DNA of 64,000 bases from Acidobacteriota bacterium (GTDB lineage Bacteria; Zixibacteria; MSB-5A5; GN15; FEB-12): contig DATKXK010000009.1 in assembly GCA_035529075.1 (NCBI GenBank), positions 62,001-126,000 on the forward strand. The letters run 5' to 3'. Positions 1-64,000 of the stretch are shown here, piece by piece. Position numbers and translations under genes: made by a program. Under the pieces are notes generated by a model. That model saw only the letters and a program-made list of their open reading frames with translations, ran no database searches and had not been told where the DNA came from. Position 1 is the first letter of the stretch; each line of letters begins with the position of its first letter.

Positions 1-1
1 A

Positions 2-646
2 GCCATCGTTTTTATCGCGGGCTTTGTTATCTGGGCCGAGACAGATCCCCGCAGCCTGGTCAGGGCGTGCCTGGAAGACGGTCCCATAGAGTACATCTCG
101 GCGCTGCTGTTCGGTCTGACCTCGCTTGGCTTCGTCATTTTTATGGGGCGGAGCCGTTTCCTTCGACGGCGAACGGAATGGTGGCGCTACGTTTTCGTGA
201 TATGCTGGGCGCTGCTGATGTTTGTTTTCATGGGCGAGGAGGTGAGCTGGGGCCAGCGCATTTTCGACTACGAGACGCCCGCGTCCGTGCGTGACAGCAA
301 CGTGCAGGGCGAGTTCAACATACACAACTACCAGTACGTGGAGCACCAGAAGTATCGCCTTCTTTCGATCATGATGTGGGTAACGGGGTTTCTGCTTCCC
401 GTGGTTGCCCTGGCCGGCCGGGGCAGACGCCTGTTTCAGAAGCTGGCTTTCCCCGTGCTGCCCATCGGCTATATGTTGTTATTCGTGGGCGGCTGGATAT
501 TCGGGAAGTACTACTACAACATTCTTATGTACGATGCCTCGTCCGAGGTCAGAGAAATTTTGATGGCCATTGGCCTGTTCTGTTTCGCCCTGCACGGCGT
601 CATCCGCCCGCGGGATCTGTTCAGGCTGGGCCCGGAGAGCGGCTGA
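2..646 (+). CDS. Uncharacterised multi-pass membrane protein (C-terminal part)
   Basis: The reading frame is open from the first base of the window to a TGA at 644-646, so the N-terminus lies outside. The visible ~214 residues hold about five hydrophobic segments. A conserved-looking motif GEEVSWGQRIFDYETP is followed by a region reading NVQGEFNIHN. I associate this motif with a family of bacterial membrane proteins of unknown function. No catalytic motif can be named. It converges on the exopolysaccharide locus that ends at 729 on the other strand. Certain as a gene; function unknown. Confidence 0.75.
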   Translation, partial: AIVFIAGFVIWAETDPRSLVRACLEDGPIEYISALLFGLTSLGFVIFMGRSRFLRRRTEWWRYVFVICWALLMFVFMGEEVSWGQRIFDYETPASVRDSNVQGEFNIHNYQYVEHQKYRLLSIMMWVTGFLLPVVALAGRGRRLFQKLAFPVLPIGYMLLFVGGWIFGKYYYNILMYDASSEVREILMAIGLFCFALHGVIRPRDLFRLGPESG

Positions 647-728
647 CCGGACCACGGTTTTCCCTTTGCAATCTGATCCGGGGTTTCCGGCGACTTGGCC
701 GGGAATCGCGGCCCGCCGGCTGAGCCGG

Positions 729-1862
729 TCAGTTGCGGTGCGTGATCTGCTCGTAATAGGTCTGGTGGTGGGCCAGCGTATCGGCCGTGTTATACTTCAG
801 GAGGGCGTCACGGCGCGCCTTTTCACCCAGCCGGGAGGCCATCGCTTTGTCGGTGAGCAGTTCCCGGAGGGCACCGGCGAGGCTGGCGCCGTCCTCGACG
901 GAGTAAAGCAGACCTGTTTCACGGTGCGTCACGGCCTCGGGGTTGCCGCCGACGTCCGAAGCTGCAACAGGCAGTCCCATCGCCATGTACTCGATCAGGG
1001 AATTGGAAAAGCTCTCGGATTTTGAGCACATCACGGCGATGTCGAACGCCGCCAGGCAGGGGATGACGTTGCTGTATCGGCCCACGAGCGCGAACCGGTC
1101 GGTCAGCCCGCGATTATCGATGAAGCGCTGATACTGATTTCGCTCAGGCCCCTCGCCGACGACGACAAACTTGATGTTGCTGAATTCGGGGCACAGGGCG
1201 GCGGCTGCCTCGATAAGCGATTCAACGTTCTTTACGGGCCGAAGATTGGCCAGCGCCCCAATGAGAGTTTCATCGTCGCCGATGCCCCACTCGGCACGCT
1301 GCCGCTGCCGCGCGCCCTCCGGCACGGACTCAAACGCCTGCAGGTCAAGGCCGTTGTGAATGACCTTCAGTTTCGCCGCGACGACGCCTTCGGTGGCCGT
1401 CGTCCACTGAGCGACAGCAGTTGAATTGGCCAGGTAGTGGTTCGTCCACCGCCTGAGCCGCCGCAGAATAAAACGGTGCATCCGGCCGTGCCGGTAGCCG
1501 ATGTTTCGCCGGCTGGATATGACGGTCCTGCAGCCGGCCAGGCGAGCTGCCAGGGTACCGAAGATGTTGCCATCGTCGAAAAACGTCTGGACGATGTCAA
1601 ACTGCTCCCGGCCGTGCAGCTGCCGAAAACGCCGCAGACCGCGCAGGCACTGTACACTCAGAAGGCTGGCCACGTCGAGCGTGGTGACGTCGAAAGGAAG
1701 CGATTGTCGGCCAAGCCAGTCGGAGTCACGCAGGCAGATCAGGAACGGCTTGAATCGGGTCTTGTCCAGGCCGTGCAGCAGCATCAGCAACTGCTTTTCC
1801 GTACCGGCCGAGGGCGTGACGATGGTGTCGATGACGTAAGCGATTTTGATCGGTCGTGGCAT
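729..1862 (-). CDS. GT4 family glycosyltransferase
   Basis: A 377-residue GT-B glycosyltransferase expected to act at the cytoplasmic membrane face, transferring a sugar from a nucleotide donor to the lipid-linked repeat unit. The N-terminal Rossmann half has the acceptor-loop pattern AGTEKQLLMLL. The C-terminal half has GEGPE near residue 237 and the donor-binding EX7E stretch SESFSNSLIEYMAMG near 285, followed by PVAASDVGGNPE. It is the last gene of the minus-strand polysaccharide locus, 3 bases after the preceding GT4 gene, so co-transcription is very likely. Donor and acceptor cannot be read from sequence. Confidence 0.9.
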   Translation of the reverse strand: MPRPIKIAYVIDTIVTPSAGTEKQLLMLLHGLDKTRFKPFLICLRDSDWLGRQSLPFDVTTLDVASLLSVQCLRGLRRFRQLHGREQFDIVQTFFDDGNIFGTLAARLAGCRTVISSRRNIGYRHGRMHRFILRRLRRWTNHYLANSTAVAQWTTATEGVVAAKLKVIHNGLDLQAFESVPEGARQRQRAEWGIGDDETLIGALANLRPVKNVESLIEAAAALCPEFSNIKFVVVGEGPERNQYQRFIDNRGLTDRFALVGRYSNVIPCLAAFDIAVMCSKSESFSNSLIEYMAMGLPVAASDVGGNPEAVTHRETGLLYSVEDGASLAGALRELLTDKAMASRLGEKARRDALLKYNTADTLAHHQTYYEQITHRN

Positions 1863-1865
1863 AGC

Positions 1866-2972
1866 TCAGGGAACCAGTTTTCGATATATCTCCGTCAATC
1901 TCTCGTACTGCAGGTCGAAACTGAATCGGTCGAGGACTCTCCGGCGGCCTCGTTCGGCGATCTGGGCGGCCGCCTTGGGTTCTGAGGCGGCGCGGACGAC
2001 GGCTGCGGCCATGGCCGAGACGTCTCTTGCCGGGACGAGGTAACCGGTGTCCCCGTCGTCGATGATCTCAGGCACGCCTCCGACGGCCGTTGCGACTACC
2101 GGTATCTTCAGCGCCATAGCCTCGAGGACAACGTTGGGCAGTCCTTCGGACAGAGACGGGTTGATCAGGATATCGGCACCCTTGACGTGAGCCATCATAT
2201 CGGTTTCGAAGCCGGGGCAGAGCACGCGGTCCTGCAGGCCCAGCCGGCAAATGAGATTTCTGACCGATGCCAGGTCGGGACCGTCGCCGTACAGGACAAA
2301 CCTCAGGTCGGGCCTGGGGTCGAGCGCCTGCGCGGCCGCCCTGACCAGGAAGGCCTGACCTTTCTCCCTGCTGAAGCGCCCTGCGGTGATACAAATCACG
2401 GCCTCGGACGGAAACCGGTAGTGCGAGCGCAGATCGACGGCCTGCAGGTTGTCAAGGCTGCTGACGTCAATCGCATTATGGACCACCGACATCTTGCGGC
2501 CCGGCACGAGGCGTCTGGTCAGCCGCCGCCGCTGGGCGTCCGAGACGGCAACGACGTGATCGGCGAACCTGATGATCATCTTCTCGATCGTGTGATAGAT
2601 TCGGACCTTGACGTTCTCGGCGGTCCAGCCCCGGGAGAAGGCGAGCCACCGGGTGCTGCTGCCGCGAGTGGCCAGCCAGCCGATGAGGTGCGACCGGTAG
2701 TCGTGTGTGCACAGGATGTCGGTCTGCTCCTGTGTCATGTACCGCCGAAGCGCGCTGACGGCCGCCGGGTCGTACGGATTCCTGACGTCAAAGGCATGCG
2801 TGGGAACGTTGTCGCTCGCGATAACTTTGAGGAACCGGGGCGTCAAGCCGTGCTCGACAAAAGAGCAGACGGTGACGCCATACGGCGAGCCGAGCGACCT
2901 GACGGCGTGAACGTGCAACTGCCGCTCGGGCCCTCCGTAGAAGTTAGAGGCTCTCAGGTGGATGATGTTCAT
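1866..2972 (-). CDS. GT4 family glycosyltransferase
   Basis: A 368-residue GT-B enzyme. The ATG at 2972 overlaps the upstream gene's stop as ATGA, so I use it instead of an in-frame start 19 codons earlier; the chosen N-terminus, MNIIHLRASNFYGGPERQL, is typical of the family. The C-terminal donor domain has GDGPD and the EX7E element SEGLPNVVLEAMALKIP, then VVATAVGGVPEI and GYLVP. It is the second of three consecutive GT4 genes, so the repeat unit probably needs several successive transfers. Specificity is unknown. Confidence 0.9.
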   Translation of the reverse strand: MNIIHLRASNFYGGPERQLHVHAVRSLGSPYGVTVCSFVEHGLTPRFLKVIASDNVPTHAFDVRNPYDPAAVSALRRYMTQEQTDILCTHDYRSHLIGWLATRGSSTRWLAFSRGWTAENVKVRIYHTIEKMIIRFADHVVAVSDAQRRRLTRRLVPGRKMSVVHNAIDVSSLDNLQAVDLRSHYRFPSEAVICITAGRFSREKGQAFLVRAAAQALDPRPDLRFVLYGDGPDLASVRNLICRLGLQDRVLCPGFETDMMAHVKGADILINPSLSEGLPNVVLEAMALKIPVVATAVGGVPEIIDDGDTGYLVPARDVSAMAAAVVRAASEPKAAAQIAERGRRRVLDRFSFDLQYERLTEIYRKLVP

Positions 2973-4168
2973 TTGCCGCCCGCGAGAGAGTTCAGGTAGC
3001 GGTTGAGCCGGGCCGCAAGCGTCTGCCACCGGTAGTGAGACTCGACCAGGAGCCGGCCGCCGCGGGCAACGGATTGCCGCAGCACTTCGTCATCAATGCA
3101 GCGCAGAACGGAACGGGCGAATGACTCGTCACCGTCGGCAATGATGATATTGTCACCGTCAGTCACGGCCAGTCCTTCGGCGCCCACCGAGGTTGACACC
3201 ACCGCTTTCTCCATAGCCATCGCTTCCAGAATTTTCAATCTGGAACCTCCGCCGATTCGCAGGGGGACGACGTAGACGGCGGCGCGGGCGATGTATGGCC
3301 GGACGTCGTCGACGGTGCCCGTAACGGTGACACCGTCGACCCGGGCCAGGCTCGTCACCTGTGCGGTCGGGTTTCGGCCCACGAGAACGGCTTTCATGCA
3401 GGGTCTCCGGCGGCGAAGGAGCGGGAATACGTTCTCGACGAAGTACCTGGCCGCATCCTGGTTGGGCCGCCAATCCATGGCGCCGGTAAAGACCACGAGA
3501 TCGCGATTGACGTCGGCGGCCTGCGGCCTGAAGTAGTCCATGTCGACGCCGTTCTCGATGACCTGAACGGTGTAGCCTGCGCCGTACGCCTCGATCGCGT
3601 CGGCTTCTTCCTTCGAAACGGCCGTCGCACCGTCGGCCCAGCCGAAGCACTGCCTTTCAAAGCGCTCCACCTTTCGCCGCTGGATCGCTATGTAGAGCTT
3701 CTTGAGCGGGTTCTTCTCGTAAGCCTCGTACCGCCGCCAGATCGATGACTCGATGTTGTGGGCGACTATCACGGTTGCGGGTCCGTGCAGGTCCCGGATA
3801 AAAACGGCGTATGGAGTCCACTCGCAGATCAGGACGTCGTACCGGCTCGCGGCGAGCAGCTCGTTCAGCCGGTCCCGAAACCGCCTGGTGTAGTGGCTCG
3901 TCACGATGTAGGGGTAAGGCGAAAACAGGTTGAGCAATAATCTTGCGTAGAACCGCACACCGGCCTGCGTTCGCTGCGGCGGGCGCACCACCACGGGCGA
4001 GATTTTGTGCCGGCGCAATTGTCGAAAAGACTCGCTGTCGGGCGTGCCGTAGGCAAGGTACGTTATCTCGTTGTCGCTGGCCAGGAGCCGGGTCAGGTTG
4101 AAGGTCCTGCTGCGTTTGCCGGAATTCACCGGGTAGGGAAGTTCTTCGTCGATGACCAGTATCTTCAT
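2969..4168 (-). CDS. GT4 family glycosyltransferase (exopolysaccharide type)
   Basis: A 399-residue glycosyltransferase with an N-terminal glycosyltransferase-4-like domain beginning MKILVIDEELPYPVNSGKRSR. The C-terminal half contains ENGVDMDYFRP, FTGAMDWRPN and the donor-binding segment GGGSRLKILEAMAMEK followed by VVSTSVGAEGL. This layout resembles the sugar transferases linked to exosortase/EPS loci, although no exosortase is in the window. It lies 1 base from the CapK/PaaK-like gene upstream and overlaps the next GT4 gene by 4 bases. Confidence 0.88.
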   Translation of the reverse strand: MKILVIDEELPYPVNSGKRSRTFNLTRLLASDNEITYLAYGTPDSESFRQLRRHKISPVVVRPPQRTQAGVRFYARLLLNLFSPYPYIVTSHYTRRFRDRLNELLAASRYDVLICEWTPYAVFIRDLHGPATVIVAHNIESSIWRRYEAYEKNPLKKLYIAIQRRKVERFERQCFGWADGATAVSKEEADAIEAYGAGYTVQVIENGVDMDYFRPQAADVNRDLVVFTGAMDWRPNQDAARYFVENVFPLLRRRRPCMKAVLVGRNPTAQVTSLARVDGVTVTGTVDDVRPYIARAAVYVVPLRIGGGSRLKILEAMAMEKAVVSTSVGAEGLAVTDGDNIIIADGDESFARSVLRCIDDEVLRQSVARGGRLLVESHYRWQTLAARLNRYLNSLAGGK

Positions 4169-4169
4169 C

Positions 4170-5519
4170 CTACGGCAGGTCCTCTTCTTTGAGCCTGGAA
4201 ACCGAGAACTGGTACTTTCCCCGGGGCGTCATGGGAATCTGCGTGACATACTCGATATCGTACTTCATGGCGGGACCGAAAACACCCGAGACCGTCCGGG
4301 CCAGTTTTTCAAGGGTGTGTTGACCGAAGTCGGCGTCCTTGACGATCTTGAATGTGACCTGGTCCGGTTTTTCCTGTACGATCTGCACCTGCCTGAGGCC
4401 CGGGATGTGGATGACGAACGTATCCAGGATGCTTATGCCTGATATCTTCCTGCCTTCAGGTGTGTACAGGATATCGGCGGTTCTGCCGGAGACTCTGCCC
4501 AGGCGGGGCAGTCCCCGGCCACACGCGCACGCGCCGCCCAGGGTGGTGGCCGTGTCACCGATTTCGTAGCGTATGAACGGCATGCCCCGGTTGACCAGGT
4601 CGGTTATAACGAGGTCTCCGGGACGTGTATCGTCGCCCCCGATGATCTCGACGTACAGGCCTTCGGCGCTGATGTGCAGGCCGTCGTGCTGCTCGCATTC
4701 GGAGGCGATAAGTGACAATTCTTCGCACCCGTAGCGATCAAACACGATCCTGCCGAACACGGCCTCGACCGTTTGTCGTTCCTCGGCCGACAGCGTCTCC
4801 GCAGTGGAGACGATGCTGTCGAAACAGACGTCGGTAATGGCATTGTCCCTGAGGAATTTCGCGAAAAAGTACAGTGAATGTGCGTGCCCGATGAGCGAGT
4901 GCGGTCGGTAGCGGCGCAGCTTCCGGACGAAGGCAAGGAGGTACTCGTCATCCATCTTCAGCGTATCCATGTACAGCGTCCGCTCGCACAGGGCCTTGTA
5001 CAGGCGCTCCTTGAGACTGTACTTCTTGTCCGTGTCTCCCCACAGCGCGGCCCGCCTGGCGCCCGGGAGGTAGCCGGCCCATCTGTCATGGCGATACGTA
5101 ACGGCATACTTGAAACTGAAGGCCTCGGCGTCCACGTAAAGGTGAACCGGCAGGCCGGTCGATCCGCCGGTCCGCTTGTGGGTCATCTGCTCCCGTGAGT
5201 AGCCGCGGCTGATGAGGAGTTCGCTGTTCTGTCTTATGTCGTCCTTCGTAAGGGCGGGGAGCCGGGCGAACTCCTCCCGGGACGTGACGTCGTCAGGCGT
5301 CATGCCGGCGGCATCGAACCGTCGGCGGTAGAACGTGTTGTGGGCATATACGAAGTCGAGCAGCCGTTTGACTGCCTGCCACTGGTCGGCCCGGATTTGC
5401 TCCGGCGTAAAATACTGCGAACGCATCAGGTTTCGTATAATCGGCCCGTTGCGGATTCCCCAGCGGCGGTTATAGGCCGGAATGAAAACGTGTCGGGCGA
5501 GGGTACCTGGCAGATCCAT
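4170..5519 (-). CDS. CapK/PaaK-like adenylate-forming enzyme
   Basis: About 449 residues of the phenylacetate-CoA ligase/CapK branch of the ANL superfamily. These enzymes activate a carboxylate as acyl-AMP. CapK-type members sit in capsule loci and are presumed to help acylate or amidate the polysaccharide. Visible motifs are the P-loop KRTGGSTGLPVHLY near residue 113, FDRYGCEE, GDLVITDLVNRGMPFIRYEIGD, and a late Lys in PRGKYQF. The start at 5519 overlaps the previous gene by one base (TGATG); an in-frame extension to 5687 would run inside that gene and lacks family similarity. The substrate is unknown. Confidence 0.85.
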   Translation of the reverse strand: MDLPGTLARHVFIPAYNRRWGIRNGPIIRNLMRSQYFTPEQIRADQWQAVKRLLDFVYAHNTFYRRRFDAAGMTPDDVTSREEFARLPALTKDDIRQNSELLISRGYSREQMTHKRTGGSTGLPVHLYVDAEAFSFKYAVTYRHDRWAGYLPGARRAALWGDTDKKYSLKERLYKALCERTLYMDTLKMDDEYLLAFVRKLRRYRPHSLIGHAHSLYFFAKFLRDNAITDVCFDSIVSTAETLSAEERQTVEAVFGRIVFDRYGCEELSLIASECEQHDGLHISAEGLYVEIIGGDDTRPGDLVITDLVNRGMPFIRYEIGDTATTLGGACACGRGLPRLGRVSGRTADILYTPEGRKISGISILDTFVIHIPGLRQVQIVQEKPDQVTFKIVKDADFGQHTLEKLARTVSGVFGPAMKYDIEYVTQIPMTPRGKYQFSVSRLKEEDLP

Positions 5520-6895
5520 CACGCCTCCACCTGGCGCGCCGTCGCGCCGGACGCCAATGCTGCGAGCGCCACCGTGAGAGCCGCCACCATGTACCAGGTG
5601 TACCGGTAGAGGTTGTGGCCGAACATGCCGGAGATAAGAAGGGCAAAGATGACAATGAGGAAGGCCTTGCTGAAAAGCGGAATCCATTGCATCGACTCGG
5701 GCAACTCCTCTCGTGTCAGCCGGCGCAAACGCTTCACAACGGCAAAGACAAAGTAGAACCAGGCGGCGAATCCGAGAATGCCGGTGGTCGCCAGCACTTC
5801 GATGTACAGGTTATGGGACTGCATCCACTGGGCGCGCCCGAACCTGCCCGAGGCGTTGGCCCAGGCGAACGCGCCTGCGCCCACCCCGAGGATGGGGTGC
5901 TCGGGAACCATGCGCAGCCCGGCCTGCCAGATCTCCCAGCGGCCGGAAGAGACGTCGTTGATATCTTCGCCCAACTCGGTAAACCGGGCGTAGCGGGCCT
6001 GGTATTGCTCGGGCAGCGCGAACCAGGCGGCCACCAGAAGCAGCACAGCCGCTGAGTAGTTCAGCAGCTTTTGCCTGGAGAAGGCCAGGCCGCCGAACAG
6101 GACGCCGAAAAAGGCCAGCAGGCCGCTGCGCGAGGCCGTGATCATCATCAGGTAGGTCATGAACAGCGACAACACGGCCATGCCGACCTTGGCCAGGGCG
6201 TGACGATAGTAGAGCGCCGCCGCGACGCAGATCGGTATCGAAGACACAAGCGTTGCCCCGAACGCGTTGGGGTCCTCGGAAATAGACGTCCTACCGGACA
6301 GGCGATCGACGTTCATCGTGTGGATGAATTCCCCGGAAAGGTACAGCCTGAAGGCGTCCAGCGCAATGTAGGTGATGAGGATGACGAACGCCGATACGAA
6401 CGTCATGAACCGCTTTCGAGAATCGACGATCGAGATTATCAGGTAGGCGAAGACGAGAAGCTTCAGGAAGCGGACGCAGTGGTCCTTGGTCTGCGTCATC
6501 TCGTACGAGGTGAACAGCGACAGGGCCATGACGGCCAGAATGGCTACCATCGAAAGAGTTATCTTGTCGCTCGGGAACGTAACCTTTCCTTCTCGCAGCT
6601 TCTGGCGGACAACAACGCTGATAACTGCGAAGACGCCCACGAGCAGTTCCAGGCGCAGGGGGGCGATTGACGGGTACACTTCGCCGGGGCGAAGCAGGAA
6701 GAGAGCCAGGTAGATCAGAAGCCCCCACATGGGGTACTTGAGGATCAGGGCAAGATTGACGAGGCCGGCGACGGCCACCATGATGAAGAGGGGGTCGACG
6801 AACACCGAGGCGAGCCCGGCGGCGACGGCGAACAGCAGGAGGAGGCCCCAGCCAATATGCCGATAGGTGACCGCCTGTCTGCTAATCCGCTCCAT
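5519..6895 (-). CDS. Wzy/O-antigen-ligase-like membrane protein
   Basis: About 458 residues with at least ten hydrophobic segments. A large loop contains EDPNAFGATLV, a TASRSG motif after a transmembrane segment, and then SGRWEIWQAGLRMVPEHPILGVGAGAF, the hallmark of Wzy_C/WaaL-family polymerases and ligases. It would polymerise or ligate undecaprenyl-linked oligosaccharides in the periplasm. I start at the ATG at 6895; a TTG five codons earlier is possible. A second member of the superfamily is at 62746. With the Wzx-like and Wzz-like genes of this locus it gives a complete Wzx/Wzy-dependent set. Confidence 0.85.
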   Translation of the reverse strand: MERISRQAVTYRHIGWGLLLLFAVAAGLASVFVDPLFIMVAVAGLVNLALILKYPMWGLLIYLALFLLRPGEVYPSIAPLRLELLVGVFAVISVVVRQKLREGKVTFPSDKITLSMVAILAVMALSLFTSYEMTQTKDHCVRFLKLLVFAYLIISIVDSRKRFMTFVSAFVILITYIALDAFRLYLSGEFIHTMNVDRLSGRTSISEDPNAFGATLVSSIPICVAAALYYRHALAKVGMAVLSLFMTYLMMITASRSGLLAFFGVLFGGLAFSRQKLLNYSAAVLLLVAAWFALPEQYQARYARFTELGEDINDVSSGRWEIWQAGLRMVPEHPILGVGAGAFAWANASGRFGRAQWMQSHNLYIEVLATTGILGFAAWFYFVFAVVKRLRRLTREELPESMQWIPLFSKAFLIVIFALLISGMFGHNLYRYTWYMVAALTVALAALASGATARQVEA

Positions 6896-6993
6896 ATTCT
6901 CTACCAACAACCGGCGTTGTCATGCGGCCGGCCGGGTTTGCCCGGCGCTCGGCACGCATGATCGGCAGTGCCCGAAAGCGGCGCCCGGGGGCC

Positions 6994-7848
6994 TCACGAG
7001 TTCCGCCCCGGTTGCTTGCGACCGACAAACAGCAGGTACGGACTGAAGAGAAAGCTCTCGAAACCGCCCCTGGGCACGACCAGGTACAGCATGATATCGA
7101 CCAGCCGCTGAAATTTCAACAGGAGCTTCATGAGCAGGAGCTTGACCGGCGTCTTGTTGGGGCCGTAAATCAACCCGAGATTGAGCGTGCCGATGTACTT
7201 GCACACAACGACGTCGACCGACCCGTCCCGAAAGTATGACAGCAGTTTCTTCTTGCGCATGATAGCCAGGTTGTGGGCTTTCAGCGTATGCGGGGCGAAG
7301 AACCTGATAAGCGCGTAGTTGAACCACCTGAAGTTGGGCACGGCAATCGACAGCGTACCGCCCGGTTTGAGCAGGTCGAGGTGTTTGGCGATAACGTCAG
7401 CCGTGTCGTCGAAGTGCTCGATGAATCCGTTCGACATCACGATGTCGAAATGCTCACGGTAAGCGGCCTGGAAAGCGTCGTCGAAAAAGTCGGACTGAAT
7501 CACGTTGTCGGCGCTGATCCCGTTCCCCTCGAAGAGGGCGCGATTCTGGTCGGCTCCGATTTGCGTGTACTCCACGCCGTACGGGACGTGGCCGAAATTC
7601 CGGTGAAGCCTGAGCAGCTTGTCGCCGGGGGCGCTGCCGATCTCGACCAGCTTCAGGTCGCCTTTCGGCAAGTACTTCGCGCACGCTACGTCGAACGCCA
7701 GGTGAGCGGCGTAGCCCCGCTCAATACCCGGAAAGAGCCTGTCCCTGATCCGCCGTTTCCCGGACGGCGGCTGGTCCGGGCGTTTGCCGTCGGTCGCGCT
7801 CTGCATGCTTTGCCAGTACCGACTGTCTGTCAGCCGCTTGTTTTTCAT
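6994..7848 (-). CDS. SAM-dependent class I methyltransferase
   Basis: A 284-residue protein with methyltransferase motif I as LVEIGSAPGDKLLRLHRNFG near residue 80, an acidic residue after the next strand (VEYTQIGADQNR), and FDIVMSNGFIEHFDDTADVI as the motif II/III region, then LLKPGGTLSIAVPNF. It probably methylates a sugar or sugar-derived group during repeat-unit assembly. The C-terminal third is hydrophobic and basic and may touch the membrane. About 157 bases separate it from the flippase gene upstream, a wider gap than elsewhere in the locus. Confidence 0.85.
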   Translation of the reverse strand: MKNKRLTDSRYWQSMQSATDGKRPDQPPSGKRRIRDRLFPGIERGYAAHLAFDVACAKYLPKGDLKLVEIGSAPGDKLLRLHRNFGHVPYGVEYTQIGADQNRALFEGNGISADNVIQSDFFDDAFQAAYREHFDIVMSNGFIEHFDDTADVIAKHLDLLKPGGTLSIAVPNFRWFNYALIRFFAPHTLKAHNLAIMRKKKLLSYFRDGSVDVVVCKYIGTLNLGLIYGPNKTPVKLLLMKLLLKFQRLVDIMLYLVVPRGGFESFLFSPYLLFVGRKQPGRNS

Positions 7849-8005
7849 CGTTTGCGAATGGCTTCCCCGGATAGTCGACTCGTCAGTTGCGAGTTGATCG
7901 TCGTTGTCGCAATGGGTTCTGCGATTCTATGATGTAACCTACCATATGAAATCCGGTTTTGGAACCGTTTTTTCTTCCCTGCACGGTTGTGACGCCGCGC
8001 CGACT

Positions 8006-9529
8006 TCAACGTTGTCGCGTCCGTAGAAACGCCGGCAGCCTGGCGGCCAACCCGGCTCTGGTGTCGCGGTCAAGCACCCGCCACCAGAAACCCAGCAGGA
8101 GAGCGGCGCAAAGCACGGCCACCTTGGCCACGAGACCAAACCAGCCCCAGGCCGGAAGGTATTCCCTGGTGAGAAAGGCCGGCGGCACCGTAAACACGAG
8201 CGCCGTAAGCGCCATTTTCCCCGAGTTATAGTAAAATGATCGCAGGCTGCCCTGAATGATACGGTGGAACACATAGGGGAAAACGAACGCATATATGATG
8301 AATTGCGGGATGATCGTCCCCAGTGCCACGCCGTACACGCCCAGCGGTTTTACGAGGATGACGCTCAGCACGATGTTGCCGACGGCCTCGGCCGTCAGAA
8401 CGTAGAGCAGCGGCTTGTGGCGCGAGATGCCGAGCAGAACGGAGTTGGCCATGAACTGCGGAAGGTACACGCAGGCGGGGACGATCAGAATCCACAGCAC
8501 GTTGACCGTCACCTGGAAATCCCTGCCCATCCACAGGTAGATGAACTGCCCGCCGAAAAACAGCACGGCCACACCGATGCCGGTGCACAGGTAGTACAGG
8601 TAGTTGGAGAGCCTGTTGAACAGGGCGGCAATCTCCTTGAGGTTGCTGGTCGTGTCAAGGTGGCTGATGGCCGGCACCAGCGGTATGGCGATAGCGCCGA
8701 TCATCGTGCGCAGGTAGTTTATCATCATACCCGCAATGCTGTAGTAGGTGACGTCGGTCGAGGTCAGGAAAATGCCGATGACCACGTTCTGCGTGTTGAA
8801 TATCACCATCCAGGCAATGACGATGAGGAAACTGATGATGCCGTACCCGAGAAGTTCGCGGATACAGGATTTGCTGACGTAGCTCAGGCGGTACGCAACC
8901 TCCGGCACAATGCGCTTCTGGGCCACGCGCCTGGCCACGAACTGAAGAAACGATACGGCCAAGGTAATGACAGCCATGGCCACCAGCCCGTAACCGCGGC
9001 GGATGAAGAACACGATGACAAGGGCCGTGACTATCGCGGCGGTGACGTCGATGGCATTGCCGACGTCGTACCGGTGGAAAGGCCCCAGGGACGCGCTCGT
9101 GAGGAAGTAGAACCGTACGGCCTGGTTCAGGCCGACCACCATCAGAACGATCTGCATCACGCGCACGAGCTCGGGCGCAACGTTGAAGACCCCGACGAGG
9201 AAGAGCGCTATCAGCACCGTCACAACGATGACCAGCGACCCGGAAGCGGTGTAAACGACGTTGCTGGAGTTCAGGACGGTATTGAGGCCTTCGTAATCCT
9301 TCACGGCGTAGTATTTCGGGATGTACCGGGCGAGGCTCTGCCTGAGGCCGGCGTCAAGGAAGCCCGTGTAGGCGACGACCGACAGCACCAGCGCCCATAT
9401 GCCGTACTGCTCCTTGCCGAGGTTGTGCACCAGGAAAGGATTCATGAAGAAGGCGATAGCGATGGTGGTGAGGGTCAGGGCCCAGTTGGAGAAAATGTTG
9501 CGCGCTAACGCCTGAATCGGGCTTATCAT
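8006..9529 (-). CDS. Wzx-like polysaccharide flippase (MATE/MOP superfamily)
   Basis: A 507-residue protein with 12-14 hydrophobic segments and the N-terminal pattern NPFLVHNLGKEQYGIWALVLSV typical of polysaccharide-export proteins of the MOP superfamily. Its likely role is to flip the undecaprenyl-linked repeat unit to the periplasmic face. Its start overlaps the polysaccharide deacetylase gene upstream as ATGA (9526-9529), so the two are probably translationally coupled. A long antisense frame over 8264-9508 is a codon-usage shadow. Confidence 0.88.
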   Translation of the reverse strand: MISPIQALARNIFSNWALTLTTIAIAFFMNPFLVHNLGKEQYGIWALVLSVVAYTGFLDAGLRQSLARYIPKYYAVKDYEGLNTVLNSSNVVYTASGSLVIVVTVLIALFLVGVFNVAPELVRVMQIVLMVVGLNQAVRFYFLTSASLGPFHRYDVGNAIDVTAAIVTALVIVFFIRRGYGLVAMAVITLAVSFLQFVARRVAQKRIVPEVAYRLSYVSKSCIRELLGYGIISFLIVIAWMVIFNTQNVVIGIFLTSTDVTYYSIAGMMINYLRTMIGAIAIPLVPAISHLDTTSNLKEIAALFNRLSNYLYYLCTGIGVAVLFFGGQFIYLWMGRDFQVTVNVLWILIVPACVYLPQFMANSVLLGISRHKPLLYVLTAEAVGNIVLSVILVKPLGVYGVALGTIIPQFIIYAFVFPYVFHRIIQGSLRSFYYNSGKMALTALVFTVPPAFLTREYLPAWGWFGLVAKVAVLCAALLLGFWWRVLDRDTRAGLAARLPAFLRTRQR

Positions 9530-10593
9530 GACAGTCTGTGCAAAATCCTCTGGATAGCGATCTTGCCAAGGTAAAGATCGACGTCAAACTTGTTGGCGCC
9601 CCAGATGGACAGGCGCGGTATCTGGCACCTGCCGGCGGCGTCCATGGGGTAGCGGCACGTGCCGGGCCGGCCCGTGAAGCCGGCGCGGTAACCGGCGTTC
9701 ACTACGAGTCCGACCATGTCGCCGTCGAAGGAGTTGGCCGGGTAACAGACCGTCTCGATGCTTCTGCCGAGCCGCGTTTCCAGTTCAGTTTTGGAATCCA
9801 CCAGTTCTCTCTCGGCCTCCCGGGCACTGAGTTGGGTGAGCTTTCGGTGTGACACGCCGTGCGACTGTATACGCACACCTTCAGCCAGCAGCGCCCGCAG
9901 TTCGGCCCAGCCCATGCACCGAATACCGAGCGTATATTCTCCACCGTCGTGCCTTTCGAGCGCGCTGATGACACCGTTGATGGTGTCGCAATCCAGTGAA
10001 TCAAGGGTATCGACGAGCTGCTGGCACGTCCTGCGCTTTTCCTTCTCGCTGGATAGGGACGAGTGCCTGACGATCTCCCGGACGCGCTCGGGAAACCCGT
10101 CTATATCACCTTGCAGGGCCGACCAGCCGTCCGGGCCCATGTTGTGCAAAGAGTTCGATACACGGAGGTGCCAGAAATGCCTGTCGGTGTCCACGAAGGC
10201 GGTGGGGACGAACATGACGGAGGGGCAACCGTGCCGGCGCAGAACCGGGAGGGCGTACTTCACGAAGTCGGAATCGCCGTCGTCAAAGGTCAGCAGGGCC
10301 GAATGCTCGCGCAGTTGCTTCTCACCGGAGATTACGGCCAGGAACTCGTCCAGGTCGATGACCTTGAAGTACTTACAGAGTCGGCCGAGCTGGGTTTCGA
10401 AAACCCGGTCATCGAGTCCCCGGTCGTAATTGAGGTAATGCCGTCGGGAGGACTCCGTGTCCGTAATTCTGTGAAAGGTAAAGACTACCAGCAGCTTCTG
10501 CCTGGTCCTGAGGCGGCAAACACAGAAGCAGAGCTTCCAGATCTTCAGATAAAAGGCCAGGTGCGTAACGATGTTCTTTACGAGCCCGCTCAT
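9526..10593 (-). CDS. Polysaccharide deacetylase family protein (NodB domain)
   Basis: A 355-residue member of carbohydrate esterase family 4. The NodB domain shows motif 1 as LLTFDDGDSDF near residue 100 (the Asp pair supplies base and metal ligand), motif 2 as QSHGVSHRKL near 248 (two metal His), and a later VCYPANSFDG. It would remove N-acetyl groups from a glycan. Residues 15-35 are hydrophobic, so it may be membrane-anchored. It lies between an acetyltransferase gene and the flippase gene, which fits tuning of polysaccharide acetylation. Confidence 0.85.
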   Translation of the reverse strand: MSGLVKNIVTHLAFYLKIWKLCFCVCRLRTRQKLLVVFTFHRITDTESSRRHYLNYDRGLDDRVFETQLGRLCKYFKVIDLDEFLAVISGEKQLREHSALLTFDDGDSDFVKYALPVLRRHGCPSVMFVPTAFVDTDRHFWHLRVSNSLHNMGPDGWSALQGDIDGFPERVREIVRHSSLSSEKEKRRTCQQLVDTLDSLDCDTINGVISALERHDGGEYTLGIRCMGWAELRALLAEGVRIQSHGVSHRKLTQLSAREAERELVDSKTELETRLGRSIETVCYPANSFDGDMVGLVVNAGYRAGFTGRPGTCRYPMDAAGRCQIPRLSIWGANKFDVDLYLGKIAIQRILHRLS

Positions 10594-10690
10594 GAATGTC
10601 CCCCCGGTCTACCGTATGTCTTCCACGACGATCATCGCCGGCCTTCCCTGTCGCCCTGCACAAACCGAGCCGGCTGCGGGCCTGCACGTC

Positions 10691-11749
10691 TCATGCGTCC
10701 GCATCATTGTCGCCGTCAAGATAGTGCCAGTTGTTCGCGTCCATGACCGCCGCCGCGTGCGGCAGAGTCGGGTCTATGTGCACGACGATTTTTCTGTTAT
10801 CGGCCCTGGGCGAAAAGCCGTACCGTTTGAACGTGTCCACTATGGTCCTGTCGCCGAAATAGCAGAGCGTGATCGTGTCAGCGTTTTGCATCCTCTGGTA
10901 GCGGATAAATTCTGAGAGCAGCGCGTTGAGCACGTCTGGTGAGCGCATGGAAAAAAGGTCGGCAATGTGGATGTTGTTCCCGTGAATCGTGTGATAGACG
11001 ATGTATGCCACAACTGCGCCGGTCGATTCAGCGGTGAGAGCGAACACGGAGAACGACTTGTACGGGCAGGCGGCGAATCGCCAGTTGAGGAAACTGCTCG
11101 TTCTCTCTCCGATGATGGCGTAGTGCGGCGAGGCCTCCCGCCAGAGGTCATCGAAGCGGCCGTCGAACTCACGGAGAATCTCGAACGTGTATTGGGTACT
11201 GCCCTTGTAGCGCGTGTCCGGTGACACCAGTTTGAGCGTCCAGTCGACGAGACCCGACGCGGCCCGCGTAAGGAAGCCGAGCCTGAGATACTTACGGATG
11301 TATTCTCGGGACCGCAGGATTTTGACCATCCTCACGGTTCTTCCCACGATCCGGAAGCCTACGGCCTGAGCGACTCTCTCGGAAACCACGTTCGCTGTTG
11401 CGTACAGGAAGGCCAGCCCAAGTTGCCCATACTCGGTGATGAGCACCTTCTGGAGCATTTTCGCGGTTCCATGTCCTCTGCAGACCGTGCTCACTGCCAG
11501 ATCGCCGGCAATTCCGCTTAGCTTCGGTTTGCCGTGGATCAGCATCTGCCTGGGGAAGACGGCGCTGGCTCCGATCACGGAGTCGTCCTCGGGGTCTCGC
11601 GCAATCCAACAGCCGGCCTGCCCGCGCGGATTGTTCTCGTAAAAGAGGTCGTACTTCTGCTCCTGCCAGCCGGGAAAGTGCCGCTTCCAGAAGTTGATAT
11701 AGTCCCGCTTGTCCTTATGCAGGTCTGCTCTGTAGATTGGGTAACTCAT
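10691..11749 (-). CDS. Double-GNAT-type acetyltransferase
   Basis: A 352-residue protein that appears to hold two GNAT folds. The first has the acetyl-CoA loop as VSTVCRGHGTAKMLQKV near residue 90. The second half (from about residue 190) lacks a clear pyrophosphate loop but keeps the fold-like pattern ending FKRYGFSPR. It has the general architecture of GNATs in exopolysaccharide loci that acetylate amino sugars or load acyl groups. It lies between a second GNAT and the polysaccharide deacetylase. The substrate is unknown. Confidence 0.75.
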   Translation of the reverse strand: MSYPIYRADLHKDKRDYINFWKRHFPGWQEQKYDLFYENNPRGQAGCWIARDPEDDSVIGASAVFPRQMLIHGKPKLSGIAGDLAVSTVCRGHGTAKMLQKVLITEYGQLGLAFLYATANVVSERVAQAVGFRIVGRTVRMVKILRSREYIRKYLRLGFLTRAASGLVDWTLKLVSPDTRYKGSTQYTFEILREFDGRFDDLWREASPHYAIIGERTSSFLNWRFAACPYKSFSVFALTAESTGAVVAYIVYHTIHGNNIHIADLFSMRSPDVLNALLSEFIRYQRMQNADTITLCYFGDRTIVDTFKRYGFSPRADNRKIVVHIDPTLPHAAAVMDANNWHYLDGDNDADA

Positions 11750-11799
11750 ATCGCTGTGCTCAGCCGGTTCGGCCCTTGGGTGTTGTGGTTATGTCACCA

Positions 11800-12486
11800 T
11801 CACACAATAGTAACATTATTCCTCGGCACACGAATAGAAACCTTGAGCGAGGACTTCCCCTCGGCAAGGTTCTTCACGTGAGAGAACCTGACAAACAGTA
11901 TTTTCGCGTATGTGATATATAGGAACGGGCTCAGGCCGAGTTTCGTGTGAATCGAGAATGAATGATTGTTGGTGAACTCCAGCAGGCCGAAAAAGGCGGT
12001 CGCTTGATGATCATGCGCGTACCTTATGCTTGCCGCCAGGGCCGGCATGTAAATACCTTTTCCCCGTGCCTCCGGCACCGTATAGGCCCCGAACATGTAG
12101 TAGCCGGCGGGACCGAAATCGTAATCAAACCCCATCCCCCGGACGTAGCAGCGGCCCCAGGCCCCCCAGACCACGGCAACGGGCGGGTCGTCCCCCAGCG
12201 ACGACAGAAAACACACCGCCCCTGCTTTCAACAGCGATTCAACTTGATCACGCGTCAGGTTTCCGATGCGGTCTATGTCATCTATGTCGGATAGTGTGGC
12301 GGTATGTACCTTCACTTCCGGGCTGTATTTTTCTGACAACTCAAAGGACACGGTTCTCACTATCCAGGCTCTGTTGAAGCGAAAGAGCCACGCCGGCAGT
12401 TCACCGGCCAGCGTATGCAGGCCGAGCGAAAACTCTCCCCTGGCGAACAGCCTGAGAATTCTGCCGAGGAATCGTATCGGTTTCAC
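11800..12486 (-). CDS. GNAT-like acyltransferase
   Basis: A 228-residue protein with an acetyl-CoA binding loop VPEARGKGIYMPAL near residue 135 and the GNAT-type tail FTNNHSFSIHTKLGLSPF. The first 45 residues are basic and hydrophobic and may associate with the membrane. It is the first of two adjacent GNAT genes in the polysaccharide locus. I infer modification of a sugar amine or hydroxyl. Confidence 0.7.
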   Translation of the reverse strand: MKPIRFLGRILRLFARGEFSLGLHTLAGELPAWLFRFNRAWIVRTVSFELSEKYSPEVKVHTATLSDIDDIDRIGNLTRDQVESLLKAGAVCFLSSLGDDPPVAVVWGAWGRCYVRGMGFDYDFGPAGYYMFGAYTVPEARGKGIYMPALAASIRYAHDHQATAFFGLLEFTNNHSFSIHTKLGLSPFLYITYAKILFVRFSHVKNLAEGKSSLKVSIRVPRNNVTIV

Positions 12487-12595
12487 GTTCGTGCCTTATT
12501 TCAGTCGTATCGGTCGGGGGCGCCGTTCCCTTTGCCGCTTGTCGGAAGATCGTTTTTGCCTGCGGTCGCGGCCGGGTCGATGGCGGGTGCTCCCG

Positions 12596-13357
12596 TTACG
12601 GGCTCAGTCCGGCCGCCCGGTAAATGACGGGCCGTGCGGCGGCGGCCAGGATGGTGTACCCTCTCTCATTGACGTGAACCGGGTCGGTCGAGCAATCGCG
12701 GGGAAGGAAGCCGTCGTCATCCTCGATGGCGGCCGCGAAATCGATCAAGTACAGACTGTTTACCTCCGCATATTGTCGGACCCAGGTATTGAAGGCCCTG
12801 AGGGAATCAGCCGCGCTGAAGTCGCCGATGTGCGCCTCCGGTTTTCCCGCCGGGATAATCGTGGAAACGACGGGCGTGATGTCGTTGGCCCGGGCCAGTT
12901 GGGTCATCATCTCCATCCCGTCCTTCAGGACCGCCAGGGGAAGTTGGGGACGGATATTGATGGAACAGAACTTGATCACCACCGCTCGCGGCCTGAGGTC
13001 GACAACGTCGCGCTTGAAGCGCGCGAGCATCTGCGGTACCAGTTGACCACCGACGCCGCGATTGAGTATCGAAACGCGGGGGAAATCGCGCTCGAGGTCC
13101 CACCTGGCGGTGATGGAGGCACCGAAAAAAACCACGCGCGTTGAATCAGTCTCTCCCGCTTCAAGGCGTTTTTTGATCCGCTCGTTTTCTTCTGCGTACG
13201 GGATTGAGGGGCCGGTCTGCTTCGTGGTTCCGGTCAGCCGTCGCTTGAGTTCACCCAGCGGCGACCCGCCGTACCGGATGAAGTGGAAGAACCCCCATAT
13301 GGCTACGAGGTTGAGCAGTATCGAACCGACCAGAATGATTTTCCAGAGGTTCTGCAT
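12596..13357 (-). CDS. SGNH/GDSL-like hydrolase with N-terminal membrane anchor
   Basis: A 253-residue protein whose residues 6-28 form one transmembrane segment, so the catalytic domain is probably periplasmic. Block I reads VVFFGASITARWD (Ser present, GAS instead of GDS), block II has NRGVGGQ, and block V is DPVHVNERGY with the Asp/His pair. Block III reads FCSIN instead of the usual GxND. It follows the LbH acyltransferase gene by 2 bases. SGNH proteins in such loci add or remove acetyl groups on the polymer; the degenerate block III leaves activity uncertain. Confidence 0.75.
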   Translation of the reverse strand: MQNLWKIILVGSILLNLVAIWGFFHFIRYGGSPLGELKRRLTGTTKQTGPSIPYAEENERIKKRLEAGETDSTRVVFFGASITARWDLERDFPRVSILNRGVGGQLVPQMLARFKRDVVDLRPRAVVIKFCSINIRPQLPLAVLKDGMEMMTQLARANDITPVVSTIIPAGKPEAHIGDFSAADSLRAFNTWVRQYAEVNSLYLIDFAAAIEDDDGFLPRDCSTDPVHVNERGYTILAAAARPVIYRAAGLSP

Positions 13358-13359
13358 GA

Positions 13360-13989
13360 TTATTTGTCCCCCGCCGCACTGCCGGCGGTGTCGGTCACCT
13401 GAAGGCTGACCTTGCGCGCCGGGTTACCCATGACGGTGATGCCGTCCGGCACTTCCTTGTAAACCACGCTGCCGGCGCCGACCGTGCAGCCCGCGCCGAC
13501 GTCGGCAAGGATCAGCGCGCCCTCGCCGATCCAACTGTTGCCGCCGATATGGATGCACTGGTACTCTTCTCTGACCGCCCCGTCCTGTGCCCGTTCTTCG
13601 GGACGCCCGTGCTGATACTTGCCCGAAATGACCGACACCCTCGCGCCGAACAGCACGTTTTCGCCGATGTCCGCGTACCCGATGATCGAATGAGTGCCGA
13701 CGACCCCCCCGCCACGGATCACCGTGTCGCGGTGGGCCACCATGCTGCCGAACAGAAAGCAGGCATCGGGGGATATTCGGGTGCAGACCGCCCAGTAGAA
13801 GGCCAGCCTCAGGTACTGGCCGCACAGCGTGGGGCACAGGGCCAGGAGTTCTTTGCACGAACCGTAGACCCGTTCGGCTTTTCTACCGAAGAGCAGTGCC
13901 TCCAGGAGGGTCACGAAGATCAGCGGCGAGGTGAGGACAAGCCCCGTCAGTAAGAGCAATCGTTTGAGTATCAGCTTTACAGTCTGCAT
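13360..13989 (-). CDS. Left-handed beta-helix (hexapeptide) acyltransferase
   Basis: A 209-residue protein. An N-terminal hydrophobic stretch (about residues 8-28) is followed by imperfect hexapeptide repeats such as IIGYADIGENVLFGARVSV and IGGNSWIGEGALILADVGAGCTV, ending PDGITVMGNPARKV, which is typical of serine/sugar O-acetyltransferases that trimerise. A loop with KYQHGRPEE carries the likely catalytic His. It adjoins an SGNH-like hydrolase gene, suggesting a cytoplasmic donor/periplasmic acceptor acylation pair. Confidence 0.8.
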   Translation of the reverse strand: MQTVKLILKRLLLLTGLVLTSPLIFVTLLEALLFGRKAERVYGSCKELLALCPTLCGQYLRLAFYWAVCTRISPDACFLFGSMVAHRDTVIRGGGVVGTHSIIGYADIGENVLFGARVSVISGKYQHGRPEERAQDGAVREEYQCIHIGGNSWIGEGALILADVGAGCTVGAGSVVYKEVPDGITVMGNPARKVSLQVTDTAGSAAGDK

Positions 13990-14012
13990 GCCTTGCCGGT
14001 TCGGTGGCAGGT

Positions 14013-15098
14013 CTACGTGCCCTCGTTGTAGCGGCGGATGAGATCCTGCACGTCCTGCTCGGTGGCTTTGCCGTCCTTGAAATCCCTGATCATGCGGTCG
14101 ATGTCCTGCCGGGTGACGGTGCCCGTGTTCTGAACGAGGATATCCTGTGTCGCCTGCCTGATAAAGCCCAGAAGAGTATCCTGAAGGTACTGCGCGCCGT
14201 CAGGGTTCAGATGTGATCCATAGGCATATCCTGCCCAGTAGTCTTCGTTCAGGCAGTACCTGTTGGCCGCGCCCGCCGCCGTTTCGCACAGCAGGCGGTA
14301 CGGGTCGAACTTCCAGACGTTTCTGTAAGCCCCGACGTTGCTATGGGTAAAGAAATCCTCCGAGGCGAACCACGTGGCAAGGTCATAGATGAGTTTTGCG
14401 CGGGCCGTATCACCACCGAAATTGTCGCTGTTTGACGTATTCAGGGCCAGCGGTGTGCCCATAATGAGGCAGAAATTCTGCTCTGGGTGGTTGGTCAGGC
14501 TGTCGACAAGCTCCCGGTACCAGGTCTTGATGCTGTCGACCTTCTGCTGGGTGGGATCACGCCACAGCCGGTAGGGGTTCTTGATTATGACCATGTCGTA
14601 GTCTTCCCACACCGAGTCGGTCGGGGTGTAGTAAATCCAGTGCCCGGTGAACGGGTGCCAGAAGACCGAGTCCTGCTTGCCCGGGACGCGGAACATATCC
14701 TCGAGAATAGGACAATCATCGACGGTAGCCATTTGGATGATGTGGTTCCGGTAGGACGGTCCCACCCACTGGTAATCCGCCACGTTCAGGTAGTTGACTT
14801 TGGGGCAGTCCTGTCCGTTGTAAGTTGGCACGGTGTCAGAAATCGCGTTGACCCCGGTGCCGTCGTTGTTCATGCTGTAGCTTCTAAAGACAATCCGGGC
14901 CGTATCGTTTCCGTAAGTCACCGTTGTCGTGTCCAGCACGTCCTGGATATTTCGGTACTGGCCCCAGGCGTAGCAGTTTTCGACCGCCGATTCGCCTACC
15001 GAGTAGTGCGCGAACATGTACGACACTCGCGTCTGGTCGGCCCGGGCCAGGGCAAGTGCGGCCAGCACGAGGAGACCGGATCTGACGAACACCTTCAT
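14013..15098 (-). CDS. Exported SGNH-like protein of unknown function
   Basis: About 361 residues. I start at the ATG at 15098, which gives a clear signal peptide (MKVFVRSGLLVLAALALARA) and leaves out 27 unconvincing residues. The mature part opens FAHYSVGESAVENC, which could supply an SGNH-type Ser, and has GSHLNPDGAQYL near residue 310, resembling the Asp/His block. The last ~40 residues (TGTVTRQDIDRMIRDFKDG, then ATEQDVQDLIRRYNEG) are two short helical segments of similar pattern, possibly a docking tail. It is probably a periplasmic or surface protein of the polysaccharide locus. I do not recognise a named family. Confidence 0.6.
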   Translation of the reverse strand: MKVFVRSGLLVLAALALARADQTRVSYMFAHYSVGESAVENCYAWGQYRNIQDVLDTTTVTYGNDTARIVFRSYSMNNDGTGVNAISDTVPTYNGQDCPKVNYLNVADYQWVGPSYRNHIIQMATVDDCPILEDMFRVPGKQDSVFWHPFTGHWIYYTPTDSVWEDYDMVIIKNPYRLWRDPTQQKVDSIKTWYRELVDSLTNHPEQNFCLIMGTPLALNTSNSDNFGGDTARAKLIYDLATWFASEDFFTHSNVGAYRNVWKFDPYRLLCETAAGAANRYCLNEDYWAGYAYGSHLNPDGAQYLQDTLLGFIRQATQDILVQNTGTVTRQDIDRMIRDFKDGKATEQDVQDLIRRYNEGT

Positions 15099-15303
15099 AT
15101 CGACAACATCCTGTCTGAGCGAAAGACGAACCGTTCGGGCCGACGGTGGCCGGCCGACCTCCCGCCGCGTCTGGAGCAAGCCGCAGCGCGTCGTCTCGCT
15201 CGGTTTTCGGGTATCAATGAATCACCAATCATGGCAAATAGCAACGTTTATCGAAAGTCCACTTCTTTCGGTTTCCGCGCCGCCTGTCGGCAGGGCAGGA
15301 GCA

Positions 15304-16146
15304 TCATTTCAAGAGAGTTACTTTTTCCACGAACCGCTGAACGTCGGTTGAAATTCTGTAGAAGTACGTGCCGCTTCCCAGGTTGCCGTCGTTAAGCCAC
15401 GTGATAGTGCCTTCGTTCTGACCGGCCACGAACGACCTGGAGAATACCTGTTGCCCAAGGATGTTGAATACTTCGAAATGAACCTTCCGGCCGGCCAGGT
15501 CCGCTCCTCGGTAAGATATAGTAACCTGCGGATTGAAGGGGTTGGGAAAGGCCAGGCAGACTAGCTGTTGTGTTGATGCTTCGCCGCCGTAGGGGAAATC
15601 GTCCTGAATGCCTACGGAGAGGATCACGTCCACCGAAATAGGCCCTGAAGTTGAAAAGAACCCGGCGCTGTTACCGAAAAAAGCGGACGTGTGGAGGGGA
15701 AGCACGAAGTTTCCCACGTCCGTGGCGACTATCTTCACTTCGAGCACAACGCTGTCGTCCGGAGAGATCAGGTTATGGATATTCTCGCTGCCGTCGGGCG
15801 AATCGAGTACCCAGTGATAGCAGTTCAAGCCCGGAATGACGAGGTTCGGCACGTGGTCGGAGAATCCGTAGTCAATCGTCGCCCCGTTTATCTCGACCGA
15901 TTGCGCCACAACCTGGAATTCCGGTGGCAGGTTGTCGCTGAAATACAGGCCGCTCAAATCAAAACTCTCGTGGTTGACGAGTACCCGCGTGATAGTCAAG
16001 GTGTCGCCGAGCGAGAGCGTGACAGAGCTCGTCAGGTAGTAGTTCTCCACCGCGGCTCCGGCGGGGTAGACGGTCTCCTGCGAGTACAACCCGGCCGGGG
16101 CTGCCAGGAATGTCAGCCCTGCAGTCAGAATCAGTCCTGCTCTCAT
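15304..16146 (-). CDS. Secreted protein with T9SS type A-like C-terminal sorting domain
   Basis: About 280 residues from the ATG at 16146: signal peptide (MRAGLILTAGLTFLAAPAG), a ~150-residue beta-rich domain containing LSGLYFSDNLPPEF, then a C-terminal domain with FPNPFNPQVTISY, FNILGQQVF and the terminal pattern GTYFYRISTD...VTLLK. That C-terminus is the usual type A sorting/FlgD-like Ig domain of FCB bacteria. The central domain is clearly homologous to that of the protein at 25616-26395, which ends differently. It lies second in the polysaccharide locus, after the Wzz-like gene. Role unknown; surface or matrix localisation is inferred. Confidence 0.78.
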   Translation of the reverse strand: MRAGLILTAGLTFLAAPAGLYSQETVYPAGAAVENYYLTSSVTLSLGDTLTITRVLVNHESFDLSGLYFSDNLPPEFQVVAQSVEINGATIDYGFSDHVPNLVIPGLNCYHWVLDSPDGSENIHNLISPDDSVVLEVKIVATDVGNFVLPLHTSAFFGNSAGFFSTSGPISVDVILSVGIQDDFPYGGEASTQQLVCLAFPNPFNPQVTISYRGADLAGRKVHFEVFNILGQQVFSRSFVAGQNEGTITWLNDGNLGSGTYFYRISTDVQRFVEKVTLLK

Positions 16147-16415
16147 ATCGCCTTTATCGACAGCGCGGTGCGTCAAGTAAACCTAAGATCAAGCTGGGAC
16201 GACTGAAATCAGTCGCCGTTAACTATTTGTCAGTTAAGTGGTTGATGTCTGTCGGGGTTTGGCTGACAAAAGATCGGTGTCTTTATGTCCGGTTTTGTCG
16301 AAAGATCACCCGGCTCAATTCCGAATACAATACAAATTTCATGGTTGTTATTAGAATTCTGCCCGGCAGGTATCAGACTGGGTGGTCCCGTGGCCGGATG
16401 CACCGGCAGCGGAAA
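16147..16415. promoter_or_regulatory. Gene-free 269-bp region with nested inverted repeats
   Basis: The stretch between the Wzz-like gene and the secreted-protein gene is AT-richer than its surroundings and holds three dyads: CGACTGA/TCAGTCG at 16200-16215, TTAACT-N7-AGTTAA at 16219-16237, and TTTGTCAG/CTGACAAA at 16226-16233 and 16263-16270. The second and third overlap, so they are mutually exclusive as hairpins. They lie 54-124 bases upstream of the start at 16146, where an operator or a 5' leader structure would be. No convincing -35/-10 pair was found. Confidence 0.4.
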
Positions 16416-17939
16416 TTACCGGGCTACTTTTTTGAGAAAGTCAATTCTGGGCGCGATGCCCAGCACCGGCAGCCCCATTACTTCTTCAACTTCATCGGGC
16501 TTCTTGAACGAGGAGTCCAGCAGTTCCACCAGGAAGGCCACGGCGCCGCCTATCATCAGGCCGAGGATAACTCCGAGGATGACAATTTTGCCACGGTTGG
16601 GCTTGGTCGGACTCAACGACAGCTTGGCCGGTTCGACGACTCGGTTGCTGGAGAGCGACGCGTCCTGGATCAGCGCCTGGGAGATCGTCGAGCTTTCCTG
16701 TTGCCGCTGGAACCGGTCGCGCAGGTCAGTCGTGGCGCTAATCTCTCGATCCAGTTGGGCCAGGCGCGCTTCGTACTCGGGGACGAGGTTTATCCGTGCC
16801 GTCAACTCATCCATGGCCGCCTGGACAAACGGCCTGTTCGTTGACAGGTAGTCCAGGCTGGTCCGGATGTTGAAAAGCTCGACGAGCAGCCGTTGTGTCT
16901 GCTGGTCGGCGTCGGCATACTGCCGCTGCACCAGCCGCTGGTTTTCCGTCTCTATGGCAGTGAGTATGTTGTTCACTCTGCCATGGTAATTGAGCATCTG
17001 GGGACTGTCCCAGGTGTATTTGACTATCAGCTCACCGATCTCCTGCATTTCCTGCCTGAGTTCCCGCCGCTTCTGTGCCTTTTCATCCGAATCGTTCAAC
17101 GTCAACCGGTCGACGGACAGCCCTTCGACCGTCATAAGCTGATTCAGGATGGTCCGTTCTTCCTCACGCAGGTCATTGATTTCAGTGGTTGTTCGGTCAA
17201 TCTCGTGGGAGATATCGGCCCGGTTGGCTTCGGAGGCGATGGACTCGCCAAGCTGGACGGCGAGGAACTCTTTTTCCAGGGCGGTCTTATCGGCAAGCTT
17301 GTCGGTTAGCTGCCGCTCATACTTCTCCAGTTGAATATCGGAAAAGTCCTGAGAGGAGCGGATCTGCGCCAACTCCTGCTTGACCTTGCCGGCGATGAAG
17401 ATCTCACCGAGCGCGTTGGCGATATTCCTCGCCTTGACCGGATCGGTGGAGCCCGCGGTTATCTTGACCTGATCATTGGCCGCCCAGGATAGGCGGATGT
17501 CTTTCTTGAGCCTGGACTGCAGGACGTTGAGCCGCGCCTGCTCAAGGGTGATATTAGGCTGCCGCTGGACAAAGGCGCGAGCTTGCTTGTCGATGTCGGG
17601 TTCGCGGTCCAGTTGCAGGCGCTCGTTGAGAGCCGCCGTATAGCTGCTGGACGTCAGGTAATTGAAAATGCTGTTGAGCTGACTCTGCTTTTCAGCCACT
17701 GAAAGCCGCTGCAGGCCCGGTTGTTGGCCGACCAGGCGCTGGATCTCCGTCGTCAGCGGCAGTTGCGGATCGATCTGGATGATCGTCCATGACTCATACT
17801 CCGGTGTTATCAGGTACGAGCCACCGAAAGCGACCGCCACCACCATAATAAGGGGAATGACAATGAGCCATTTCCGCTTCCAGAATACGGCCAGGATATC
17901 CCTTATATTAAGAGAATCGCGCGAATCCCTGACTTTCAT
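16416..17939 (-). CDS. Wzz/GumC-like polysaccharide co-polymerase
   Basis: A 507-residue protein with the Wzz architecture: a cytoplasmic N-terminus, a transmembrane segment at about residues 30-48, a long periplasmic helical/coiled-coil region (about 190-420, rich in Gln, Glu and Arg), and a second transmembrane segment near 458-478 preceded by a Pro-containing SPTKPNRGK. It ends VEEVMGLPVLGIAPRIDFLKK, the juxtamembrane part of GumC-type proteins, but has no tyrosine-kinase domain. It sets chain length together with the Wzy-like polymerase and is the first gene of the minus-strand locus. Confidence 0.88.
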   Translation of the reverse strand: MKVRDSRDSLNIRDILAVFWKRKWLIVIPLIMVVAVAFGGSYLITPEYESWTIIQIDPQLPLTTEIQRLVGQQPGLQRLSVAEKQSQLNSIFNYLTSSSYTAALNERLQLDREPDIDKQARAFVQRQPNITLEQARLNVLQSRLKKDIRLSWAANDQVKITAGSTDPVKARNIANALGEIFIAGKVKQELAQIRSSQDFSDIQLEKYERQLTDKLADKTALEKEFLAVQLGESIASEANRADISHEIDRTTTEINDLREEERTILNQLMTVEGLSVDRLTLNDSDEKAQKRRELRQEMQEIGELIVKYTWDSPQMLNYHGRVNNILTAIETENQRLVQRQYADADQQTQRLLVELFNIRTSLDYLSTNRPFVQAAMDELTARINLVPEYEARLAQLDREISATTDLRDRFQRQQESSTISQALIQDASLSSNRVVEPAKLSLSPTKPNRGKIVILGVILGLMIGGAVAFLVELLDSSFKKPDEVEEVMGLPVLGIAPRIDFLKKVAR

Positions 17940-17973
17940 GAACCCTTATCCTCTTGAGCAGGTTGTTGCGGGG

Positions 17974-17994
17974 TTGTTGCCGGGCAGGCAACAA
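17974..17994 (-). promoter_or_regulatory. Stem-loop in the leader of the Wzz-like gene
   Basis: TTGTTGCC (17974-17981) pairs perfectly with GGCAACAA (17987-17994) around a 5-base loop. A second copy of GTTGTTGC at 17962 could compete for the same partner. It lies 35-55 bases before the start codon at 17939, with no T run, so control of translation or mRNA stability is more likely than termination. Confidence 0.4.
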
Positions 17995-18071
17995 TTCCCC
18001 GCCCCTGTTACCATCGGCCGGCGCACCGGTTCCCTTTGTTTTTCTTTTCTTGCGCCTGTCGCAACCGCTGA

Positions 18072-18101
18072 TATATAAGGTAGGATCGGTACCCGAGTAA
18101 A
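18072..18101 (-). promoter_or_regulatory. Candidate sigma70-like promoter of the polysaccharide locus
   Basis: On the minus strand TTTACT (18096-18101) and TATATA (18072-18077) are 18 bases apart, about 130 bases before the start of the Wzz-like gene. The -10 is good, the -35 moderate. Confidence 0.35.
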
Positions 18102-18211
18102 GAAATATCATCGCCGCAGGAGGTCAGTTCAGCCGAGGTAAGCCCGGTCCGATAATGGTGGAGACGCCGGCATCGGCGGTCGAGAAGATCCGGCCAGGCG
18201 CGTTTTTGCGG

Positions 18212-18239
18212 TTGTGTTTATGCGCCAATTGGCTATTTT
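18212..18239 (+). promoter_or_regulatory. Weak candidate promoter for the nadE-ACP-ligase-asnB operon
   Basis: TTGTGT (18212-18217) and TATTTT (18234-18239) have a 16-base spacer and would give a leader of about 50 bases. Both hexamers depart from consensus. Confidence 0.25.
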
Positions 18240-18294
18240 GTTGAGCACCTTAGGCTGAGCACATTCACTACGAGATATAAGGGGAAACGCATCA

Positions 18295-19260
18295 TTGAGG
18301 TTTACAAAGGATAGCCTGAGAATAGACGCCGGGCAGGTCGCCGAGGAACTGGGCCGGGTAATCCGGCGGCAGATTCACAAGGATATCAGGAAAAGCGGTG
18401 CCGTGGTGGGGATTTCGGGGGGTATAGACTCCTCGGTTTGCGCGGCTCTGTGCGCGAAAACACTCGGTCCGGATCGCGTTATCGGCATAATGATGCCGGA
18501 TACCGACTCCTCGCCTGAGAGCGAGCAGCTCGCCCGTGAACTGGCGGCGGCGTTCGATTTCGAGACGATCAAGGAGGATATCGGCGGCGGGCTGGACGGT
18601 CTTGGATGCTATCGTCGGCGGGATGAGGCCATCAGGCAGGTGTTTCCGGAGTTCGGGGAAGGGTACAAGTCAAAGATCACCATTCCGTCCAACATCCTGG
18701 ATAAGGACACCTTCAATTTCTTCCAGCTTACGGTCCAGGACCCCGACGGTCGGGTCGAGACGAAGCGGCTGCCGCTAAAGGCCTACCTTCAGGTAGTCGC
18801 GGCCTCCAATCTCAAGCAGCGCCTGCGCATGACCACCCTGTACTATCATGCCGAAAAGAGGAACTACGCCGTGGTCGGGACCGGCAACAAGGACGAGCAC
18901 ATGCAGGGGTTCTTCGTAAAGTACGGAGACGGCGGGGCCGATCTCAAGCCGATTGCGCACCTGTTCAAGGTGCAGGTGTTCCAGCTGGCCGAGTACCTTG
19001 GCGTCCCGCAGAGCATTGTCAGGCGCACGCCGACAACCGACACATACAGCGCCGACGTTACGCAGGAGGAGTTTTTCTTCGGGCTTGATTTCTACACCAT
19101 GGATATGCTGTGGTATGCCATGGAGAACAAGGTCCCCCCGGCCGACGCGGCGGCCGTCCTGGGGCTGACCGAAGAACAGGTAAAGAGAGGTTACGCCAAC
19201 ATTACGCGGAAGATCGTAGCTACTGAATACCTCAGGCTGCACCCGCTCGAGGCCGTTTGA
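18295..19260 (+). CDS. nadE: Ammonia-dependent NAD(+) synthase family protein
   Basis: A 321-residue N-type ATP-pyrophosphatase that would amidate nicotinate adenine dinucleotide to NAD. The PP-loop SGGIDSSVCAALCAKT is near residues 41-56; other family motifs are GTGNKDEHMQGFFVKYGDG (NH3-dependent NadE usually has GTxNxxE) and RRTPTTDTYS. No glutaminase domain is present. The start is TTG at 18295 with AGGGGA a few bases upstream. It heads a plus-strand operon with an acyl carrier protein, an AMP ligase and asparagine synthase next to polysaccharide genes, so the real job may be an amidation in glycan decoration rather than housekeeping NAD synthesis. Confidence 0.85.
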   Translation: MRFTKDSLRIDAGQVAEELGRVIRRQIHKDIRKSGAVVGISGGIDSSVCAALCAKTLGPDRVIGIMMPDTDSSPESEQLARELAAAFDFETIKEDIGGGLDGLGCYRRRDEAIRQVFPEFGEGYKSKITIPSNILDKDTFNFFQLTVQDPDGRVETKRLPLKAYLQVVAASNLKQRLRMTTLYYHAEKRNYAVVGTGNKDEHMQGFFVKYGDGGADLKPIAHLFKVQVFQLAEYLGVPQSIVRRTPTTDTYSADVTQEEFFFGLDFYTMDMLWYAMENKVPPADAAAVLGLTEEQVKRGYANITRKIVATEYLRLHPLEAV

Positions 19261-19314
19261 CGCGGCGGCGGGCGCAAAGGATACGTTACAGCAAAGGAAG
19301 AATACGGACACCAC

Positions 19315-19578
19315 ATGGCAGCAACGGATATCGACACGGTCCGACAGCAGATACGCGAGTTTGTTTTCGAGACGTTCTTGTTCGGTGACGAGTCGGAGGC
19401 GTTCGCCAATGACGACTCGTTCATGGAGAAGGGGATAATAGACTCTACCGGCGTACTCGAACTCACGGCTTTTCTCGAGGAGAGGTACGGCATAACGGTG
19501 GACGACGAGGAGATGGTACCCGCCAATCTCGACTCGGTCGATAACCTGGCAGCGTACATCGGCCGCAAGCAGCAGTGA
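19315..19578 (+). CDS. Acyl carrier protein
   Basis: An 87-residue acidic helical protein. The phosphopantetheine attachment site is GIIDSTGVLEL, with Ser44 in a DST motif instead of the DSL of fatty-acid-synthesis ACPs, followed by FLEERYGITVDDEE and the final helix VDNLAAYIG. It is likely a dedicated carrier that receives an acyl or aminoacyl group from the AMP ligase encoded 80 bases downstream. Its position between nadE and the ligase argues for a discrete activation module and against general lipid synthesis. Confidence 0.9.
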   Translation: MAATDIDTVRQQIREFVFETFLFGDESEAFANDDSFMEKGIIDSTGVLELTAFLEERYGITVDDEEMVPANLDSVDNLAAYIGRKQQ

Positions 19579-19658
19579 TCGCGCCCGCTTGAAACCGCGG
19601 GCTGTACCCCGTATCGCACTTCGGAGGAGTTGAAGCCGCAGGCAAACTTGCTCGTGAT

Positions 19659-21209
19659 ATGAATGTTATTGACCTGCTGACCAGAACGGCCGCCACATTT
19701 CCGGACAAGGCGGCCCTGATACACCAGGAGCAGAGAATCAGCTTCGGGGAACTGTGGTCGGCCGTATCCAGGCTGGCCTCCCGGTTGCAGCAACTCAACC
19801 TGGCTCCCGGCAGCCGGGTGGCGATTCTCTTCGAGAACTCCATCGACTACGCGGTATCGTTTTTTGCCGTCTTCGAGTCGGGACTGGTGGCGGTGCCGCT
19901 GGACACCTCGCTCGGGCCGGAGAACCACAACTTCATCCTCGCGGATTGCCAGGCCAGCGTGCTGCTGGTCCAGGGTCGCTACCGGCGGCACCTGGGCAGG
20001 ATCCTCGGCGACAACCTGTCGCTGAGGCTGCTTGTTTCGGACAAGCCGGTTGCGGTGCCGGGCTCCACGGTGGCGGTGGAGACGTTCGAGGAGATCGGCG
20101 TCCGGGACGTCAGAGTCGACCCGCCGGCCGTGCCTGAGAGTGCCGGGGACGATACGCACCATCACGAGTTGGCGGCCATTTTCTATACCTCCGGAAGCAC
20201 CGGCTCCTCCAAGGGCGTCATGTTGTCGCACCTGAACCTGGTCTCAAACACGCTGGCGACGGTGGAGTATTTGCGGCTCACGCCGGACGACTCGGTGCTG
20301 GTAATACTGCCCTTCTACTATATCTACGGAAACTCGCTGCTGCTGACGCACGTGGCGGTCGGCGGGACGCTCGTCATCGACAACCGCTTCATGTATCCCG
20401 AGGTGGTTCTCGACACCATGGAGCGCGAGGAGGTGACCGGTTTCTCCGGCGTGCCGTCGAACTTCATGATTCTCCTGAACAACTCGACCTTCGCGTCGCG
20501 CAAGCTCGAGCATCTCAGGTACTTCACCCAGGCCGGCGGGGCGATGGCCCCGGAGGTGATTCGCAAGCTCATGGATGCCTTCGGGCACAAGGAAATATTC
20601 ATCATGTACGGCCAGACCGAGGCCGCGCCGCGCGTGACGTGGCTGCCGCCGGAGAAGCTCAGCGAGAAACTCGGGTCGATCGGCATCCCCGTGCCAGGCG
20701 TCACGGTGGAAGTCCTGAGCGAGTCGGGACAGACGGTGATTCCGGGCGAGACGGGCGAAATCACGGTGGTGGGCGACAACGTCATGCTGGGCTACTGGAA
20801 TCAGCCCGAGGAGACGGCCGAGGTGCTGCACGACGGCCGGTTGTACACGGGTGATCTTGCCCGCGTTGACGAAGACGGGTATTTCTACGTCGTTGGGCGC
20901 AAGCGGGAGATTATCAAGACCGGCGGGCACCGGGTCAGCGCCAAGGAGATCGAAGAGCGTATCCTGGAACACGAGAAGGTCGCCGAGGCGACGGTTTTCG
21001 GCGTCAGGGATGATATCCTGGGCGAGGCCATCAGGGCCGTGGTCGTGCTCAGGCCCGGTTGTCAGGCGGATGAAAAGGAAATCCAGAGCCACTGCCAAAA
21101 GAAGCTTGCGGCCCACCAGATTCCGAAACGCGTGCAGTTCATGGACGCCCTGCCCAAGTACCAGTCCGGCAAAGTCAACAAGATGGCGTTGAAGAACCGG
21201 GACTCCTGA
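19659..21209 (+). CDS. AMP-dependent acyl/aminoacyl ligase
   Basis: A 516-residue ANL-superfamily enzyme. The adenylation P-loop reads FYTSGSTGSSKGVMLSH near residues 174-190, followed by YGQTEAAPRVTW, GEITVVGDNVMLGYW, YTGDLARVDEDGYFYVVGRK, the hinge region, and the late catalytic Lys in PKYQSGKVNK. It would activate a carboxylate and pass it to the adjacent ACP. Similar ligase/ACP/asparagine-synthase sets are known from exosortase-associated EPS loci, but the substrate is not established. The 570-residue antisense frame covering it is a shadow. Confidence 0.88.
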   Translation: MNVIDLLTRTAATFPDKAALIHQEQRISFGELWSAVSRLASRLQQLNLAPGSRVAILFENSIDYAVSFFAVFESGLVAVPLDTSLGPENHNFILADCQASVLLVQGRYRRHLGRILGDNLSLRLLVSDKPVAVPGSTVAVETFEEIGVRDVRVDPPAVPESAGDDTHHHELAAIFYTSGSTGSSKGVMLSHLNLVSNTLATVEYLRLTPDDSVLVILPFYYIYGNSLLLTHVAVGGTLVIDNRFMYPEVVLDTMEREEVTGFSGVPSNFMILLNNSTFASRKLEHLRYFTQAGGAMAPEVIRKLMDAFGHKEIFIMYGQTEAAPRVTWLPPEKLSEKLGSIGIPVPGVTVEVLSESGQTVIPGETGEITVVGDNVMLGYWNQPEETAEVLHDGRLYTGDLARVDEDGYFYVVGRKREIIKTGGHRVSAKEIEERILEHEKVAEATVFGVRDDILGEAIRAVVVLRPGCQADEKEIQSHCQKKLAAHQIPKRVQFMDALPKYQSGKVNKMALKNRDS

Positions 21210-21227
21210 CCCCCGGGATGAACGACA

Positions 21228-23246
21228 ATGTGCGGAATAGCGGGTTACTTTCATCTCGATGGACCGGCACCGCCCGACCGGGAGTTGATCGCGCGCATGG
21301 TCAACGTCATCCGGCACCGGGGTCCGGACGAATTCGGCGCCTATTTCGACAACCGCTGCGCCCTGGGCCAGGCGCGTCTCTCCATTATCGATCTTGAGGG
21401 CGGCTCGCAGCCGCTGTGCAACGAGGACGGCTCCGTCTGGGTGACGTACAACGGGGAAATCTTCAACTACATCGAGCTTCGCGAGGACCTCACAAAGCGC
21501 GGCCACCGTTTTCGCACAACCTCTGATACCGAGGTTATTGTCCACGCCTACGAAGAGTACGGCCGCAACTGCCTGGATTACTTTAACGGCCAGTTCGCTT
21601 TTGCCGTATATGATCGTGCGCGGCAATCGTTGCTGCTGGCCCGCGACCGACTGGGCATTCGCCCGGCCTTCTACACCGTGCACGAGGGCTGTTTCTATTT
21701 TGCCTCGGAGATAAAATCGATCTTCTGTAACCCGTCCATTCCCCGCCGGCTGGACCTGAAAGCTCTTGACGAGACGTTCACCTGGTGGACCTCGGCGCCT
21801 CCGCGGACGATGTTTGAAAACGTCAACGAACTGGAGGCCGGCACGTTCGTGGAGATCCGCCAGGGGCGGCTCAACGAGGGCCGCTACTGGACCATGGCCT
21901 TTCCGACCCGGTTTGACTACCACCGGCCGGTGGCGTCCTATGCCGAGGAATTGCACGCCCTCCTGGTTGACTCCGTTCGATTACGGCTGCGGGCCGATGT
22001 TCCGGTCGGAGCGTACCTGTCGGGCGGGCTGGACTCGTCGGTGACCACCGCCCTCGTCCGGCATTTCACGAAGGCGCGCCTGGAAACGTTTTCCGTCACG
22101 TTTGAGGATAAGGCGTACGATGAATCCTCGTACCAGGTGCAGATGGCCCGGTATCTGGGCACCGACCACCATACCGTGCACTGCACCTACCGCACTATCG
22201 CCGACGCCTTTCCCAGCGTCATCTGGCACACCGAACGGCCCTTGGTACGGACTGCCCCGACGCCGCTGTACCTGCTTTCCGGACTGGTCAGGGATCACAA
22301 CTTCAAGGTCGTGCTGACGGGTGAGGGCTCCGACGAGATCTTGGGCGGCTACGATATTTTCAAAGAGACCCTGATCCGTTCGTTCTGGGCGAAGAACCCC
22401 GACTCACCCTGGAGGCCGTCGTTGCTGCGCCGGCTGTACCCGACCCTTCCCGTCTCCGGCGCCCGTGCCCGGTACTACCTCGAGCAGTTCTACAAGGCAG
22501 GCCTCGATCAGCCGGACAGCTATCATTTTTCGCACATTCCCCGGATAAACACGACGTCCAAGATCAAGGGCTTTTTCTCGGCGGAGGCAGGGCAAGCAGT
22601 GGCCGGCCACGACGCTACGGCCGTTTTTGGGCGAGGGCTGCCGGACGCCTTTTCGAGCTGGCATCACCTTGCCAAAGCGCAGTATCTGGAGGCCAAATCG
22701 CTGCTGGCCGGGTACCTGCTGTCGTCGCAGGGGGACCGGGTCTCAGCGGCCAACTCGGTGGAGGGGAGGTTTCCGTTTCTTGACCACCGGGTAGTGGAGT
22801 TTGCAGCCACGATCCCGCCGGGCTACAAGATATTCGGTCTCAATGAGAAATACGTGCTCAAGAAGGCCATGGCGGCGGAGTTGCCGGCCAACATCATAGC
22901 CCGCGTCAAACAGCCGTACATGGCGCCGGACTCCAACAGTTTTGTTCAGGATGATTCCCCGGACTGGGTCGGCCAGATGCTCTCGGAGTCGACCGTCGCC
23001 CGGGCGGGTATCTTTAATCCGGCGGCCGTGGCCAAGCTGGAAAAGAAATGCCGGCGGCAGGCCGGCACGCACCTGTCGTTCAAGGATAATATGTCCTTTG
23101 TCGGCATCCTCTCGACCCAATTGCTGGTGCACCGGTTTATAGATAACTTTGCCATGCCCGCCTGTCCCACGCGTGAAGCCTTTGCCGTCTGGCAGGACGA
23201 CAGCGCGACCGATGCCGCCGGTCAGAGTCGGGGCAAGGCGCGTTGA
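21228..23246 (+). CDS. asnB: Asparagine synthase (glutamine-hydrolysing) family amidotransferase
   Basis: A 672-residue AsnB-type protein. The N-terminal class II glutaminase domain begins MCGIAGYF with catalytic Cys2 and has RHRGPDEFG and YNGEIFNY. The C-terminal synthetase domain has the ATP PP-loop LSGGLDSSVTTALV near residue 265 and LTGEGSDEILGGYD near 365. It could make asparagine, but its place after an ACP and AMP ligase suggests amide or aminoacyl transfer to a glycan, as proposed for amidotransferases in EPS loci. It ends 16 bases from the convergent ugd gene. Confidence 0.88.
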   Translation: MCGIAGYFHLDGPAPPDRELIARMVNVIRHRGPDEFGAYFDNRCALGQARLSIIDLEGGSQPLCNEDGSVWVTYNGEIFNYIELREDLTKRGHRFRTTSDTEVIVHAYEEYGRNCLDYFNGQFAFAVYDRARQSLLLARDRLGIRPAFYTVHEGCFYFASEIKSIFCNPSIPRRLDLKALDETFTWWTSAPPRTMFENVNELEAGTFVEIRQGRLNEGRYWTMAFPTRFDYHRPVASYAEELHALLVDSVRLRLRADVPVGAYLSGGLDSSVTTALVRHFTKARLETFSVTFEDKAYDESSYQVQMARYLGTDHHTVHCTYRTIADAFPSVIWHTERPLVRTAPTPLYLLSGLVRDHNFKVVLTGEGSDEILGGYDIFKETLIRSFWAKNPDSPWRPSLLRRLYPTLPVSGARARYYLEQFYKAGLDQPDSYHFSHIPRINTTSKIKGFFSAEAGQAVAGHDATAVFGRGLPDAFSSWHHLAKAQYLEAKSLLAGYLLSSQGDRVSAANSVEGRFPFLDHRVVEFAATIPPGYKIFGLNEKYVLKKAMAAELPANIIARVKQPYMAPDSNSFVQDDSPDWVGQMLSESTVARAGIFNPAAVAKLEKKCRRQAGTHLSFKDNMSFVGILSTQLLVHRFIDNFAMPACPTREAFAVWQDDSATDAAGQSRGKAR

Positions 23247-23261
23247 CGGCAGCAGTCCCCG

Positions 23262-24572
23262 TTATTCTGATCCACCCCGCCCGGTACCGATGTAGGTGAA
23301 TCCCAGTGAACGGATCTGCTCGGGATCGTAGATGTTACGGGTGTCGTAAAGATTCGGCGTGCGGATCGTCCGTTCGACACGCGTGAAGTCAAGGTCGCGG
23401 AACTCGTTCCACTCCGTCACGATAATGACCAGGTCGCTTCCGGCACATGCCGCGTAGGCATCGTCAAAGCACCGGATACCGGGCAGGGCCCGCCCGGCCT
23501 CCTGCATGGCCGCCGGATCGTAGGCGTGAACCGCCGCGCCCTCGGCAAGCAGCGCCCCGGCCAGGTACATAGCCGGGGACTCGCGGATGTCGTCGGTGTC
23601 CGGCTTGAACGACAATCCGAGAAGCGTCACGGTCCGGCCGTCGAACGCGCCAAGGACCCGGCGGGCTTTCTCGAGTACGATTTTGCGTTGCCGGGCGTTG
23701 ACGTCAACGATGGCCTCGGCGATCCTGAAGTCGTAAGCGTTGTCGCGGGCGATTCTGACCAGTGACTTGACGTCCTTGGGGAAACACGACCCGCCGAATC
23801 CGGGGCCGGGGTGAAGGAACTTGGGTCCGATCCGCCTGTCCATCCCCAGGGCCACGGCCACGTCATAGACGTCGGCGCCGACGCGGTCGCACAGGTTGGC
23901 CACTTCGTTCATGAACGAGACCCGCAGGGCCAGCATGGTATTGGCCGCGTACTTGATGAGTTCGGCGGTTTCATTGGTGGTGTTGACGATCGGCTTCTTC
24001 AGAAGGTACAGGGGGCGGTACATGTCCCGCATGATGGCCAGGGCACGTTCCGAATCGCAGCCGAGAATGATCCGGTCGGGACGGAGGAAATCGTTCACGG
24101 CCGCTCCCTCGCGGAGGAATTCCGGGTTTGAGACGACGTCGAATTCGATATCGCGCTTGAGGTTGTCTTTGATCAGTTGCCGCAGCATACGAGCCGTCCC
24201 CACCGGTACCGTTGATTTGATAGCGATTACTTTGTACTCGGTCATGCACGAGGCGATGGCCGTGCCCACTTCCCTGATCTGCGACAGGTCGGCACGCCCC
24301 TCGTTGCCTTCAGGTGTACCCACCGCAAGGAGAACGACCAGGGACCGGTCCACCGCCGCTTCGAGGTCGGTTGAGAAGCTCAGCCGGTTGAGCTTGATAT
24401 TGCGCTGAATGAGTTCGGACAGCCCGGGTTCGTAGATGGGTATGCGGCCGCCGTTGAGCATGTCAATCTTCTGCCGGTCTTTGTCGACACAGGTTACGTT
24501 CGTCCCGAAATCCGCCAGGCAGGTTCCGGCCACAAGGCCGACATATCCGGTGCCGACAACGCAGACGTTCAT
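23262..24572 (-). CDS. ugd: UDP-glucose 6-dehydrogenase
   Basis: A 436-residue enzyme oxidising UDP-glucose to UDP-glucuronate with two NAD+. The N-terminal Rossmann motif is VCVVGTGYVGLVAGT; the catalytic Cys is in PGFGGSCFPKD near residue 260; the C-terminal domain has LLGLSFKPDTDDIRESPA. I start at the ATG at 24572, which overlaps the epimerase gene's stop as ATGA, instead of nine codons upstream. The product probably feeds the uronic-acid content of the neighbouring exopolysaccharide. Confidence 0.93.
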   Translation of the reverse strand: MNVCVVGTGYVGLVAGTCLADFGTNVTCVDKDRQKIDMLNGGRIPIYEPGLSELIQRNIKLNRLSFSTDLEAAVDRSLVVLLAVGTPEGNEGRADLSQIREVGTAIASCMTEYKVIAIKSTVPVGTARMLRQLIKDNLKRDIEFDVVSNPEFLREGAAVNDFLRPDRIILGCDSERALAIMRDMYRPLYLLKKPIVNTTNETAELIKYAANTMLALRVSFMNEVANLCDRVGADVYDVAVALGMDRRIGPKFLHPGPGFGGSCFPKDVKSLVRIARDNAYDFRIAEAIVDVNARQRKIVLEKARRVLGAFDGRTVTLLGLSFKPDTDDIRESPAMYLAGALLAEGAAVHAYDPAAMQEAGRALPGIRCFDDAYAACAGSDLVIIVTEWNEFRDLDFTRVERTIRTPNLYDTRNIYDPEQIRSLGFTYIGTGRGGSE

Positions 24573-25531
24573 TGTCTCCCTCGCTTTTCGCAGTACCATT
24601 GGGTAAACAGTTTCAGCCCGGTGTCAATGGGCGTAGTGGCGCGAAAGCCGAGCAGTTCCCGGGCCCTGGCCGTGTCGGCGAACGTTCGCCGGACGTCGCC
24701 CGGGCGGTCCGGCCGGTGGACGATCTTCGCCTTCTTTCCCAGGTAATGTTCTATCTTTTCGACGAGTTCGGCCAGCGACACGGTTTGCGAGCAGCCGAGG
24801 TTGATGATCTGGAAATCGTACTCGGCCGTGCGGCCGGCCAGTATGCCGGCAATGATGTCATCGACGTAAGTGTAGTCCCGGCTGGAACGGCCGTCGCCGA
24901 ATACCGTAATCTCCTCGCCCCGGTATATCCGGTCGGTGAACAGGTGGATGGCCATCTCGGGACGCTGCCGGGGGCCGTAGACCGTGAACAGGCGCAGGCA
25001 TGCCGTCTTGATTCCGTACAGGTGATGATACGTGAAGGTCATCAGTTCACCGGCTCGCTTGGTCGCAGCATACGGCGAGATCGGCCGGTCCACCGGATCG
25101 GATTCACTGAACGGGACTTTCTCGTTATTGCCGTAAACTGAGGATGACGAGGCAAAAATGAGGTGGGAAACGTCATACGTCCGGCAGGCCTCCAGTATGT
25201 TCGCGGTCCCGGTCAGGTTAACCTCCTGGTACAAAGAAGGGTTTTGGATCGACGGCTGCACTCCGGCCATGGCGGCAAGATGAATGACCTGCCGGAAGCC
25301 GCCGGCCCGAAAGGTCGCGTTTACCAGCTCCCGGTCCCGGATATCACCTTCGACCAGGGTGTAATGGCCGTAATCCAGATGGGCGGCCATGTTGGTTCGC
25401 TTGACGGCGGGATCGTAGAAATCGTTGAAATTATCAAGCACCGTGACGGATTCGCCGTCCGCCAGGAGACGATCTACAAGGTGAGACCCGATAAAGCCGG
25501 CACCGCCGGTGACCAGTACGCCAGATGACAT
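24569..25531 (-). CDS. NAD-dependent epimerase (UDP-glucuronate 4-epimerase-like)
   Basis: A 320-residue extended SDR. The nucleotide-binding motif VTGGAGFIGSHLVDRLL is at residues 7-23; the catalytic triad shows as SSSSVYG and YAATKRAGE (YxxxK) near residues 127 and 152; the family pattern FTVYGPRQRPEMA is near 190. This last motif and the VLDNFNDFYDP segment resemble UDP-glucuronate 4-epimerases, which fits the coupled ugd gene downstream. It is first in a two-gene operon behind the promoter at 25563-25591. Confidence 0.88.
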   Translation of the reverse strand: MSSGVLVTGGAGFIGSHLVDRLLADGESVTVLDNFNDFYDPAVKRTNMAAHLDYGHYTLVEGDIRDRELVNATFRAGGFRQVIHLAAMAGVQPSIQNPSLYQEVNLTGTANILEACRTYDVSHLIFASSSSVYGNNEKVPFSESDPVDRPISPYAATKRAGELMTFTYHHLYGIKTACLRLFTVYGPRQRPEMAIHLFTDRIYRGEEITVFGDGRSSRDYTYVDDIIAGILAGRTAEYDFQIINLGCSQTVSLAELVEKIEHYLGKKAKIVHRPDRPGDVRRTFADTARARELLGFRATTPIDTGLKLFTQWYCEKRGRQ

Positions 25532-25562
25532 CTATGAAGCCTTCCGCCCGAAATGAGAGGCA

Positions 25563-25591
25563 AATCTAAAGGACTCTCACCGGCTTGTCAA
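25563..25591 (-). promoter_or_regulatory. Sigma70 promoter of the epimerase-ugd operon
   Basis: On the minus strand a perfect TTGACA (25586-25591) is followed after exactly 17 bases by TAGATT (25563-25568). Transcription would start near 25556, about 25 bases before the ATG at 25531. It is the most consensus-like promoter I found in the window. Confidence 0.7.
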
Positions 25592-25615
25592 TCGGTAATG
25601 GCGGCACGGGCCGCG

Positions 25616-26395
25616 TTACTGGCACACGGGGGTCGGGGAGAAGTCTGAGAACAAGTAATCGATGAGCACCCCCAGGTCGCTGATGTCGACAATGCCGGCG
25701 GTGTCTGAGTCAAGGTTGGCCTCGGCGGGGCAGCAAAGGGGCGGGTGGCTGATGAAAAGGTAATCAATAAGGGTCGTCAGATCTCCCACATCGATGACGT
25801 GTTTCGGGTCGCAGTCTATATTGCCGGTCAACCCGATACAGCAGGACGGGTCGGGGAGGAACCGGACGGCCACGGGTTCGCCGGTCGCGAAGAAACCGGT
25901 CCGGCCGTTCCAGAAGACGGTCGTGTGAAAGGGCAATTGGTAATTACCCGGCAATGTGCTGGTGATTCTCATTTCAAGGCGCACGGTATCCCCCGTGCCG
26001 ACGTCACCTGAACCCATGCCGGGATCGCCCGGATCATCGACAACCCAGTACCACGTGGTGAAGCCGCTGATAATCGGGTTACCCGCAGCGCGTTGCATCG
26101 AGTGTGCTATATCCGTGCCGTTTCGCGTGAGTGAACTGGAGACAATCGTGAACCGGGGGGACAGGTTATCGGAGAAGTACAGCCCGCTGAGGGTAAACGC
26201 CTCGCCGTTCGTGAGAATCCGTGCGATCACGAGCGTATCGCCGACCTCCAGCAGCGAAGCGCTGAGCTCGTACCGATGCGAGAGGTTATACCCCGGCGGA
26301 TGGATTTGCTCGCCTGTCTGCAGGCTCCCCGCCGAGGCACACTGTGCGATCAGCACGAGAACAGGTAACAACATCTTCAACAGCGCTCTCATCAT
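25616..26395 (-). CDS. Secreted protein with dockerin-like C-terminal tandem
   Basis: A 259-residue protein: signal peptide (MMRALLKMLLPVLVLIAQCASA), a ~150-residue beta-rich domain with LSGLYFSDNLSPRF, then two calcium-binding dockerin type I-like repeats, each ending in the pattern D(V/I)xDLxxLIDYLF and separated by a Cys-rich linker. The central domain is homologous to that of the protein at 15304-16146. Tandems of this kind are characteristic of Zixibacteria-like exported proteins. No cohesin is visible in the window, so the partner is unknown. Confidence 0.75.
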   Translation of the reverse strand: MMRALLKMLLPVLVLIAQCASAGSLQTGEQIHPPGYNLSHRYELSASLLEVGDTLVIARILTNGEAFTLSGLYFSDNLSPRFTIVSSSLTRNGTDIAHSMQRAAGNPIISGFTTWYWVVDDPGDPGMGSGDVGTGDTVRLEMRITSTLPGNYQLPFHTTVFWNGRTGFFATGEPVAVRFLPDPSCCIGLTGNIDCDPKHVIDVGDLTTLIDYLFISHPPLCCPAEANLDSDTAGIVDISDLGVLIDYLFSDFSPTPVCQ

Positions 26396-26615
26396 TTATT
26401 AAGCGAACACCCGGCCGGTCGTGCCGGTTCCCGTAGGCGCGTGTGACGCGATGAAGCCGTGTGAAGGCGAGCCGTCTGACGGACCCATGGCCGCGAGCTG
26501 CCGTCCTTCAGCTGCCCGGTCGGTCAAGCTAAGTTGTTGGCATAAAAGGCGGGTTAGTCCGTGGTGGGGGTGTGTGCAGAGTGATCAGACGGCGCCGGCC
26601 GTGCGTCGAGGCTAT

Positions 26616-27644
26616 CTACGCGGGCCTTGACTTCACACGCGGCGAGCGGCCGATCAGGGCGCGAATCAATTCGCTTAGAAAGCCGTAGCCGAGTCCCAGG
26701 TGAATGGCAGGGTATATCAGGAGCCCGAGCGGCAGATAAACCAGGCCGTTCCTGACGGCCACCGATGCGGACGCGGCCAGGACGATCAGCAGGTACAGCC
26801 CGTACAGGAGAAGAAAGAGATATCCGAACGGGCGGAGAACAATGGAGAGCAGGGGGAGCGCTACCAGTCCGGCTGTAAACAGCACCGGGATCAGGGTCCC
26901 CGGTGACAGGGTTTCCGGGTGCTTTCGGGCCAGCCGCATGCGTCCGGTCCCGTACCGGGCCATCTGGCGGAACAGGGCCGACAGTGAGGATCTCGGGTAG
27001 TAAAACACCGCCAGTTTCAGGGAGGTGAAGGCCTTAAAACCGGCCTTTGCCACGCGGTAGTTGAATTCGTAGTCCTCGCTGGCGTCAAAGTGCTCATCGA
27101 AATAGCCGACCTTCTCAAACACTTCCCGCCTGTACGTGGCGCCCGCGCTGGTCGGATCGACAAGGCACTCCCGGTCAAGATAAATGGTCGAATCCAGCCC
27201 GTGCCCGATGGCTGATTTCCTTGCCAGCGAGACCGCCTTCTGAAAGACATTGTTGTGCGGGGTGTCCAGAAACTGCGGCCGGCTGAGGACTGAAACCTCC
27301 TTCTCGCCGAGCAACCGGGCGACGTTCTTCAGGAGCTGATCATTGTCGATATACGTGTGGCCGTCGATGTAGGTGATGATGTCGCCAGTGGCGTTTCGGG
27401 CGCCGATGTTGCGGGCCGCCGATGACAGGCGTTTCGCGTTGTGCAGCAGCTTCACGCGCGGGTCGGCAGCGGCGATTTGCCGGACCACCTCGGCGGTGCC
27501 GTCGTCCGAGTCACCGTCAACGACGAGCACCTCAAGCCGGTCCTGCGGGTAGTCCTGCTCCAGCACGTAACGGACCGTCTGCGCAATGAATTTCTCCTCA
27601 TTCCGTATGGGAACAACAACCGTGATTGTGGGGTAATCATCCAC
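26616..27644 (-). CDS. GT2 family glycosyltransferase with C-terminal membrane segments
   Basis: About 342 residues. The GT-A domain opens ITVVVPIRNEEKFIAQTV, with a VVDGDSDDGTAEVV donor motif, a metal-binding ITYIDGHTYID region and DASEDYEFNYR late in the domain. Two or three hydrophobic segments follow (about residues 245-325). I prefer the GTG at 27644 because it has AAAAGGA nine bases upstream and lies downstream of a consensus -10; a longer in-frame start at 27728 adds 28 unconvincing residues. It probably acts on a lipid-linked acceptor at the membrane, perhaps in the same glycan pathway as ugd. Confidence 0.85.
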   Translation of the reverse strand: MDDYPTITVVVPIRNEEKFIAQTVRYVLEQDYPQDRLEVLVVDGDSDDGTAEVVRQIAAADPRVKLLHNAKRLSSAARNIGARNATGDIITYIDGHTYIDNDQLLKNVARLLGEKEVSVLSRPQFLDTPHNNVFQKAVSLARKSAIGHGLDSTIYLDRECLVDPTSAGATYRREVFEKVGYFDEHFDASEDYEFNYRVAKAGFKAFTSLKLAVFYYPRSSLSALFRQMARYGTGRMRLARKHPETLSPGTLIPVLFTAGLVALPLLSIVLRPFGYLFLLLYGLYLLIVLAASASVAVRNGLVYLPLGLLIYPAIHLGLGYGFLSELIRALIGRSPRVKSRPA

Positions 27645-27704
27645 TGCCGGGTTCCTTTTGAGAGACCGATCCTCGACGCCGACAGTTGGCAGCCGCCGGG
27701 CGTG

Positions 27705-27710
27705 ATTATA
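27705..27710 (-). promoter_or_regulatory. Consensus -10 box upstream of the GT2 gene
   Basis: The minus strand reads TATAAT here, about 60 bases before the GTG at 27644. No good -35 sits at 16-18 bases (a TTGACC is 22 bases away), so this is a partial promoter call. Confidence 0.3.
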
Positions 27711-27788
27711 GTAAAGCCCTCCCACCACGGGTGGTCAAGCAGATAGTTGATGCTGCGGCGCTTCCCGGTGACGGGCCGATTGAGGCGT

Positions 27789-27816
27789 TTGACTTCTGGC
27801 GGAAAACCGGTATTTT
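27789..27816 (+). promoter_or_regulatory. Sigma70-like promoter of thpR-yjbQ
   Basis: TTGACT (27789-27794) and TATTTT (27811-27816) are separated by 16 bases. Transcription would start near 27823, about 64 bases before the GTG at 27887. Confidence 0.5.
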
Positions 27817-27886
27817 CCCTGGCACGTGCTGATGCCGGGAGACCTCGCCGGTCGCCCGGATGACCGCCACCTTAGCGAGGGCTGCC

Positions 27887-28444
27887 GTGTACCGGTTATT
27901 TGTGGCCATAGATTTTCCCGCGTGGATCAACGAGCAGCTCAGGGCGATCTGTTTCGGTTTGCCGAGGGTGCGGTGGGTGACGGAAAGCCAGATGCACCTG
28001 ACTCTTCGTTTCATAGGCGAGGTCGACGGCGGCGTATTCCGTGACGTCCAGGAGGCGCTCCAGTCGATTGAAGCAGAGCCGTTTTCGGTAACGCTTCAGG
28101 GGCTGGGCTTTTTCCCTCCCCGGCGGAACCCAGAGATTCTGTGGGTGGGGGTCGCTTCTAACCCGGTGCTGGTTCGCCTTCGTAACAAAGTCGAATCCAC
28201 CCTGGTGCGCTCCGGCCTGGCGCCTGAAGGGCGCAAGTTCTCGGCTCACGTGAGGATTGCCACGATTAAAGACACTCCGGCCGGGCGTTTGGCGCAGTAT
28301 CTTGCGGTCAACAACCTGTTCAAAACTGATCCGTTCAGGGTTGACCGCTTTTCCCTTTACTCCAGTTACCTGGCTTCAGAGGGTGCTATCCATAACCAGG
28401 AGGCGGTTTACGAATTGCGCGGCAGGAGGAGCCTGAAGGAATGA
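27887..28444 (+). CDS. thpR: RNA 2',3'-cyclic phosphodiesterase (2H family)
   Basis: About 185 residues of the LigT/ThpR 2H phosphoesterase family, which opens RNA 2',3'-cyclic phosphates. The N-terminus [10 protein letters not shown] is typical. The first catalytic motif is MHLTLRFIG (HxTx). The second reads AHVRIATIK, keeping the His but with Arg where Thr is expected. The GTG at 27887 has GAGGG five bases upstream and matches the family N-terminus; an ATG nine codons earlier is possible. The stop overlaps the yjbQ start as ATGA. Confidence 0.85.
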
Positions 28445-28860
28445 AGAGCTTGCGTAAGGAACTGTGGTTCAGCACTCCCACTCGACGAGCCTTTGTGAAC
28501 ATCACCCCCGAGGTCGATAAGTGCGTCAGTGAAAGCGGAGTGCAGGAGGGACTGGTCCTGGTAAACGCCATGCACATCACGGCCTCGGTGTTTATCAACG
28601 ATGACGAGAAAGGCCTGCACGAGGATTACGAGGCGTGGCTCGAGCAACTTGCGCCCCATGAGCCGGTATCGCGGTACCGGCACAACCTGACCGGCGAGGA
28701 CAACGGCGACGCCCACCTCAAGCGGCAGGTGATGGGCCGCGAAGTGGTGGTCGCGATCACGGGCGGCGAACTCGACTTCGGTCCCTGGGAGCAGATATTT
28801 TACGGGGAATTCGACGGCCGCCGTCGTAAGCGCGTACTGGTGAAGATAATCGGAGAATAG
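28441..28860 (+). CDS. YjbQ/UPF0047 family protein
   Basis: A 139-residue protein of the YjbQ family, some members of which have a secondary thiamine-phosphate synthase activity. It shows the conserved N-terminal region FVNITPEV, the [11 protein letters not shown] segment and the C-terminal metal-site region [10 protein letters not shown] followed by [13 protein letters not shown]. Translation is probably coupled to thpR by the 4-base overlap. The physiological role of the family is uncertain. Confidence 0.85.
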
Positions 28861-28868
28861 CGAGGAAG

Positions 28869-28899
28869 CGCCGGCAGAGCTCCCTCGGCGCTGCCGGCG
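28869..28899 (+). terminator. GC-rich stem-loop after yjbQ
   Basis: CGCCGGCAG (28869-28877) pairs perfectly with CTGCCGGCG (28891-28899) just after the yjbQ stop. No T run follows, so it is a weak terminator or an mRNA-stabilising hairpin. Confidence 0.4.
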
Positions 28900-28948
28900 T
28901 GAATTCGAAACCGGTAAGTAAGGCAGTAACCACACAGGAAAACCTACC

Positions 28949-31075
28949 ATGATTTTCAGAAAACTACACCGGCCGGCCTGGCTGGGCCTGGTGGTCTCGT
29001 GTCTGCTCGCGATCGCTCTGTTACGGGCGGAGCAGTTGACGCCTCCGGCGGCTAAAACCGAACTCACGGCTGACACCATCTTCGATACCGTCCTTACGGA
29101 CGAGTACTCCTGGTTGCGGGGTAAGGAGAAACCGGAAGTAATCGACTACCTGAAGGCCGAAAACGCATACACGGCAGCGGTCATGAAACACACCGAACCG
29201 CTCCAGGAAAAGCTGTACGCGGAGATGAAGGCCCGTATCAAGGAAACCGACCTGTCCGTTCCCGTCAGACACGGCGACTTTTACTACTACGATCGCATGG
29301 AAGAAGGCAAGCAGTATCGGATTTACTGCCGCAAGAAGGGTTCGCTTGACGCTCAGGAGCAGGTGCTTCTGGACGTCAATGTGCTTGCCGAAGGCAAGTA
29401 CTTCATGGATATCGGGCCGTACGCTGTCAGTCCTGACCACTCGCTCCTGGCCTACGGCACGGACGACGACGGCTCTGAACGGTATAGCCTGCGGATCAAG
29501 GACCTTGATTCGGGCGAGCTTTACCCGGACGCCATCGAAAACGTCACCAGCGACGTGGTTTGGGCCAACGACAACCAAACGTTGTTCTACACGGTACCGG
29601 ACGACGCCTGGCGGCCGTACCGTCTGTACCGGCACCGGCTCGGGGCAGATCCTTCTGAAGACACGCTCGTTTATGAGGAGGATGACGACGCCTTCTGGCT
29701 GGGCATCGAAAGGACCAAGTCCGACGTATACCTGCTGCTGGAGGCGGGAAGCCAGACCTCGACGGAGATACGCTTTCTCAGGGCGGATGATCCGTACGGC
29801 CGGTTTCGACTGATTCATCCCCGGCAACCCAAAATGGAATACGGCGCAGCGCACCACGGTGACCGTTTTTACATCTGGACAAATGAGGAGGCCACGAACT
29901 TCAAGCTCCTTTCGGCGCCGGTTGATGATCCCCGAAAAGAAAACTGGGTAGAACTGATCCCCCACCGTGACAGCGTCAAGATTGACGGCGTCGAGATGTT
30001 CGCTGACTTCATGGTCGTCTACGAACGCAAGAACGGTTTGAAGGCCATGCGCGTGACGGACCTTGCGGCCGACGAGACTCACTACGTGACGTTTCCCGAG
30101 CCGGTGTATACTTTCTACGGTCACGACAATCCTGAATTCAGGAGCGAGACCGTGCGCCTGACCTATACGTCACTGATTACCCCGAATTCAATCTACGACT
30201 ACAACATGCGCACCAGGGAGCGGGAGCTCAAGAAGCGGAAGGAGGTGTTGGGTGGGTACGATCCCGGTGCCTACGAGTCGAAACGTCTTTTCGCCACGAC
30301 GTGCGACAGCACGCGTGTCCCCATCTCCCTGGTTTACCGGAAGGGCCTGGTCACGGACGGCGACAATCCGACCCTTCTGTACGGTTACGGGGCGTACGGG
30401 ATAAGCATGGATCCGTGGTTTTCGACCAATCGCATCAGCTATCTTGACCGGGGGTTTGTCTGGGCCGTTGCCCACGTTCGCGGTGGCGGGGAGATGGGGC
30501 GGCGGTGGTACGAGGACGGCCGGTTGTTGAACAAGAAGAACACGTTCACCGACTTCATCGCCTGTGCCGAATACTTGATCGAGCAGAAGTACACGCGACC
30601 GGAGAAGCTTGCGGTCGCGGGCGGAAGCGCGGGCGGCTTGTTGATCGGCGCGGTTGTGAACGTGCGATCCGATCTGTTTCAGGCGGTGGTGGCCGACGTT
30701 CCGTTCGTCGACATCATGAACACGATGCTGGATGAATCGATTCCGCTGACGGTTATCGAGTATGATGAATGGGGCAACCCGAACGTCGAGGAGTATTTCC
30801 GGTACATGTTGTCTTACTCTCCGTACGACAACGTGCGGCCGAAAAACTACCCGAATCTGCTGATAACGGCCGGGATCAACGACACTCGCGTCCACTACTG
30901 GGAACCGGCCAAGTGGACGGCCAGGCTGCGCGCCGTGAACACCGGGTCCAACCGCCTTCTGCTGAAGACAAACATGGGAGCCGGCCACAGCGGCGCTTCG
31001 GGCAGGTACGACTACTTGAGAGAGATTGCCTTCGAATACGCCTTCGTACTTGACTGCCTCGGCATCACTGAGTGA
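28949..31075 (+). CDS. Exported prolyl oligopeptidase (S9A family)
   Basis: A 708-residue serine peptidase. The N-terminal hydrophobic segment (about residues 9-27) looks like a signal peptide, so the enzyme is probably periplasmic or outside the cell. A seven-bladed propeller region (about 80-430) precedes the alpha/beta-hydrolase domain with DPWFSTNRISYLDRGFVWA, HVRGGGEMGRRWYEDG, the nucleophile in GGSAGG (Ser560), Asp645 in NDTRVHY and His680 in AGHSG. It cleaves after Pro in short peptides. Its transcript ends at the terminator at 31099-31130. Confidence 0.9.
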   Translation: MIFRKLHRPAWLGLVVSCLLAIALLRAEQLTPPAAKTELTADTIFDTVLTDEYSWLRGKEKPEVIDYLKAENAYTAAVMKHTEPLQEKLYAEMKARIKETDLSVPVRHGDFYYYDRMEEGKQYRIYCRKKGSLDAQEQVLLDVNVLAEGKYFMDIGPYAVSPDHSLLAYGTDDDGSERYSLRIKDLDSGELYPDAIENVTSDVVWANDNQTLFYTVPDDAWRPYRLYRHRLGADPSEDTLVYEEDDDAFWLGIERTKSDVYLLLEAGSQTSTEIRFLRADDPYGRFRLIHPRQPKMEYGAAHHGDRFYIWTNEEATNFKLLSAPVDDPRKENWVELIPHRDSVKIDGVEMFADFMVVYERKNGLKAMRVTDLAADETHYVTFPEPVYTFYGHDNPEFRSETVRLTYTSLITPNSIYDYNMRTRERELKKRKEVLGGYDPGAYESKRLFATTCDSTRVPISLVYRKGLVTDGDNPTLLYGYGAYGISMDPWFSTNRISYLDRGFVWAVAHVRGGGEMGRRWYEDGRLLNKKNTFTDFIACAEYLIEQKYTRPEKLAVAGGSAGGLLIGAVVNVRSDLFQAVVADVPFVDIMNTMLDESIPLTVIEYDEWGNPNVEEYFRYMLSYSPYDNVRPKNYPNLLITAGINDTRVHYWEPAKWTARLRAVNTGSNRLLLKTNMGAGHSGASGRYDYLREIAFEYAFVLDCLGITE

Positions 31076-31098
31076 GATCAACAACGGCGATCGTAACG

Positions 31099-31130
31099 AA
31101 ATACGCCCGGCTTCGGCCGGGCGTATTTTT
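31099..31130 (+). terminator. Rho-independent terminator after the prolyl oligopeptidase gene
   Basis: A perfect 13-bp stem (31099-31111 with 31116-31128) closes a TTCG tetraloop and runs into a T tract. It lies between convergent genes. The opposite strand has only three T residues, so action there is less certain. Confidence 0.85.
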
Positions 31131-31168
31131 CTCGTCTATGCGGGCGTACGGCAGCCGGGGCGGGGTCG

Positions 31169-33184
31169 TTACGTCTCCGCCCGCTGCACCTCCAGCGAGA
31201 CGGAGAGGCGGCTCGGACCGTCGGTGTCAACCGTCACCGGCACGAGGATTCGCACATTGTCGAGCAGACAGACACTTGACTCGCCTTGGCAGTAGTACAC
31301 GACGGCTTCAAGCGTCAGATCGCTCGTTCCGCTTGCTGTTCGGGCAGGCAGGCTGAAGGGAAAGCTGATGGTTTCCCCGTCGTTGCGGGCGAATTGAACG
31401 ACATCCTCGTCGCTGGACTGCCAGTGAAGAAGGGTAGGTGCTCCCGGGGCCAGTTTGCAGCCGCCCGGCAGGTTCACATCGACCGTAATTTCCGCGCTTC
31501 CCGCGCGCAGCCGGTGGGGAGCCAGCCGGACTATCCGACCCGCGAACCGGGGCGATGACGGGCGCTCGAATCGTTCCAGTCCGGTAAGGACCAGCGTCCG
31601 CACCTGCCTGCTTTCCATGTTCAATACGCGTATCTGATGGTTATTGGCGTCGGCGATAAACAGCTCGTCATCCAGAGTTGTGATGCCGCTCGGTTCATTG
31701 AAGCGTGCCTCGTCGGCGGGACCGTCGGTCAGACCGTGCTCACCGGTGCCCGCATATGTAGTACTGGTTCGAGTCTCCGGGTCGACGACCTTGACTCTGG
31801 CATTGTAGGTGTCAGCGACGTAGAGGAGCCCGTCCTTATATACGACACCAAGGGGGTGCTGGAGCCGCGCCTCTTCCCAGCCACCGTCGACATCACCGAA
31901 CTCGAAGAGGGCATGGCCGATAATCGTTTCCACAGTGCCATCGGGTGCAATTGAGGCTGACCGTATGGATGAGACTTCACTGTCAGCGAAGTACAATTTC
32001 GTGCCGTCCGTCGTAATGCCGCTGGGTTGAGCCAGGGCGGCGTCCGGCAACGGCCCGTCAAGGCGATCCTCGCGGCCTGAGCCGGCGTGCGGCGCTGCTT
32101 CCATGGTGTGCAAGTCAGCCACCCAGATTTGATGCGGTCCGGCCATGGCAATAAACAGCTTGCCATCGTGCGCCACGAGATCCCACGGTGAGTTCAGGGC
32201 GACCCCGGTGGCGATCCCTCCGACATTTGACCGTCGGGCCTGTTTGCCGGTTCCCAGTACGGTGCGGACTGTTCGCTTTTTCAGATCCGCCGCACGGATA
32301 AGGTGGTTTTCCGTGTCGGCAATATACAGAATGTCGCCGACGAGACAGGTCCCCTGTGGGTGGAAGAACGCGGCCTCTTCAAAGGTGCCGTCTCCTGACC
32401 CGTTGGAGCCGCTGCCAATGACATCGGCCACCGCACCGGTCCTGTCCGCCACAATGATGCGGTTGTGATTGGAATCGCTTATGAAGAGCCGTTTGCCTCG
32501 TGTGTCGGCCTTGACTTTGCCGGGGAAAAGCAGGGCTGTCGGCTCCGTGCCTTCGCCGACGGACAACGGCTCCATTGCGCTCCGTTTCAGTTCGCCTTTC
32601 CTGTCGAAGTATTCGACAGCGCGGGCGATGATCCCGTCAAAAGCGTCAAAGACTCCCTCGCCGGAGTGCGAGCCAATGATCCTGCCGTTCGGGTTGATCA
32701 AGACCAGCGTCGGCCAGGCACGTGCGCCGTAGCTGTTCCATATCTCGAATCGGTAATCGTTGACTACCGGGTGCGCGATTTCATAGCGTAAGATTGCCTG
32801 CCGGATCTGCTCCGTGTCCTGTTCGTTGGCGAACTTGGCGGAATGAACACCGATTACCACCAGTTCGTCGTTGTATTTCTCTTCCAGTTTTCGCAGGTCG
32901 GGCAGCACATGCATACAGTTGATGCAGCAAAACGTCCAGAAATCCAGAAGGACCACCTTGCCGCGAAGCTGCTTGAGAGTCAGGGGGTGGTCGGTATTAA
33001 CCCATTGAAGGTGCGTCGGGAATTCCGGGGCGGTAACGAGCCCTTCCAACTGCTTGTCTGTCATAAACGCGTCTCCGGGGTCTGACTGCTGCTGGGTATG
33101 GCCGCCGGTGCACGAGAGAGTTACGATCAGCACCATCCACGCCGGCGCGTACAAGAACCATCGCAGTGTTACAAATCTACCCAT
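31169..33184 (-). CDS. NHLRC2-like thioredoxin/NHL-repeat lipoprotein
   Basis: About 671 residues from the ATG at 33184. The N-terminus is a lipoprotein signal with Cys in LIVTLSCTGG. A thioredoxin-like domain follows (about residues 50-175) with the redox motif CCINC at 86-90. NHL beta-propeller repeats (about 190-520) have recurrent VADxxNxRI-type segments such as FISDSNHNRIIV and FIADANNHQIRV, and a C-terminal beta-rich domain completes the protein. The CCINC motif and domain order match animal NHLRC2. Export as a lipoprotein implies a periplasmic role, perhaps in redox or glycan binding; the substrate is unknown. Confidence 0.85.
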   Translation of the reverse strand: MGRFVTLRWFLYAPAWMVLIVTLSCTGGHTQQQSDPGDAFMTDKQLEGLVTAPEFPTHLQWVNTDHPLTLKQLRGKVVLLDFWTFCCINCMHVLPDLRKLEEKYNDELVVIGVHSAKFANEQDTEQIRQAILRYEIAHPVVNDYRFEIWNSYGARAWPTLVLINPNGRIIGSHSGEGVFDAFDGIIARAVEYFDRKGELKRSAMEPLSVGEGTEPTALLFPGKVKADTRGKRLFISDSNHNRIIVADRTGAVADVIGSGSNGSGDGTFEEAAFFHPQGTCLVGDILYIADTENHLIRAADLKKRTVRTVLGTGKQARRSNVGGIATGVALNSPWDLVAHDGKLFIAMAGPHQIWVADLHTMEAAPHAGSGREDRLDGPLPDAALAQPSGITTDGTKLYFADSEVSSIRSASIAPDGTVETIIGHALFEFGDVDGGWEEARLQHPLGVVYKDGLLYVADTYNARVKVVDPETRTSTTYAGTGEHGLTDGPADEARFNEPSGITTLDDELFIADANNHQIRVLNMESRQVRTLVLTGLERFERPSSPRFAGRIVRLAPHRLRAGSAEITVDVNLPGGCKLAPGAPTLLHWQSSDEDVVQFARNDGETISFPFSLPARTASGTSDLTLEAVVYYCQGESSVCLLDNVRILVPVTVDTDGPSRLSVSLEVQRAET

Positions 33185-33236
33185 GTGTTTCGCTCCAGTG
33201 GTTAGGCAGTCCGTAGCCACTGTAATCGGTGCGGGG

Positions 33237-34025
33237 TCAGATTTGTTCCCTGTCAGGCAGAAGAACGGCCAGGGCGGCGCCCACAATACCGGCATCGTTG
33301 CCCATTCGAGCCGGCACGACGTCCGGTTTGACCGTCAGGTACGGTTTGAAGCGGTCGAAATTCTCGCTCACGCCGCCACCGATGATAATCAGATCGGGTG
33401 AGATCAGCTTGTCCATCTCCTGAAGGTACAGGTTCACGCGGGTACCCCAGTCTTCCCAGGAGAGGTCGTCGCTTACCCGGATAGACCCGGCGGCCAGGGC
33501 TTCGCCCTCGATCCCCTGCGGCAGGTAGACGTGTCCGAACTCGGTGTTGGGGAACAGTCGTCCGTTGTGAAAGAAAGCGCTGCCGATCCCGGTGCCGAGC
33601 GTAATCATAAGCACGGTGCCCCCGGCGGCGTGGTTGCGAGTCCGTCCGGCGCCGAAATGCATCTCGGCCAAACCGGCGGCATCAGCGTCGTTGATCACAA
33701 CCACCGGGCCGCCGGTCAGTGCGGTTAGTTTCTGACGCACGTTTACGTTCAGCCAGGCGCTCGAGACGTTGGCCGCGGAATTCGCTACGCCGTCCCTGAC
33801 CACTCCCGGGTAGCCGCAGCCGAGGGGTCCGGACCAACCGAAATGGGCCAGTGTCTCGCTTATGGTGGCCATGACGGTTTCGGGTGTCGAGCTTTCGGTG
33901 AGCGGCACGCGATACGGTGCGGCCGACAGGGTGCCGGTTCGGACGTCAACCGGTGCGGCCCTGGTTCCGCTGCCGCCGATGTCGACTCCGAGGACACGTG
34001 AAAGCAGTGAGTTGTTTGTTTTCAT
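33237..34025 (-). CDS. ppgK: ROK family kinase, polyphosphate-glucokinase-like
   Basis: About 262 residues from the ATG at 34025 (AGGA upstream). The phosphate-1 motif VLGVDIGGSGTRAAPVD is at residues 10-26; the catalytic Asp lies in VVINDADAAGLAEMHFG; the adenosine/phosphate-2 region is VLMITLGTGIGSAFFHNG; and LFPNTEFGH and IIIGGGVSENF follow. The CXCGXXGC zinc site of classical ROK repressors/kinases is absent, as in polyphosphate/ATP glucokinases. It would phosphorylate glucose in the cytoplasm. The ferritin terminator separates it from the gene upstream. Confidence 0.82.
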   Translation of the reverse strand: MKTNNSLLSRVLGVDIGGSGTRAAPVDVRTGTLSAAPYRVPLTESSTPETVMATISETLAHFGWSGPLGCGYPGVVRDGVANSAANVSSAWLNVNVRQKLTALTGGPVVVINDADAAGLAEMHFGAGRTRNHAAGGTVLMITLGTGIGSAFFHNGRLFPNTEFGHVYLPQGIEGEALAAGSIRVSDDLSWEDWGTRVNLYLQEMDKLISPDLIIIGGGVSENFDRFKPYLTVKPDVVPARMGNDAGIVGAALAVLLPDREQI

Positions 34026-34053
34026 TCTAATCCTATGCGCCTTGCTCCGCATA

Positions 34054-34083
34054 CAAAAAACGGTCACCCGGGAAGGTGACCGT
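34054..34083 (-). terminator. Rho-independent terminator after ferritin
   Basis: On the minus strand a perfect 9-bp stem (34075-34083 with 34060-34068) and a 6-base loop are followed by six T residues (34060-34055). It lies 19 bases after the ferritin stop. Confidence 0.85.
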
Positions 34084-34101
34084 CTGCCGTCATTGGCCGG
34101 G

Positions 34102-34596
34102 TCAGCCTTCGCCCCGCGAGAGTTGACTCTCCATCATGAGCAGTTGTCCGGGCGTTTCGCACTTCTGAACCAGTTCCAGCATCGCCGTAATCGTCGACAC
34201 TTCCTCCACCTGTTCTTCGACCTTCCAGTCGATGAACTTGCGAGTGGCGTGGTCGTTCTCGGCCACGGCCAAATCGACAATCTCGTGCACCTGCTTGGTT
34301 ACTTTCAGTTCGTGCTGCTGTGCCGCCTTGATGATCTCCTCGACCGACGCGTACTTCGCCTTGGGTTCGGGCAGTGGCTGGAGAATTACTTCCGCTCCCT
34401 GGTCGAGCAGGTAGCCGGCAATCTTCGTGGCATGCCCCTTCTCCTCGTCCGCCTGGGCGAAGAACCACTGGGCGAAACCCTTGAAGCCCATCGATTCGAA
34501 AGAATAGGCCATGGCAAGATATGACCAGAAGGCAAAGAACTCGTTTTTGACCTGCTCGTTCAGGCGAGCGGCCATCTTGTCCGAAATCATCTTCAT
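34102..34596 (-). CDS. ftn: Ferritin (bacterial non-haem)
   Basis: A 164-residue four-helix-bundle iron-storage protein that oxidises and mineralises Fe(II). Ferroxidase ligands appear as the Glu in QVKNEFFAFWSYLAM, Glu/His in ADEEKGHA, and the later Glu residues in VEEQVEEVST. The ATG at 34596 is preceded by GGAGAGG at good spacing. It is a single-gene unit with its own terminator. Confidence 0.93.
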   Translation of the reverse strand: MKMISDKMAARLNEQVKNEFFAFWSYLAMAYSFESMGFKGFAQWFFAQADEEKGHATKIAGYLLDQGAEVILQPLPEPKAKYASVEEIIKAAQQHELKVTKQVHEIVDLAVAENDHATRKFIDWKVEEQVEEVSTITAMLELVQKCETPGQLLMMESQLSRGEG

Positions 34597-34740
34597 GAGA
34601 CCTCTCCGTTTTTGCAGTTGTAAAGCGCGATACTAATTGGATAAACCTTGATTGAGTGAAACAGTTCCTAATTTCCATTCCTTGAGCCGAAAAAGCAAGG
34701 ACATAATCGAGAAGCGCGGTGGCAGTCGGGAGTATCGGCT

Positions 34741-34758
34741 TCCTGCTACGGAGCAGGA
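34741..34758 (-). terminator. Short stem-loop after the propeller-protein gene
   Basis: TCCTGCT (34741-34747) pairs with AGCAGGA (34752-34758) around a 4-base loop, 34 bases downstream of the minus-strand stop at 34792. There is no T tract, so the terminator role is tentative. Confidence 0.35.
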
Positions 34759-34791
34759 GGAGTCCCCCGGAACGCGGGATCAGGCGGACGC

Positions 34792-36285
34792 CTACTTGAT
34801 CAACACCATTTTCTTGGTCTGTACCGCTGTGCCGGTTACCAGGCGGTAGAAGTAAACACCGGAGGTGACCACGTTGCCCGAGGCATTGCAGCCGTCCCAC
34901 ACCACGGAGCTTGTGCCCGCCGGCACGGAGGCAAACACCCACTCGGCGACTTTGCGGCCGAGCACGTTGAAAATAGTCAGGCGAGCCGGGGAACGGTTCG
35001 ACACGGCAAACTCAATGGTGGTTGAAAGGTTGAAGGGGTTAGGGTAGTTTTGCGCCAACCGAAGGCCGGCCGGCAGCGGAGGCTCGTCGTCCTCCGGCAC
35101 CGCTGTCATCTGGTCGGCGTAGGCTTTAAGGACATAGATATCCGATCCGCCCGCCGTGTATGAGTATGAATAACCGATCAGGCAGAAAGAGCCTGTCTGG
35201 GTTACGAGGTTGCGGCAGAAATCAGAATAGCGGCCTCCGTAGGTCTGTGTCCATACCGGCACTCCGGCCGGGTCGGTTCGAACGACGTAGCAGTCAATCT
35301 TACCGTTTCCGAATGACTCGGTCGTTCCCGCAAGAATGTAGCCGCCGTCCGCCGTGCACCGTACGGCGTACGCCCGGTCGTCCTTGGCGCCGCCGTAAGC
35401 CTCCTGCCACTGGACGAAACCATCGGCATCGGTTTTCAGCAGGTACGCGTCAGTATAGCCGAGTCCGAAGGAGGCGCTGGCGCCAACAAAGACATACCCA
35501 TCGTCGGAGGTCCCCTCAACCGAGTAGCCAAAGTCCGCCTTGCTGCCGCCGTACGCCGCGGCCCACAAGGAATCACCGGCAGCGTCGGTTCTCACAACGT
35601 AGAGGCTGCTGTACCCTTCGCCGAACGACCCGGTCGAACCGACGGCGATATAGCCTCCCTGCGCGGTCACGCGGACGGCCGAACCCGACTCGCCGCCGGC
35701 TCCGCCATAGGTCCGGGTCCACTGAACGTTGCCGTTGGCATCCGTCTTGACCAGGTACAGATCGGCGTATCCGGCACCGGAAGAATTGGTGGTGCCGCAG
35801 ATGATGTATCCGCCGTCACCGGTTTGACGTACCGAGTGCCCCTCGTCGAGTTCCGTTCCACCGTAAGTTCGCGACCACAGAAGCTCACCCAGCGAATCGA
35901 GCCTGATGAGATAAACGTCGCCCTTGCCAAGCCCGTACGACTGAGTGACTCCGACGATAACAAACCCGTTGCCGGCCGCCGGCTGGATATCGAAGCCGTA
36001 GTCGGCGGCGGCGCCCCCATAGTGCCGTGTCCAGATCGTGTCCCCGAAGGAGTTGAGCCGCAGGAGGTATATGTCGTGGTCACCGTCACCGAATGAGTAG
36101 GTGGCACCCAGGACCGCGTACCCGCCGTCAGGCAGGCTGCACGCGGAGTGGCCCTGTTCGTTGTAGATGCCGCCGTAGTTGGTTGACCAGACGACGCCCT
36201 GTGCCTTCACTCCGGAAGCGCCGGCAACAAGCAGGATTGCCGAAACGAGCGTACAAAAGAGCTTTCGGCCGAACGCGGTAATCAT
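34792..36285 (-). CDS. Secreted seven-repeat beta-propeller protein with T9SS-type sorting domain
   Basis: About 497 residues. The signal peptide ends near GASGVKAQG. Seven consecutive ~50-residue repeats each contain W-x-x-x-YGG, then a (D)GGY/GF segment and a final D-x-Y-(L/V)-(L/V)-(R/K) strand, which predicts a seven-bladed propeller (about residues 25-385). The C-terminal domain reads LAQNYPNPFNLSTTIEF, FNVLGRKVAEW and GVYFYRLVTG, ending KKMVLIK, which matches type A sorting/FlgD-like domains. Surface display by type IX secretion is inferred. An in-frame ATG seven codons upstream is an alternative start. Confidence 0.82.
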   Translation of the reverse strand: MITAFGRKLFCTLVSAILLVAGASGVKAQGVVWSTNYGGIYNEQGHSACSLPDGGYAVLGATYSFGDGDHDIYLLRLNSFGDTIWTRHYGGAAADYGFDIQPAAGNGFVIVGVTQSYGLGKGDVYLIRLDSLGELLWSRTYGGTELDEGHSVRQTGDGGYIICGTTNSSGAGYADLYLVKTDANGNVQWTRTYGGAGGESGSAVRVTAQGGYIAVGSTGSFGEGYSSLYVVRTDAAGDSLWAAAYGGSKADFGYSVEGTSDDGYVFVGASASFGLGYTDAYLLKTDADGFVQWQEAYGGAKDDRAYAVRCTADGGYILAGTTESFGNGKIDCYVVRTDPAGVPVWTQTYGGRYSDFCRNLVTQTGSFCLIGYSYSYTAGGSDIYVLKAYADQMTAVPEDDEPPLPAGLRLAQNYPNPFNLSTTIEFAVSNRSPARLTIFNVLGRKVAEWVFASVPAGTSSVVWDGCNASGNVVTSGVYFYRLVTGTAVQTKKMVLIK

Positions 36286-36310
36286 CGCCTTAGATCCTAT
36301 CTGCATGACT

Positions 36311-36331
36311 GCTGTTCTTTTTTTGAACAGC
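36311..36331. promoter_or_regulatory. Inverted repeat with a T7 loop
   Basis: GCTGTTC (36311-36317) and GAACAGC (36325-36331) are perfect complements around seven T residues. It lies 26 bases before the minus-strand ATG at 36285, so it is either an operator or a leader hairpin. Confidence 0.4.
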
Positions 36332-36557
36332 CTCTGCTACCTGAAGTATCGGCCGGCCGTCGGACTACTTTAGTTTCTTTCGTGATCCAGGTGCTGATTC
36401 CCGGCGAGCCGGGCACGGCACTCTCAGAATCTCTCCACAGCGTATAGCGGTCAGCCCACACGGGCCCCCGGACCTGACCGGGCGGAGCCGCTCAGATCCC
36501 GACCTAATCCGTTTGCTGTCAATGGGATAGCCCACGCCAGGGCGGGTGGCATCGGCC

Positions 36558-36584
36558 TTGCTCTGTCACTGTTTCAGGTAGACT
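36558..36584 (+). promoter_or_regulatory. Weak promoter candidate for the DUF4402 array
   Basis: TTGCTC (36558-36563) and TAGACT (36579-36584) with a 15-base spacer lie about 30 bases before the first DUF4402 start. Spacer and -35 are poor. Confidence 0.22.
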
Positions 36585-36613
36585 GTGGTTCGGATGCAAG
36601 AGAGGAGATCGTG

Positions 36614-37144
36614 ATGTCCAGACAGTCTTTGGCGGTGTTGGTGCCGGTCGCAATAGTGTTGGGGCTCGCGGTAGAGCGGGTGCCGGCGCAGGAATCGGCG
36701 GCCATCCAGGCTACCGCTTCGGTGACTACCACCTTGTCGATCACCGGGACCCAGAACCTGCGTTTTAACGTGGTTACGCCGGGGATCAACAAAACCGTGG
36801 ACAAGTCGACCATTGGGCAGGCCGGCGAATGGGCCATCTCGGGAACGGTCAACTCCGAGATAACGCTCAATTTTACGCTGCCGGACTCCCTGCAGCACGC
36901 CCTCCAGCCGGTCGGAATGAACATCGGCTTCAACGCCATAGACGCTTCCTTCGATGACGGCACGGGTGGCGGGCAGACGTTGCCCTCGGGGGTCCTGAAT
37001 CCAAACGGCCCCAGCGCCGAGCGCTTGGGTCCGCTGGGCACGATGACCGTCTGGATCGGCGGCACCGTCTTCCCCGACATTTCCCAGACGGGCGGCAACT
37101 ACGCCTCCGATGTTGTCCTGACGGTAGCGTACACGGGCAGTTGA
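36614..37144 (+). CDS. DUF4402 protein, putative fibre subunit 1
   Basis: A 176-residue exported protein; the ATG at 36614 has AGAGGAG upstream. The signal peptide ends VERVPAQE. The mature N-terminus has an alternating hydrophobic segment (AIQATASVTTTLSITG), then beta strands including ITLNFTLPDSL. The C-terminus is the DUF4402 pattern GGNYASDVVLTVAYTGS, where alternating hydrophobics end in a Tyr four residues from the end. This resembles the donor strand and C-terminal strand of chaperone-usher pilins. It is first in an array leading to chaperone and usher genes. Family membership is clear; the pilin role is inferred. Confidence 0.8.
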   Translation: MSRQSLAVLVPVAIVLGLAVERVPAQESAAIQATASVTTTLSITGTQNLRFNVVTPGINKTVDKSTIGQAGEWAISGTVNSEITLNFTLPDSLQHALQPVGMNIGFNAIDASFDDGTGGGQTLPSGVLNPNGPSAERLGPLGTMTVWIGGTVFPDISQTGGNYASDVVLTVAYTGS

Positions 37145-37276
37145 CGGCGGCCCTGCCGGCGACATCACAGGCCGTTTTTTGGGCGGCGCGGGCGCGCCGA
37201 GGCCAATCGGGTATTGACAATATCCGGATTCGCGGTATCTTGAGGTGTACCTGTCTGTTTACACCTCGATACCGTT

Positions 37277-37738
37277 GTGATTCGAATAAACAGTATATGC
37301 CTTTGTGCGGCGGTGGCGATCCTGCTGTTTTTCCCGGCCTTATCCTCGCCGGCCGGGCCTGTGAACGCCGGAGCGTCGGCGGCCATCAGCGCCTCAGCCA
37401 CGGTGGTGCCGCCACTCGGTTTGATCGTCAGCGAGGCCTCACCGTCTCAGTCCGAAGATGCCGTGGGCCTGATGCCGACTGTCGGGGTTCGGGAATCCGG
37501 CACCGGCGCGCTTCTCGTTCGCTTTCCTCCGGGGAGTTCCTGGCTGCTTTGGCTGGAAGCTGACAAACGCCCGGTCCGGTGCTTCCCGAGGGGAGACGCC
37601 CCGGAATCGCACGAGTGCAGTCGGCCCGCCCTCAAAGCAGGCTCTGCGGAGGCAGCTGTCGATACGGCGGCTCTTCTCAGGTTGGTACCGCCCGGTACTT
37701 CCGACGTTACCGTAACGGTGATCGCCACGGAGAACTGA
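37277..37738 (+). CDS. Small exported protein inside the DUF4402 array
   Basis: A 153-residue protein from a GTG at 37277. The signal peptide ends near SSPAGPVNAG, and a DUF4402-like opening strand, ASAAISASATVVPPLGLIV, follows. The centre differs from its neighbours and has two Cys (RCFPRG and HECSRP) that could form a disulfide. It ends VTVTVIATEN instead of the YTGS/YNGT of the others. It may be a divergent or minor subunit. The coding call rests on signal peptide, position and strand; RBS evidence is weak. Confidence 0.55.
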   Translation: MIRINSICLCAAVAILLFFPALSSPAGPVNAGASAAISASATVVPPLGLIVSEASPSQSEDAVGLMPTVGVRESGTGALLVRFPPGSSWLLWLEADKRPVRCFPRGDAPESHECSRPALKAGSAEAAVDTAALLRLVPPGTSDVTVTVIATEN

Positions 37739-37819
37739 CCGGCCGGCCGAGGCCTGTTAAACCTTGACGTCGTCGTCGCGGCATCGGTAGCTTGCCTTGT
37801 GTTTCCGCGCGGTTGGGTT

Positions 37820-38293
37820 ATGAACGTGGGCCGGTGTTTCCTCGGCGTTCTGGTGGTCATGGGGCTGACCACGTCTGATTCGGCCGGTCAGAACGCCACG
37901 AGCATCGCCGGTCTCGCTTTCGGCAACGTGTTTCCCGGTGTTCCCAAGGTAGTATCCAAGTACACGGCCGGGGCGGCGGCGGAATTCCTGATAACCGGCA
38001 CCGCCGGCGACGAGGTTTCGATTGATTTCACTCTCCCGACCTATATGAACATGAACGGCTTCAACATGCAGCTGGTTTTCCAGGACATGGACTGCGCCAT
38101 GGATTCCAGCGCCTCCCCGGACCAGAGTAATCCGGGGTATGACGATCTTGACCCGTGGGACGTGATTACGTACCGGCTTGGCTCGAGCGGCCTGACCGTC
38201 TGGCTGGGGGGCATGCTGGTGCCGAAGATCGGGCAGCCGCCCGGCGATTACTCGGCCGTTATCGTTCTTACCGTGGCCTACACCGGCAGTTGA
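37820..38293 (+). CDS. DUF4402 protein lacking the N-terminal strand, putative subunit 3
   Basis: About 157 residues from the ATG at 37820 (a GTG seven codons earlier is possible). The signal peptide is followed almost at once by IAGLAFGNVFPGVPK, so the alternating segment ATATV...VVTA present in the paralogues (~17 residues) is missing. The rest matches: ISIDF-like strand VSIDFTLPTYM, a GLTVWLGGMLVPKIGQ strand, and the C-terminal GDYSAVIVLTVAYTGS. If the paralogues use the missing strand to complement the next subunit, this one could only sit at one end of a fibre. Confidence 0.75.
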   Translation: MNVGRCFLGVLVVMGLTTSDSAGQNATSIAGLAFGNVFPGVPKVVSKYTAGAAAEFLITGTAGDEVSIDFTLPTYMNMNGFNMQLVFQDMDCAMDSSASPDQSNPGYDDLDPWDVITYRLGSSGLTVWLGGMLVPKIGQPPGDYSAVIVLTVAYTGS

Positions 38294-38460
38294 CGATCTC
38301 CTTCTCCTTTGGGCTTTGTTCAATCTTGAGGCATACTCTGCCGGTACGCCTGCTTTCTTGCGCCGCCGGGTAATTGAGACTTTCCGGGCGGGCGAATATA
38401 CAAGGAAAGGCAAGAAAAAGATCGCCTGCGGTTTTTCCTGTAGAACTGACGGAGAGGAAG

Positions 38461-39039
38461 ATGAAAAATAGACATGACCGGAACCGCCGCCTTCGTTCGG
38501 TGCTGCTGGTTGCAGCGATCCTGCTGGTGTTCTTCAGCCGGCCCGGTTTTGGGCAGGACGTGGCCAACGGTCAGGCCACGGCAACCGTGCTGGCCGGTCT
38601 CGTCGTGACCGCCGTTCAGGACCTTCAGTTCGGAAATGTCCTTCAGGGTGTTGCCAAGTCGACCCCGAACAACGACGACGCCAATTCCGGCATATTCTCC
38701 GTGGCCGGTGCCACCGGGGCGGGCATTTCCGTATACCTGACGCTGCCCGATTACATGGCTTTGCCGGACGGTTCCGACCGCATGACAATTGCCTTTTCGA
38801 GCACGGATGCCATTGTGGACACGAACGCGACGTCACCGGCGACGGTGGTGGCAGGCGACGGCTGGCTCGATGTCAACCCGCGAGACCTGGGCAGCCTGCC
38901 GCCGACCGGCGTAGTCATCGGCAGTGCCACCAGCCAGACGAACCTGTACCTTGGCGGCAGGGTGACGCCCGCTATTGACCAGGCCGCGGGCAACTACGCG
39001 GCCGACATTATCTGCACTGTTGCCTACAACGGCACCTGA
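38461..39039 (+). CDS. DUF4402 protein, putative fibre subunit 4
   Basis: A 192-residue protein; GGAGAGGA lies just before the ATG at 38461. The signal peptide ends RPGFGQ. The mature N-terminus DVANGQATATVLAGLVVT is shared almost exactly with subunit 6. LQFGNVLQGVAKS, ISVYLTLPDYMALP and the C-terminal GNYAADIICTVAYNGT follow. It is the last gene before an internal terminator at 39064, so it closes the first transcription unit of the array. Confidence 0.82.
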   Translation: MKNRHDRNRRLRSVLLVAAILLVFFSRPGFGQDVANGQATATVLAGLVVTAVQDLQFGNVLQGVAKSTPNNDDANSGIFSVAGATGAGISVYLTLPDYMALPDGSDRMTIAFSSTDAIVDTNATSPATVVAGDGWLDVNPRDLGSLPPTGVVIGSATSQTNLYLGGRVTPAIDQAAGNYAADIICTVAYNGT

Positions 39040-39063
39040 GCGCTCACACCGCTTGCAGCCTGC

Positions 39064-39095
39064 AACGGGGAGCGGTCAGGCTCCCCGTTTCCTTT
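39064..39095 (+). terminator. Rho-independent terminator inside the DUF4402 array
   Basis: AACGGGGAGC (39064-39073) pairs perfectly with GCTCCCCGTT (39080-39089) around a 6-base loop and is followed by a T-rich tract. It begins 25 bases after the stop of subunit 4 and splits the array into two transcription units or attenuates read-through. Confidence 0.8.
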
Positions 39096-39329
39096 CATCA
39101 CATCCTTCTAGTTGACTGGTATTGGGCGGGTTACGCTGTGAACTTCCCCGCGTCACACGGGCGAAGTGGGGAGTCCTCCGGGCACCGCCGGTTGAAACAG
39201 CGTGGTCTGGCCCGGGTCCCACACGGGTGGCTCGCCGCGTCGCACTCTGCGAAAAAAACCGATTCCCCCTGTTAAGATTCTGAACTGCATGACGATTAAA
39301 CAACTACACAAATGGCGTAAACAGAAACA

Positions 39330-39353
39330 GTTCATTCTGTTCGCAGAATGAAC
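39330..39353 (+). promoter_or_regulatory. UUCG-loop hairpin in the leader of subunit 5
   Basis: GTTCATTCTG (39330-39339) and CAGAATGAAC (39344-39353) form a perfect 10-bp stem with a TTCG loop, ending 18 bases before the ATG at 39372 and just upstream of its ribosome-binding site. An in-frame ATG at 39348 would be buried in the stem, which supports the downstream start. A role in mRNA stability or translation of this subunit is plausible. Confidence 0.55.
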
Positions 39354-39371
39354 ATCGGAACGAGGATAGTT

Positions 39372-39935
39372 ATGAGCAAGCTGTCAAGACCGCTATTGAT
39401 GGCGAGAACTTTCGCACTCCTGGCTGCCGCAGCCGTCTGCCTGGGGCCTGCTGCCGTTTTTGCGCAGGACGTGGCAGTTGGTTCGGCGACGGCGACGGTT
39501 CAGGCGGTACTGCAGGTGCAGGCGACGGCAGCGCTCGCTTTTGGCACCGTTTTCCAGGGGATTCCCAAATCCATCGCCAACAGCGCCGCGGATGCCGGGG
39601 TGTTTACGATTACCGGGGAGGGGGGTGCAGGTATATCCGTATATATGCAGCTTCCCGACTACCTGGCCACGGCCACCGGTGATGACCGCATGGTCATCTC
39701 GTTCGGCACCACCGACGCCTCGGTTGACTCGACCGTTAACGTCAATCCAGCCGCATTCGGAAGTGGTTGGCAGGACGTCGACCCGCACAACTTCCCCAAT
39801 ACCATAACGGTCGGTACTGCGGGACAGAATCAGAGCGCGATTTTCCTCGGGGGCAAAGTGATCCCGTCGGTCGATCAGGCGGCGGGCGCATACTCGGGCG
39901 ATGTCGTGCTGACCGTGGCTTACAACGGGTCGTAG
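39372..39935 (+). CDS. DUF4402 protein, putative fibre subunit 5
   Basis: A 187-residue protein; I start at the ATG at 39372, preceded by GGAACGAGG, instead of 39348 within a hairpin. The signal peptide ends AAVFAQ. The mature N-terminus DVAVGSATATVQAVLQVQA is the presumed donor strand. LAFGTVFQGIPKS, ISVYMQLPDYLATATGDDR and the C-terminal GAYSGDVVLTVAYNGS follow. It is highly similar to subunit 6, so the pair probably arose by recent duplication. With its own leader hairpin it is a candidate major subunit. Confidence 0.82.
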   Translation: MSKLSRPLLMARTFALLAAAAVCLGPAAVFAQDVAVGSATATVQAVLQVQATAALAFGTVFQGIPKSIANSAADAGVFTITGEGGAGISVYMQLPDYLATATGDDRMVISFGTTDASVDSTVNVNPAAFGSGWQDVDPHNFPNTITVGTAGQNQSAIFLGGKVIPSVDQAAGAYSGDVVLTVAYNGS

Positions 39936-39989
39936 GCGGTCTAAACCGATGAAAGACACAGCAAACTAAGCGGGTAAACATAACAGTGC

Positions 39990-40005
39990 GGGGCGGGATC
40001 GCCCC
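39990..40005 (+). promoter_or_regulatory. Small GC hairpin before subunit 6
   Basis: GGGGCG (39990-39995) pairs with CGCCCC (40000-40005) around a 4-base loop, 15 bases before the ATG at 40021 and directly before the ribosome-binding site AGGGAGA. It may stabilise the upstream mRNA or limit translation. Confidence 0.4.
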
Positions 40006-40020
40006 AACAGGGAGAAATCT

Positions 40021-40572
40021 ATGAGAACGCATTCACGGATGAGACTGACGGGGCTGCTCCTGGTGGCCGCGGGATTCGTGTTGCTGGCCGTGCCGAACAC
40101 CGGGCTGGCCCAGGACGTCGCCAACGGTTCGGCGACGGCGACGGTGCAGTCGGCGCTGGTCGTGACGGCTCCCGGTACGTTGACGTTTGGTACCGTATAT
40201 CAGGGAGTACCGAAGTCGGTCGCCAACAACGTGGCCGAGGCGGGCAGGTTCCTGATCACGGGACAGGGGCTGGCCGGGATCGCCGCGTACATGCAGCTAC
40301 CGGACTACCTGTCCACCGCGACCGGTGATGACCGGATGGTGATCGCTTTTGGCGCCACCGATGCCTCGATCGACTCAACTGGTAATGTCGATCCCACGAC
40401 GTTCGGCGTAGGCTGGCAAGACGTCGATCCACACAACCTTCCGGACTGCGTCGTCGGCGGTCTCGGCACCACCAATATTTTCCTGGGAGGTTCCGTCATT
40501 CCGTCGGTCGATCAGGCTGCCGGCGCATACACGGCCGACATTATATTGACCGTCGCCTACACGGGGACCTAA
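40021..40572 (+). CDS. DUF4402 protein, putative fibre subunit 6
   Basis: A 183-residue protein with AGGGAGA before the ATG. The signal peptide ends NTGLAQ. The mature N-terminus DVANGSATATVQSALVVTA matches subunits 4 and 5. LTFGTVYQGVPKS, IAAYMQLPDYLSTATGDDR, GWQDVDPHNLP and the C-terminal GAYTADIILTVAYTGT follow. It is the last subunit gene before the chaperone gene, a position often held by a major or terminal pilin in chaperone-usher operons. Confidence 0.82.
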   Translation: MRTHSRMRLTGLLLVAAGFVLLAVPNTGLAQDVANGSATATVQSALVVTAPGTLTFGTVYQGVPKSVANNVAEAGRFLITGQGLAGIAAYMQLPDYLSTATGDDRMVIAFGATDASIDSTGNVDPTTFGVGWQDVDPHNLPDCVVGGLGTTNIFLGGSVIPSVDQAAGAYTADIILTVAYTGT

Positions 40573-40608
40573 TTTGAAAATTCAGTCCTGAACTGATAAC
40601 GACCCATT

Positions 40609-40635
40609 CGGAACCGGCATGGATTGCCGGTTCCG
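40609..40635 (+). promoter_or_regulatory. Perfect 11-bp stem-loop between subunit 6 and the chaperone gene
   Basis: CGGAACCGGCA (40609-40619) pairs with TGCCGGTTCCG (40625-40635) around a 5-base loop. No T tract follows. In pilus operons such as pap, a stem-loop after the major subunit lets its mRNA outlast the distal genes; a similar role is plausible here. Confidence 0.5.
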
Positions 40636-40676
40636 ACCGGGTTGGGAACCTCAACCGTAGCATAGGATGGCCGGAC

Positions 40677-41549
40677 ATGAAACCGCTTGAAAGATTGATT
40701 CCCCGCAGCACAGCGCCGGGACTGCGGGGATTTGTTGTCTTCTGCCTGATGCTTCTGGTGCCGCTGTTCGACGCGGCGGCCGGAGTTCTGGTCGCGCCAA
40801 CCATCGTTTTCATATCGAGCAAGCAGCGGACCGGTCGTTTGACCGTTCAGAACCCCACCGACACGCCCAAGGAAATCACGATCAGGTTCAGCTTCGGCTT
40901 ACCCGTGTCGGACAGCCTCGGCCAGGTACACATAGCCCTTCAGGACAGCGCCGTCACGGACCCGCATTCGGCGCTGGGCTGGGTAAAAGCGTTTCCGCGA
41001 AAGCTCATTCTCCCGCCGAGCGGAGAGCAGATCATCCGCTTTGTGGCGAGTCCGCCGGCCGACCTTCCCGAGGGAGAGTACTGGGCCCGGATTGTCGTGC
41101 AATCACGCGAAGCAGAAACGGCCGTGCCGCCGGCGAGCGAGGAGGGCATAATCACGACCCGACTCAACATGGTGATGCAGACGGCGATGATGCTGAAGTT
41201 CCGGAAGGGAAATCTTGTGTCTCAACTCGAGGTCACGGGAATGGAGGTGCGCCGTGACTCGGGCAACGTCGAGGTTACGGTCGACATGACCAGCCAGGGG
41301 AATGCCTCCTACGTGGGGCTGCTAAACTGCCGGCTGCTGGATGCCGACAACCGGGAGTTGAGCAGCCAGTCGGTGCAACTTGCCGTCTACTACAGTCTGC
41401 GGCGGCGAGTCTTCCTGCCCGTAACCGGGTCCGATTTCAAGGAACCGTATCACGTGGAACTCGCTATCAGCACCAGGGGCCGCACCGATATTGCGGCCGA
41501 GGACATGATCCACGGCAACAATATCATGCTGACCCAAACGCCGGAATAG
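40677..41549 (+). CDS. PapD-like periplasmic chaperone
   Basis: A 290-residue exported protein; AGGATGG precedes the ATG. After a signal peptide (to about residue 36) the first Ig-like domain has VLVAPTIVFISSKQRTGRLT, VQNPTDTPKEITIRF and then FPRKLILPPSGEQIIRF and DLPEGEYWARIVV, the pattern of fimbrial chaperones (N-terminal domain strand G1 and the LPxxxEYxxx motif). A second beta domain follows (about 175-285). It probably binds the C-terminal strand of the DUF4402 subunits in the periplasm and hands them to the usher-like protein encoded 29 bases downstream. Confidence 0.82.
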   Translation: MKPLERLIPRSTAPGLRGFVVFCLMLLVPLFDAAAGVLVAPTIVFISSKQRTGRLTVQNPTDTPKEITIRFSFGLPVSDSLGQVHIALQDSAVTDPHSALGWVKAFPRKLILPPSGEQIIRFVASPPADLPEGEYWARIVVQSREAETAVPPASEEGIITTRLNMVMQTAMMLKFRKGNLVSQLEVTGMEVRRDSGNVEVTVDMTSQGNASYVGLLNCRLLDADNRELSSQSVQLAVYYSLRRRVFLPVTGSDFKEPYHVELAISTRGRTDIAAEDMIHGNNIMLTQTPE

Positions 41550-41578
41550 CGTGGTTTCCGGAACGGCGGTGACGTGCC

Positions 41579-44164
41579 ATGGAACGGCATAGCGCAAGAC
41601 GAAGACCGGGGGCCGGGATACTGGCGGTAACCGCCGCCGTTCTGTGCCTGGGGGCATCAACGGTGCCGGCGCAGGAACCCTCCTTCGAAGAGATCGTGGT
41701 CAGTTTCGAGGTTCCCCGGCTGTTGCAGCAGGACGTCTTCGTGCAGTACGACGGCCGGACCGTCTACCTGCCGGTTGTCGAGATGCTGACCATCCTGGAT
41801 CTCAGCATTGCCGCCGACTTCACCGAAAAAACCATCTCCGGCTTCGTTATTGACGAGAAGAACCGGTTTCGCATCGACCTGAACACCTTTGAGGTACAGG
41901 CACGTGAGGGCGTGTACCATCTGCTGGCCTCCGAGTTTTACATGGGCCGGAGCGATCTCTACGTTCGAGTCGACCTGTTCGAGCAACTGTTCGGTCTGCC
42001 CGTGACGTTCGACTTCTCCCTGTTGCGGGTCCTGATGCCCCTAAGCGAGGACCTTCCGGCATACCGCAAGCTTGAACGTCAGGCGAAACGGAAAAAACTC
42101 CAGCGCACGAAGGCGGCACTCAATGATGTTCTGAGGCTGGCGCAGGAGCGGGACTACCTCAAGGGTGGCGTCATCGACTGGGTCGTGGGAGCCAATCCGC
42201 TCGAACGCGACGGGCAGTACTATGATCTCAGTATGGGCGGCATGGTGCTCGGGGGCGACGCCTACATCGGTATGGCCGGCAATTCGCGAAGTCGTTTTGA
42301 CACCGATCGTTTCACCGGCCGCTGGCACTACTTTCTTGACAACGGCCCCTATATAACGCAGGTCGATGTCGGGCATGTTTACTCCACCGGCGCCTTCTCC
42401 CGCCGCTTCACCGGCGCCGTGGTCACCAACAGGCCGCAGACGCGCCGGAAGTACTTCCAGACGGTCGAGGTATCCGGGTACGCCGGAGAGAGCTGGGAGG
42501 TGGAGCTGTACGTCGATCGCACGCTGGTTGATTTCGTGACGGCCGATGCCCGGGGCGAGTATCATTTTACGCTCGACATCTACTACGGTGCTTCGGTAAT
42601 GGAGCTGCGGATGTACGGTCCGAACGGCGAGATCCGGACGGAAGAGAGGTACGTTCGCATCCCTCATAACCTGATTCCCGACGGCGAAATCGAGTACACG
42701 GTAGCCCTGGGCGAGTCGTCGGTGCGCGAGCAGGCTCGCAACTACGCTCAGGCCAGCGCCTACTACGGGGTGTTTAACCGCCTGACCGCCGGGCTGTCCG
42801 CCGACCTGCCGGTAGGCAGCGACAATAAGGAAGACGCGCTGGTCGCCGGCGAGGCGGTGCTGCAACTGGCCAACAACCTGACGGTCAACGGCTCGATTTC
42901 TCCCTCGAACGTGGTGACCGGCAGTTTCAGCTTCAGCGAGCCGTCCCGGGTCAACCTGAACGGCAGCTTCAGCAAGTACTTCGAGAACCGGTTCCGCAAC
43001 CCGCTGCAACAGGATTTCCGCCTTCAGTTCGCCTTTTCGGTTCCGTTGCGCATCAGGGACAAGTATTTCGGTGTGCGCTACTTTGTAGCCGCGGACCGAT
43101 TTCCCTCTCACACTTCGGTGAACATGAATTTCGGCCTGACGGCATCGCTCAGTCCGGTGCAGGTCAACTACATGGGTCGGTACAAGGTGACGAAGTACGG
43201 CTGGCGCAGGGCCAGCAACTTTACCAGCCAGTTGCTGATTTCGCCCCGGTTCCTGCGGTGGTGCCGCCCGCAGTTGCGTCTGGACTACGATCACACGGAG
43301 AATCTCCTGGCCAAGTACGGGGTATGGATCAGCAAGCGGCTTTTCCGAACGGGGCAACTGACCCTGTCGTACGAGCGCAACGAGATGGCCAAGGCGAACT
43401 CCATCATGCTGACCTTCAATTTCTTCAGCGATTTTGCGCACTTCACCACCAGAGTGCTGCACGCCGCCGGCAACCTGAGCATGAATCAGCTTCAGCGCGG
43501 CTCCGTCAGGTACGATCAGGACGACCGCAAGCTGCTGTTTGACCGGACCAACGGCGTCGGCTACGGTACGGCCGTGGTGCGACCGTATCTGGACGGCAAC
43601 TACAACGGCCGCTACGACCTCGGCGAGGAATATCTTACGGGTCTCCGGGCGCGGATTCCCGGGGTGTCCGGAAGGCCGCGCGGAAAGGACCGGGTGTACT
43701 ATTACGAGCGGCTGCGCCCCTACGACGAATACCTCCTCCAGATCGACGAGTACAGTCTTGATGACCCGCTGCTCAAGCCGACCAACGAGGCCTACCAGGT
43801 AACGCTCAATCCCAACGTGGTCACGCCCATCGATGTGCCGTTGGTGATGGCAGGTGAGCTGTCAGGCCAGGTGCGGCGGCGCCTGGAATACGGCGACGCA
43901 GGCATCGGCGGCATGAAGCTGATTGTGGTTAACGTCAGCAAAGATATCATGAGCGAAGTGACGACGTTCGCCGACGGCGACTACTACTACCTGGGCTTGC
44001 TGCCCGGATCATACCGCGTGTATATCGACCCCGCGCAGCTTGAGAACTACGGCTATATCACACAGCCGGAGGCACGCGAGTTCAAAGTCACCGTGGCGGA
44101 GGGTGGCATGTCAGTGGTGAACATCGATTTTCTGCTGCTGCCGAAAACGCAGACTTCCCGGTAG
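41579..44164 (+). CDS. Usher-like outer-membrane protein
   Basis: An 861-residue protein with a signal peptide (ending VPAQE). An N-terminal periplasmic domain (about 30-150) and a basic helical linker (KLERQAKRKKLQRTK) precede a long beta-rich region (about 190-690) of alternating aromatic/hydrophobic strands. It includes VEVSGYAGESWEVELYVDR and RIPHNLIPDGEIEYTVALGE, the latter strongly usher-like (compare PYxLLPPGxxEYxVxxG). The C-terminal ~130 residues form a carboxypeptidase-regulatory-like Ig domain (SGQVRRRLEYGDAGIGGMKL, then LLPGSYRVYIDP). It is probably the secretion pore and assembly platform for the DUF4402 subunits. Similarity to FimD/PapC is distant; a non-usher role is possible. 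Confidence 0.75.
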   Translation: MERHSARRRPGAGILAVTAAVLCLGASTVPAQEPSFEEIVVSFEVPRLLQQDVFVQYDGRTVYLPVVEMLTILDLSIAADFTEKTISGFVIDEKNRFRIDLNTFEVQAREGVYHLLASEFYMGRSDLYVRVDLFEQLFGLPVTFDFSLLRVLMPLSEDLPAYRKLERQAKRKKLQRTKAALNDVLRLAQERDYLKGGVIDWVVGANPLERDGQYYDLSMGGMVLGGDAYIGMAGNSRSRFDTDRFTGRWHYFLDNGPYITQVDVGHVYSTGAFSRRFTGAVVTNRPQTRRKYFQTVEVSGYAGESWEVELYVDRTLVDFVTADARGEYHFTLDIYYGASVMELRMYGPNGEIRTEERYVRIPHNLIPDGEIEYTVALGESSVREQARNYAQASAYYGVFNRLTAGLSADLPVGSDNKEDALVAGEAVLQLANNLTVNGSISPSNVVTGSFSFSEPSRVNLNGSFSKYFENRFRNPLQQDFRLQFAFSVPLRIRDKYFGVRYFVAADRFPSHTSVNMNFGLTASLSPVQVNYMGRYKVTKYGWRRASNFTSQLLISPRFLRWCRPQLRLDYDHTENLLAKYGVWISKRLFRTGQLTLSYERNEMAKANSIMLTFNFFSDFAHFTTRVLHAAGNLSMNQLQRGSVRYDQDDRKLLFDRTNGVGYGTAVVRPYLDGNYNGRYDLGEEYLTGLRARIPGVSGRPRGKDRVYYYERLRPYDEYLLQIDEYSLDDPLLKPTNEAYQVTLNPNVVTPIDVPLVMAGELSGQVRRRLEYGDAGIGGMKLIVVNVSKDIMSEVTTFADGDYYYLGLLPGSYRVYIDPAQLENYGYITQPEAREFKVTVAEGGMSVVNIDFLLLPKTQTSR

Positions 44165-44181
44165 GATTCACACCGATATGA

Positions 44182-44211
44182 AAAAAGACCGGCCGTATCG
44201 CCGGTCTTTTT
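44182..44211. terminator. Bidirectional rho-independent terminator
   Basis: AAAAAGACCGGC (44182-44193) pairs with GCCGGTCTTTTT (44200-44211) around a 6-base loop, with A and T tracts at both ends, so it works in both directions. It lies between the convergent usher-like gene and the oligoendopeptidase gene. Confidence 0.88.
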
Positions 44212-44245
44212 CGTTGGCATTGTTTCGGAGCGTGCGCGACGGCGC

Positions 44246-46138
44246 TCAGCTTTCGTCGAGCAGCCGTTCCAGTTCGTCGACCAGTTCGCCGAAGAGCTTG
44301 ATGGTTCGCTCAACCGGCTCCGGGCTGGTCATGTCGACACCGGCCTGTTTGAGGACTTCGACCGGATACTCCGATGAGCCGGTGGCAAGAAACTGCATGT
44401 ACTTGTCCAGGACCCCGGGCTTTTCCTCCAGGATGCTCTGCGAGATCATCTGGGCGGCCGCGTAGCTCGTCGCATACTGGTAGACGTAGTACAGGCGGTA
44501 GAAGTGGTACAACTTGAGGCACCCCATGTCGTTGTTCTCGCCGATCACGAGGTCGGGACCCTCGTACTTCTGGAAAATGTCCCGGTAGGTTTTGCGAAAG
44601 TAGTCCACCGAAACGGCATCGCCGCTTTCAATCCGCTCGTGTATGACGTTCTCGAACTCGGAAAACATCACCTGTGTGAAGAACGTACCCTCAATCTGGT
44701 TGATGTAGTAATCCAGGAGGGCGATTTTCTCCTGTTTGTCCCTGGCGTTGGCGATGAGGTACTTCATCAGCACCGCGTCGTTGCACGTCGAGGCGACTTC
44801 GGCGGTGAACATCGAATGTCCGTGGTACACGTACGGTTCGGTTCGATTGGTGTAGTAGCTGTGAACGGCGTGACCCATCTCATGGGCCAGGGCGAATATA
44901 TCATCGAGGGCGCCCGTGAAATTCAGGAGGATGTACGGGTGGGACGTGTACGTTCCCCAACTGTACGCTCCCGATCCCTTTCCTTCAGTCTCGTACCAGT
45001 CGACCCACCCGGAGTTGAGGCCGTGTTCCAGGTCGCGGACGTACTGCTCGCCCATCGGCTTGAGTCCGTTGAGAATGATGTCCCGGGCTTCCTCGTAGGT
45101 GTACTCTCGTTCGAACTCGGGAACCAGGCGGACCGAGAGGTCGTACGTATACAGCGTGTCGTACCCGAGGATCCGCTTGCGCAGGCTCACCCATTTATGC
45201 AGCGGGGCCAGGTTGGCGTTGACGGTCTTGATCAGGTTGTGGAATACGGACACGGGAATGTTGTTGTTGTCCAGTGACATATCAAGGCACGTATTGTATC
45301 CGTGGGCTTTTGTAAAGAACAGGTCCTTATCGAGCGACGCCCCCAGGGTGGCGGAAAGCGTGTTGGCGTACTTCATCCATGACTGCTGTGCGGTGTCGTT
45401 GGCCTGTCTGCGAAGCTCGCGGTCCGGCTCCCTGAGGAGCTTGTAGTAGCGTCCCCTGGTCAGTTCGATGACGTTGCCCTCGCCGTCGATGACCTTTCCC
45501 AGCGTATGGTCGGCGTTGTCGATCATGTTGAAAATTTTTAGCGGCGAGCCGGCCAGGGGCCCGCTCAGCGCGAGGATGGCTTCTTCTTCAGCAGATAGAA
45601 TGTGTTCCTTAAGCCGCATCTGATCTTCCAGGTAGAACCGGTACGACTCGAGTTCCGGGTTTTGCTGCAGGAACGACTCCAGTTTGGCCTTGTCCAGGGT
45701 GAGAATCTCCGGTTCCACGAATGACCTGGCTTCCTCGAACCGGGAATCCATGGCCGAGGCCCGGCCGCCCAGTTCCTGGAACTCGCTTTGCCGGTTGTCC
45801 TCGTCCAGTTTCAGGTACGCGTACACGTACAGGTTCGAGATTACGGACGAGAGGCTGTCCGACAACTTAAGGCAGCCCAGAAGCATGTCCGGAGAATCGC
45901 CCAGATGACCCTTGTACTGCTCGAAACTCCCGATACGGGACTCGAGCAACGCGTAATCCGCCTCCCAGGCCTCCAGGTTGTCGTACATGTCCTCGACCCG
46001 CCACTTGTACTGGTCGTCAATGTCGGATCGCTGCGGCACCGCGCCGGACTGGGCGGCGGCGCTGCCGGCCAGCACCCAGCCAAAGGCCAGGGCCGCAAAA
46101 GTGATCATAACCACGGCTGTCACTTGTCTTTGCTTCAT
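44246..46138 (-). CDS. pepF: Oligoendopeptidase F (M3 family), exported form
   Basis: A 630-residue zinc metallopeptidase. The active site LAHEMGHAVHSYY (HEMGH at about residues 419-423) and the third ligand Glu in FTAEVASTCNDAVL fit family M3B. The N-terminal PepF domain begins near residue 50. Unlike the usual cytoplasmic PepF, the first ~30 residues (MKQRQVTAVVMITFAALAF to SAAAQ) form a signal peptide, so periplasmic or extracellular peptide turnover is expected. It has its own promoter (46220-46248) and shared terminator. Confidence 0.9.
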   Translation of the reverse strand: MKQRQVTAVVMITFAALAFGWVLAGSAAAQSGAVPQRSDIDDQYKWRVEDMYDNLEAWEADYALLESRIGSFEQYKGHLGDSPDMLLGCLKLSDSLSSVISNLYVYAYLKLDEDNRQSEFQELGGRASAMDSRFEEARSFVEPEILTLDKAKLESFLQQNPELESYRFYLEDQMRLKEHILSAEEEAILALSGPLAGSPLKIFNMIDNADHTLGKVIDGEGNVIELTRGRYYKLLREPDRELRRQANDTAQQSWMKYANTLSATLGASLDKDLFFTKAHGYNTCLDMSLDNNNIPVSVFHNLIKTVNANLAPLHKWVSLRKRILGYDTLYTYDLSVRLVPEFEREYTYEEARDIILNGLKPMGEQYVRDLEHGLNSGWVDWYETEGKGSGAYSWGTYTSHPYILLNFTGALDDIFALAHEMGHAVHSYYTNRTEPYVYHGHSMFTAEVASTCNDAVLMKYLIANARDKQEKIALLDYYINQIEGTFFTQVMFSEFENVIHERIESGDAVSVDYFRKTYRDIFQKYEGPDLVIGENNDMGCLKLYHFYRLYYVYQYATSYAAAQMISQSILEEKPGVLDKYMQFLATGSSEYPVEVLKQAGVDMTSPEPVERTIKLFGELVDELERLLDES

Positions 46139-46219
46139 GGTGTCTCCCGAGTTACCATATGTTCAGGCTCCTGTTCCCGGTGCGATATCCCGCTGTTGCG
46201 GGGCGCCTTGACGGTAGCT

Positions 46220-46248
46220 AATATACGCCACCTGCTTGGAATTGTTAA
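46220..46248 (-). promoter_or_regulatory. Sigma70 promoter of pepF
   Basis: On the minus strand TTAACA (46243-46248) and TATATT (46220-46225) are separated by exactly 17 bases. Transcription would begin near 46213, leaving a leader of about 75 bases. Confidence 0.6.
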
Positions 46249-46271
46249 ATTAAATCTGCGGAGGGCGGAAT

Positions 46272-46673
46272 ATGGTAACTTTTGGGACCTCGGTAAGACT
46301 TCATGACACGGATGCCGCCGGCCTTCTTTTTTTCGGGCATCAGTTCACGATCGCCCACGACGCATACGAGACGTTCATGGAGCAGATCGGCTGCGGTTTC
46401 GCCCGGATCATTCGGGAAGAAGATTTCCTCCTGCCGATTGTGCACGCCGAGGCGGATTACCGGGCCGAGCTGTTTGTGGGTGACCGGCTGACCGTCCGGC
46501 TGACGGTTGAAGATGTCGGTGACACGTCGTTCACGCTTGCCTACGATTTGCTGGGCGACGACGGCAAATCTGCCGGCACCGTGAGAACGGTGCACGTGTG
46601 CATGGACAAGGCGGGGCGGAAGAAAAAACCGTTGCCTGACGGTCTCCGCCGGGCGCTAACGGCTCACCTGTAG
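46272..46673 (+). CDS. menI: Hotdog-fold thioesterase, MenI-like
   Basis: A 133-residue 4HBT-type thioesterase; GGAGGGCGG precedes the ATG. The N-terminus RLHDTDAAGLLFFGHQF matches the catalytic Asp region of 1,4-dihydroxy-2-naphthoyl-CoA thioesterases (DTDAAGVVYF). It would release DHNA from CoA between MenB and MenA, a step for which the men operon opposite encodes no enzyme. It is convergent with menE, the 3' ends overlapping by 10 bases. Another acyl-CoA substrate cannot be excluded. Confidence 0.78.
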   Translation: MVTFGTSVRLHDTDAAGLLFFGHQFTIAHDAYETFMEQIGCGFARIIREEDFLLPIVHAEADYRAELFVGDRLTVRLTVEDVGDTSFTLAYDLLGDDGKSAGTVRTVHVCMDKAGRKKKPLPDGLRRALTAHL

Positions 46674-48121
46674 CCGTTTCGGGCGGCCAGCTTCTGCGCC
46701 AGGTCGGCGAAGTACCGGCGTCGAGCCTTCAGGCCGGACGACTCGAATTCTTCGGGCCAGGGATAGATCGAGTCCGGGATTTTGAAACGGGGGAGACGCT
46801 CGCTGAGGATATGTGTCAGGGCCCGTCGGCCCGCTGGCTCCGGGCGATTGTCCGCCATCCGCACGAACGCGACCGGTCGCGCGCCGAATTCCTGATCGGG
46901 GATACCGACCACGATAGCGTCCTGCACGCCGTCGACCGCCATCATAGCCTGCTCTATTTCCTCCGGGTGGATGTTTTCACCTCCGGATATGAACATGTTA
47001 TCGATGCGACCGTGGATTTCAAGGTAGCCGTCGGTATCGGTCCGGCCCACGTCGCCCGTGGCGAACCAGCCGTCCGGGTCGAACGGGCGGATGATTCGAG
47101 AGCGATCGACATATCCCGCGAACAGTGTTTTTCCCCTGACCAATATCTCTCCGCGCTCCGACATCTTCAGATCGCGGTACTCAAGGACCCTGCCGCAGGT
47201 CGCGAGCTTTTCCGGAGGATCGTCGCACTGTGTCGTTGTCACCTGCGAGGCCATCTCGGTAAGTCCGTAGCTTGTGAGCACGGGCAGGCCGGATGCCAGC
47301 GCATCGTCGATTACCTGCCTCGGGGCGGGGGCGCCGCCGAGCAGGAGGGCCTTCAATTGCAGCGAAGCCTCTCGAAGTTTCTTGCTCTGCCGCGTGAGGC
47401 GGTATAGTTGGGTCGGGACCAGCGACAGATGCGTGGCAGCAGTGTTCTCAATGGACTGAGCCAGGTCGTCCCCCGGAGAGGGGATAACCACGGCGCCGCC
47501 GCCGAGCAGGACCCGAAAGAGAATGGCCAGCCCGCCCACGTGGTACAGGGGTAACGAGAGAAGCCAGCGGTCGCCCGGGTTGACCGGGATGTTAGCGTTT
47601 GAGCCCAGGGCGCTGAAATAGTGATTGCCAAGGCTGTGCAGGACCGCCTTGGGCGGCGCCGAACTGCCCGAGGTAAAGATGATCGTGGCGTCCTGCTCGA
47701 GCGTCACGCGGCCAGCCGGCCGGGCCACCCGGACAGGACGTTGCAGCAGGGCCGGCTGGATCTGTCGCGTCGTTGTCGGCACAGCCCGGCCCGCATCTTC
47801 GGCAAGGGTCACGACGTATGAGCAGTCAGTGCGTTCGATCAGCTCTCGTGCGGCCGCATTCGGGAGTCGAGCAGGCACCGGACACGCCACGCCACCGGCT
47901 TCAATCACGGCCATCAACGATACGACGTACTCAAGCGAATTATCCCCGAGCAGGGCGACGCGCTGCGACGGCTGCATGCCGAGTGCGGTCAGATTGGAGG
48001 CGGCACGGCAGACCAGTTCGGAGTACTCGCCGTAGCTTACGGCACGCTCAGCGCTGACCAGGGCGGGAAGGTCATGATATTCCCGGGCTGCACGAGCCGT
48101 CAGCGATTTAAAATCACTCAT
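46664..48121 (-). CDS. menE: o-Succinylbenzoate-CoA ligase
   Basis: A 485-residue ANL-superfamily ligase making OSB-CoA. The P-loop is TIIFTSGSSAPPKAVLHS near residue 150, followed by LPLYHVGGLAILFRVLLGGG, SYGLTEMASQVTT, GWFATGDVGRTDTDGYLEIHGR and the A8 region IDNMFISGGENIHPEEIE. The catalytic Lys region near the end (SSGLKARRRYF) is a little divergent. It is the last gene of the men operon and overlaps menC by 8 bases. Confidence 0.9.
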   Translation of the reverse strand: MSDFKSLTARAAREYHDLPALVSAERAVSYGEYSELVCRAASNLTALGMQPSQRVALLGDNSLEYVVSLMAVIEAGGVACPVPARLPNAAARELIERTDCSYVVTLAEDAGRAVPTTTRQIQPALLQRPVRVARPAGRVTLEQDATIIFTSGSSAPPKAVLHSLGNHYFSALGSNANIPVNPGDRWLLSLPLYHVGGLAILFRVLLGGGAVVIPSPGDDLAQSIENTAATHLSLVPTQLYRLTRQSKKLREASLQLKALLLGGAPAPRQVIDDALASGLPVLTSYGLTEMASQVTTTQCDDPPEKLATCGRVLEYRDLKMSERGEILVRGKTLFAGYVDRSRIIRPFDPDGWFATGDVGRTDTDGYLEIHGRIDNMFISGGENIHPEEIEQAMMAVDGVQDAIVVGIPDQEFGARPVAFVRMADNRPEPAGRRALTHILSERLPRFKIPDSIYPWPEEFESSGLKARRRYFADLAQKLAARNGYR

Positions 48122-49220
48122 CGGTAATCTCGCGAAGACATTGCGGGTCCGGTCCGACGGCGCCGTCGGGTTCCTGGGGAAGCATCATCCGGCCGGCCGC
48201 CACCCGCATGGGGGGTTGCAGCAGGTCCCGGGCAAACCAGCGCGTGGTATCCAGGCCGACCGGGGTGTCGTCATCGTCGAGGGCCGCCGCCAGGTGCGCC
48301 AGCACGCGCATGCCGAGGGAGGTTTCGTACGATGAACTGACGACCGGTTTGACGGCAAGACGCTTTGCCTCAACCGCGAAGCGCATGGTTTTTTCGACGC
48401 CGCCGAGGATTGTCGGTTTCAGCACTACTGCGGCCGCCTGGAGTCCGCCCAGCTTTTCGGGAGTGATCCCGGCCAGAGTCTCGTCCAGTGCTACTTCGAG
48501 GTTTGAGCGCCGGGCAAACATCTGGGTTTCATCGTCGGTGCGGCACGGTTCTTCAAGGTACTCAATGTCACATCCGGTCAATCCCTCGGCGAAAGATATT
48601 GCTTCGGCCAGGGACCAGGCGCGGTTGGCATCCAGCCGGACGCGCATGCTGTCCTTTACCAGATCGCAAATGCGCCTGACCAGCGCGATTTCGGTTTCCA
48701 TCCGGTCATGTCCGACCTTGAGTTTGACCGCCCGGTAGCCGCTTTGCCTGATCTCGGTGACTGCGCGGATGACTTCTTCGGGCGAGCCTGAGACCAGGGC
48801 GTTCACGGGCACTGCCTGGTGCCGTGCCGCACCCAGCAGTACGTGAAGCGGCGTCTGCCGCTCGACGGACAGCAGGTCAAGAACCGCCGCCTCAACGCCG
48901 AAGCGTGCGGACGGCCAGAGCGCGTATTCCCTGAGCCATTCCTCGAAACTGCCGGCCATCTGCTCGATATCAGGCGGCAAAGTCCGGCCTTGGAGCCTGC
49001 TTCTCAGTTCTGCCAGTTGACCCCTGACCTCGTCCAGCGTTTCCCGGCTGAAACCAGGCAGCGGAGAGGCTTCTCCCCAGCCGACCAAACCGCGCTCGCT
49101 CGTAAGCCGGATCACGCATCCCTCCCGGTGCGACAGGGTTCTGTCCCGAAGTTTGAGCGGTGCCGTGAGGGGTAGTCGGAAGGTGAAGAGACGGACGGTC
49201 CTGATGGTCACAGCAGCCAT
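48114..49220 (-). CDS. menC: o-Succinylbenzoate synthase
   Basis: A 368-residue enolase-superfamily enzyme that dehydrates SHCHC to OSB. The acid/base Lys pair is in YRAVKLKVG; the metal ligands are Asp in RVRLDANRAWSL, Glu in IEYLEEPCR, and Asp/Glu in VALDETLAG; and the second-half catalytic Lys is in VVLKPTILGG. It overlaps menA by 13 bases upstream and menE by 8 bases downstream, so translational coupling is likely. Confidence 0.9.
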   Translation of the reverse strand: MAAVTIRTVRLFTFRLPLTAPLKLRDRTLSHREGCVIRLTSERGLVGWGEASPLPGFSRETLDEVRGQLAELRSRLQGRTLPPDIEQMAGSFEEWLREYALWPSARFGVEAAVLDLLSVERQTPLHVLLGAARHQAVPVNALVSGSPEEVIRAVTEIRQSGYRAVKLKVGHDRMETEIALVRRICDLVKDSMRVRLDANRAWSLAEAISFAEGLTGCDIEYLEEPCRTDDETQMFARRSNLEVALDETLAGITPEKLGGLQAAAVVLKPTILGGVEKTMRFAVEAKRLAVKPVVSSSYETSLGMRVLAHLAAALDDDDTPVGLDTTRWFARDLLQPPMRVAAGRMMLPQEPDGAVGPDPQCLREITDE

Positions 49221-50110
49221 CCGATCGTAAAGAGAATCGCGTACACGAAAAGGAGTCTTCCCGTGGCGGCCAGAACGTTGTTCAGGACGGGACCGGTGGC
49301 ATTGACCAGAACAAGCTTTGCCGAAGGAAGAGCGAGCGGCAGGACGAGAAGAGGCAAAAGCGGCCAGGGCATCACCGCCCGTCCCGATGCAAGCACGGCC
49401 GGAATCAGGCAGGCGAAGAGAATGGCGAGGACATATTCAAGACGTGCGAACGTGGGTCCAAACCGCACGGCGAGCGTGCGCTTGCCGGAGAGCCGGTCAC
49501 TGTCGATATCACGGAGATTGTTCACCGTCAGGACCGCGACCGAAAACAGGCCCGGTGCGAGACCGGCCAGAATGACTGGCCAGGTCAGATGCAGCGTCTG
49601 GACGTAGTACGTTCCGCCCACGGCCACCGGCCCGAAGAAGACAAGCACGAAGAGGTCGGCAAGACCGGTGTATCCGAGCGGCAGCGGTCCGGCCGTGTAC
49701 AGGAGGCCGCAGGCGATTGAAATCAAACCTATTGCCACGATCGGCCAGCCGCCGCGATATACAAGGTATGCGCCGGCGAGCACAGCCAGCAGAAAGACAA
49801 GAGCGGTGGCCCGCTTCATGACCGACGGGGATACCAGTCCGGCCTGGGTGACTCTAAGGGGGCCTAATCGGTCGGGTCGGTCCGTGCCCTTGGCGTAATC
49901 AAAGTAGTCGTTGGCGAGGTTGGTGCCTATCTGGATCATGACGGCCCCGAGCAAGGCGGCAAGCGCCGACGGCAGATGCAACCCGCCGTCCGCGTACGCC
50001 ATGGCGGTGCCGATGATGACCGGCGAGACGGTCAACCAGAGCGTTTTTGGACGGCTGGCCCTGATCCAGACGTTCAGTCGTGACGGCTGCACGGGCATGG
50101 CTTTCCTCAC
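49208..50110 (-). CDS. menA: 1,4-Dihydroxy-2-naphthoate polyprenyltransferase
   Basis: A 300-residue UbiA-superfamily membrane enzyme that prenylates DHNA to demethylmenaquinone. The first prenyl-diphosphate/Mg motif is [14 protein letters not shown] near residue 68; the second is [19 protein letters not shown] near 200. About eight to nine hydrophobic segments are visible. It overlaps the menB stop as ATGA (50107-50110). Confidence 0.92.
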
Positions 50111-50928
50111 GGGCGGCGCGGGAATTTCGAAAAATCGGGCGGGCGTTTCTCGTTGAAGGCGTTGCGGCCCTCCTGGCCTTCTTCAGACATGTAAAACAGC
50201 ATGGTGGTGTTTCCGGCCAGTTCCTGCAGGCCCGCCTGGCCATCGCAGTCAGCGTTCAGGGCCGCCTTCAGGCAGCGAATCGCCATCGGTGAGTTAGCCA
50301 GAATTTCCCGGCACCATCCGACTGTCTCCTCTTCGAGTTTGTCCAGCGGGACGACGGCATTGACCAGCCCCATTTCCAGCGCCTGTTGAGCGTCATACTG
50401 ACGGCAGAGGAACCATATCTCACGCGCTTTTTTCTGACCGACCACGCGCGCCAGGTAGCTCGAACCGTAACCGCCGTCGAACGAGCCGACGCGCGGTCCG
50501 GTCTGCCCGAAGACGGCGTTATCGGCGGCGATAGTCAGGTCACATATCAGGTGCAGCACGTGGCCGCCGCCGATGGCGTAGCCGGCTACCATCGCGATTA
50601 CCGGTTTCGGGCATGTGCGTATCTGTCGCTGGAGGTCGAGCACGTTGAGCCGGTGGGTTCCGGACTCGTCCTTGTAGCCGGCCTCGCCGCGTATGCTCTG
50701 ATCACCGCCGGAACAAAAGGCTTTGGGGCCCTCCCCGGTCAGGATAATCACTCCAATCGCAGCATCTTCACGGGCGTTTTCGAACGCCTCGGACATCTCC
50801 TTTACCGTCAGGGGCCTGAACGCATTGCGCACCGCCGGCCGGTTGATCGTGATCTTAGCGATGCCGTCGGCCTTGTGGTATTTGATATCCGTAAAGTTTC
50901 CGGCCGCAAGCCAGTTGATGGTGGTCAT
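50107..50928 (-). CDS. menB: 1,4-Dihydroxy-2-naphthoyl-CoA synthase
   Basis: A 273-residue crotonase-fold enzyme cyclising OSB-CoA to DHNA-CoA. Diagnostic segments are [57 protein letters not shown] and [17 protein letters not shown], which are MenB rather than general enoyl-CoA hydratase. It lies between menH (34-base gap) and menA (overlap). Confidence 0.95.
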
Positions 50929-50962
50929 GGTAACCTCGTCCTTTTACCGGTGGGACCGGACC

Positions 50963-51784
50963 TCAGTCCCCCGTACTTTTCAGGAAGTCCCTCACTTCAC
51001 GTATGAATGCCGCCGGTTTCTCGACGTGAACGTTGTGCCCGGCGCCGGGTATGATACGAGATTGCGCGGCAGGGCACAAGTGGGCCATCTCCTCAGCCAG
51101 TGCCGAGAACTTTCGATCCTTGCCGCCGGCCAGCAGCAGCAGGGGTGTGCTGCACGCCGATAACCGCTCCCACAGCGAGGGCTGCCTGCCGGTCCCCATC
51201 GAGCGAAGCGAGGTAGCCAGCAACACGGGGTCATTCTGCCGCCGCAGTTTGAGCAGGTCGGCACGCCGATCCGGGTAGTCTTCAAGGGTTTTGAACATAG
51301 GCTGGCTGTACCAGTGCTCCAGGAAGGCGTCGAGGCCGTCTCGTTCGAGTCTGTCGGCAAGAGAGTTATCGTTGCGTATGCGCTTCTTTCGTTCGGATGC
51401 AGTCTTAAGGCCGGGCGAGGATGATTCCAGCACCACGCGGCGGCAGCGATCCGGGCAGGTCAGGGCAAGGTACAGACCGAGGCGGCCGCCCATGGAGTAT
51501 CCGATGACGTTGACGCTTCCGAGATGGAGGCTGTCAAGCAGGCGCAGGAGAGCGCCCGCGCAGTTCTCCATGGTGAAGTCGTGGCCGGAAGGCCGCGACC
51601 TGTTCAACCCGTGACCCGGCAGGTCTGTTACCAGGGGGCGAAAATCATCGCTCAAGGCGTCGGCGACCGGCTGCCAGTCGGCCCGGCTTCCCAGAAAGCC
51701 GTGAAGAAACAGTACGACCGGCCGGGAGCTGTCGTTCCCCATCAGAACAAAGGGAAAGGTGTCGACCACGGCATAATCCCTCAA
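50963..51784 (-). CDS. menH: 2-Succinyl-6-hydroxy-2,4-cyclohexadiene-1-carboxylate synthase
   Basis: A 273-residue alpha/beta hydrolase that eliminates pyruvate from SEPHCHC. The oxyanion segment is FLHGFLGSRADW; the nucleophile elbow is GYSMGGRLGLYLAL; the catalytic His is in PGAGHNVHVEKP near residue 250. Its start overlaps the menD stop as ATGA. The fold is generic, so assignment relies partly on the operon. Confidence 0.88.
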   Translation of the reverse strand: MRDYAVVDTFPFVLMGNDSSRPVVLFLHGFLGSRADWQPVADALSDDFRPLVTDLPGHGLNRSRPSGHDFTMENCAGALLRLLDSLHLGSVNVIGYSMGGRLGLYLALTCPDRCRRVVLESSSPGLKTASERKKRIRNDNSLADRLERDGLDAFLEHWYSQPMFKTLEDYPDRRADLLKLRRQNDPVLLATSLRSMGTGRQPSLWERLSACSTPLLLLAGGKDRKFSALAEEMAHLCPAAQSRIIPGAGHNVHVEKPAAFIREVRDFLKSTGD

Positions 51785-53544
51785 GCGAGGGCTTTGGCGA
51801 TCTGTTCACGGATACGTTTATGTGTTTCGATTGATTCCTGCCGGTCGGTCATGACTTCGATGAGCCGGGATGCGCCGTCCTCCTGCGCGCCGCGACAGGC
51901 TTCGGTAAACGATTGCGCCGAGTCCGGCCGCTCGTACGGTACGTCGTACATCGCCGCGGCCTTTTCAAAGGTGCGGCCGTGCGGCGCCACGAAGAACTCC
52001 TCGAAAACGTCAGCATGCTCAGCCACCGGGAGCAGGTCAAACAGCCCTCCGCCGTTGTTGTTAAGTACGATAACCGTGACCGGAGAAGGAGCGGCCCCGA
52101 GTAAGGCCAGTGAGTTCAGATCGTGCAGGAGTGCAAGGTCTCCGATCAGGAGCGTGGTCGGCCTGCCGGTGCCCGCGGCAAAGCCGGCGGCACAAGCCAC
52201 GGTGCCGTCAATTCCGCTCGCTCCGCGGTTGGCCGCGATCGGCACAGAAGCGCCGACAGCGGCATACATATCCATCAGGCGGATCGGCATGCTGTTGGCA
52301 AGGAACAGGGCACTGCCGGAACCGAGTTGCCGGCTGATCATGCGCGCCACCGATGGTTCGGTCAGCCGGGGATTCTCATCAAGCTCGTTTTCGACAACCG
52401 TCGAGATCGCCAAATCAGTTCGGCTGATCCGGCCCTGCCAGTCTTTGTCCGTTCGGCCGGATGCGGCTGTTGCCAGGGCTTCGCAGAAGGCGTCAATGTC
52501 GCACTCGATCCTGCGGGAAACGCGGTGTGCGGGGTCGTAGCGGAAGGGGTGATTGTCGACCAGCACGTACTCCGATGAAGACAGGTCTTCAACATACCGC
52601 AGCAGTCTCTTTGACACCATGCGGCCGCCAATCTGCAATACCACCTCAGGACCGAGCATCCGCGCACGGCTCTCTGATCGGAGCAGGAGGTCGTAATGCC
52701 GAAGTGCCTGCTTCCCGAAATCTGTCAGTCGCAGTCCCGACCTGATGTCTGGAAGCGTGGGCCATCGCAGCTTCTGTGACAGGCGAGCAACTGCTTCCTG
52801 CTCCCGGCTGTTTCGGAGGGACCCGACCAACAGCAGGCCGCGGGCGGTACGGCCGATCGTCTCAGCCAGAGCGGTGACAGCCCCCGAGTCGGGCATTTCC
52901 GTCGGGCCCGAATAATCCGAAAACGGCCGCCGGGATTTGTCCCACCGGGCGATGGCAGCCGGTGCATTCCCGGTGCGGCATGCGTCCGGTGATGGTATAA
53001 GCGGCTCTCTGAACATGCAGTTCAGGTGCACCGGTCCCGCCGGTGAGCGTCGGGCGCGATAGACCGCCTGATCGATAGTCGTCAGCCAGAAGGCCGGGTC
53101 CAGCCTGTCATCCGGGCACGGGAGGTCCGCCTGCCAGCGGACGTAGGGCTGAAACATCTTTGCCTGGTCAATGGTCTGGTTGGCCCCGGTGTCGCGAAGT
53201 TCCGGAGGGCGGTCAGCCGTCAGGACGATCATTGGTATCATGTCCAAGGAGGCTTCGATGACGGCGGGCAGGAAGTTCGCGGCCGCCGTACCGGAGGTGC
53301 AGATGAGCACGGCCGGTTCCAATCCGGCGCGGGCGTGGCCGAGCGCAAAAAAGCCCGCGCCACGCTCGTCATAGTGTACACAGGCGCGAGCCCGGGTGTT
53401 ACGCGCCGCCGCAACGGTCAAGGGTGCGCAGCGCATCCCGGGCGCCAGACAGAACTGCGTGACGCCGCACCGGACCAGTTCGTCGATCATGAGCGATGCC
53501 GCGAAAGCATTGGCGTTGGCGTTATCCGACTTCATCAGAGGCAA
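51781..53544 (-). CDS. menD: SEPHCHC synthase
   Basis: A 587-residue thiamine-diphosphate enzyme joining isochorismate and 2-oxoglutarate. The N-terminal domain shows HYDERGAGFFALGHARA (active Glu region), LICTSGTAAANFLPAVIEA and LTADRPPELRDTGANQTIDQ. The C-terminal ThDP site is LLIGDLALLHDLNSLALL, ending NNNGGGLFDLLP (GDx25-NN type). It overlaps menF by 23 bases and menH by 4. Confidence 0.94.
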   Translation of the reverse strand: MPLMKSDNANANAFAASLMIDELVRCGVTQFCLAPGMRCAPLTVAAARNTRARACVHYDERGAGFFALGHARAGLEPAVLICTSGTAAANFLPAVIEASLDMIPMIVLTADRPPELRDTGANQTIDQAKMFQPYVRWQADLPCPDDRLDPAFWLTTIDQAVYRARRSPAGPVHLNCMFREPLIPSPDACRTGNAPAAIARWDKSRRPFSDYSGPTEMPDSGAVTALAETIGRTARGLLLVGSLRNSREQEAVARLSQKLRWPTLPDIRSGLRLTDFGKQALRHYDLLLRSESRARMLGPEVVLQIGGRMVSKRLLRYVEDLSSSEYVLVDNHPFRYDPAHRVSRRIECDIDAFCEALATAASGRTDKDWQGRISRTDLAISTVVENELDENPRLTEPSVARMISRQLGSGSALFLANSMPIRLMDMYAAVGASVPIAANRGASGIDGTVACAAGFAAGTGRPTTLLIGDLALLHDLNSLALLGAAPSPVTVIVLNNNGGGLFDLLPVAEHADVFEEFFVAPHGRTFEKAAAMYDVPYERPDSAQSFTEACRGAQEDGASRLIEVMTDRQESIETHKRIREQIAKALA

Positions 53545-54916
53545 TCACTTTCATGAAAGCATCGATCTTGGCTTCGAGTTCATCCCATTCGCTCTCGGCG
53601 GTGGACCCCTGAACGATGCCGGCCCCACTGTAAAGCACGAGTCGATTTCGGACGACCAGCCCGGAGCGGATGGCCACTGCGAACTCCGCCTCGTCCGGGC
53701 CGATCCAGCCGATGGGGGCCGCGTACCAGCCCCGGTCAAACGGTTCCAGCCGGGCGATCTCCTGTTGCGCGACGGTGGTCGGAAAACCTCCCACCGCCGG
53801 TGTGGGATGCAGGACGTTCAGCACGTCACGGTCGGTCACCTCGCTGCGCAGAACACCCTGGAAGCCGGAAAGCAGGTGCTGGACGTGCGCGAGCCTGCGC
53901 ACGGAAATCTCGTCCTTCGTAACGCTCAGGCAGACCTTCTCGAGGGCGTCCCTGATCGCATCGGCTACGAAGCGGTGCTCGCGCTGTTCCTTGTCTGAAC
54001 CCATGAGTTCCCCGGCCAGGGCATCGTCCTGGACACGCGATTCACCGCGCCGTCGAGTCGCGGCAAGGGCTTCGCTGACGATATCGCGGCCGGACCGGCG
54101 GTAAAGCAGTTCCGGAGAGGCACCGATGAACGCCGTTTCCAGAGCCGGTTGCATTCCGAAAAGGAAGCAGTCTGCAGTCGCCTCTCGCAGACGGCGCAGC
54201 AGCGCCCAGCAATCGGGCGGAGACTCGAATGAAAAGGTCGATCTTCGGGCCAGCACCAGTTTTTCCAGTCGGCCCCGGGAAAACGAATCGAGCACTCGCC
54301 GGACACTCTTTTCCCAGCCCGACCATTCCGGGACATCGGCTCGCCAAAGGGGCGAAGTGGGACGGGCCGAGGGTGCCGAACCCGGAAACGCCATCCGGCG
54401 CAATTGAGTGACGATCTGTTCTTCCGCGGCATCGTCGCGCCCCGAGGCGACGATGTTGCACGCGAGTCGGCTCTGAGCGGATTGTGTAATCAGCTCGAAG
54501 CGTGGCAACACGAACCAGCCAGCCTCGTAGGGAGCCCAGTCCGGATCCACCTTATCGCGGGCCGGGCCGAACCGCATGGCACCGAAATAGCGGCTGTTGC
54601 GGCTGCCTGCCGGTATGGTCTGCCGGATGTGGTTGATGGCTTCGGCCGTTCCATTCGGGCTTTGGACGCGGAGGTCTTCGGCTGCACCAACGCCCGCCGT
54701 TTCAACGCGGCCGTCCCGATCACGCCAGTAGACCTTCCGGGCGTCAGGCTGGGCGGCCAGCCAGGACAGGGCATCGGTGCTCTCGATTTCAGCCTCAACG
54801 CGCAGGAGCCCGCCATCCGGAGCTACCTGGCGGCATGCGCGTGCTATTTCTTCGGCCAGTCGGTCAACGGCCTCGTCGGACCGTGCCGCGCCCCTGAATC
54901 TGACCCGGTACCTCAC
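53522..54916 (-). CDS. menF: Isochorismate synthase
   Basis: A 464-residue chorismate-utilising enzyme, the first step from chorismate to menaquinone. The C-terminal catalytic domain has KLVLARRST, GASPELLYRRSGRDIVSEAL, ELMGSDKEQREHRFVADAI, LHPTPAVGGFPTTVAQQEI and AEFAVAIRSGLV. The N-terminal ~180 residues are divergent, as is common in MenF. It overlaps ubiE by 4 bases upstream and menD by 23 downstream. Confidence 0.92.
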   Translation of the reverse strand: MRYRVRFRGAARSDEAVDRLAEEIARACRQVAPDGGLLRVEAEIESTDALSWLAAQPDARKVYWRDRDGRVETAGVGAAEDLRVQSPNGTAEAINHIRQTIPAGSRNSRYFGAMRFGPARDKVDPDWAPYEAGWFVLPRFELITQSAQSRLACNIVASGRDDAAEEQIVTQLRRMAFPGSAPSARPTSPLWRADVPEWSGWEKSVRRVLDSFSRGRLEKLVLARRSTFSFESPPDCWALLRRLREATADCFLFGMQPALETAFIGASPELLYRRSGRDIVSEALAATRRRGESRVQDDALAGELMGSDKEQREHRFVADAIRDALEKVCLSVTKDEISVRRLAHVQHLLSGFQGVLRSEVTDRDVLNVLHPTPAVGGFPTTVAQQEIARLEPFDRGWYAAPIGWIGPDEAEFAVAIRSGLVVRNRLVLYSGAGIVQGSTAESEWDELEAKIDAFMKVIASDEVG

Positions 54917-55662
54917 GACTTGTCTCCCCGATAGACGGAAACGATACCGGCCGTGAGTGGTTCTGCTGCCACGTTAGAGAAGCCGGCTCTTTGCATCAGT
55001 GCGCAGAACTGCTCTCCGTGAGGAAAAGTCTCGATGGTTTCGTTGAGATATCGGTAGGCGTGCGGATGACCTGCGATAATGCGACCCAGTCCCGGAAGTA
55101 CGTGCCGGAGATAGAACAGATACACCGAACGGACGATCCGATTGGCCGGCAGTGAGAACTCCAGGATCAACGCGCGCCCGCCTTTTCTGAGGACTCGGAG
55201 CATCTCGTGCAGGGCGTGCTCGACATCGGAGACGTTCCTGATGCCGAAGGAAATCGTCACGCAGTCGAAGGAATTGTCTTCAAAGGGGATGTCCTCGGCG
55301 TCGCCCGTCCGGACCGAGAGGTGTTCGGTCAGCCCGCGGGCCTCGATCTTAGTTCGGCCGATTGCGAGCATGTTCTGAGCGAGGTCCAGACCAACACCTG
55401 AGGTCACCCGGCCGGAATCATACAAAGCCAGGAGCTGATCGGCGGTGCCGGTGGCCAGGTCCAGCGCTTGCAGACAGCCGGTTTCTCCAAGCATTTCGGC
55501 CACGTGCCGCCGCCAGGCTACGTCCCGGTAAGCGGAGAGAAAATGGTTCAGAAAGTCGTACCGGTGCGCGATGCGGTCAAACATCACCCAGACCCGACGC
55601 CGTGAAGGAGCCTCAGGTGGTGTGGATGTGGTCTCCATGCGAAATTGTCGCGAGCGAGGCAT
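54913..55662 (-). CDS. ubiE: Demethylmenaquinone methyltransferase
   Basis: About 249 residues of the UbiE/MenG family, the last step of menaquinone synthesis. The N-terminal signature is VWVMFDRIAHRYDFLNHFLS, motif I is LDLATGTADQL, and the family motif VTISFGIRNVSD is near residue 135. I start at the ATG at 55662, which has GGGGA nine bases upstream; an ATG eight codons further in is possible, and the open frame to 55824 runs into the promoter. It is the first gene of the men operon. Confidence 0.92.
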   Translation of the reverse strand: MPRSRQFRMETTSTPPEAPSRRRVWVMFDRIAHRYDFLNHFLSAYRDVAWRRHVAEMLGETGCLQALDLATGTADQLLALYDSGRVTSGVGLDLAQNMLAIGRTKIEARGLTEHLSVRTGDAEDIPFEDNSFDCVTISFGIRNVSDVEHALHEMLRVLRKGGRALILEFSLPANRIVRSVYLFYLRHVLPGLGRIIAGHPHAYRYLNETIETFPHGEQFCALMQRAGFSNVAAEPLTAGIVSVYRGDKS

Positions 55663-55721
55663 TGCTTTTTCCCCAGGCGTCTTGGCCACAGTTTTCCTGC
55701 GTAGCGAAGGCTGCCCTGCCG

Positions 55722-55749
55722 AATATAACGGATTGGCCTGGGGATACAA
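55722..55749 (-). promoter_or_regulatory. Sigma70-like promoter of the men operon
   Basis: On the minus strand TTGTAT (55744-55749) and TATATT (55722-55727) are 16 bases apart, giving a leader of about 50 bases before ubiE. It lies just downstream of the preceding operon's terminator. Confidence 0.55.
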
Positions 55750-55791
55750 GCGTCTTGGGGTGCCTAAGCGGCGCGGGACGGTGCACCGACG

Positions 55792-55821
55792 AAAAAACCC
55801 CTCCGGTGGGTCCGGAAGGGT
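55792..55821 (-). terminator. Rho-independent terminator of the DUF4388 operon
   Basis: On the minus strand a 10-bp stem (55812-55821 with 55797-55806, one G-T pair) and a 5-base loop are followed by six T residues (55797-55792). It lies 28 bases after the zinc-ribbon gene. Confidence 0.85.
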
Positions 55822-55848
55822 CATGTCAGGTCATGCCGTGACGTCTGC

Positions 55849-56037
55849 TCAGGCGTAAATCTCCTTTTCGTTGCATTCGCACACCCCGGTATTGACTGAA
55901 CGGAACTTCCAGGCCCCGCTCTGGCTCTTAACCGCCTTGACGTGTCTGACGTACTTGACTTCCTTCTTGCATACCGGACAGAGATGGTGCTCCGTCTTTC
56001 TATGTAACTTATCAGCAAACGTCTGTTTCTTGGCCAT
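55849..56037 (-). CDS. Small zinc-ribbon protein of unknown function
   Basis: A 62-residue basic protein beginning MAKKQTFADKLHRK, with CPVCKKEVKYV and a C-terminal CECNEKEIY, so four Cys could hold one zinc ion. It superficially resembles small ribosome-associated zinc ribbons but matches no ribosomal protein I know. Its start overlaps the preceding gene by 26 bases, and a terminator follows at once, so it is the last gene of the four-gene unit. Confidence 0.72.
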   Translation of the reverse strand: MAKKQTFADKLHRKTEHHLCPVCKKEVKYVRHVKAVKSQSGAWKFRSVNTGVCECNEKEIYA

Positions 56038-56263
56038 TTGAGAAGACCTCCTCTATTTCAAGTTCCTCATCGGCTTCCTTGAGTGCGGTCAATTCCCGTT
56101 GCACTGCAAGGAGCAATCGAGTCGACTCCCGTAGCAGGGCGAATTCCCGATCCTGCTGATAACCGGGCGCCGCCTTTGCGAACAGGTCAGCGGCAGTGCG
56201 GTAGTCCTTTCGTTTGAGAGCCTGCAGGGCCAGCCGGTACGCCTTTTCCGACGGGTTAGACAT
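56012..56263 (-). CDS. Small helical (TPR-like) protein
   Basis: About 83 residues from the ATG at 56263, which overlaps the upstream gene by 8 bases; an in-frame extension to 56323 would run further into that gene. Residues 1-40 (SEKAYRLALQALKRKDYRTA, then ADLFAKAAPGYQ) look like one TPR-type helical hairpin, followed by a Glu-rich helical tail (EADEELEIEEV). It may be a protein-interaction partner of its neighbours. No family can be named. Confidence 0.65.
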   Translation of the reverse strand: MSNPSEKAYRLALQALKRKDYRTAADLFAKAAPGYQQDREFALLRESTRLLLAVQRELTALKEADEELEIEEVFSNGQETDVC

Positions 56264-56921
56264 GAGAGCCGCCCCCTCGGAACAGGCTTTCAGCTTCTCT
56301 GAGCCGCTTAACGTAGGGTTCAACCTTGTAACTGCTCTGCTTCAGGTAATATATGATCAGCGCGGACAAAAGCAAGGCCTCTCTGCTGCCCTGCAGGCTG
56401 GCCGCCTTAAGGGCATCATCGAGCGCGCTGAGCAGGTGCTGCTTTCGTCCGGAGATATCGGCGAACAGCCGGGAAATCCGGTCCAGCACGTGACCAAACG
56501 GCGCGATAGTATCGCCCTCGGCCGCCGCGTGAGCAGCCTCCGGCCCGCGCTTCAGGACAAGTTTCTGCCTGCCTACGCCTGCGTGCTCACTCCATCGCGT
56601 GATTTCACCCGCAATCTTTTCCGTTGCGGGCGAGGATTGGGGGAAAGCGTGGATCTGTCGCTGGATCTGCGCAAGCATATCGGTGACCTGATCATGCACT
56701 GCGGGCTGGAGATCGTCGCGATCGAGCCAATCCCTGTGTTCGGCAAACCAGTTGCCGATTTCATCGGTCAGGTCTTCGCCCCCGACGAACCGCCTGGTGA
56801 TGCCGTCCAGCCGATTGAGCCCCTCGGACAACCGGATGCGATCGTGACTCAAAGCGACCGCCTGCTCAAGAAAGGAAGCCAGAAGCGATTCCAGAGACTT
56901 CAGTGTATCGACGTGACTCAC
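56256..56921 (-). CDS. Helical protein of unknown function
   Basis: A 221-residue protein predicted to be almost wholly helical, with no signal peptide and no recognised motif. Leu/Ala/Glu-rich segments with HDRIRLSEGLNRLDGITRRF and DMLAQIQRQIHAFP suggest a helical bundle. Its start overlaps the DUF4388 gene stop as ATGA (56918-56921), implying coupled translation. I do not recognise it. Confidence 0.7.
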   Translation of the reverse strand: MSHVDTLKSLESLLASFLEQAVALSHDRIRLSEGLNRLDGITRRFVGGEDLTDEIGNWFAEHRDWLDRDDLQPAVHDQVTDMLAQIQRQIHAFPQSSPATEKIAGEITRWSEHAGVGRQKLVLKRGPEAAHAAAEGDTIAPFGHVLDRISRLFADISGRKQHLLSALDDALKAASLQGSREALLLSALIIYYLKQSSYKVEPYVKRLREAESLFRGGGSHV

Positions 56922-57778
56922 TCTGCTTCTCCCACAACGGTCCTGGTGATGGTGCGCGGTGCCGTGCGGTCAGACCGCTTCTGGGTAAGGTAGGCGTCAA
57001 ACAGCCCGGACAGGCGATTGACCATTTTATCGAGGTCTCCGGACGGAGATTCCTCTTTCTTCTCGATCTGCGTGAGGAGACCGGCCAGCTTCAGCTGAGC
57101 CAGCCTCTTGAGCGTATCCTCGCGGCTGATTCCGCTCCGCTCGCAGATCTGATTGACGGTCCGGCGGCCGTCCGTAAGGGCCATGACGTTCCACTCGTCG
57201 GCGTGGAGGGTCACAGCGCGGGCCCGGCCGCCCTGGGACGCGGAGATGACGTAGACGGCCTCGAAATCCGGCAGCGTCTCGCGAATCAGGTTCCATTCGT
57301 CCAGGCGGCGCAACCCCTCGAGTATCACGTTCTCAACGGACAGGCGCACCGTGACTTCCTCGTCCGTCGGAAACTGGTCCTCGTAGAACTTGAAGGAGCC
57401 GTTCTGCCAGGAGAGCAGTGAGTAGAGCAGCTCTTCCACCTGCTTCCTGACGACGGTCTCCAGGTCGGCCCGGTCGATGAATCCCCGGTTGACGAGAATT
57501 TCGCCGAGGCGCTTGGTGTTTTCCGTTTTGGCCTGAATGTTTACGGCCTCGTCGAGCTGTTCGGCTGTAAGCAGACCGCGTTCCCTCAGGGCCTGGCCCA
57601 GGTGAAAAGTCTGGCGCGGACCGTAGCCATAGACGACCTCTCCCTTGTCAAAGTACATCATGACAATGGAGTCGTCCTTTTGAATGCCCAACGTACCCGA
57701 CTTACGGCTGGCCGCAATCAACTGAAGGATTTCCGGTAGCGTAAACTTCTCGATATTGCCTTGAAGGTCCAGATCCAT
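56918..57778 (-). CDS. DUF4388 (PATAN) domain regulatory protein
   Basis: About 286 residues from the ATG at 57778 (AGGA eight bases upstream). The N-terminal DUF4388 domain (about 1-100) has FTLPEILQLIAASRKSGTLG and MYFDKGEVVYG. A central region (about 75-165) with LGEILVNRGFIDRADLETVV resembles the MshEN/GspE-N fold. A winged-helix-like segment (DGRRTVNQICERSGISREDT, about 205-250) follows, then a helical tail. Such proteins act in bacterial signalling or motility networks. It heads a four-gene unit of otherwise unknown genes. Confidence 0.8.
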   Translation of the reverse strand: MDLDLQGNIEKFTLPEILQLIAASRKSGTLGIQKDDSIVMMYFDKGEVVYGYGPRQTFHLGQALRERGLLTAEQLDEAVNIQAKTENTKRLGEILVNRGFIDRADLETVVRKQVEELLYSLLSWQNGSFKFYEDQFPTDEEVTVRLSVENVILEGLRRLDEWNLIRETLPDFEAVYVISASQGGRARAVTLHADEWNVMALTDGRRTVNQICERSGISREDTLKRLAQLKLAGLLTQIEKKEESPSGDLDKMVNRLSGLFDAYLTQKRSDRTAPRTITRTVVGEAE

Positions 57779-57793
57779 GATCATTCCTGCCGG

Positions 57794-57820
57794 CTTATAG
57801 AAAATTCGATAATTGGTCAA
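57794..57820 (-). promoter_or_regulatory. Candidate promoter of the DUF4388 operon
   Basis: On the minus strand TTGACC (57815-57820) and TATAAG (57794-57799) have good hexamers but a short 15-base spacer. The leader would be only about 10-12 bases, just enough for the ribosome-binding site. Confidence 0.35.
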
Positions 57821-58054
57821 CTCGTATGTTCAGTGAACTCGGCCCCTGCGTCGGTCAAACTCGTACTTCCTGAAACCTGCTTCCTGGCAAGAGGTTATCC
57901 GGGCTTTGGTCGTTGAGCAAACATACGCCATACCTATTGAGAAAGTCAATACTGAACTTGTCTCAGAGGTTTTTTGTTCGGGCAGACTGCGCGGCGACCT
58001 GACTGACGCCGGTCCTCGCAGACGGAGTTTTTGGTCGAGAAATGCGGAATGGAT

Positions 58055-58063
58055 TGCTATACT
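58055..58063 (+). promoter_or_regulatory. Extended -10 promoter of recX-alaS
   Basis: TGC followed by TATACT (58058-58063) is an extended -10 element. No strong -35 sits 17 bases upstream, which extended -10 promoters can tolerate. The leader is about 35 bases. Confidence 0.45.
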
Positions 58064-58104
58064 CCGGCAGCCGTAACAACCGGTGGACAACAACTGATCG
58101 ACAG

Positions 58105-58758
58105 ATGAAAACGCAGATCCGTATCGACAAAATACGCGTAACGGTGGGGAAGTACCGGATAAAGATCAGCACCCTGGACGAGCCGCTGACGTTTACGCGC
58201 GAGATTGTCGAAAAGTACGGCCTGAAAGAAGGCACTGTAATCACCGTCCCGCAGCTTGAGCAGCTCAAGAGCGAGGCAGAGTGGTCGGCCTGTGATTGTG
58301 AGGTGGCCCGGTTGCTGGCGTTGCGCGAGCACTCGGTCGGTGAGATCAAGGTCAAGCTCACCCGCAAGCGGTTTGACCGAGAGCTTATCGAGCGCATCGT
58401 TGAAAGGTACCGGCGGAAGGGGCTGCTGGATGATGCGCACTTTGCATGGACGGTCGCGCGGAGCGTCCTGGAACGGCGCCCCGCCGGGCGTTCGTACCTG
58501 GTCGCTTACCTGCGGCGCAAGCGGATTGAGCGCGTTCTGGCGGAACGGACGGTTGACATGATGCTGGCGGGACGGGACGATGCAGACCTGGCGGCCGAGG
58601 CGCTGAGAAGGCGGTGGTCCCACTTCAGCCAGTTTGACCTTGAAACGGCCCGTCGGAAGGCGTATAATTATCTCTCCCGTCGGGGCATAGGCTACGAGGC
58701 CTCCAAGGCGGCGTTTGAATTACTGTGCAAGGCGCAAGAAGAAGGTAGTGACGATTAG
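58105..58758 (+). CDS. recX: RecX family regulatory protein
   Basis: About 217 residues from the ATG at 58105. The C-terminal two-thirds contain the RecX three-helix repeats, with ALREHSVGEIKVKLTRKRFD, KGLLDDAHFAWTVARSVLER (the conserved LDDxxFA) and YNYLSRRGIGYEASKAAFE. The N-terminal ~60 residues form a beta-rich extension as in longer RecX proteins. It would bind and inhibit RecA filaments. It overlaps alaS; recX next to alaS is a common bacterial arrangement. Confidence 0.88.
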   Translation: MKTQIRIDKIRVTVGKYRIKISTLDEPLTFTREIVEKYGLKEGTVITVPQLEQLKSEAEWSACDCEVARLLALREHSVGEIKVKLTRKRFDRELIERIVERYRRKGLLDDAHFAWTVARSVLERRPAGRSYLVAYLRRKRIERVLAERTVDMMLAGRDDADLAAEALRRRWSHFSQFDLETARRKAYNYLSRRGIGYEASKAAFELLCKAQEEGSDD

Positions 58759-61408
58759 AACCGCAGACGTCAGACAGTCGTTTATCGAATACTTCCGGAC
58801 AAGAGATCACAAACTGGTAGAGTCCTCGCCGGTGGTTCCGTTCGATGATCCCACCATCCTGTTTGCCAACGCCGGCATGAACCAGTTCAAGGACGTGTTT
58901 ACCGGAAGGCAGAAGGCTCGGTTCAAGCGGGCCGTCTCCGTGCAGAAGTGCATTCGTGCCGGGGGCAAACACAACGACCTGGACAACGTCGGTTTCACCG
59001 CCAGGCACCACACCTTCTTTGAAATGCTCGGCAATTTCTCTTTCGGCGACTACTTCAAGGAAGATGCCATAGCCTACGCCTGGGAGTGGGTGACCAGGGA
59101 CCTCGGCTTGCCCAAAGACAGGCTTTACGCGACCGTATACGAGGAGGATGACGAGGCCTTTGCGTTGTGGGAACGGATCGCCCCAGAGTTGAAAAGCGGC
59201 CGCGTAATGCGCTTCGGCAAGAAGGACAACTACTGGTCGATGGGCGACGTCGGTCCGTGCGGACCGTGCTCCGAAGTTCACTTTGATCGCGGTGAGCGCT
59301 TCGGCACGGGACCCAACGATGTCATCAACGGCGAAACCGAGCGCTTCGTGGAACTCTGGAACCTGGTCTTCATGCAGTACGACCAGGCGCCCGACGGAAC
59401 TCTGGTTGACCTGCCCAGGCCGTCGGTCGACACCGGGGCCGGGCTGGAACGGATTGCCGCCGTCGTCCAGGACGCGGACAGCAACTACGGCATTGACATT
59501 TTCCGGCACCTGATCGAAGCCATATCCGATATCACCGGCTCGGCCTACGCCGAGCACGTGGCCTCGCACCACGTCATCGCCGACCACATCCGTGCCCTGG
59601 CCTTCTCCATAGCCGACGGGGCCGGCATTTCAAACGAAGGGCGCGGCTACGTCCTGCGCCGCATCCTCCGCCGAGCCGCCCGGCACGGCCGCAATCTCGG
59701 CGCCCATGAACCGTTCATTTACCGGCTCGTGCCGGTGCTGGTCGACGAGATGGGCGAGGCCTATCCCGAGCTGCGGCAGAAACAGGATCACCTGATGAAC
59801 GTGATCAGGACCGAGGAGGAATCATTCAACCGTACGCTCGAGACGGGCCTTGATCTGTTTGGCGGGATTGCGAAGAAAGTCACGGCCGGCGGCGGGACCG
59901 TGGTTGACGGGCGTGACGTCTTCCGCCTGTACGACACCTACGGTTTTCCGTACGACCTGACGGAAATACTCGCGGCCGAGCAGGGACTGACGCTCGATCA
60001 GGCACGTTTTGACGACGCCATGCGGGAGCAGCAGGAACGATCCCGCGCCCTGGGCAGGTTTGAGTCGCAGTCGTACGTGATTCTGGACCGCCTCGAGAAA
60101 GAAAAGCTCGACATCAAGGCCACCGCTTTCGTGCGAGGTTCGCTGTCCAGTCCCGCCGTTGTGAGGAAAGTCTACCGATCGGTCGGGGAGGCAGCCGACA
60201 GCACAGAGGTCCCTCACGTTTTTCTGATTCTCGACAGAACGCCGTTTTATGCCGAGGCCGGCGGTCAGATCAGTGATGCGGGCATCATTCGCGCCGACGG
60301 CGCCGAGCTTACGGTGGAATCAATCATCCTCTACCGGGATCTGTACGTCCACGAGGGGGTGGTGACGCACGGTTCCCCCGAGGACTTTCGAGAGGGCGCA
60401 GAAGTAACGGCCGAGGTGGACCTGGAACGCCGGTGGGATATCCAGCGGAACCACACGGCCACGCACCTGGCGCACGCCGCGCTGCGAAAGGTTCTCGGCG
60501 ATCACGTCAGGCAATCCGGTTCTTATGTCGGCCCGGACCGTCTGCGTTTCGACTTTTCGCACCACCAGCCGTTGACGGCAGCGGAGACAGCCGAGGTCGA
60601 GCGGATTGTCAACGATACGATCCTGCGGGGGCACGACGTGTGCACCGAGGAGATGGACGTTGAAAGCGCACGAAAAAGCGGCGCCATGGCCCTGTTCGGT
60701 GAGAAATACGGCGAACGGGTGCGCGTCGTGCAGGTGCCCGGATTTTCCCGGGAGCTGTGCGGAGGCACGCACGTACAGAATGTCAGTCAGATCGGACCGT
60801 TCTTTGTCGCGCAGGAAACGGGCGTAGCCTCGGGCGTACGTCGTCTCGAGGCCATAACCGGTCGCCAGGCGCAGGTCTACATGCTTGAGGCCAAGAGATT
60901 CCGCAGCGAGGTAGGTCTGCTGGTCGGCCGTCCCGAATCGGAGGCCCTGATGGGCGTTGAGCAGCTTAAAGAGACGAACGCGGCACTGCAAAAAGAGTTG
61001 AAGAAGACCAAAGCGGCGATGTTTTCCGGAGAAGGTAATTCCGTGGGCAGGCAGACGATGATCGGTGCGGTGCAATTCGTGACGCACGATTTCGGCGCGA
61101 CCGACCGGGATACCATGGGCGCCTGGATTGACAGGCAGAAGGCCGACCATCGGCCCGTCGTCGCGGTCGGGCTCGGGGAGATCGAAGGGAAACTGACCGT
61201 CATAGCGGCGGCGAGCGGCGCGGCCGTGAAGGATCATAAACTGCACGTGGGCAACCTGGCCGGAAAGGTTCTGCCCGCGTTCGGCGGGCGTGGCGGCGGG
61301 AAACCGTCCTTTGCCCAGGGAGGGGTGGCTCCTGAAACAACCCCGGATGAGCTGTTCAAGGCCGTCGAGGCTTATCTGACCGATGCCACGGGGGGAACAA
61401 GTGGGTAA
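58748..61408 (+). CDS. alaS: Alanine-tRNA ligase
   Basis: About 886 residues. The class II catalytic core has FFxxxxHKxVxSSPVVP-type N-terminus, NAGMNQFKDVF, RHHTFFEMLGNFSFGDYFK and SVDTGAGLERIAAV. The editing domain has zinc-site motifs HTATHLAHAAL and CGGTHV. The C-terminal C-Ala domain has GGRGGGKPSFAQGGV. I choose the GTG at 58748 preceded by AGAAGG; an in-frame TTG at 58715 is less likely. The start lies inside recX (11-base overlap). Confidence 0.95.
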   Translation: MTIRTADVRQSFIEYFRTRDHKLVESSPVVPFDDPTILFANAGMNQFKDVFTGRQKARFKRAVSVQKCIRAGGKHNDLDNVGFTARHHTFFEMLGNFSFGDYFKEDAIAYAWEWVTRDLGLPKDRLYATVYEEDDEAFALWERIAPELKSGRVMRFGKKDNYWSMGDVGPCGPCSEVHFDRGERFGTGPNDVINGETERFVELWNLVFMQYDQAPDGTLVDLPRPSVDTGAGLERIAAVVQDADSNYGIDIFRHLIEAISDITGSAYAEHVASHHVIADHIRALAFSIADGAGISNEGRGYVLRRILRRAARHGRNLGAHEPFIYRLVPVLVDEMGEAYPELRQKQDHLMNVIRTEEESFNRTLETGLDLFGGIAKKVTAGGGTVVDGRDVFRLYDTYGFPYDLTEILAAEQGLTLDQARFDDAMREQQERSRALGRFESQSYVILDRLEKEKLDIKATAFVRGSLSSPAVVRKVYRSVGEAADSTEVPHVFLILDRTPFYAEAGGQISDAGIIRADGAELTVESIILYRDLYVHEGVVTHGSPEDFREGAEVTAEVDLERRWDIQRNHTATHLAHAALRKVLGDHVRQSGSYVGPDRLRFDFSHHQPLTAAETAEVERIVNDTILRGHDVCTEEMDVESARKSGAMALFGEKYGERVRVVQVPGFSRELCGGTHVQNVSQIGPFFVAQETGVASGVRRLEAITGRQAQVYMLEAKRFRSEVGLLVGRPESEALMGVEQLKETNAALQKELKKTKAAMFSGEGNSVGRQTMIGAVQFVTHDFGATDRDTMGAWIDRQKADHRPVVAVGLGEIEGKLTVIAAASGAAVKDHKLHVGNLAGKVLPAFGGRGGGKPSFAQGGVAPETTPDELFKAVEAYLTDATGGTSG

Positions 61409-62162
61409 GGTCTACGATTCTCTCCTGGTGGCCAGGGAAAGACGCGGAGGATGTTTCTTCGTGCTTATAGATCCGGAGCGGATGGGGGAGGAGAAATGCC
61501 GGGCCCTGTGCGAGGCGGCCGCCGACTGCGGTGTGGACGCGATTCTTGTCGGCACGTCGTTCATGCTTGGCTCGCGTTTCGAGGACGCCGTTCGGCTGGT
61601 CAAGACGGCGACGTCGCTTCCGGTGATCATTTTCCCCGGCTCCTTCACGCAGGTCACGGCGGCGGCCGACGCCGTCCTGTTCACGTCACTGCTGTCGGGG
61701 CGCAACCCGCAGTACCTTATCGGCGAGCAGGTGAGAGCCGCACCGTTGGTGAAGCAGGCCGGGATTGAGGTTATTCCGACCGGTTACATGCTGATCGAGT
61801 CAGGGCCGCTTACGTCCGTCCAGTTTATCTCCGGGACGATGCCGATTCCTCGAAACAAACCGGACATAGCCTGCGCTCACGCCCTGGCGGCACAGTATCT
61901 GGGCATGAAAATCGTCTACCTGGAGGCCGGGTCCGGCGCCCGGCAGACCGTCCCGGTGGAAATGGTTCGCGCGGTCTCGTCGTACGTTGATATCCCCGTC
62001 ATGGTCGGCGGGGGATTGCAGTCGGCTGAAGACTGTGCGGCCAGAGTAGAAGCCGGGGCCTCCAACATCGTCATGGGAACGCGGTTCGAGCGCGATGAGA
62101 GTTACAGTTGCCTTCGCGAGCTGGCCGCGGCCAGCCATCCCAGGGAGTTAATCGGCGTATGA
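61401..62162 (+). CDS. Geranylgeranylglyceryl-phosphate synthase family protein
   Basis: About 253 residues of the GGGPS/PcrB TIM-barrel family, which forms the ether bond between sn-glycerol-1-phosphate and a prenyl diphosphate. Diagnostic motifs are FVLIDPER, DAILVGTSFML, VIIFPGSFTQVT, AVLFTSLLSGRNPQYLIGEQ, PTGYMLIESG, VYLEAGSGA and VGGGLQSAEDC. I prefer the GTG at 61401 with GGGGGG five bases upstream; an ATG at 61383 within alaS is possible. The large-type sequence resembles archaeal-style and Bacteroidetes enzymes. It overlaps gmhA as ATGA. Confidence 0.9.
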   Translation: MGKVYDSLLVARERRGGCFFVLIDPERMGEEKCRALCEAAADCGVDAILVGTSFMLGSRFEDAVRLVKTATSLPVIIFPGSFTQVTAAADAVLFTSLLSGRNPQYLIGEQVRAAPLVKQAGIEVIPTGYMLIESGPLTSVQFISGTMPIPRNKPDIACAHALAAQYLGMKIVYLEAGSGARQTVPVEMVRAVSSYVDIPVMVGGGLQSAEDCAARVEAGASNIVMGTRFERDESYSCLRELAAASHPRELIGV

Positions 62163-62749
62163 AACAGGAAGATAAGCTGCTTCACCTCATACAACTGGCT
62201 AAGGAGACATCAGTACTGCGTCAAGCGGTCGTCGAGCAACTTGGCAGCAGCCTGGTGGACACGGCGAACCTGATCTCCGGCGTGATCGGGGCGGGCGGCA
62301 AGCTGCTACTGGCCGGCAACGGCGGGTCGGCGGCCCAGGCCTCGCATTTCGCGGCCGAACTGGTCGTGCGCCTGACCGCCGAGCGCAACCGTCAGGCCCT
62401 GCCGGCCGTGGCCCTGTGCGTTGACCCTTCCGTCATGACCGCCTCGGGCAACGATTTCGGTTTCGAACACGTGTTTTCCCGGCAGGTCGAAGGCCTGGGC
62501 AACAGGGGAGACATGCTGATCATCCTGTCTACCTCCGGTAATTCACGGAATCTCGTGAAGGCGGCACGGACCGCCCGTGAAAAGGGGCTCATCACGGTGG
62601 CGCTGCTCGGGGGCACGGGCGGAAAACTCGGCGGCATGGTGGAGCGCTCCCTGGTGGTACCGCACGCCGCAACTCAGCGCGTACAGGAGGAACACCAGTT
62701 CATCATCCACGTCCTCGTGGAGCTGGTGGAAGAGGATCTCTGTGCATGA
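62159..62749 (+). CDS. gmhA: D-Sedoheptulose-7-phosphate isomerase
   Basis: A 196-residue SIS-domain protein making D-glycero-D-manno-heptose 7-phosphate for heptose-containing glycans. Motifs are LLLAGNGGSAAQASHFAAEL (zinc His and Glu), ALCVDPSVMTASGNDFGFEH, ILSTSGNSRNLVKAA and the C-terminal zinc-site VQEEHQFIIH. The ATG at 62159 overlaps the previous stop, and its own stop overlaps the next start as ATGA. It implies heptose in the lipopolysaccharide core or another glycan. Confidence 0.9.
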   Translation: MKQEDKLLHLIQLAKETSVLRQAVVEQLGSSLVDTANLISGVIGAGGKLLLAGNGGSAAQASHFAAELVVRLTAERNRQALPAVALCVDPSVMTASGNDFGFEHVFSRQVEGLGNRGDMLIILSTSGNSRNLVKAARTAREKGLITVALLGGTGGKLGGMVERSLVVPHAATQRVQEEHQFIIHVLVELVEEDLCA

Positions 62750-63987
62750 GGTTACGCGTCTCACGGTATCTTCGCCCGGTTCTCCTGTTCCTGTTCGCTG
62801 TCTTCGCTTTCTTCTCGGCCTCTTCCATTGCGGTGGCGCAATCGGCGTTTGGCCTTGCGCTGATCTGTTTCGTCATCCTGGCGATCTCCGAGCGACATAA
62901 CCCGTTTGTCGGACCGCTTCGCTGGTTTTACCTGCTGGTCGGCATCTATGTGGCCTGGCTTTTTCTTTCGGCTGCGTTCAGCGACACCCCGCTGCAGTCG
63001 ATGCTGAACCTCAGGGAAGAATGGCTCTTTCTCATCATCCCCGTGGGCATCTATATGTTTCAGGATGAACGCCGCGGTGACCGGTTGATACTTGTCCTTA
63101 TGGCCGGCGTGACGCTTGCTTCTCTGAACGGAATCGTGCAGCGATTCACGGGCGTGGACTGGATTCTCGGACGGCAGCTTCATACGGTGGGAGAGGATTT
63201 TCGATCCTGCGGGTTTTTCTCGTATCCGCTGACGTACGGGAACTACATGGCCACGGCGGCGCTCTTTTGCCTGGGGTATGCGCTTTCGTCCTTTGGCCGG
63301 TCACGCGGCTGGCGACGGGCTTTCCTGGTGACAGTCGCCCTGCTGGCGTTGCTGGCCACGGCGCTGGCTAACAGCCGGGGTCCGATCCTGGCCCTGGGAG
63401 TCGGTCTGCTCGTGTTCGGCGTCGTGCTGCACAAGGCGCGCTATGCCCTGGTCACGCTGCTGGTGGCCGTCATGGTCTGGGTGGCGGCGTCACCGGACAT
63501 CGCGGCGCAGTTTCGGGAACGTCTGCGCACCGATGTGCAGCTGGAGAACGTGGGCGGGCGGCTGTTCATCTGGAACAATTCCCTCAAAATTATTCGCGAC
63601 CACCCGGTGACCGGGATCGGGCGCGGCAATTTTGAATTGGAATACGCGCGTCTTCTCCCCGATGACATCAGTGACGACTACAAACTGACCCATGCCCATT
63701 GTGACGTGCTTGACATTGCAGCGACGGCCGGTATTCCCGGCACGGCGTTTTACATCGCGCTGTGGTGTTTCACGATGGTATTTCTCTGGCGAGGGATTCG
63801 CTCAAAGCGCCTTTCGGAACGATATCGCGGCTTCTGCCTGGCCGCGTTCCTGGCCTCGGCGGCGTTTTTCGTAACCTCGCTGACCGAGGCTACGTTTGCG
63901 GACGAAGAGGTTCGGCAGTTGCTGATGTTCACCTGGGCTGCCGGGTTGTCCGGCCGGTATGAAGGTCGGGCGGAGTGCGATCTGTGA
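62746..63987 (+). CDS. O-antigen ligase/Wzy family membrane protein
   Basis: A 413-residue protein with about ten to twelve hydrophobic segments. The Wzy_C signature lies in the large periplasmic loop: ANSRGPILAL after a membrane segment, then GGRLFIWNNSLKIIRDHPVTG and GIGRGNFELEY, and HAHCDVLDIAATAGIPG with the functionally important His. It may be the WaaL ligase joining O-antigen to the core, consistent with its position after gmhA, while the homologue at 5519-6895 belongs to the exopolysaccharide locus. Polymerase and ligase cannot be told apart by sequence alone. Confidence 0.85.
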   Translation: MRLRVSRYLRPVLLFLFAVFAFFSASSIAVAQSAFGLALICFVILAISERHNPFVGPLRWFYLLVGIYVAWLFLSAAFSDTPLQSMLNLREEWLFLIIPVGIYMFQDERRGDRLILVLMAGVTLASLNGIVQRFTGVDWILGRQLHTVGEDFRSCGFFSYPLTYGNYMATAALFCLGYALSSFGRSRGWRRAFLVTVALLALLATALANSRGPILALGVGLLVFGVVLHKARYALVTLLVAVMVWVAASPDIAAQFRERLRTDVQLENVGGRLFIWNNSLKIIRDHPVTGIGRGNFELEYARLLPDDISDDYKLTHAHCDVLDIAATAGIPGTAFYIALWCFTMVFLWRGIRSKRLSERYRGFCLAAFLASAAFFVTSLTEATFADEEVRQLLMFTWAAGLSGRYEGRAECDL

Positions 63988-64000
63988 CCAGGACGGATGA
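63984..64000 (+). CDS. Possible start of a further gene (truncated by the window)
   Basis: A GTG at 63984 overlaps the TGA of the ligase-like gene (GTGA), the same coupling seen between the preceding genes. Only five codons are visible, so nothing can be said about the product. Confidence 0.25.

Follow-up and report, generated by a model that had tools for sequence, protein, structure and literature searches.

A Zixibacteria gene cluster very likely encoding a chaperone-usher pilus with DUF4402 subunits and a divergent usher

Introduction

In the window (the whole 64,000-nucleotide stretch of DNA that was analysed, from an uncultured member of the candidate phylum Zixibacteria), a row of small exported proteins is followed first by a PapD-like chaperone and then by an outer-membrane protein of 861 aa. 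The locus raises the question of whether DUF4402 proteins (PF14352) are the subunits of a chaperone-usher pilus, as a first-pass annotation had proposed from sequence alone, and whether the usher defines a new clade. This route to hair-like surface fibres is known from E. coli, and its classical and alternative forms have been described as restricted to beta- and gamma-Proteobacteria (PMC9452303). In the open-access literature searched, neither a mention of DUF4402 nor an earlier description of this system was found (subscription journals were outside the scope). It was concluded that the cluster is, with high confidence, a chaperone-usher pilus system of a deep-branching, uncatalogued clade, with fibre formation and donor-strand exchange being inferred. 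A function is thereby proposed for DUF4402.

Gene organization and conservation

Eight reading frames, all open and on the + strand, span 36611-44164 (Table 1). The start codons are approximate: S1 begins at either 36611 (GTG) or 36614 (ATG), and the start of S4 is probably 38461. The gene order recurred in 20/20 Zixibacteria loci examined, namely, the window and 19 others, and most of the additional Zixibacteria contigs also had it. Thus, the array is not a product of chance. The claimed content of five DUF4402 proteins, one divergent exported protein, a chaperone, and an usher-like protein, all co-oriented, held. The claimed origin in an FCB-group bacterium also fits, since the nearest named relatives of the window are Candidatus Zixiibacteriota.

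Table 1. Features of the predicted chaperone-usher cluster
Feature	Coordinates	Strand	Evidence
S1, subunit with N-terminal extension, DUF4402-like	36611..37144	+	PF14352 E 0.016; orthologue upstream in nearly all operons
S2, divergent exported protein, fast-evolving	37277..37738	+	No family match; recognisable orthologues in four loci only
S3, DUF4402 subunit without N-terminal extension, predicted distal tip	37799..38293	+	PF14352 27.7 bits; alignment
S4, DUF4402 subunit with N-terminal extension	38461..39039 (longest ORF from 38374)	+	Pfam search, alignment
Terminator-like stem-loop GGGGAGC-GGTCAG-GCTCCCC then GTTTCCTTT	39067..39086	+	Read from sequence, just after S4
Sigma28 (FliA-type)-like promoter element TTAAGATT-N11-GACGATTA	39272..39298	+	About 50 bp upstream of S5
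S5, DUF4402 subunit with N-terminal extension, candidate rod subunit	39348..39935	+	Pfam search, AlphaFold model
S6, DUF4402 subunit with N-terminal extension, candidate rod subunit	40021..40572	+	62% identical to S5
PapD-like periplasmic chaperone	40677..41549	+	EcpB E 0.06; PapD_N in 16/21 family members; FimC-family profile match
Usher: N-terminal domain, 24-strand barrel, plug ~294-361, two C-terminal domains	41579..44164	+	AlphaFold, Foldseek, profile-profile, tree

Identification of the usher

Standard searches did not name the 861-aa protein. No protein of the window matched PF00577 above the Pfam cut-off, and the TcfC and CooC_C usher domains matched neither the window proteins nor the 21 members of the usher family. 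None of the 132 genomes of the phylum reached PF00577, while the E. coli control was positive; within the usher family, a single member reached it, and only weakly (1/21, E 0.07). The distant relatives of the usher were likewise PF00577-negative, and an NCBIfam search returned only noise. Sequence-profile searches with the usher, the chaperone, and the subunit brought no useful match among PDB sequences. As the divergence was too great for such searches, predicted folds and profile-profile comparison were used.

The AlphaFold model of the protein (pLDDT 86) was compared with the PDB using Foldseek, and ranks 1-18 were all FimD/PapC (E 1e-28 to 6e-13, 11-14% identity, up to 922 alignment columns). 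DSSP assigned six barrel strands, a six-strand insert at 294-361, and then 18 barrel strands, giving 24 in all with the plug between barrel strands 6 and 7. All five domains of an usher were accordingly present in the model, namely, the N-terminal domain, 24-strand barrel, plug, and two C-terminal domains, with no solved structure available. In profile-profile comparison, the family matched seven E. coli K-12 ushers at 97% (E 4e-11) and a PF00577 usher of V. splendidus at 97.5%, and the reversed control reached 11.7%. The profile-profile check thus indicated distant homology, and the 861-aa protein is taken as an usher on the basis of the predicted fold and this comparison.

A referee may object that the barrel has nothing to do with ushers and serves as an exporter, such as one for polysaccharide or lipid, and that its neighbours are soluble surface proteins. 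In favour of this are the failure of plain HMM searches to give an usher name, with a single family member at PF00577 E 0.07, and the NCBI names of relatives, which are taken from the C-terminal domain. Against it, the top 18 PDB folds were ushers, with LptD, FepA, and AlgE far behind (E ~1e-5); the plug position and strand count were usher-like; the profile homology had a clean reversed control; and the protein was constantly paired with a PapD-like chaperone. The exporter explanation can thus virtually be dismissed.

Properties of the chaperone

The chaperone gene was adjacent to the usher gene in nearly all loci. PapD_N was recognised in 16 of the 21 chaperone family members, and profile-profile comparison with the FimC family gave 92-96%. 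By sequence, EcpB was the nearest solved chaperone, although the match was weak (E 0.06). On the FimC profile alignment (92% probability), the positions aligned with Arg8 and Lys112 of FimC are Val/Ile and Met, respectively; on this alignment, the two basic carboxylate-binding residues of classical chaperones are absent. Non-classical chaperones also lack these residues (PMC4654587).

DUF4402 subunits and the N-terminal extension

All but one of the six small exported proteins gave a PF14352 match. Two scored above the Pfam cut-off of 25.2 bits (27.7 and 25.3), one was just below it (23.2 bits, E 1e-4), and two were weak (E 0.016 and 0.04). The Pfam search matched the sixth protein, S2, to no family; an extension-like stretch is visible at its N-terminus. 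Neither spore-coat-U nor any other Pfam pilin family was matched by the subunits of the window, and CS1/ECP-type pilins had no Pfam match in the window proteins.

The AlphaFold model of S5 (pLDDT 94.6) was a pilin-like Ig domain with residues 1-16 unpaired. Among its top 50 PDB matches, 41 were chaperone-usher pilins, and Caf1, Csu subunits, and CfaB were among the better ones. The best E-value was only 2e-3 and the TM-scores were about 0.5 or below; thus, the likeness of fold alone would not settle the pilin identity.

Chaperone-usher subunits other than the tip subunit begin with an extension of 10-20 residues in which hydrophobics alternate (PMC3960871). The same pattern was found here, with an extension of approximately 15 residues in the subunits and none in the S3 class. 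In 114 distinct subunits with a 25-residue spacing, positions 8, 10, 12, 16, and 18 were hydrophobic in 96-100%, versus 4-30% for positions 9, 11, 17, and 19. The extension-less class, shorter by 11-15 residues, was present in each of the 20 Zixibacteria loci (one such subunit in 19 loci and two in one locus). This count was a by-eye reading, and a few cleavage sites were also placed by eye.

The claim of an alternating hydrophobic segment common to the subunits was therefore only partly upheld: it applies to four of the five DUF4402 proteins, being absent from S3 and its orthologues. The shared C-terminal V-A-Y-(T/N)-G-(S/T) held and is plain in the alignment, along with the mutual similarity of the subunits. 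The proposal that DUF4402 proteins are subunits of a divergent chaperone-usher pilus was supported in each testable part, and the donor-strand step remains an inference supported by the sequence pattern only.

Distribution of the usher and its association with DUF4402

Relatives of the usher profile were found in Bacteroidota, Alpha-, Beta-, and Gammaproteobacteria, and Bdellovibrionota, and DUF4402 genes lay beside this usher type in these groups as well as in Zixibacteria. In the case of Alphaproteobacteria (240 genomes), eight of nine DUF4402 genomes carried this usher, all eight within 2.9 kb (p = 5e-10). PF00577 ushers occurred in 2/9 of these genomes (p = 0.17), and no DUF4402 gene lay beside one among the alphaproteobacterial genomes searched. 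In the Bacteroidota search, which returned 131 genomes, nearly all usher-profile matches covered only the last ~100 positions, an SdrD_B-like C-terminal domain, and only matches running through the barrel were counted; three of four DUF4402 genomes then had this usher. The usher was found without a PF14352 match in two Bacteroidota genomes and in 8 of 16 usher-bearing Alphaproteobacteria, so some partners go unrecognised as DUF4402. Neither of the outcomes named beforehand as refuting the proposal, DUF4402 arrays without chaperone or usher and an unrelated barrel, occurred.

The DUF4402-chaperone-usher order was also present on plasmids of Polaromonas, Sphingopyxis, and Pseudoalteromonas, where the usher relatives are annotated as 'carboxypeptidase regulatory-like', as NCBI names follow the C-terminal domain. 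Owing to its divergence, the usher escapes standard databases, and its relatives from cultured bacteria carry the names of unrelated proteins. An usher is the likely true identity of outer-membrane proteins now named 'carboxypeptidase regulatory-like' or 'SdrD B-like'. As cultured carriers exist, among them Polaromonas sp. JS666 (plasmid 2), Sphingopyxis indica, and Pseudoalteromonas xiamenensis, the claim is directly testable.

Position among known chaperone-usher systems

Similar to classical pili (type 1 FimA-FimC-FimD and P pili), the cluster has a predicted five-domain usher fold, a two-domain PapD-like chaperone, and incomplete Ig subunits with an alternating-hydrophobic extension that one class lacks. 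Unlike them, its usher has 11-14% identity and no PF00577 match, its chaperone has other residues at the positions aligned with FimC Arg8 and Lys112, its subunits are DUF4402 proteins, and the predicted tip is a single domain. In the case of alternative (alpha) pili (CFA/I and ECP), CfaB was among the best subunit matches and EcpB was the nearest chaperone, though weakly; however, the EcpC profile match was no stronger than that of classical ushers, and the TcfC and CooC_C models found no match in the Zixibacteria family. Type V pili of Bacteroidia (FimA/Mfa1) are FCB-group pili for which strand complementation in assembly has been proposed. They are not known to be built via a periplasmic chaperone and usher, both of which are present here, and the subunits match no such family; the type V reading was dropped.

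Another objection is that the system is a divergent member of the archaic (sigma) clade (Csu and CupE). No other chaperone-usher type is spread over as many phyla as the archaic one (PMC4654587, PMC9452303), this system likewise has a wide phylogenetic spread, and Csu subunits were among the best structural matches. Moreover, a PF00577 usher of V. splendidus matched as strongly as classical ushers, and the classical carboxylate-binding residues are missing both here and in non-classical chaperones (PMC4654587). On the other hand, a branch with SH-aLRT 98 set the new ushers apart from the 13 PF00577 or alternative ushers in the tree, no genome of the 132 reached PF00577, the cluster contains no spore-coat-U or other known archaic pilin family, and DUF4402 was not found beside PF00577 ushers in Alphaproteobacteria. 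The tree was a quick one that included no verified CsuD or CupE. Membership of the archaic clade is considered improbable.

The suggestion that the usher is unlike FimD/PapC apart from short motifs and may represent a new clade was supported by its PF00577-negative status and its separation from the PF00577 ushers in this tree. A separate clade would extend the chaperone-usher pathway to the FCB group and would bear on the origin of the pathway. We lean, by a narrow margin, toward a bolder joint reading, in which the system belongs to a deep clade apart from the classical, archaic, and alternative ones. Such a clade would have its own pilin family in DUF4402, a tip made of one domain, and members in Zixibacteria, Bacteroidota, Latescibacterota, Fibrobacter-like bacteria, Bdellovibrionota, and Proteobacteria; in Zixibacteria, a sigma28-type promoter would tie rod expression to motility.

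Proposed assembly

No fibre has been seen to date, and the following steps are inferred. Signal peptides would export the subunits, and the G1 strand of the chaperone would complete each incomplete Ig-like DUF4402 subunit and hand it to the usher. There, the ~15-residue extension of the next subunit would displace the chaperone strand, the plug would move out, and the growing fibre would thread the 24-strand pore. Without an extension, S3 could accept but not donate a strand, and so it would have to be the first subunit of the fibre and end up at the tip. The rod is likely made of S5 and S6, whose genes adjoin those of the chaperone and usher.

Alternatively, instead of a tipped rod, the product could be a thin tip-less polyadhesin or a capsule-like coat of the F1 antigen or Saf kind. 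S3 is a single domain of 164 aa with no extra receptor-binding domain, Caf1 structures were among the better pilin matches, and the subunits are short with several near-equal paralogues. However, the extension-less class was kept in 20/20 loci, which a tip-less polymer would not need, and several different subunits occur in a fixed order. A coat is thus regarded as unlikely, and the rod with a tip is preferred.

Terminator-like and promoter-like elements between S4 and S5

A conserved terminator after S4 and a conserved sigma28-like promoter element before S5 split the cluster ahead of the last two subunits, a feature missed in the earlier reading. With this split, S5/S6, the chaperone, and the usher could switch on together with motility genes, although sigma28 control is inferred. 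A search upstream of the first subunit found no sigma28-like element. Within the first 120 bp of the S4-S5 gap, a terminator-like site was present in 24 of 41 distinct homologous gaps, compared with 0.5 expected from shuffles.

Gene cluster and usher

The window derives from a 3.04 Mb genome whose closest named relatives are Candidatus Zixiibacteriota. Its eight-gene cluster (six small exported proteins, S1–S6, followed by a PapD-like chaperone and an 861-aa protein) very likely encodes a chaperone–usher system at the pathway level; the fibre was not seen, and strand exchange was inferred. DUF4402 (PF14352) was detected by Pfam in S1, S3, S4, S5, and S6, above the cut-off in two of the five, while S2 matched no family in the Pfam search of the window proteins. 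The subunits, chaperone, and usher were alignable with orthologues in identical order in 19 other Zixibacteria loci, with S4 or S1 unseen in a few, and the layout was identical in most longer Zixibacteria contigs of a public genome collection. The search covered the genome of the window and those of 60 relatives, and 47 of these 61 contained an usher relative.

Features of the cluster and of the comparison loci
Feature	Coordinates	Strand	Description
Eight-gene cluster	36611-44164	+	S1–S6 small exported, then 290-aa protein, 861-aa protein
Conserved non-coding gap S4–S5	39040-39347		terminator-like hairpin and sigma28-like promoter element
Sigma28-like element	39272-39298		sole match in 64 kb
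Inverted repeat	39330-39353		10-bp perfect repeat, overlaps annotated S5 start
Chaperone	40677-41549	+	PapD-like
Usher	41579-44164	+	861 aa
Second chaperone–usher pair	L050:10498-14255		22–24% identical
Split usher	L041:11884-14538		666- and 214-aa frames; contig shared with L062
Fused subunit	L113:7997-8908		extension-less domain joined to second DUF4402 domain

The identity of the 861-aa protein was evaluated through its predicted fold and profile homology. PF00577, the Pfam usher family, gave a single match (E 0.07) among the window usher and its family members, whose C-termini matched SdrD_B or carboxypeptidase-regulatory domains, and a profile search of PDB sequences found nothing. Each of the 18 best PDB matches of the AlphaFold model (mean pLDDT 86) was a FimD or PapC structure (E 1e-28 to 6e-13); the non-usher barrels LptD, FepA, and AlgE followed at E about 1e-5. 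DSSP placed 6 barrel strands at residues 194–283, an insert of 6 strands at 294–361, and 18 barrel strands at 371–646; the model thus predicts a 24-stranded barrel whose plug lies between strands 6 and 7. PapC likewise has 24 strands with a plug in that position. By correspondence with the five-domain usher plan (PMC3960871), residues 33–182 form the N-terminal domain and 651–859 two C-terminal domains. The protein therefore resembles FimD and PapC in fold, strand count, and plug position, but is only 11–14% identical to them. The first-pass annotation had called it usher-like and proposed a profile–profile comparison; against seven E. coli K-12 ushers, this gave 97% probability (E 4e-11) with distant members included and 93% with the Zixibacteria set alone, versus 11.7% for the reversed control. 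That claim held, and there is little doubt that the protein is an usher.

Chaperone and place among known ushers

PapD_N was detected in 16 of 21 chaperone family members (best E 3e-6), and the chaperone profile matched the FimC family with 92–96% probability. In classical systems, FimC Arg8 and Lys112 bind the subunit carboxylate. Unlike classical chaperones, the present one lacks this pair, the aligned positions being Val/Ile and Met. Archaic chaperones share this absence, carrying instead an Arg in strand F1 and a Tyr and an Arg in domain 2 (PMC4654587). R138, Y238, and R243 are conserved in the family and, guessing from position, could form an archaic-type carboxylate site.

The cluster failed both the classical and the alternative clade tests. 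No PF00577 match was found in 132 genomes of the phylum, while the E. coli positive control was detected. In a quick-mode ML tree of 40 ushers (802 columns), all 27 new ushers lay on one side of a branch (SH-aLRT 98), opposite the K-12 classical ushers, EcpC, and five other PF00577 ushers; the Zixibacteria ushers grouped with those of Bacteroidota. Membership of the archaic clade is a rival reading, which we slightly disfavor. Its exclusion is not final because the tree contained long branches and no verified CsuD or CupE. Of the earlier suggestion that the usher may define a new clade, the separation from sampled PF00577 ushers held. No prior description of this system was found in the open literature searched.

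Association of DUF4402 with the usher

Among 240 alphaproteobacterial genomes, DUF4402 was above the cut-off in 9, the new usher (counted only if matched through the barrel) in 16, and both in 8 (p=5e-10; p=6e-9 without the centre genome), with the genes ≤2.9 kb apart in all eight. PF00577 ushers occurred in 20 genomes, overlapping with DUF4402 in 2 (p=0.17) and adjoining it in neither. In 198 Bacteroidota genomes, the new usher adjoined DUF4402 in three of four DUF4402 genomes (p=9e-4 without the centre genome). In Polaromonas, Sphingopyxis, and Pseudoalteromonas plasmids, DUF4402 gene(s) were followed by a chaperone and a 'carboxypeptidase regulatory-like' protein; NCBI annotation named the chaperone in some and the usher in none, and in one record the neighbour genes were unnamed. 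In these samples, DUF4402 tracks this usher type and, in Alphaproteobacteria, not PF00577 ushers. The first-pass annotation had placed DUF4402 genes beside this usher type, and the genome survey that it proposed upheld this in all three settings; its claim of an N-terminal alternating hydrophobic segment common to the subunits held only in part, as the S3 class lacks it.

Some Zixibacteria (G034) carry a second chaperone–usher pair, without a subunit recognised by the subunit profile; a similar usher match was seen in G011. One usher was split into two frames, and several other relatives had one in-frame stop. Decay, phase variation, or MAG errors are all conceivable.

Subunits and predicted tip

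The model of mature S5 (pLDDT 94.6) left residues 1–16 in no strand, and 41 of its top 50 PDB matches were chaperone–usher pilins (CfaB, Csu, FimI, Caf1, PapE, FimA), with a modest best E of only 2e-3. Where 25 residues separate the mature N-terminus from a conserved Leu-x-Phe motif (114 distinct subunits), positions 8, 10, 12, 16, and 18 were hydrophobic in 96–100% and positions 9, 11, 17, and 19 in 4–30%. All pilins other than FimH/PapG are described as having a donor strand of 10–20 residues that includes five alternating hydrophobics (PMC3960871). The observed alternation is likely the donor-strand pattern, as inferred from sequence; strand exchange was not shown.

The S3 class lacks the extension because only 10–14 residues precede the motif, as FimH and PapG also lack one. 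Such a subunit was present in 20/20 Zixibacteria loci read, exactly one in 19. As S3 could accept but not donate a strand, it would be first out, and is thus the probable tip subunit, predicted from the extension pattern. L111 (Bdellovibrionota) and L113 (Alphaproteobacteria) showed the same split. The linker of the L113 fusion contains an alternating stretch (LSVNLPVTLTL), and the protein may act as a natural two-subunit unit.

Putative promoter between S4 and S5

A long gap always separated the third-last subunit gene from the second-last (S4 from S5 in the window; median 290 bp in 54 operons, against medians of 33–97 for later gaps). A terminator-like hairpin occurred in 24 of 41 distinct gaps versus 0.5 expected, and a conserved element with the consensus TTAAGATT-N11-GACGATTA in at least 26; both features recur in most Zixibacteria operons. 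The FliA (sigma28) consensus is TAAAGTTT-N11-GCCGATAA; both halves and the 11-bp spacing fit it. No such element was found upstream of the first subunit in the Zixibacteria operons compared. A relaxed pattern gave ten matches in three genomes and none in the reversed control. Other sigma28-like sites in G000, G027, and G029 carry the labels L160–L167. In G029, one match precedes a FlgN-like gene behind a flgJ-like gene (L167) and another (L166) lies ahead of a gene for a PilV-like type IV pilin, names read from the sequences and not from a search. Given the consensus fit and the motility-like neighbours, the candidate rod subunits S5 and S6, the chaperone, and the usher probably share their control with motility genes and are regulated separately from S1–S4; this is inferred from sequence alone.

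A sigma28-like site also precedes an FHA-domain protein gene in two genomes (L162, L163). The inverted repeat, GTTCATTCTG-TTCG-CAGAATGAAC, may act as a hairpin in regulation; alternatively, translation of S5 may begin from the ATG further in.
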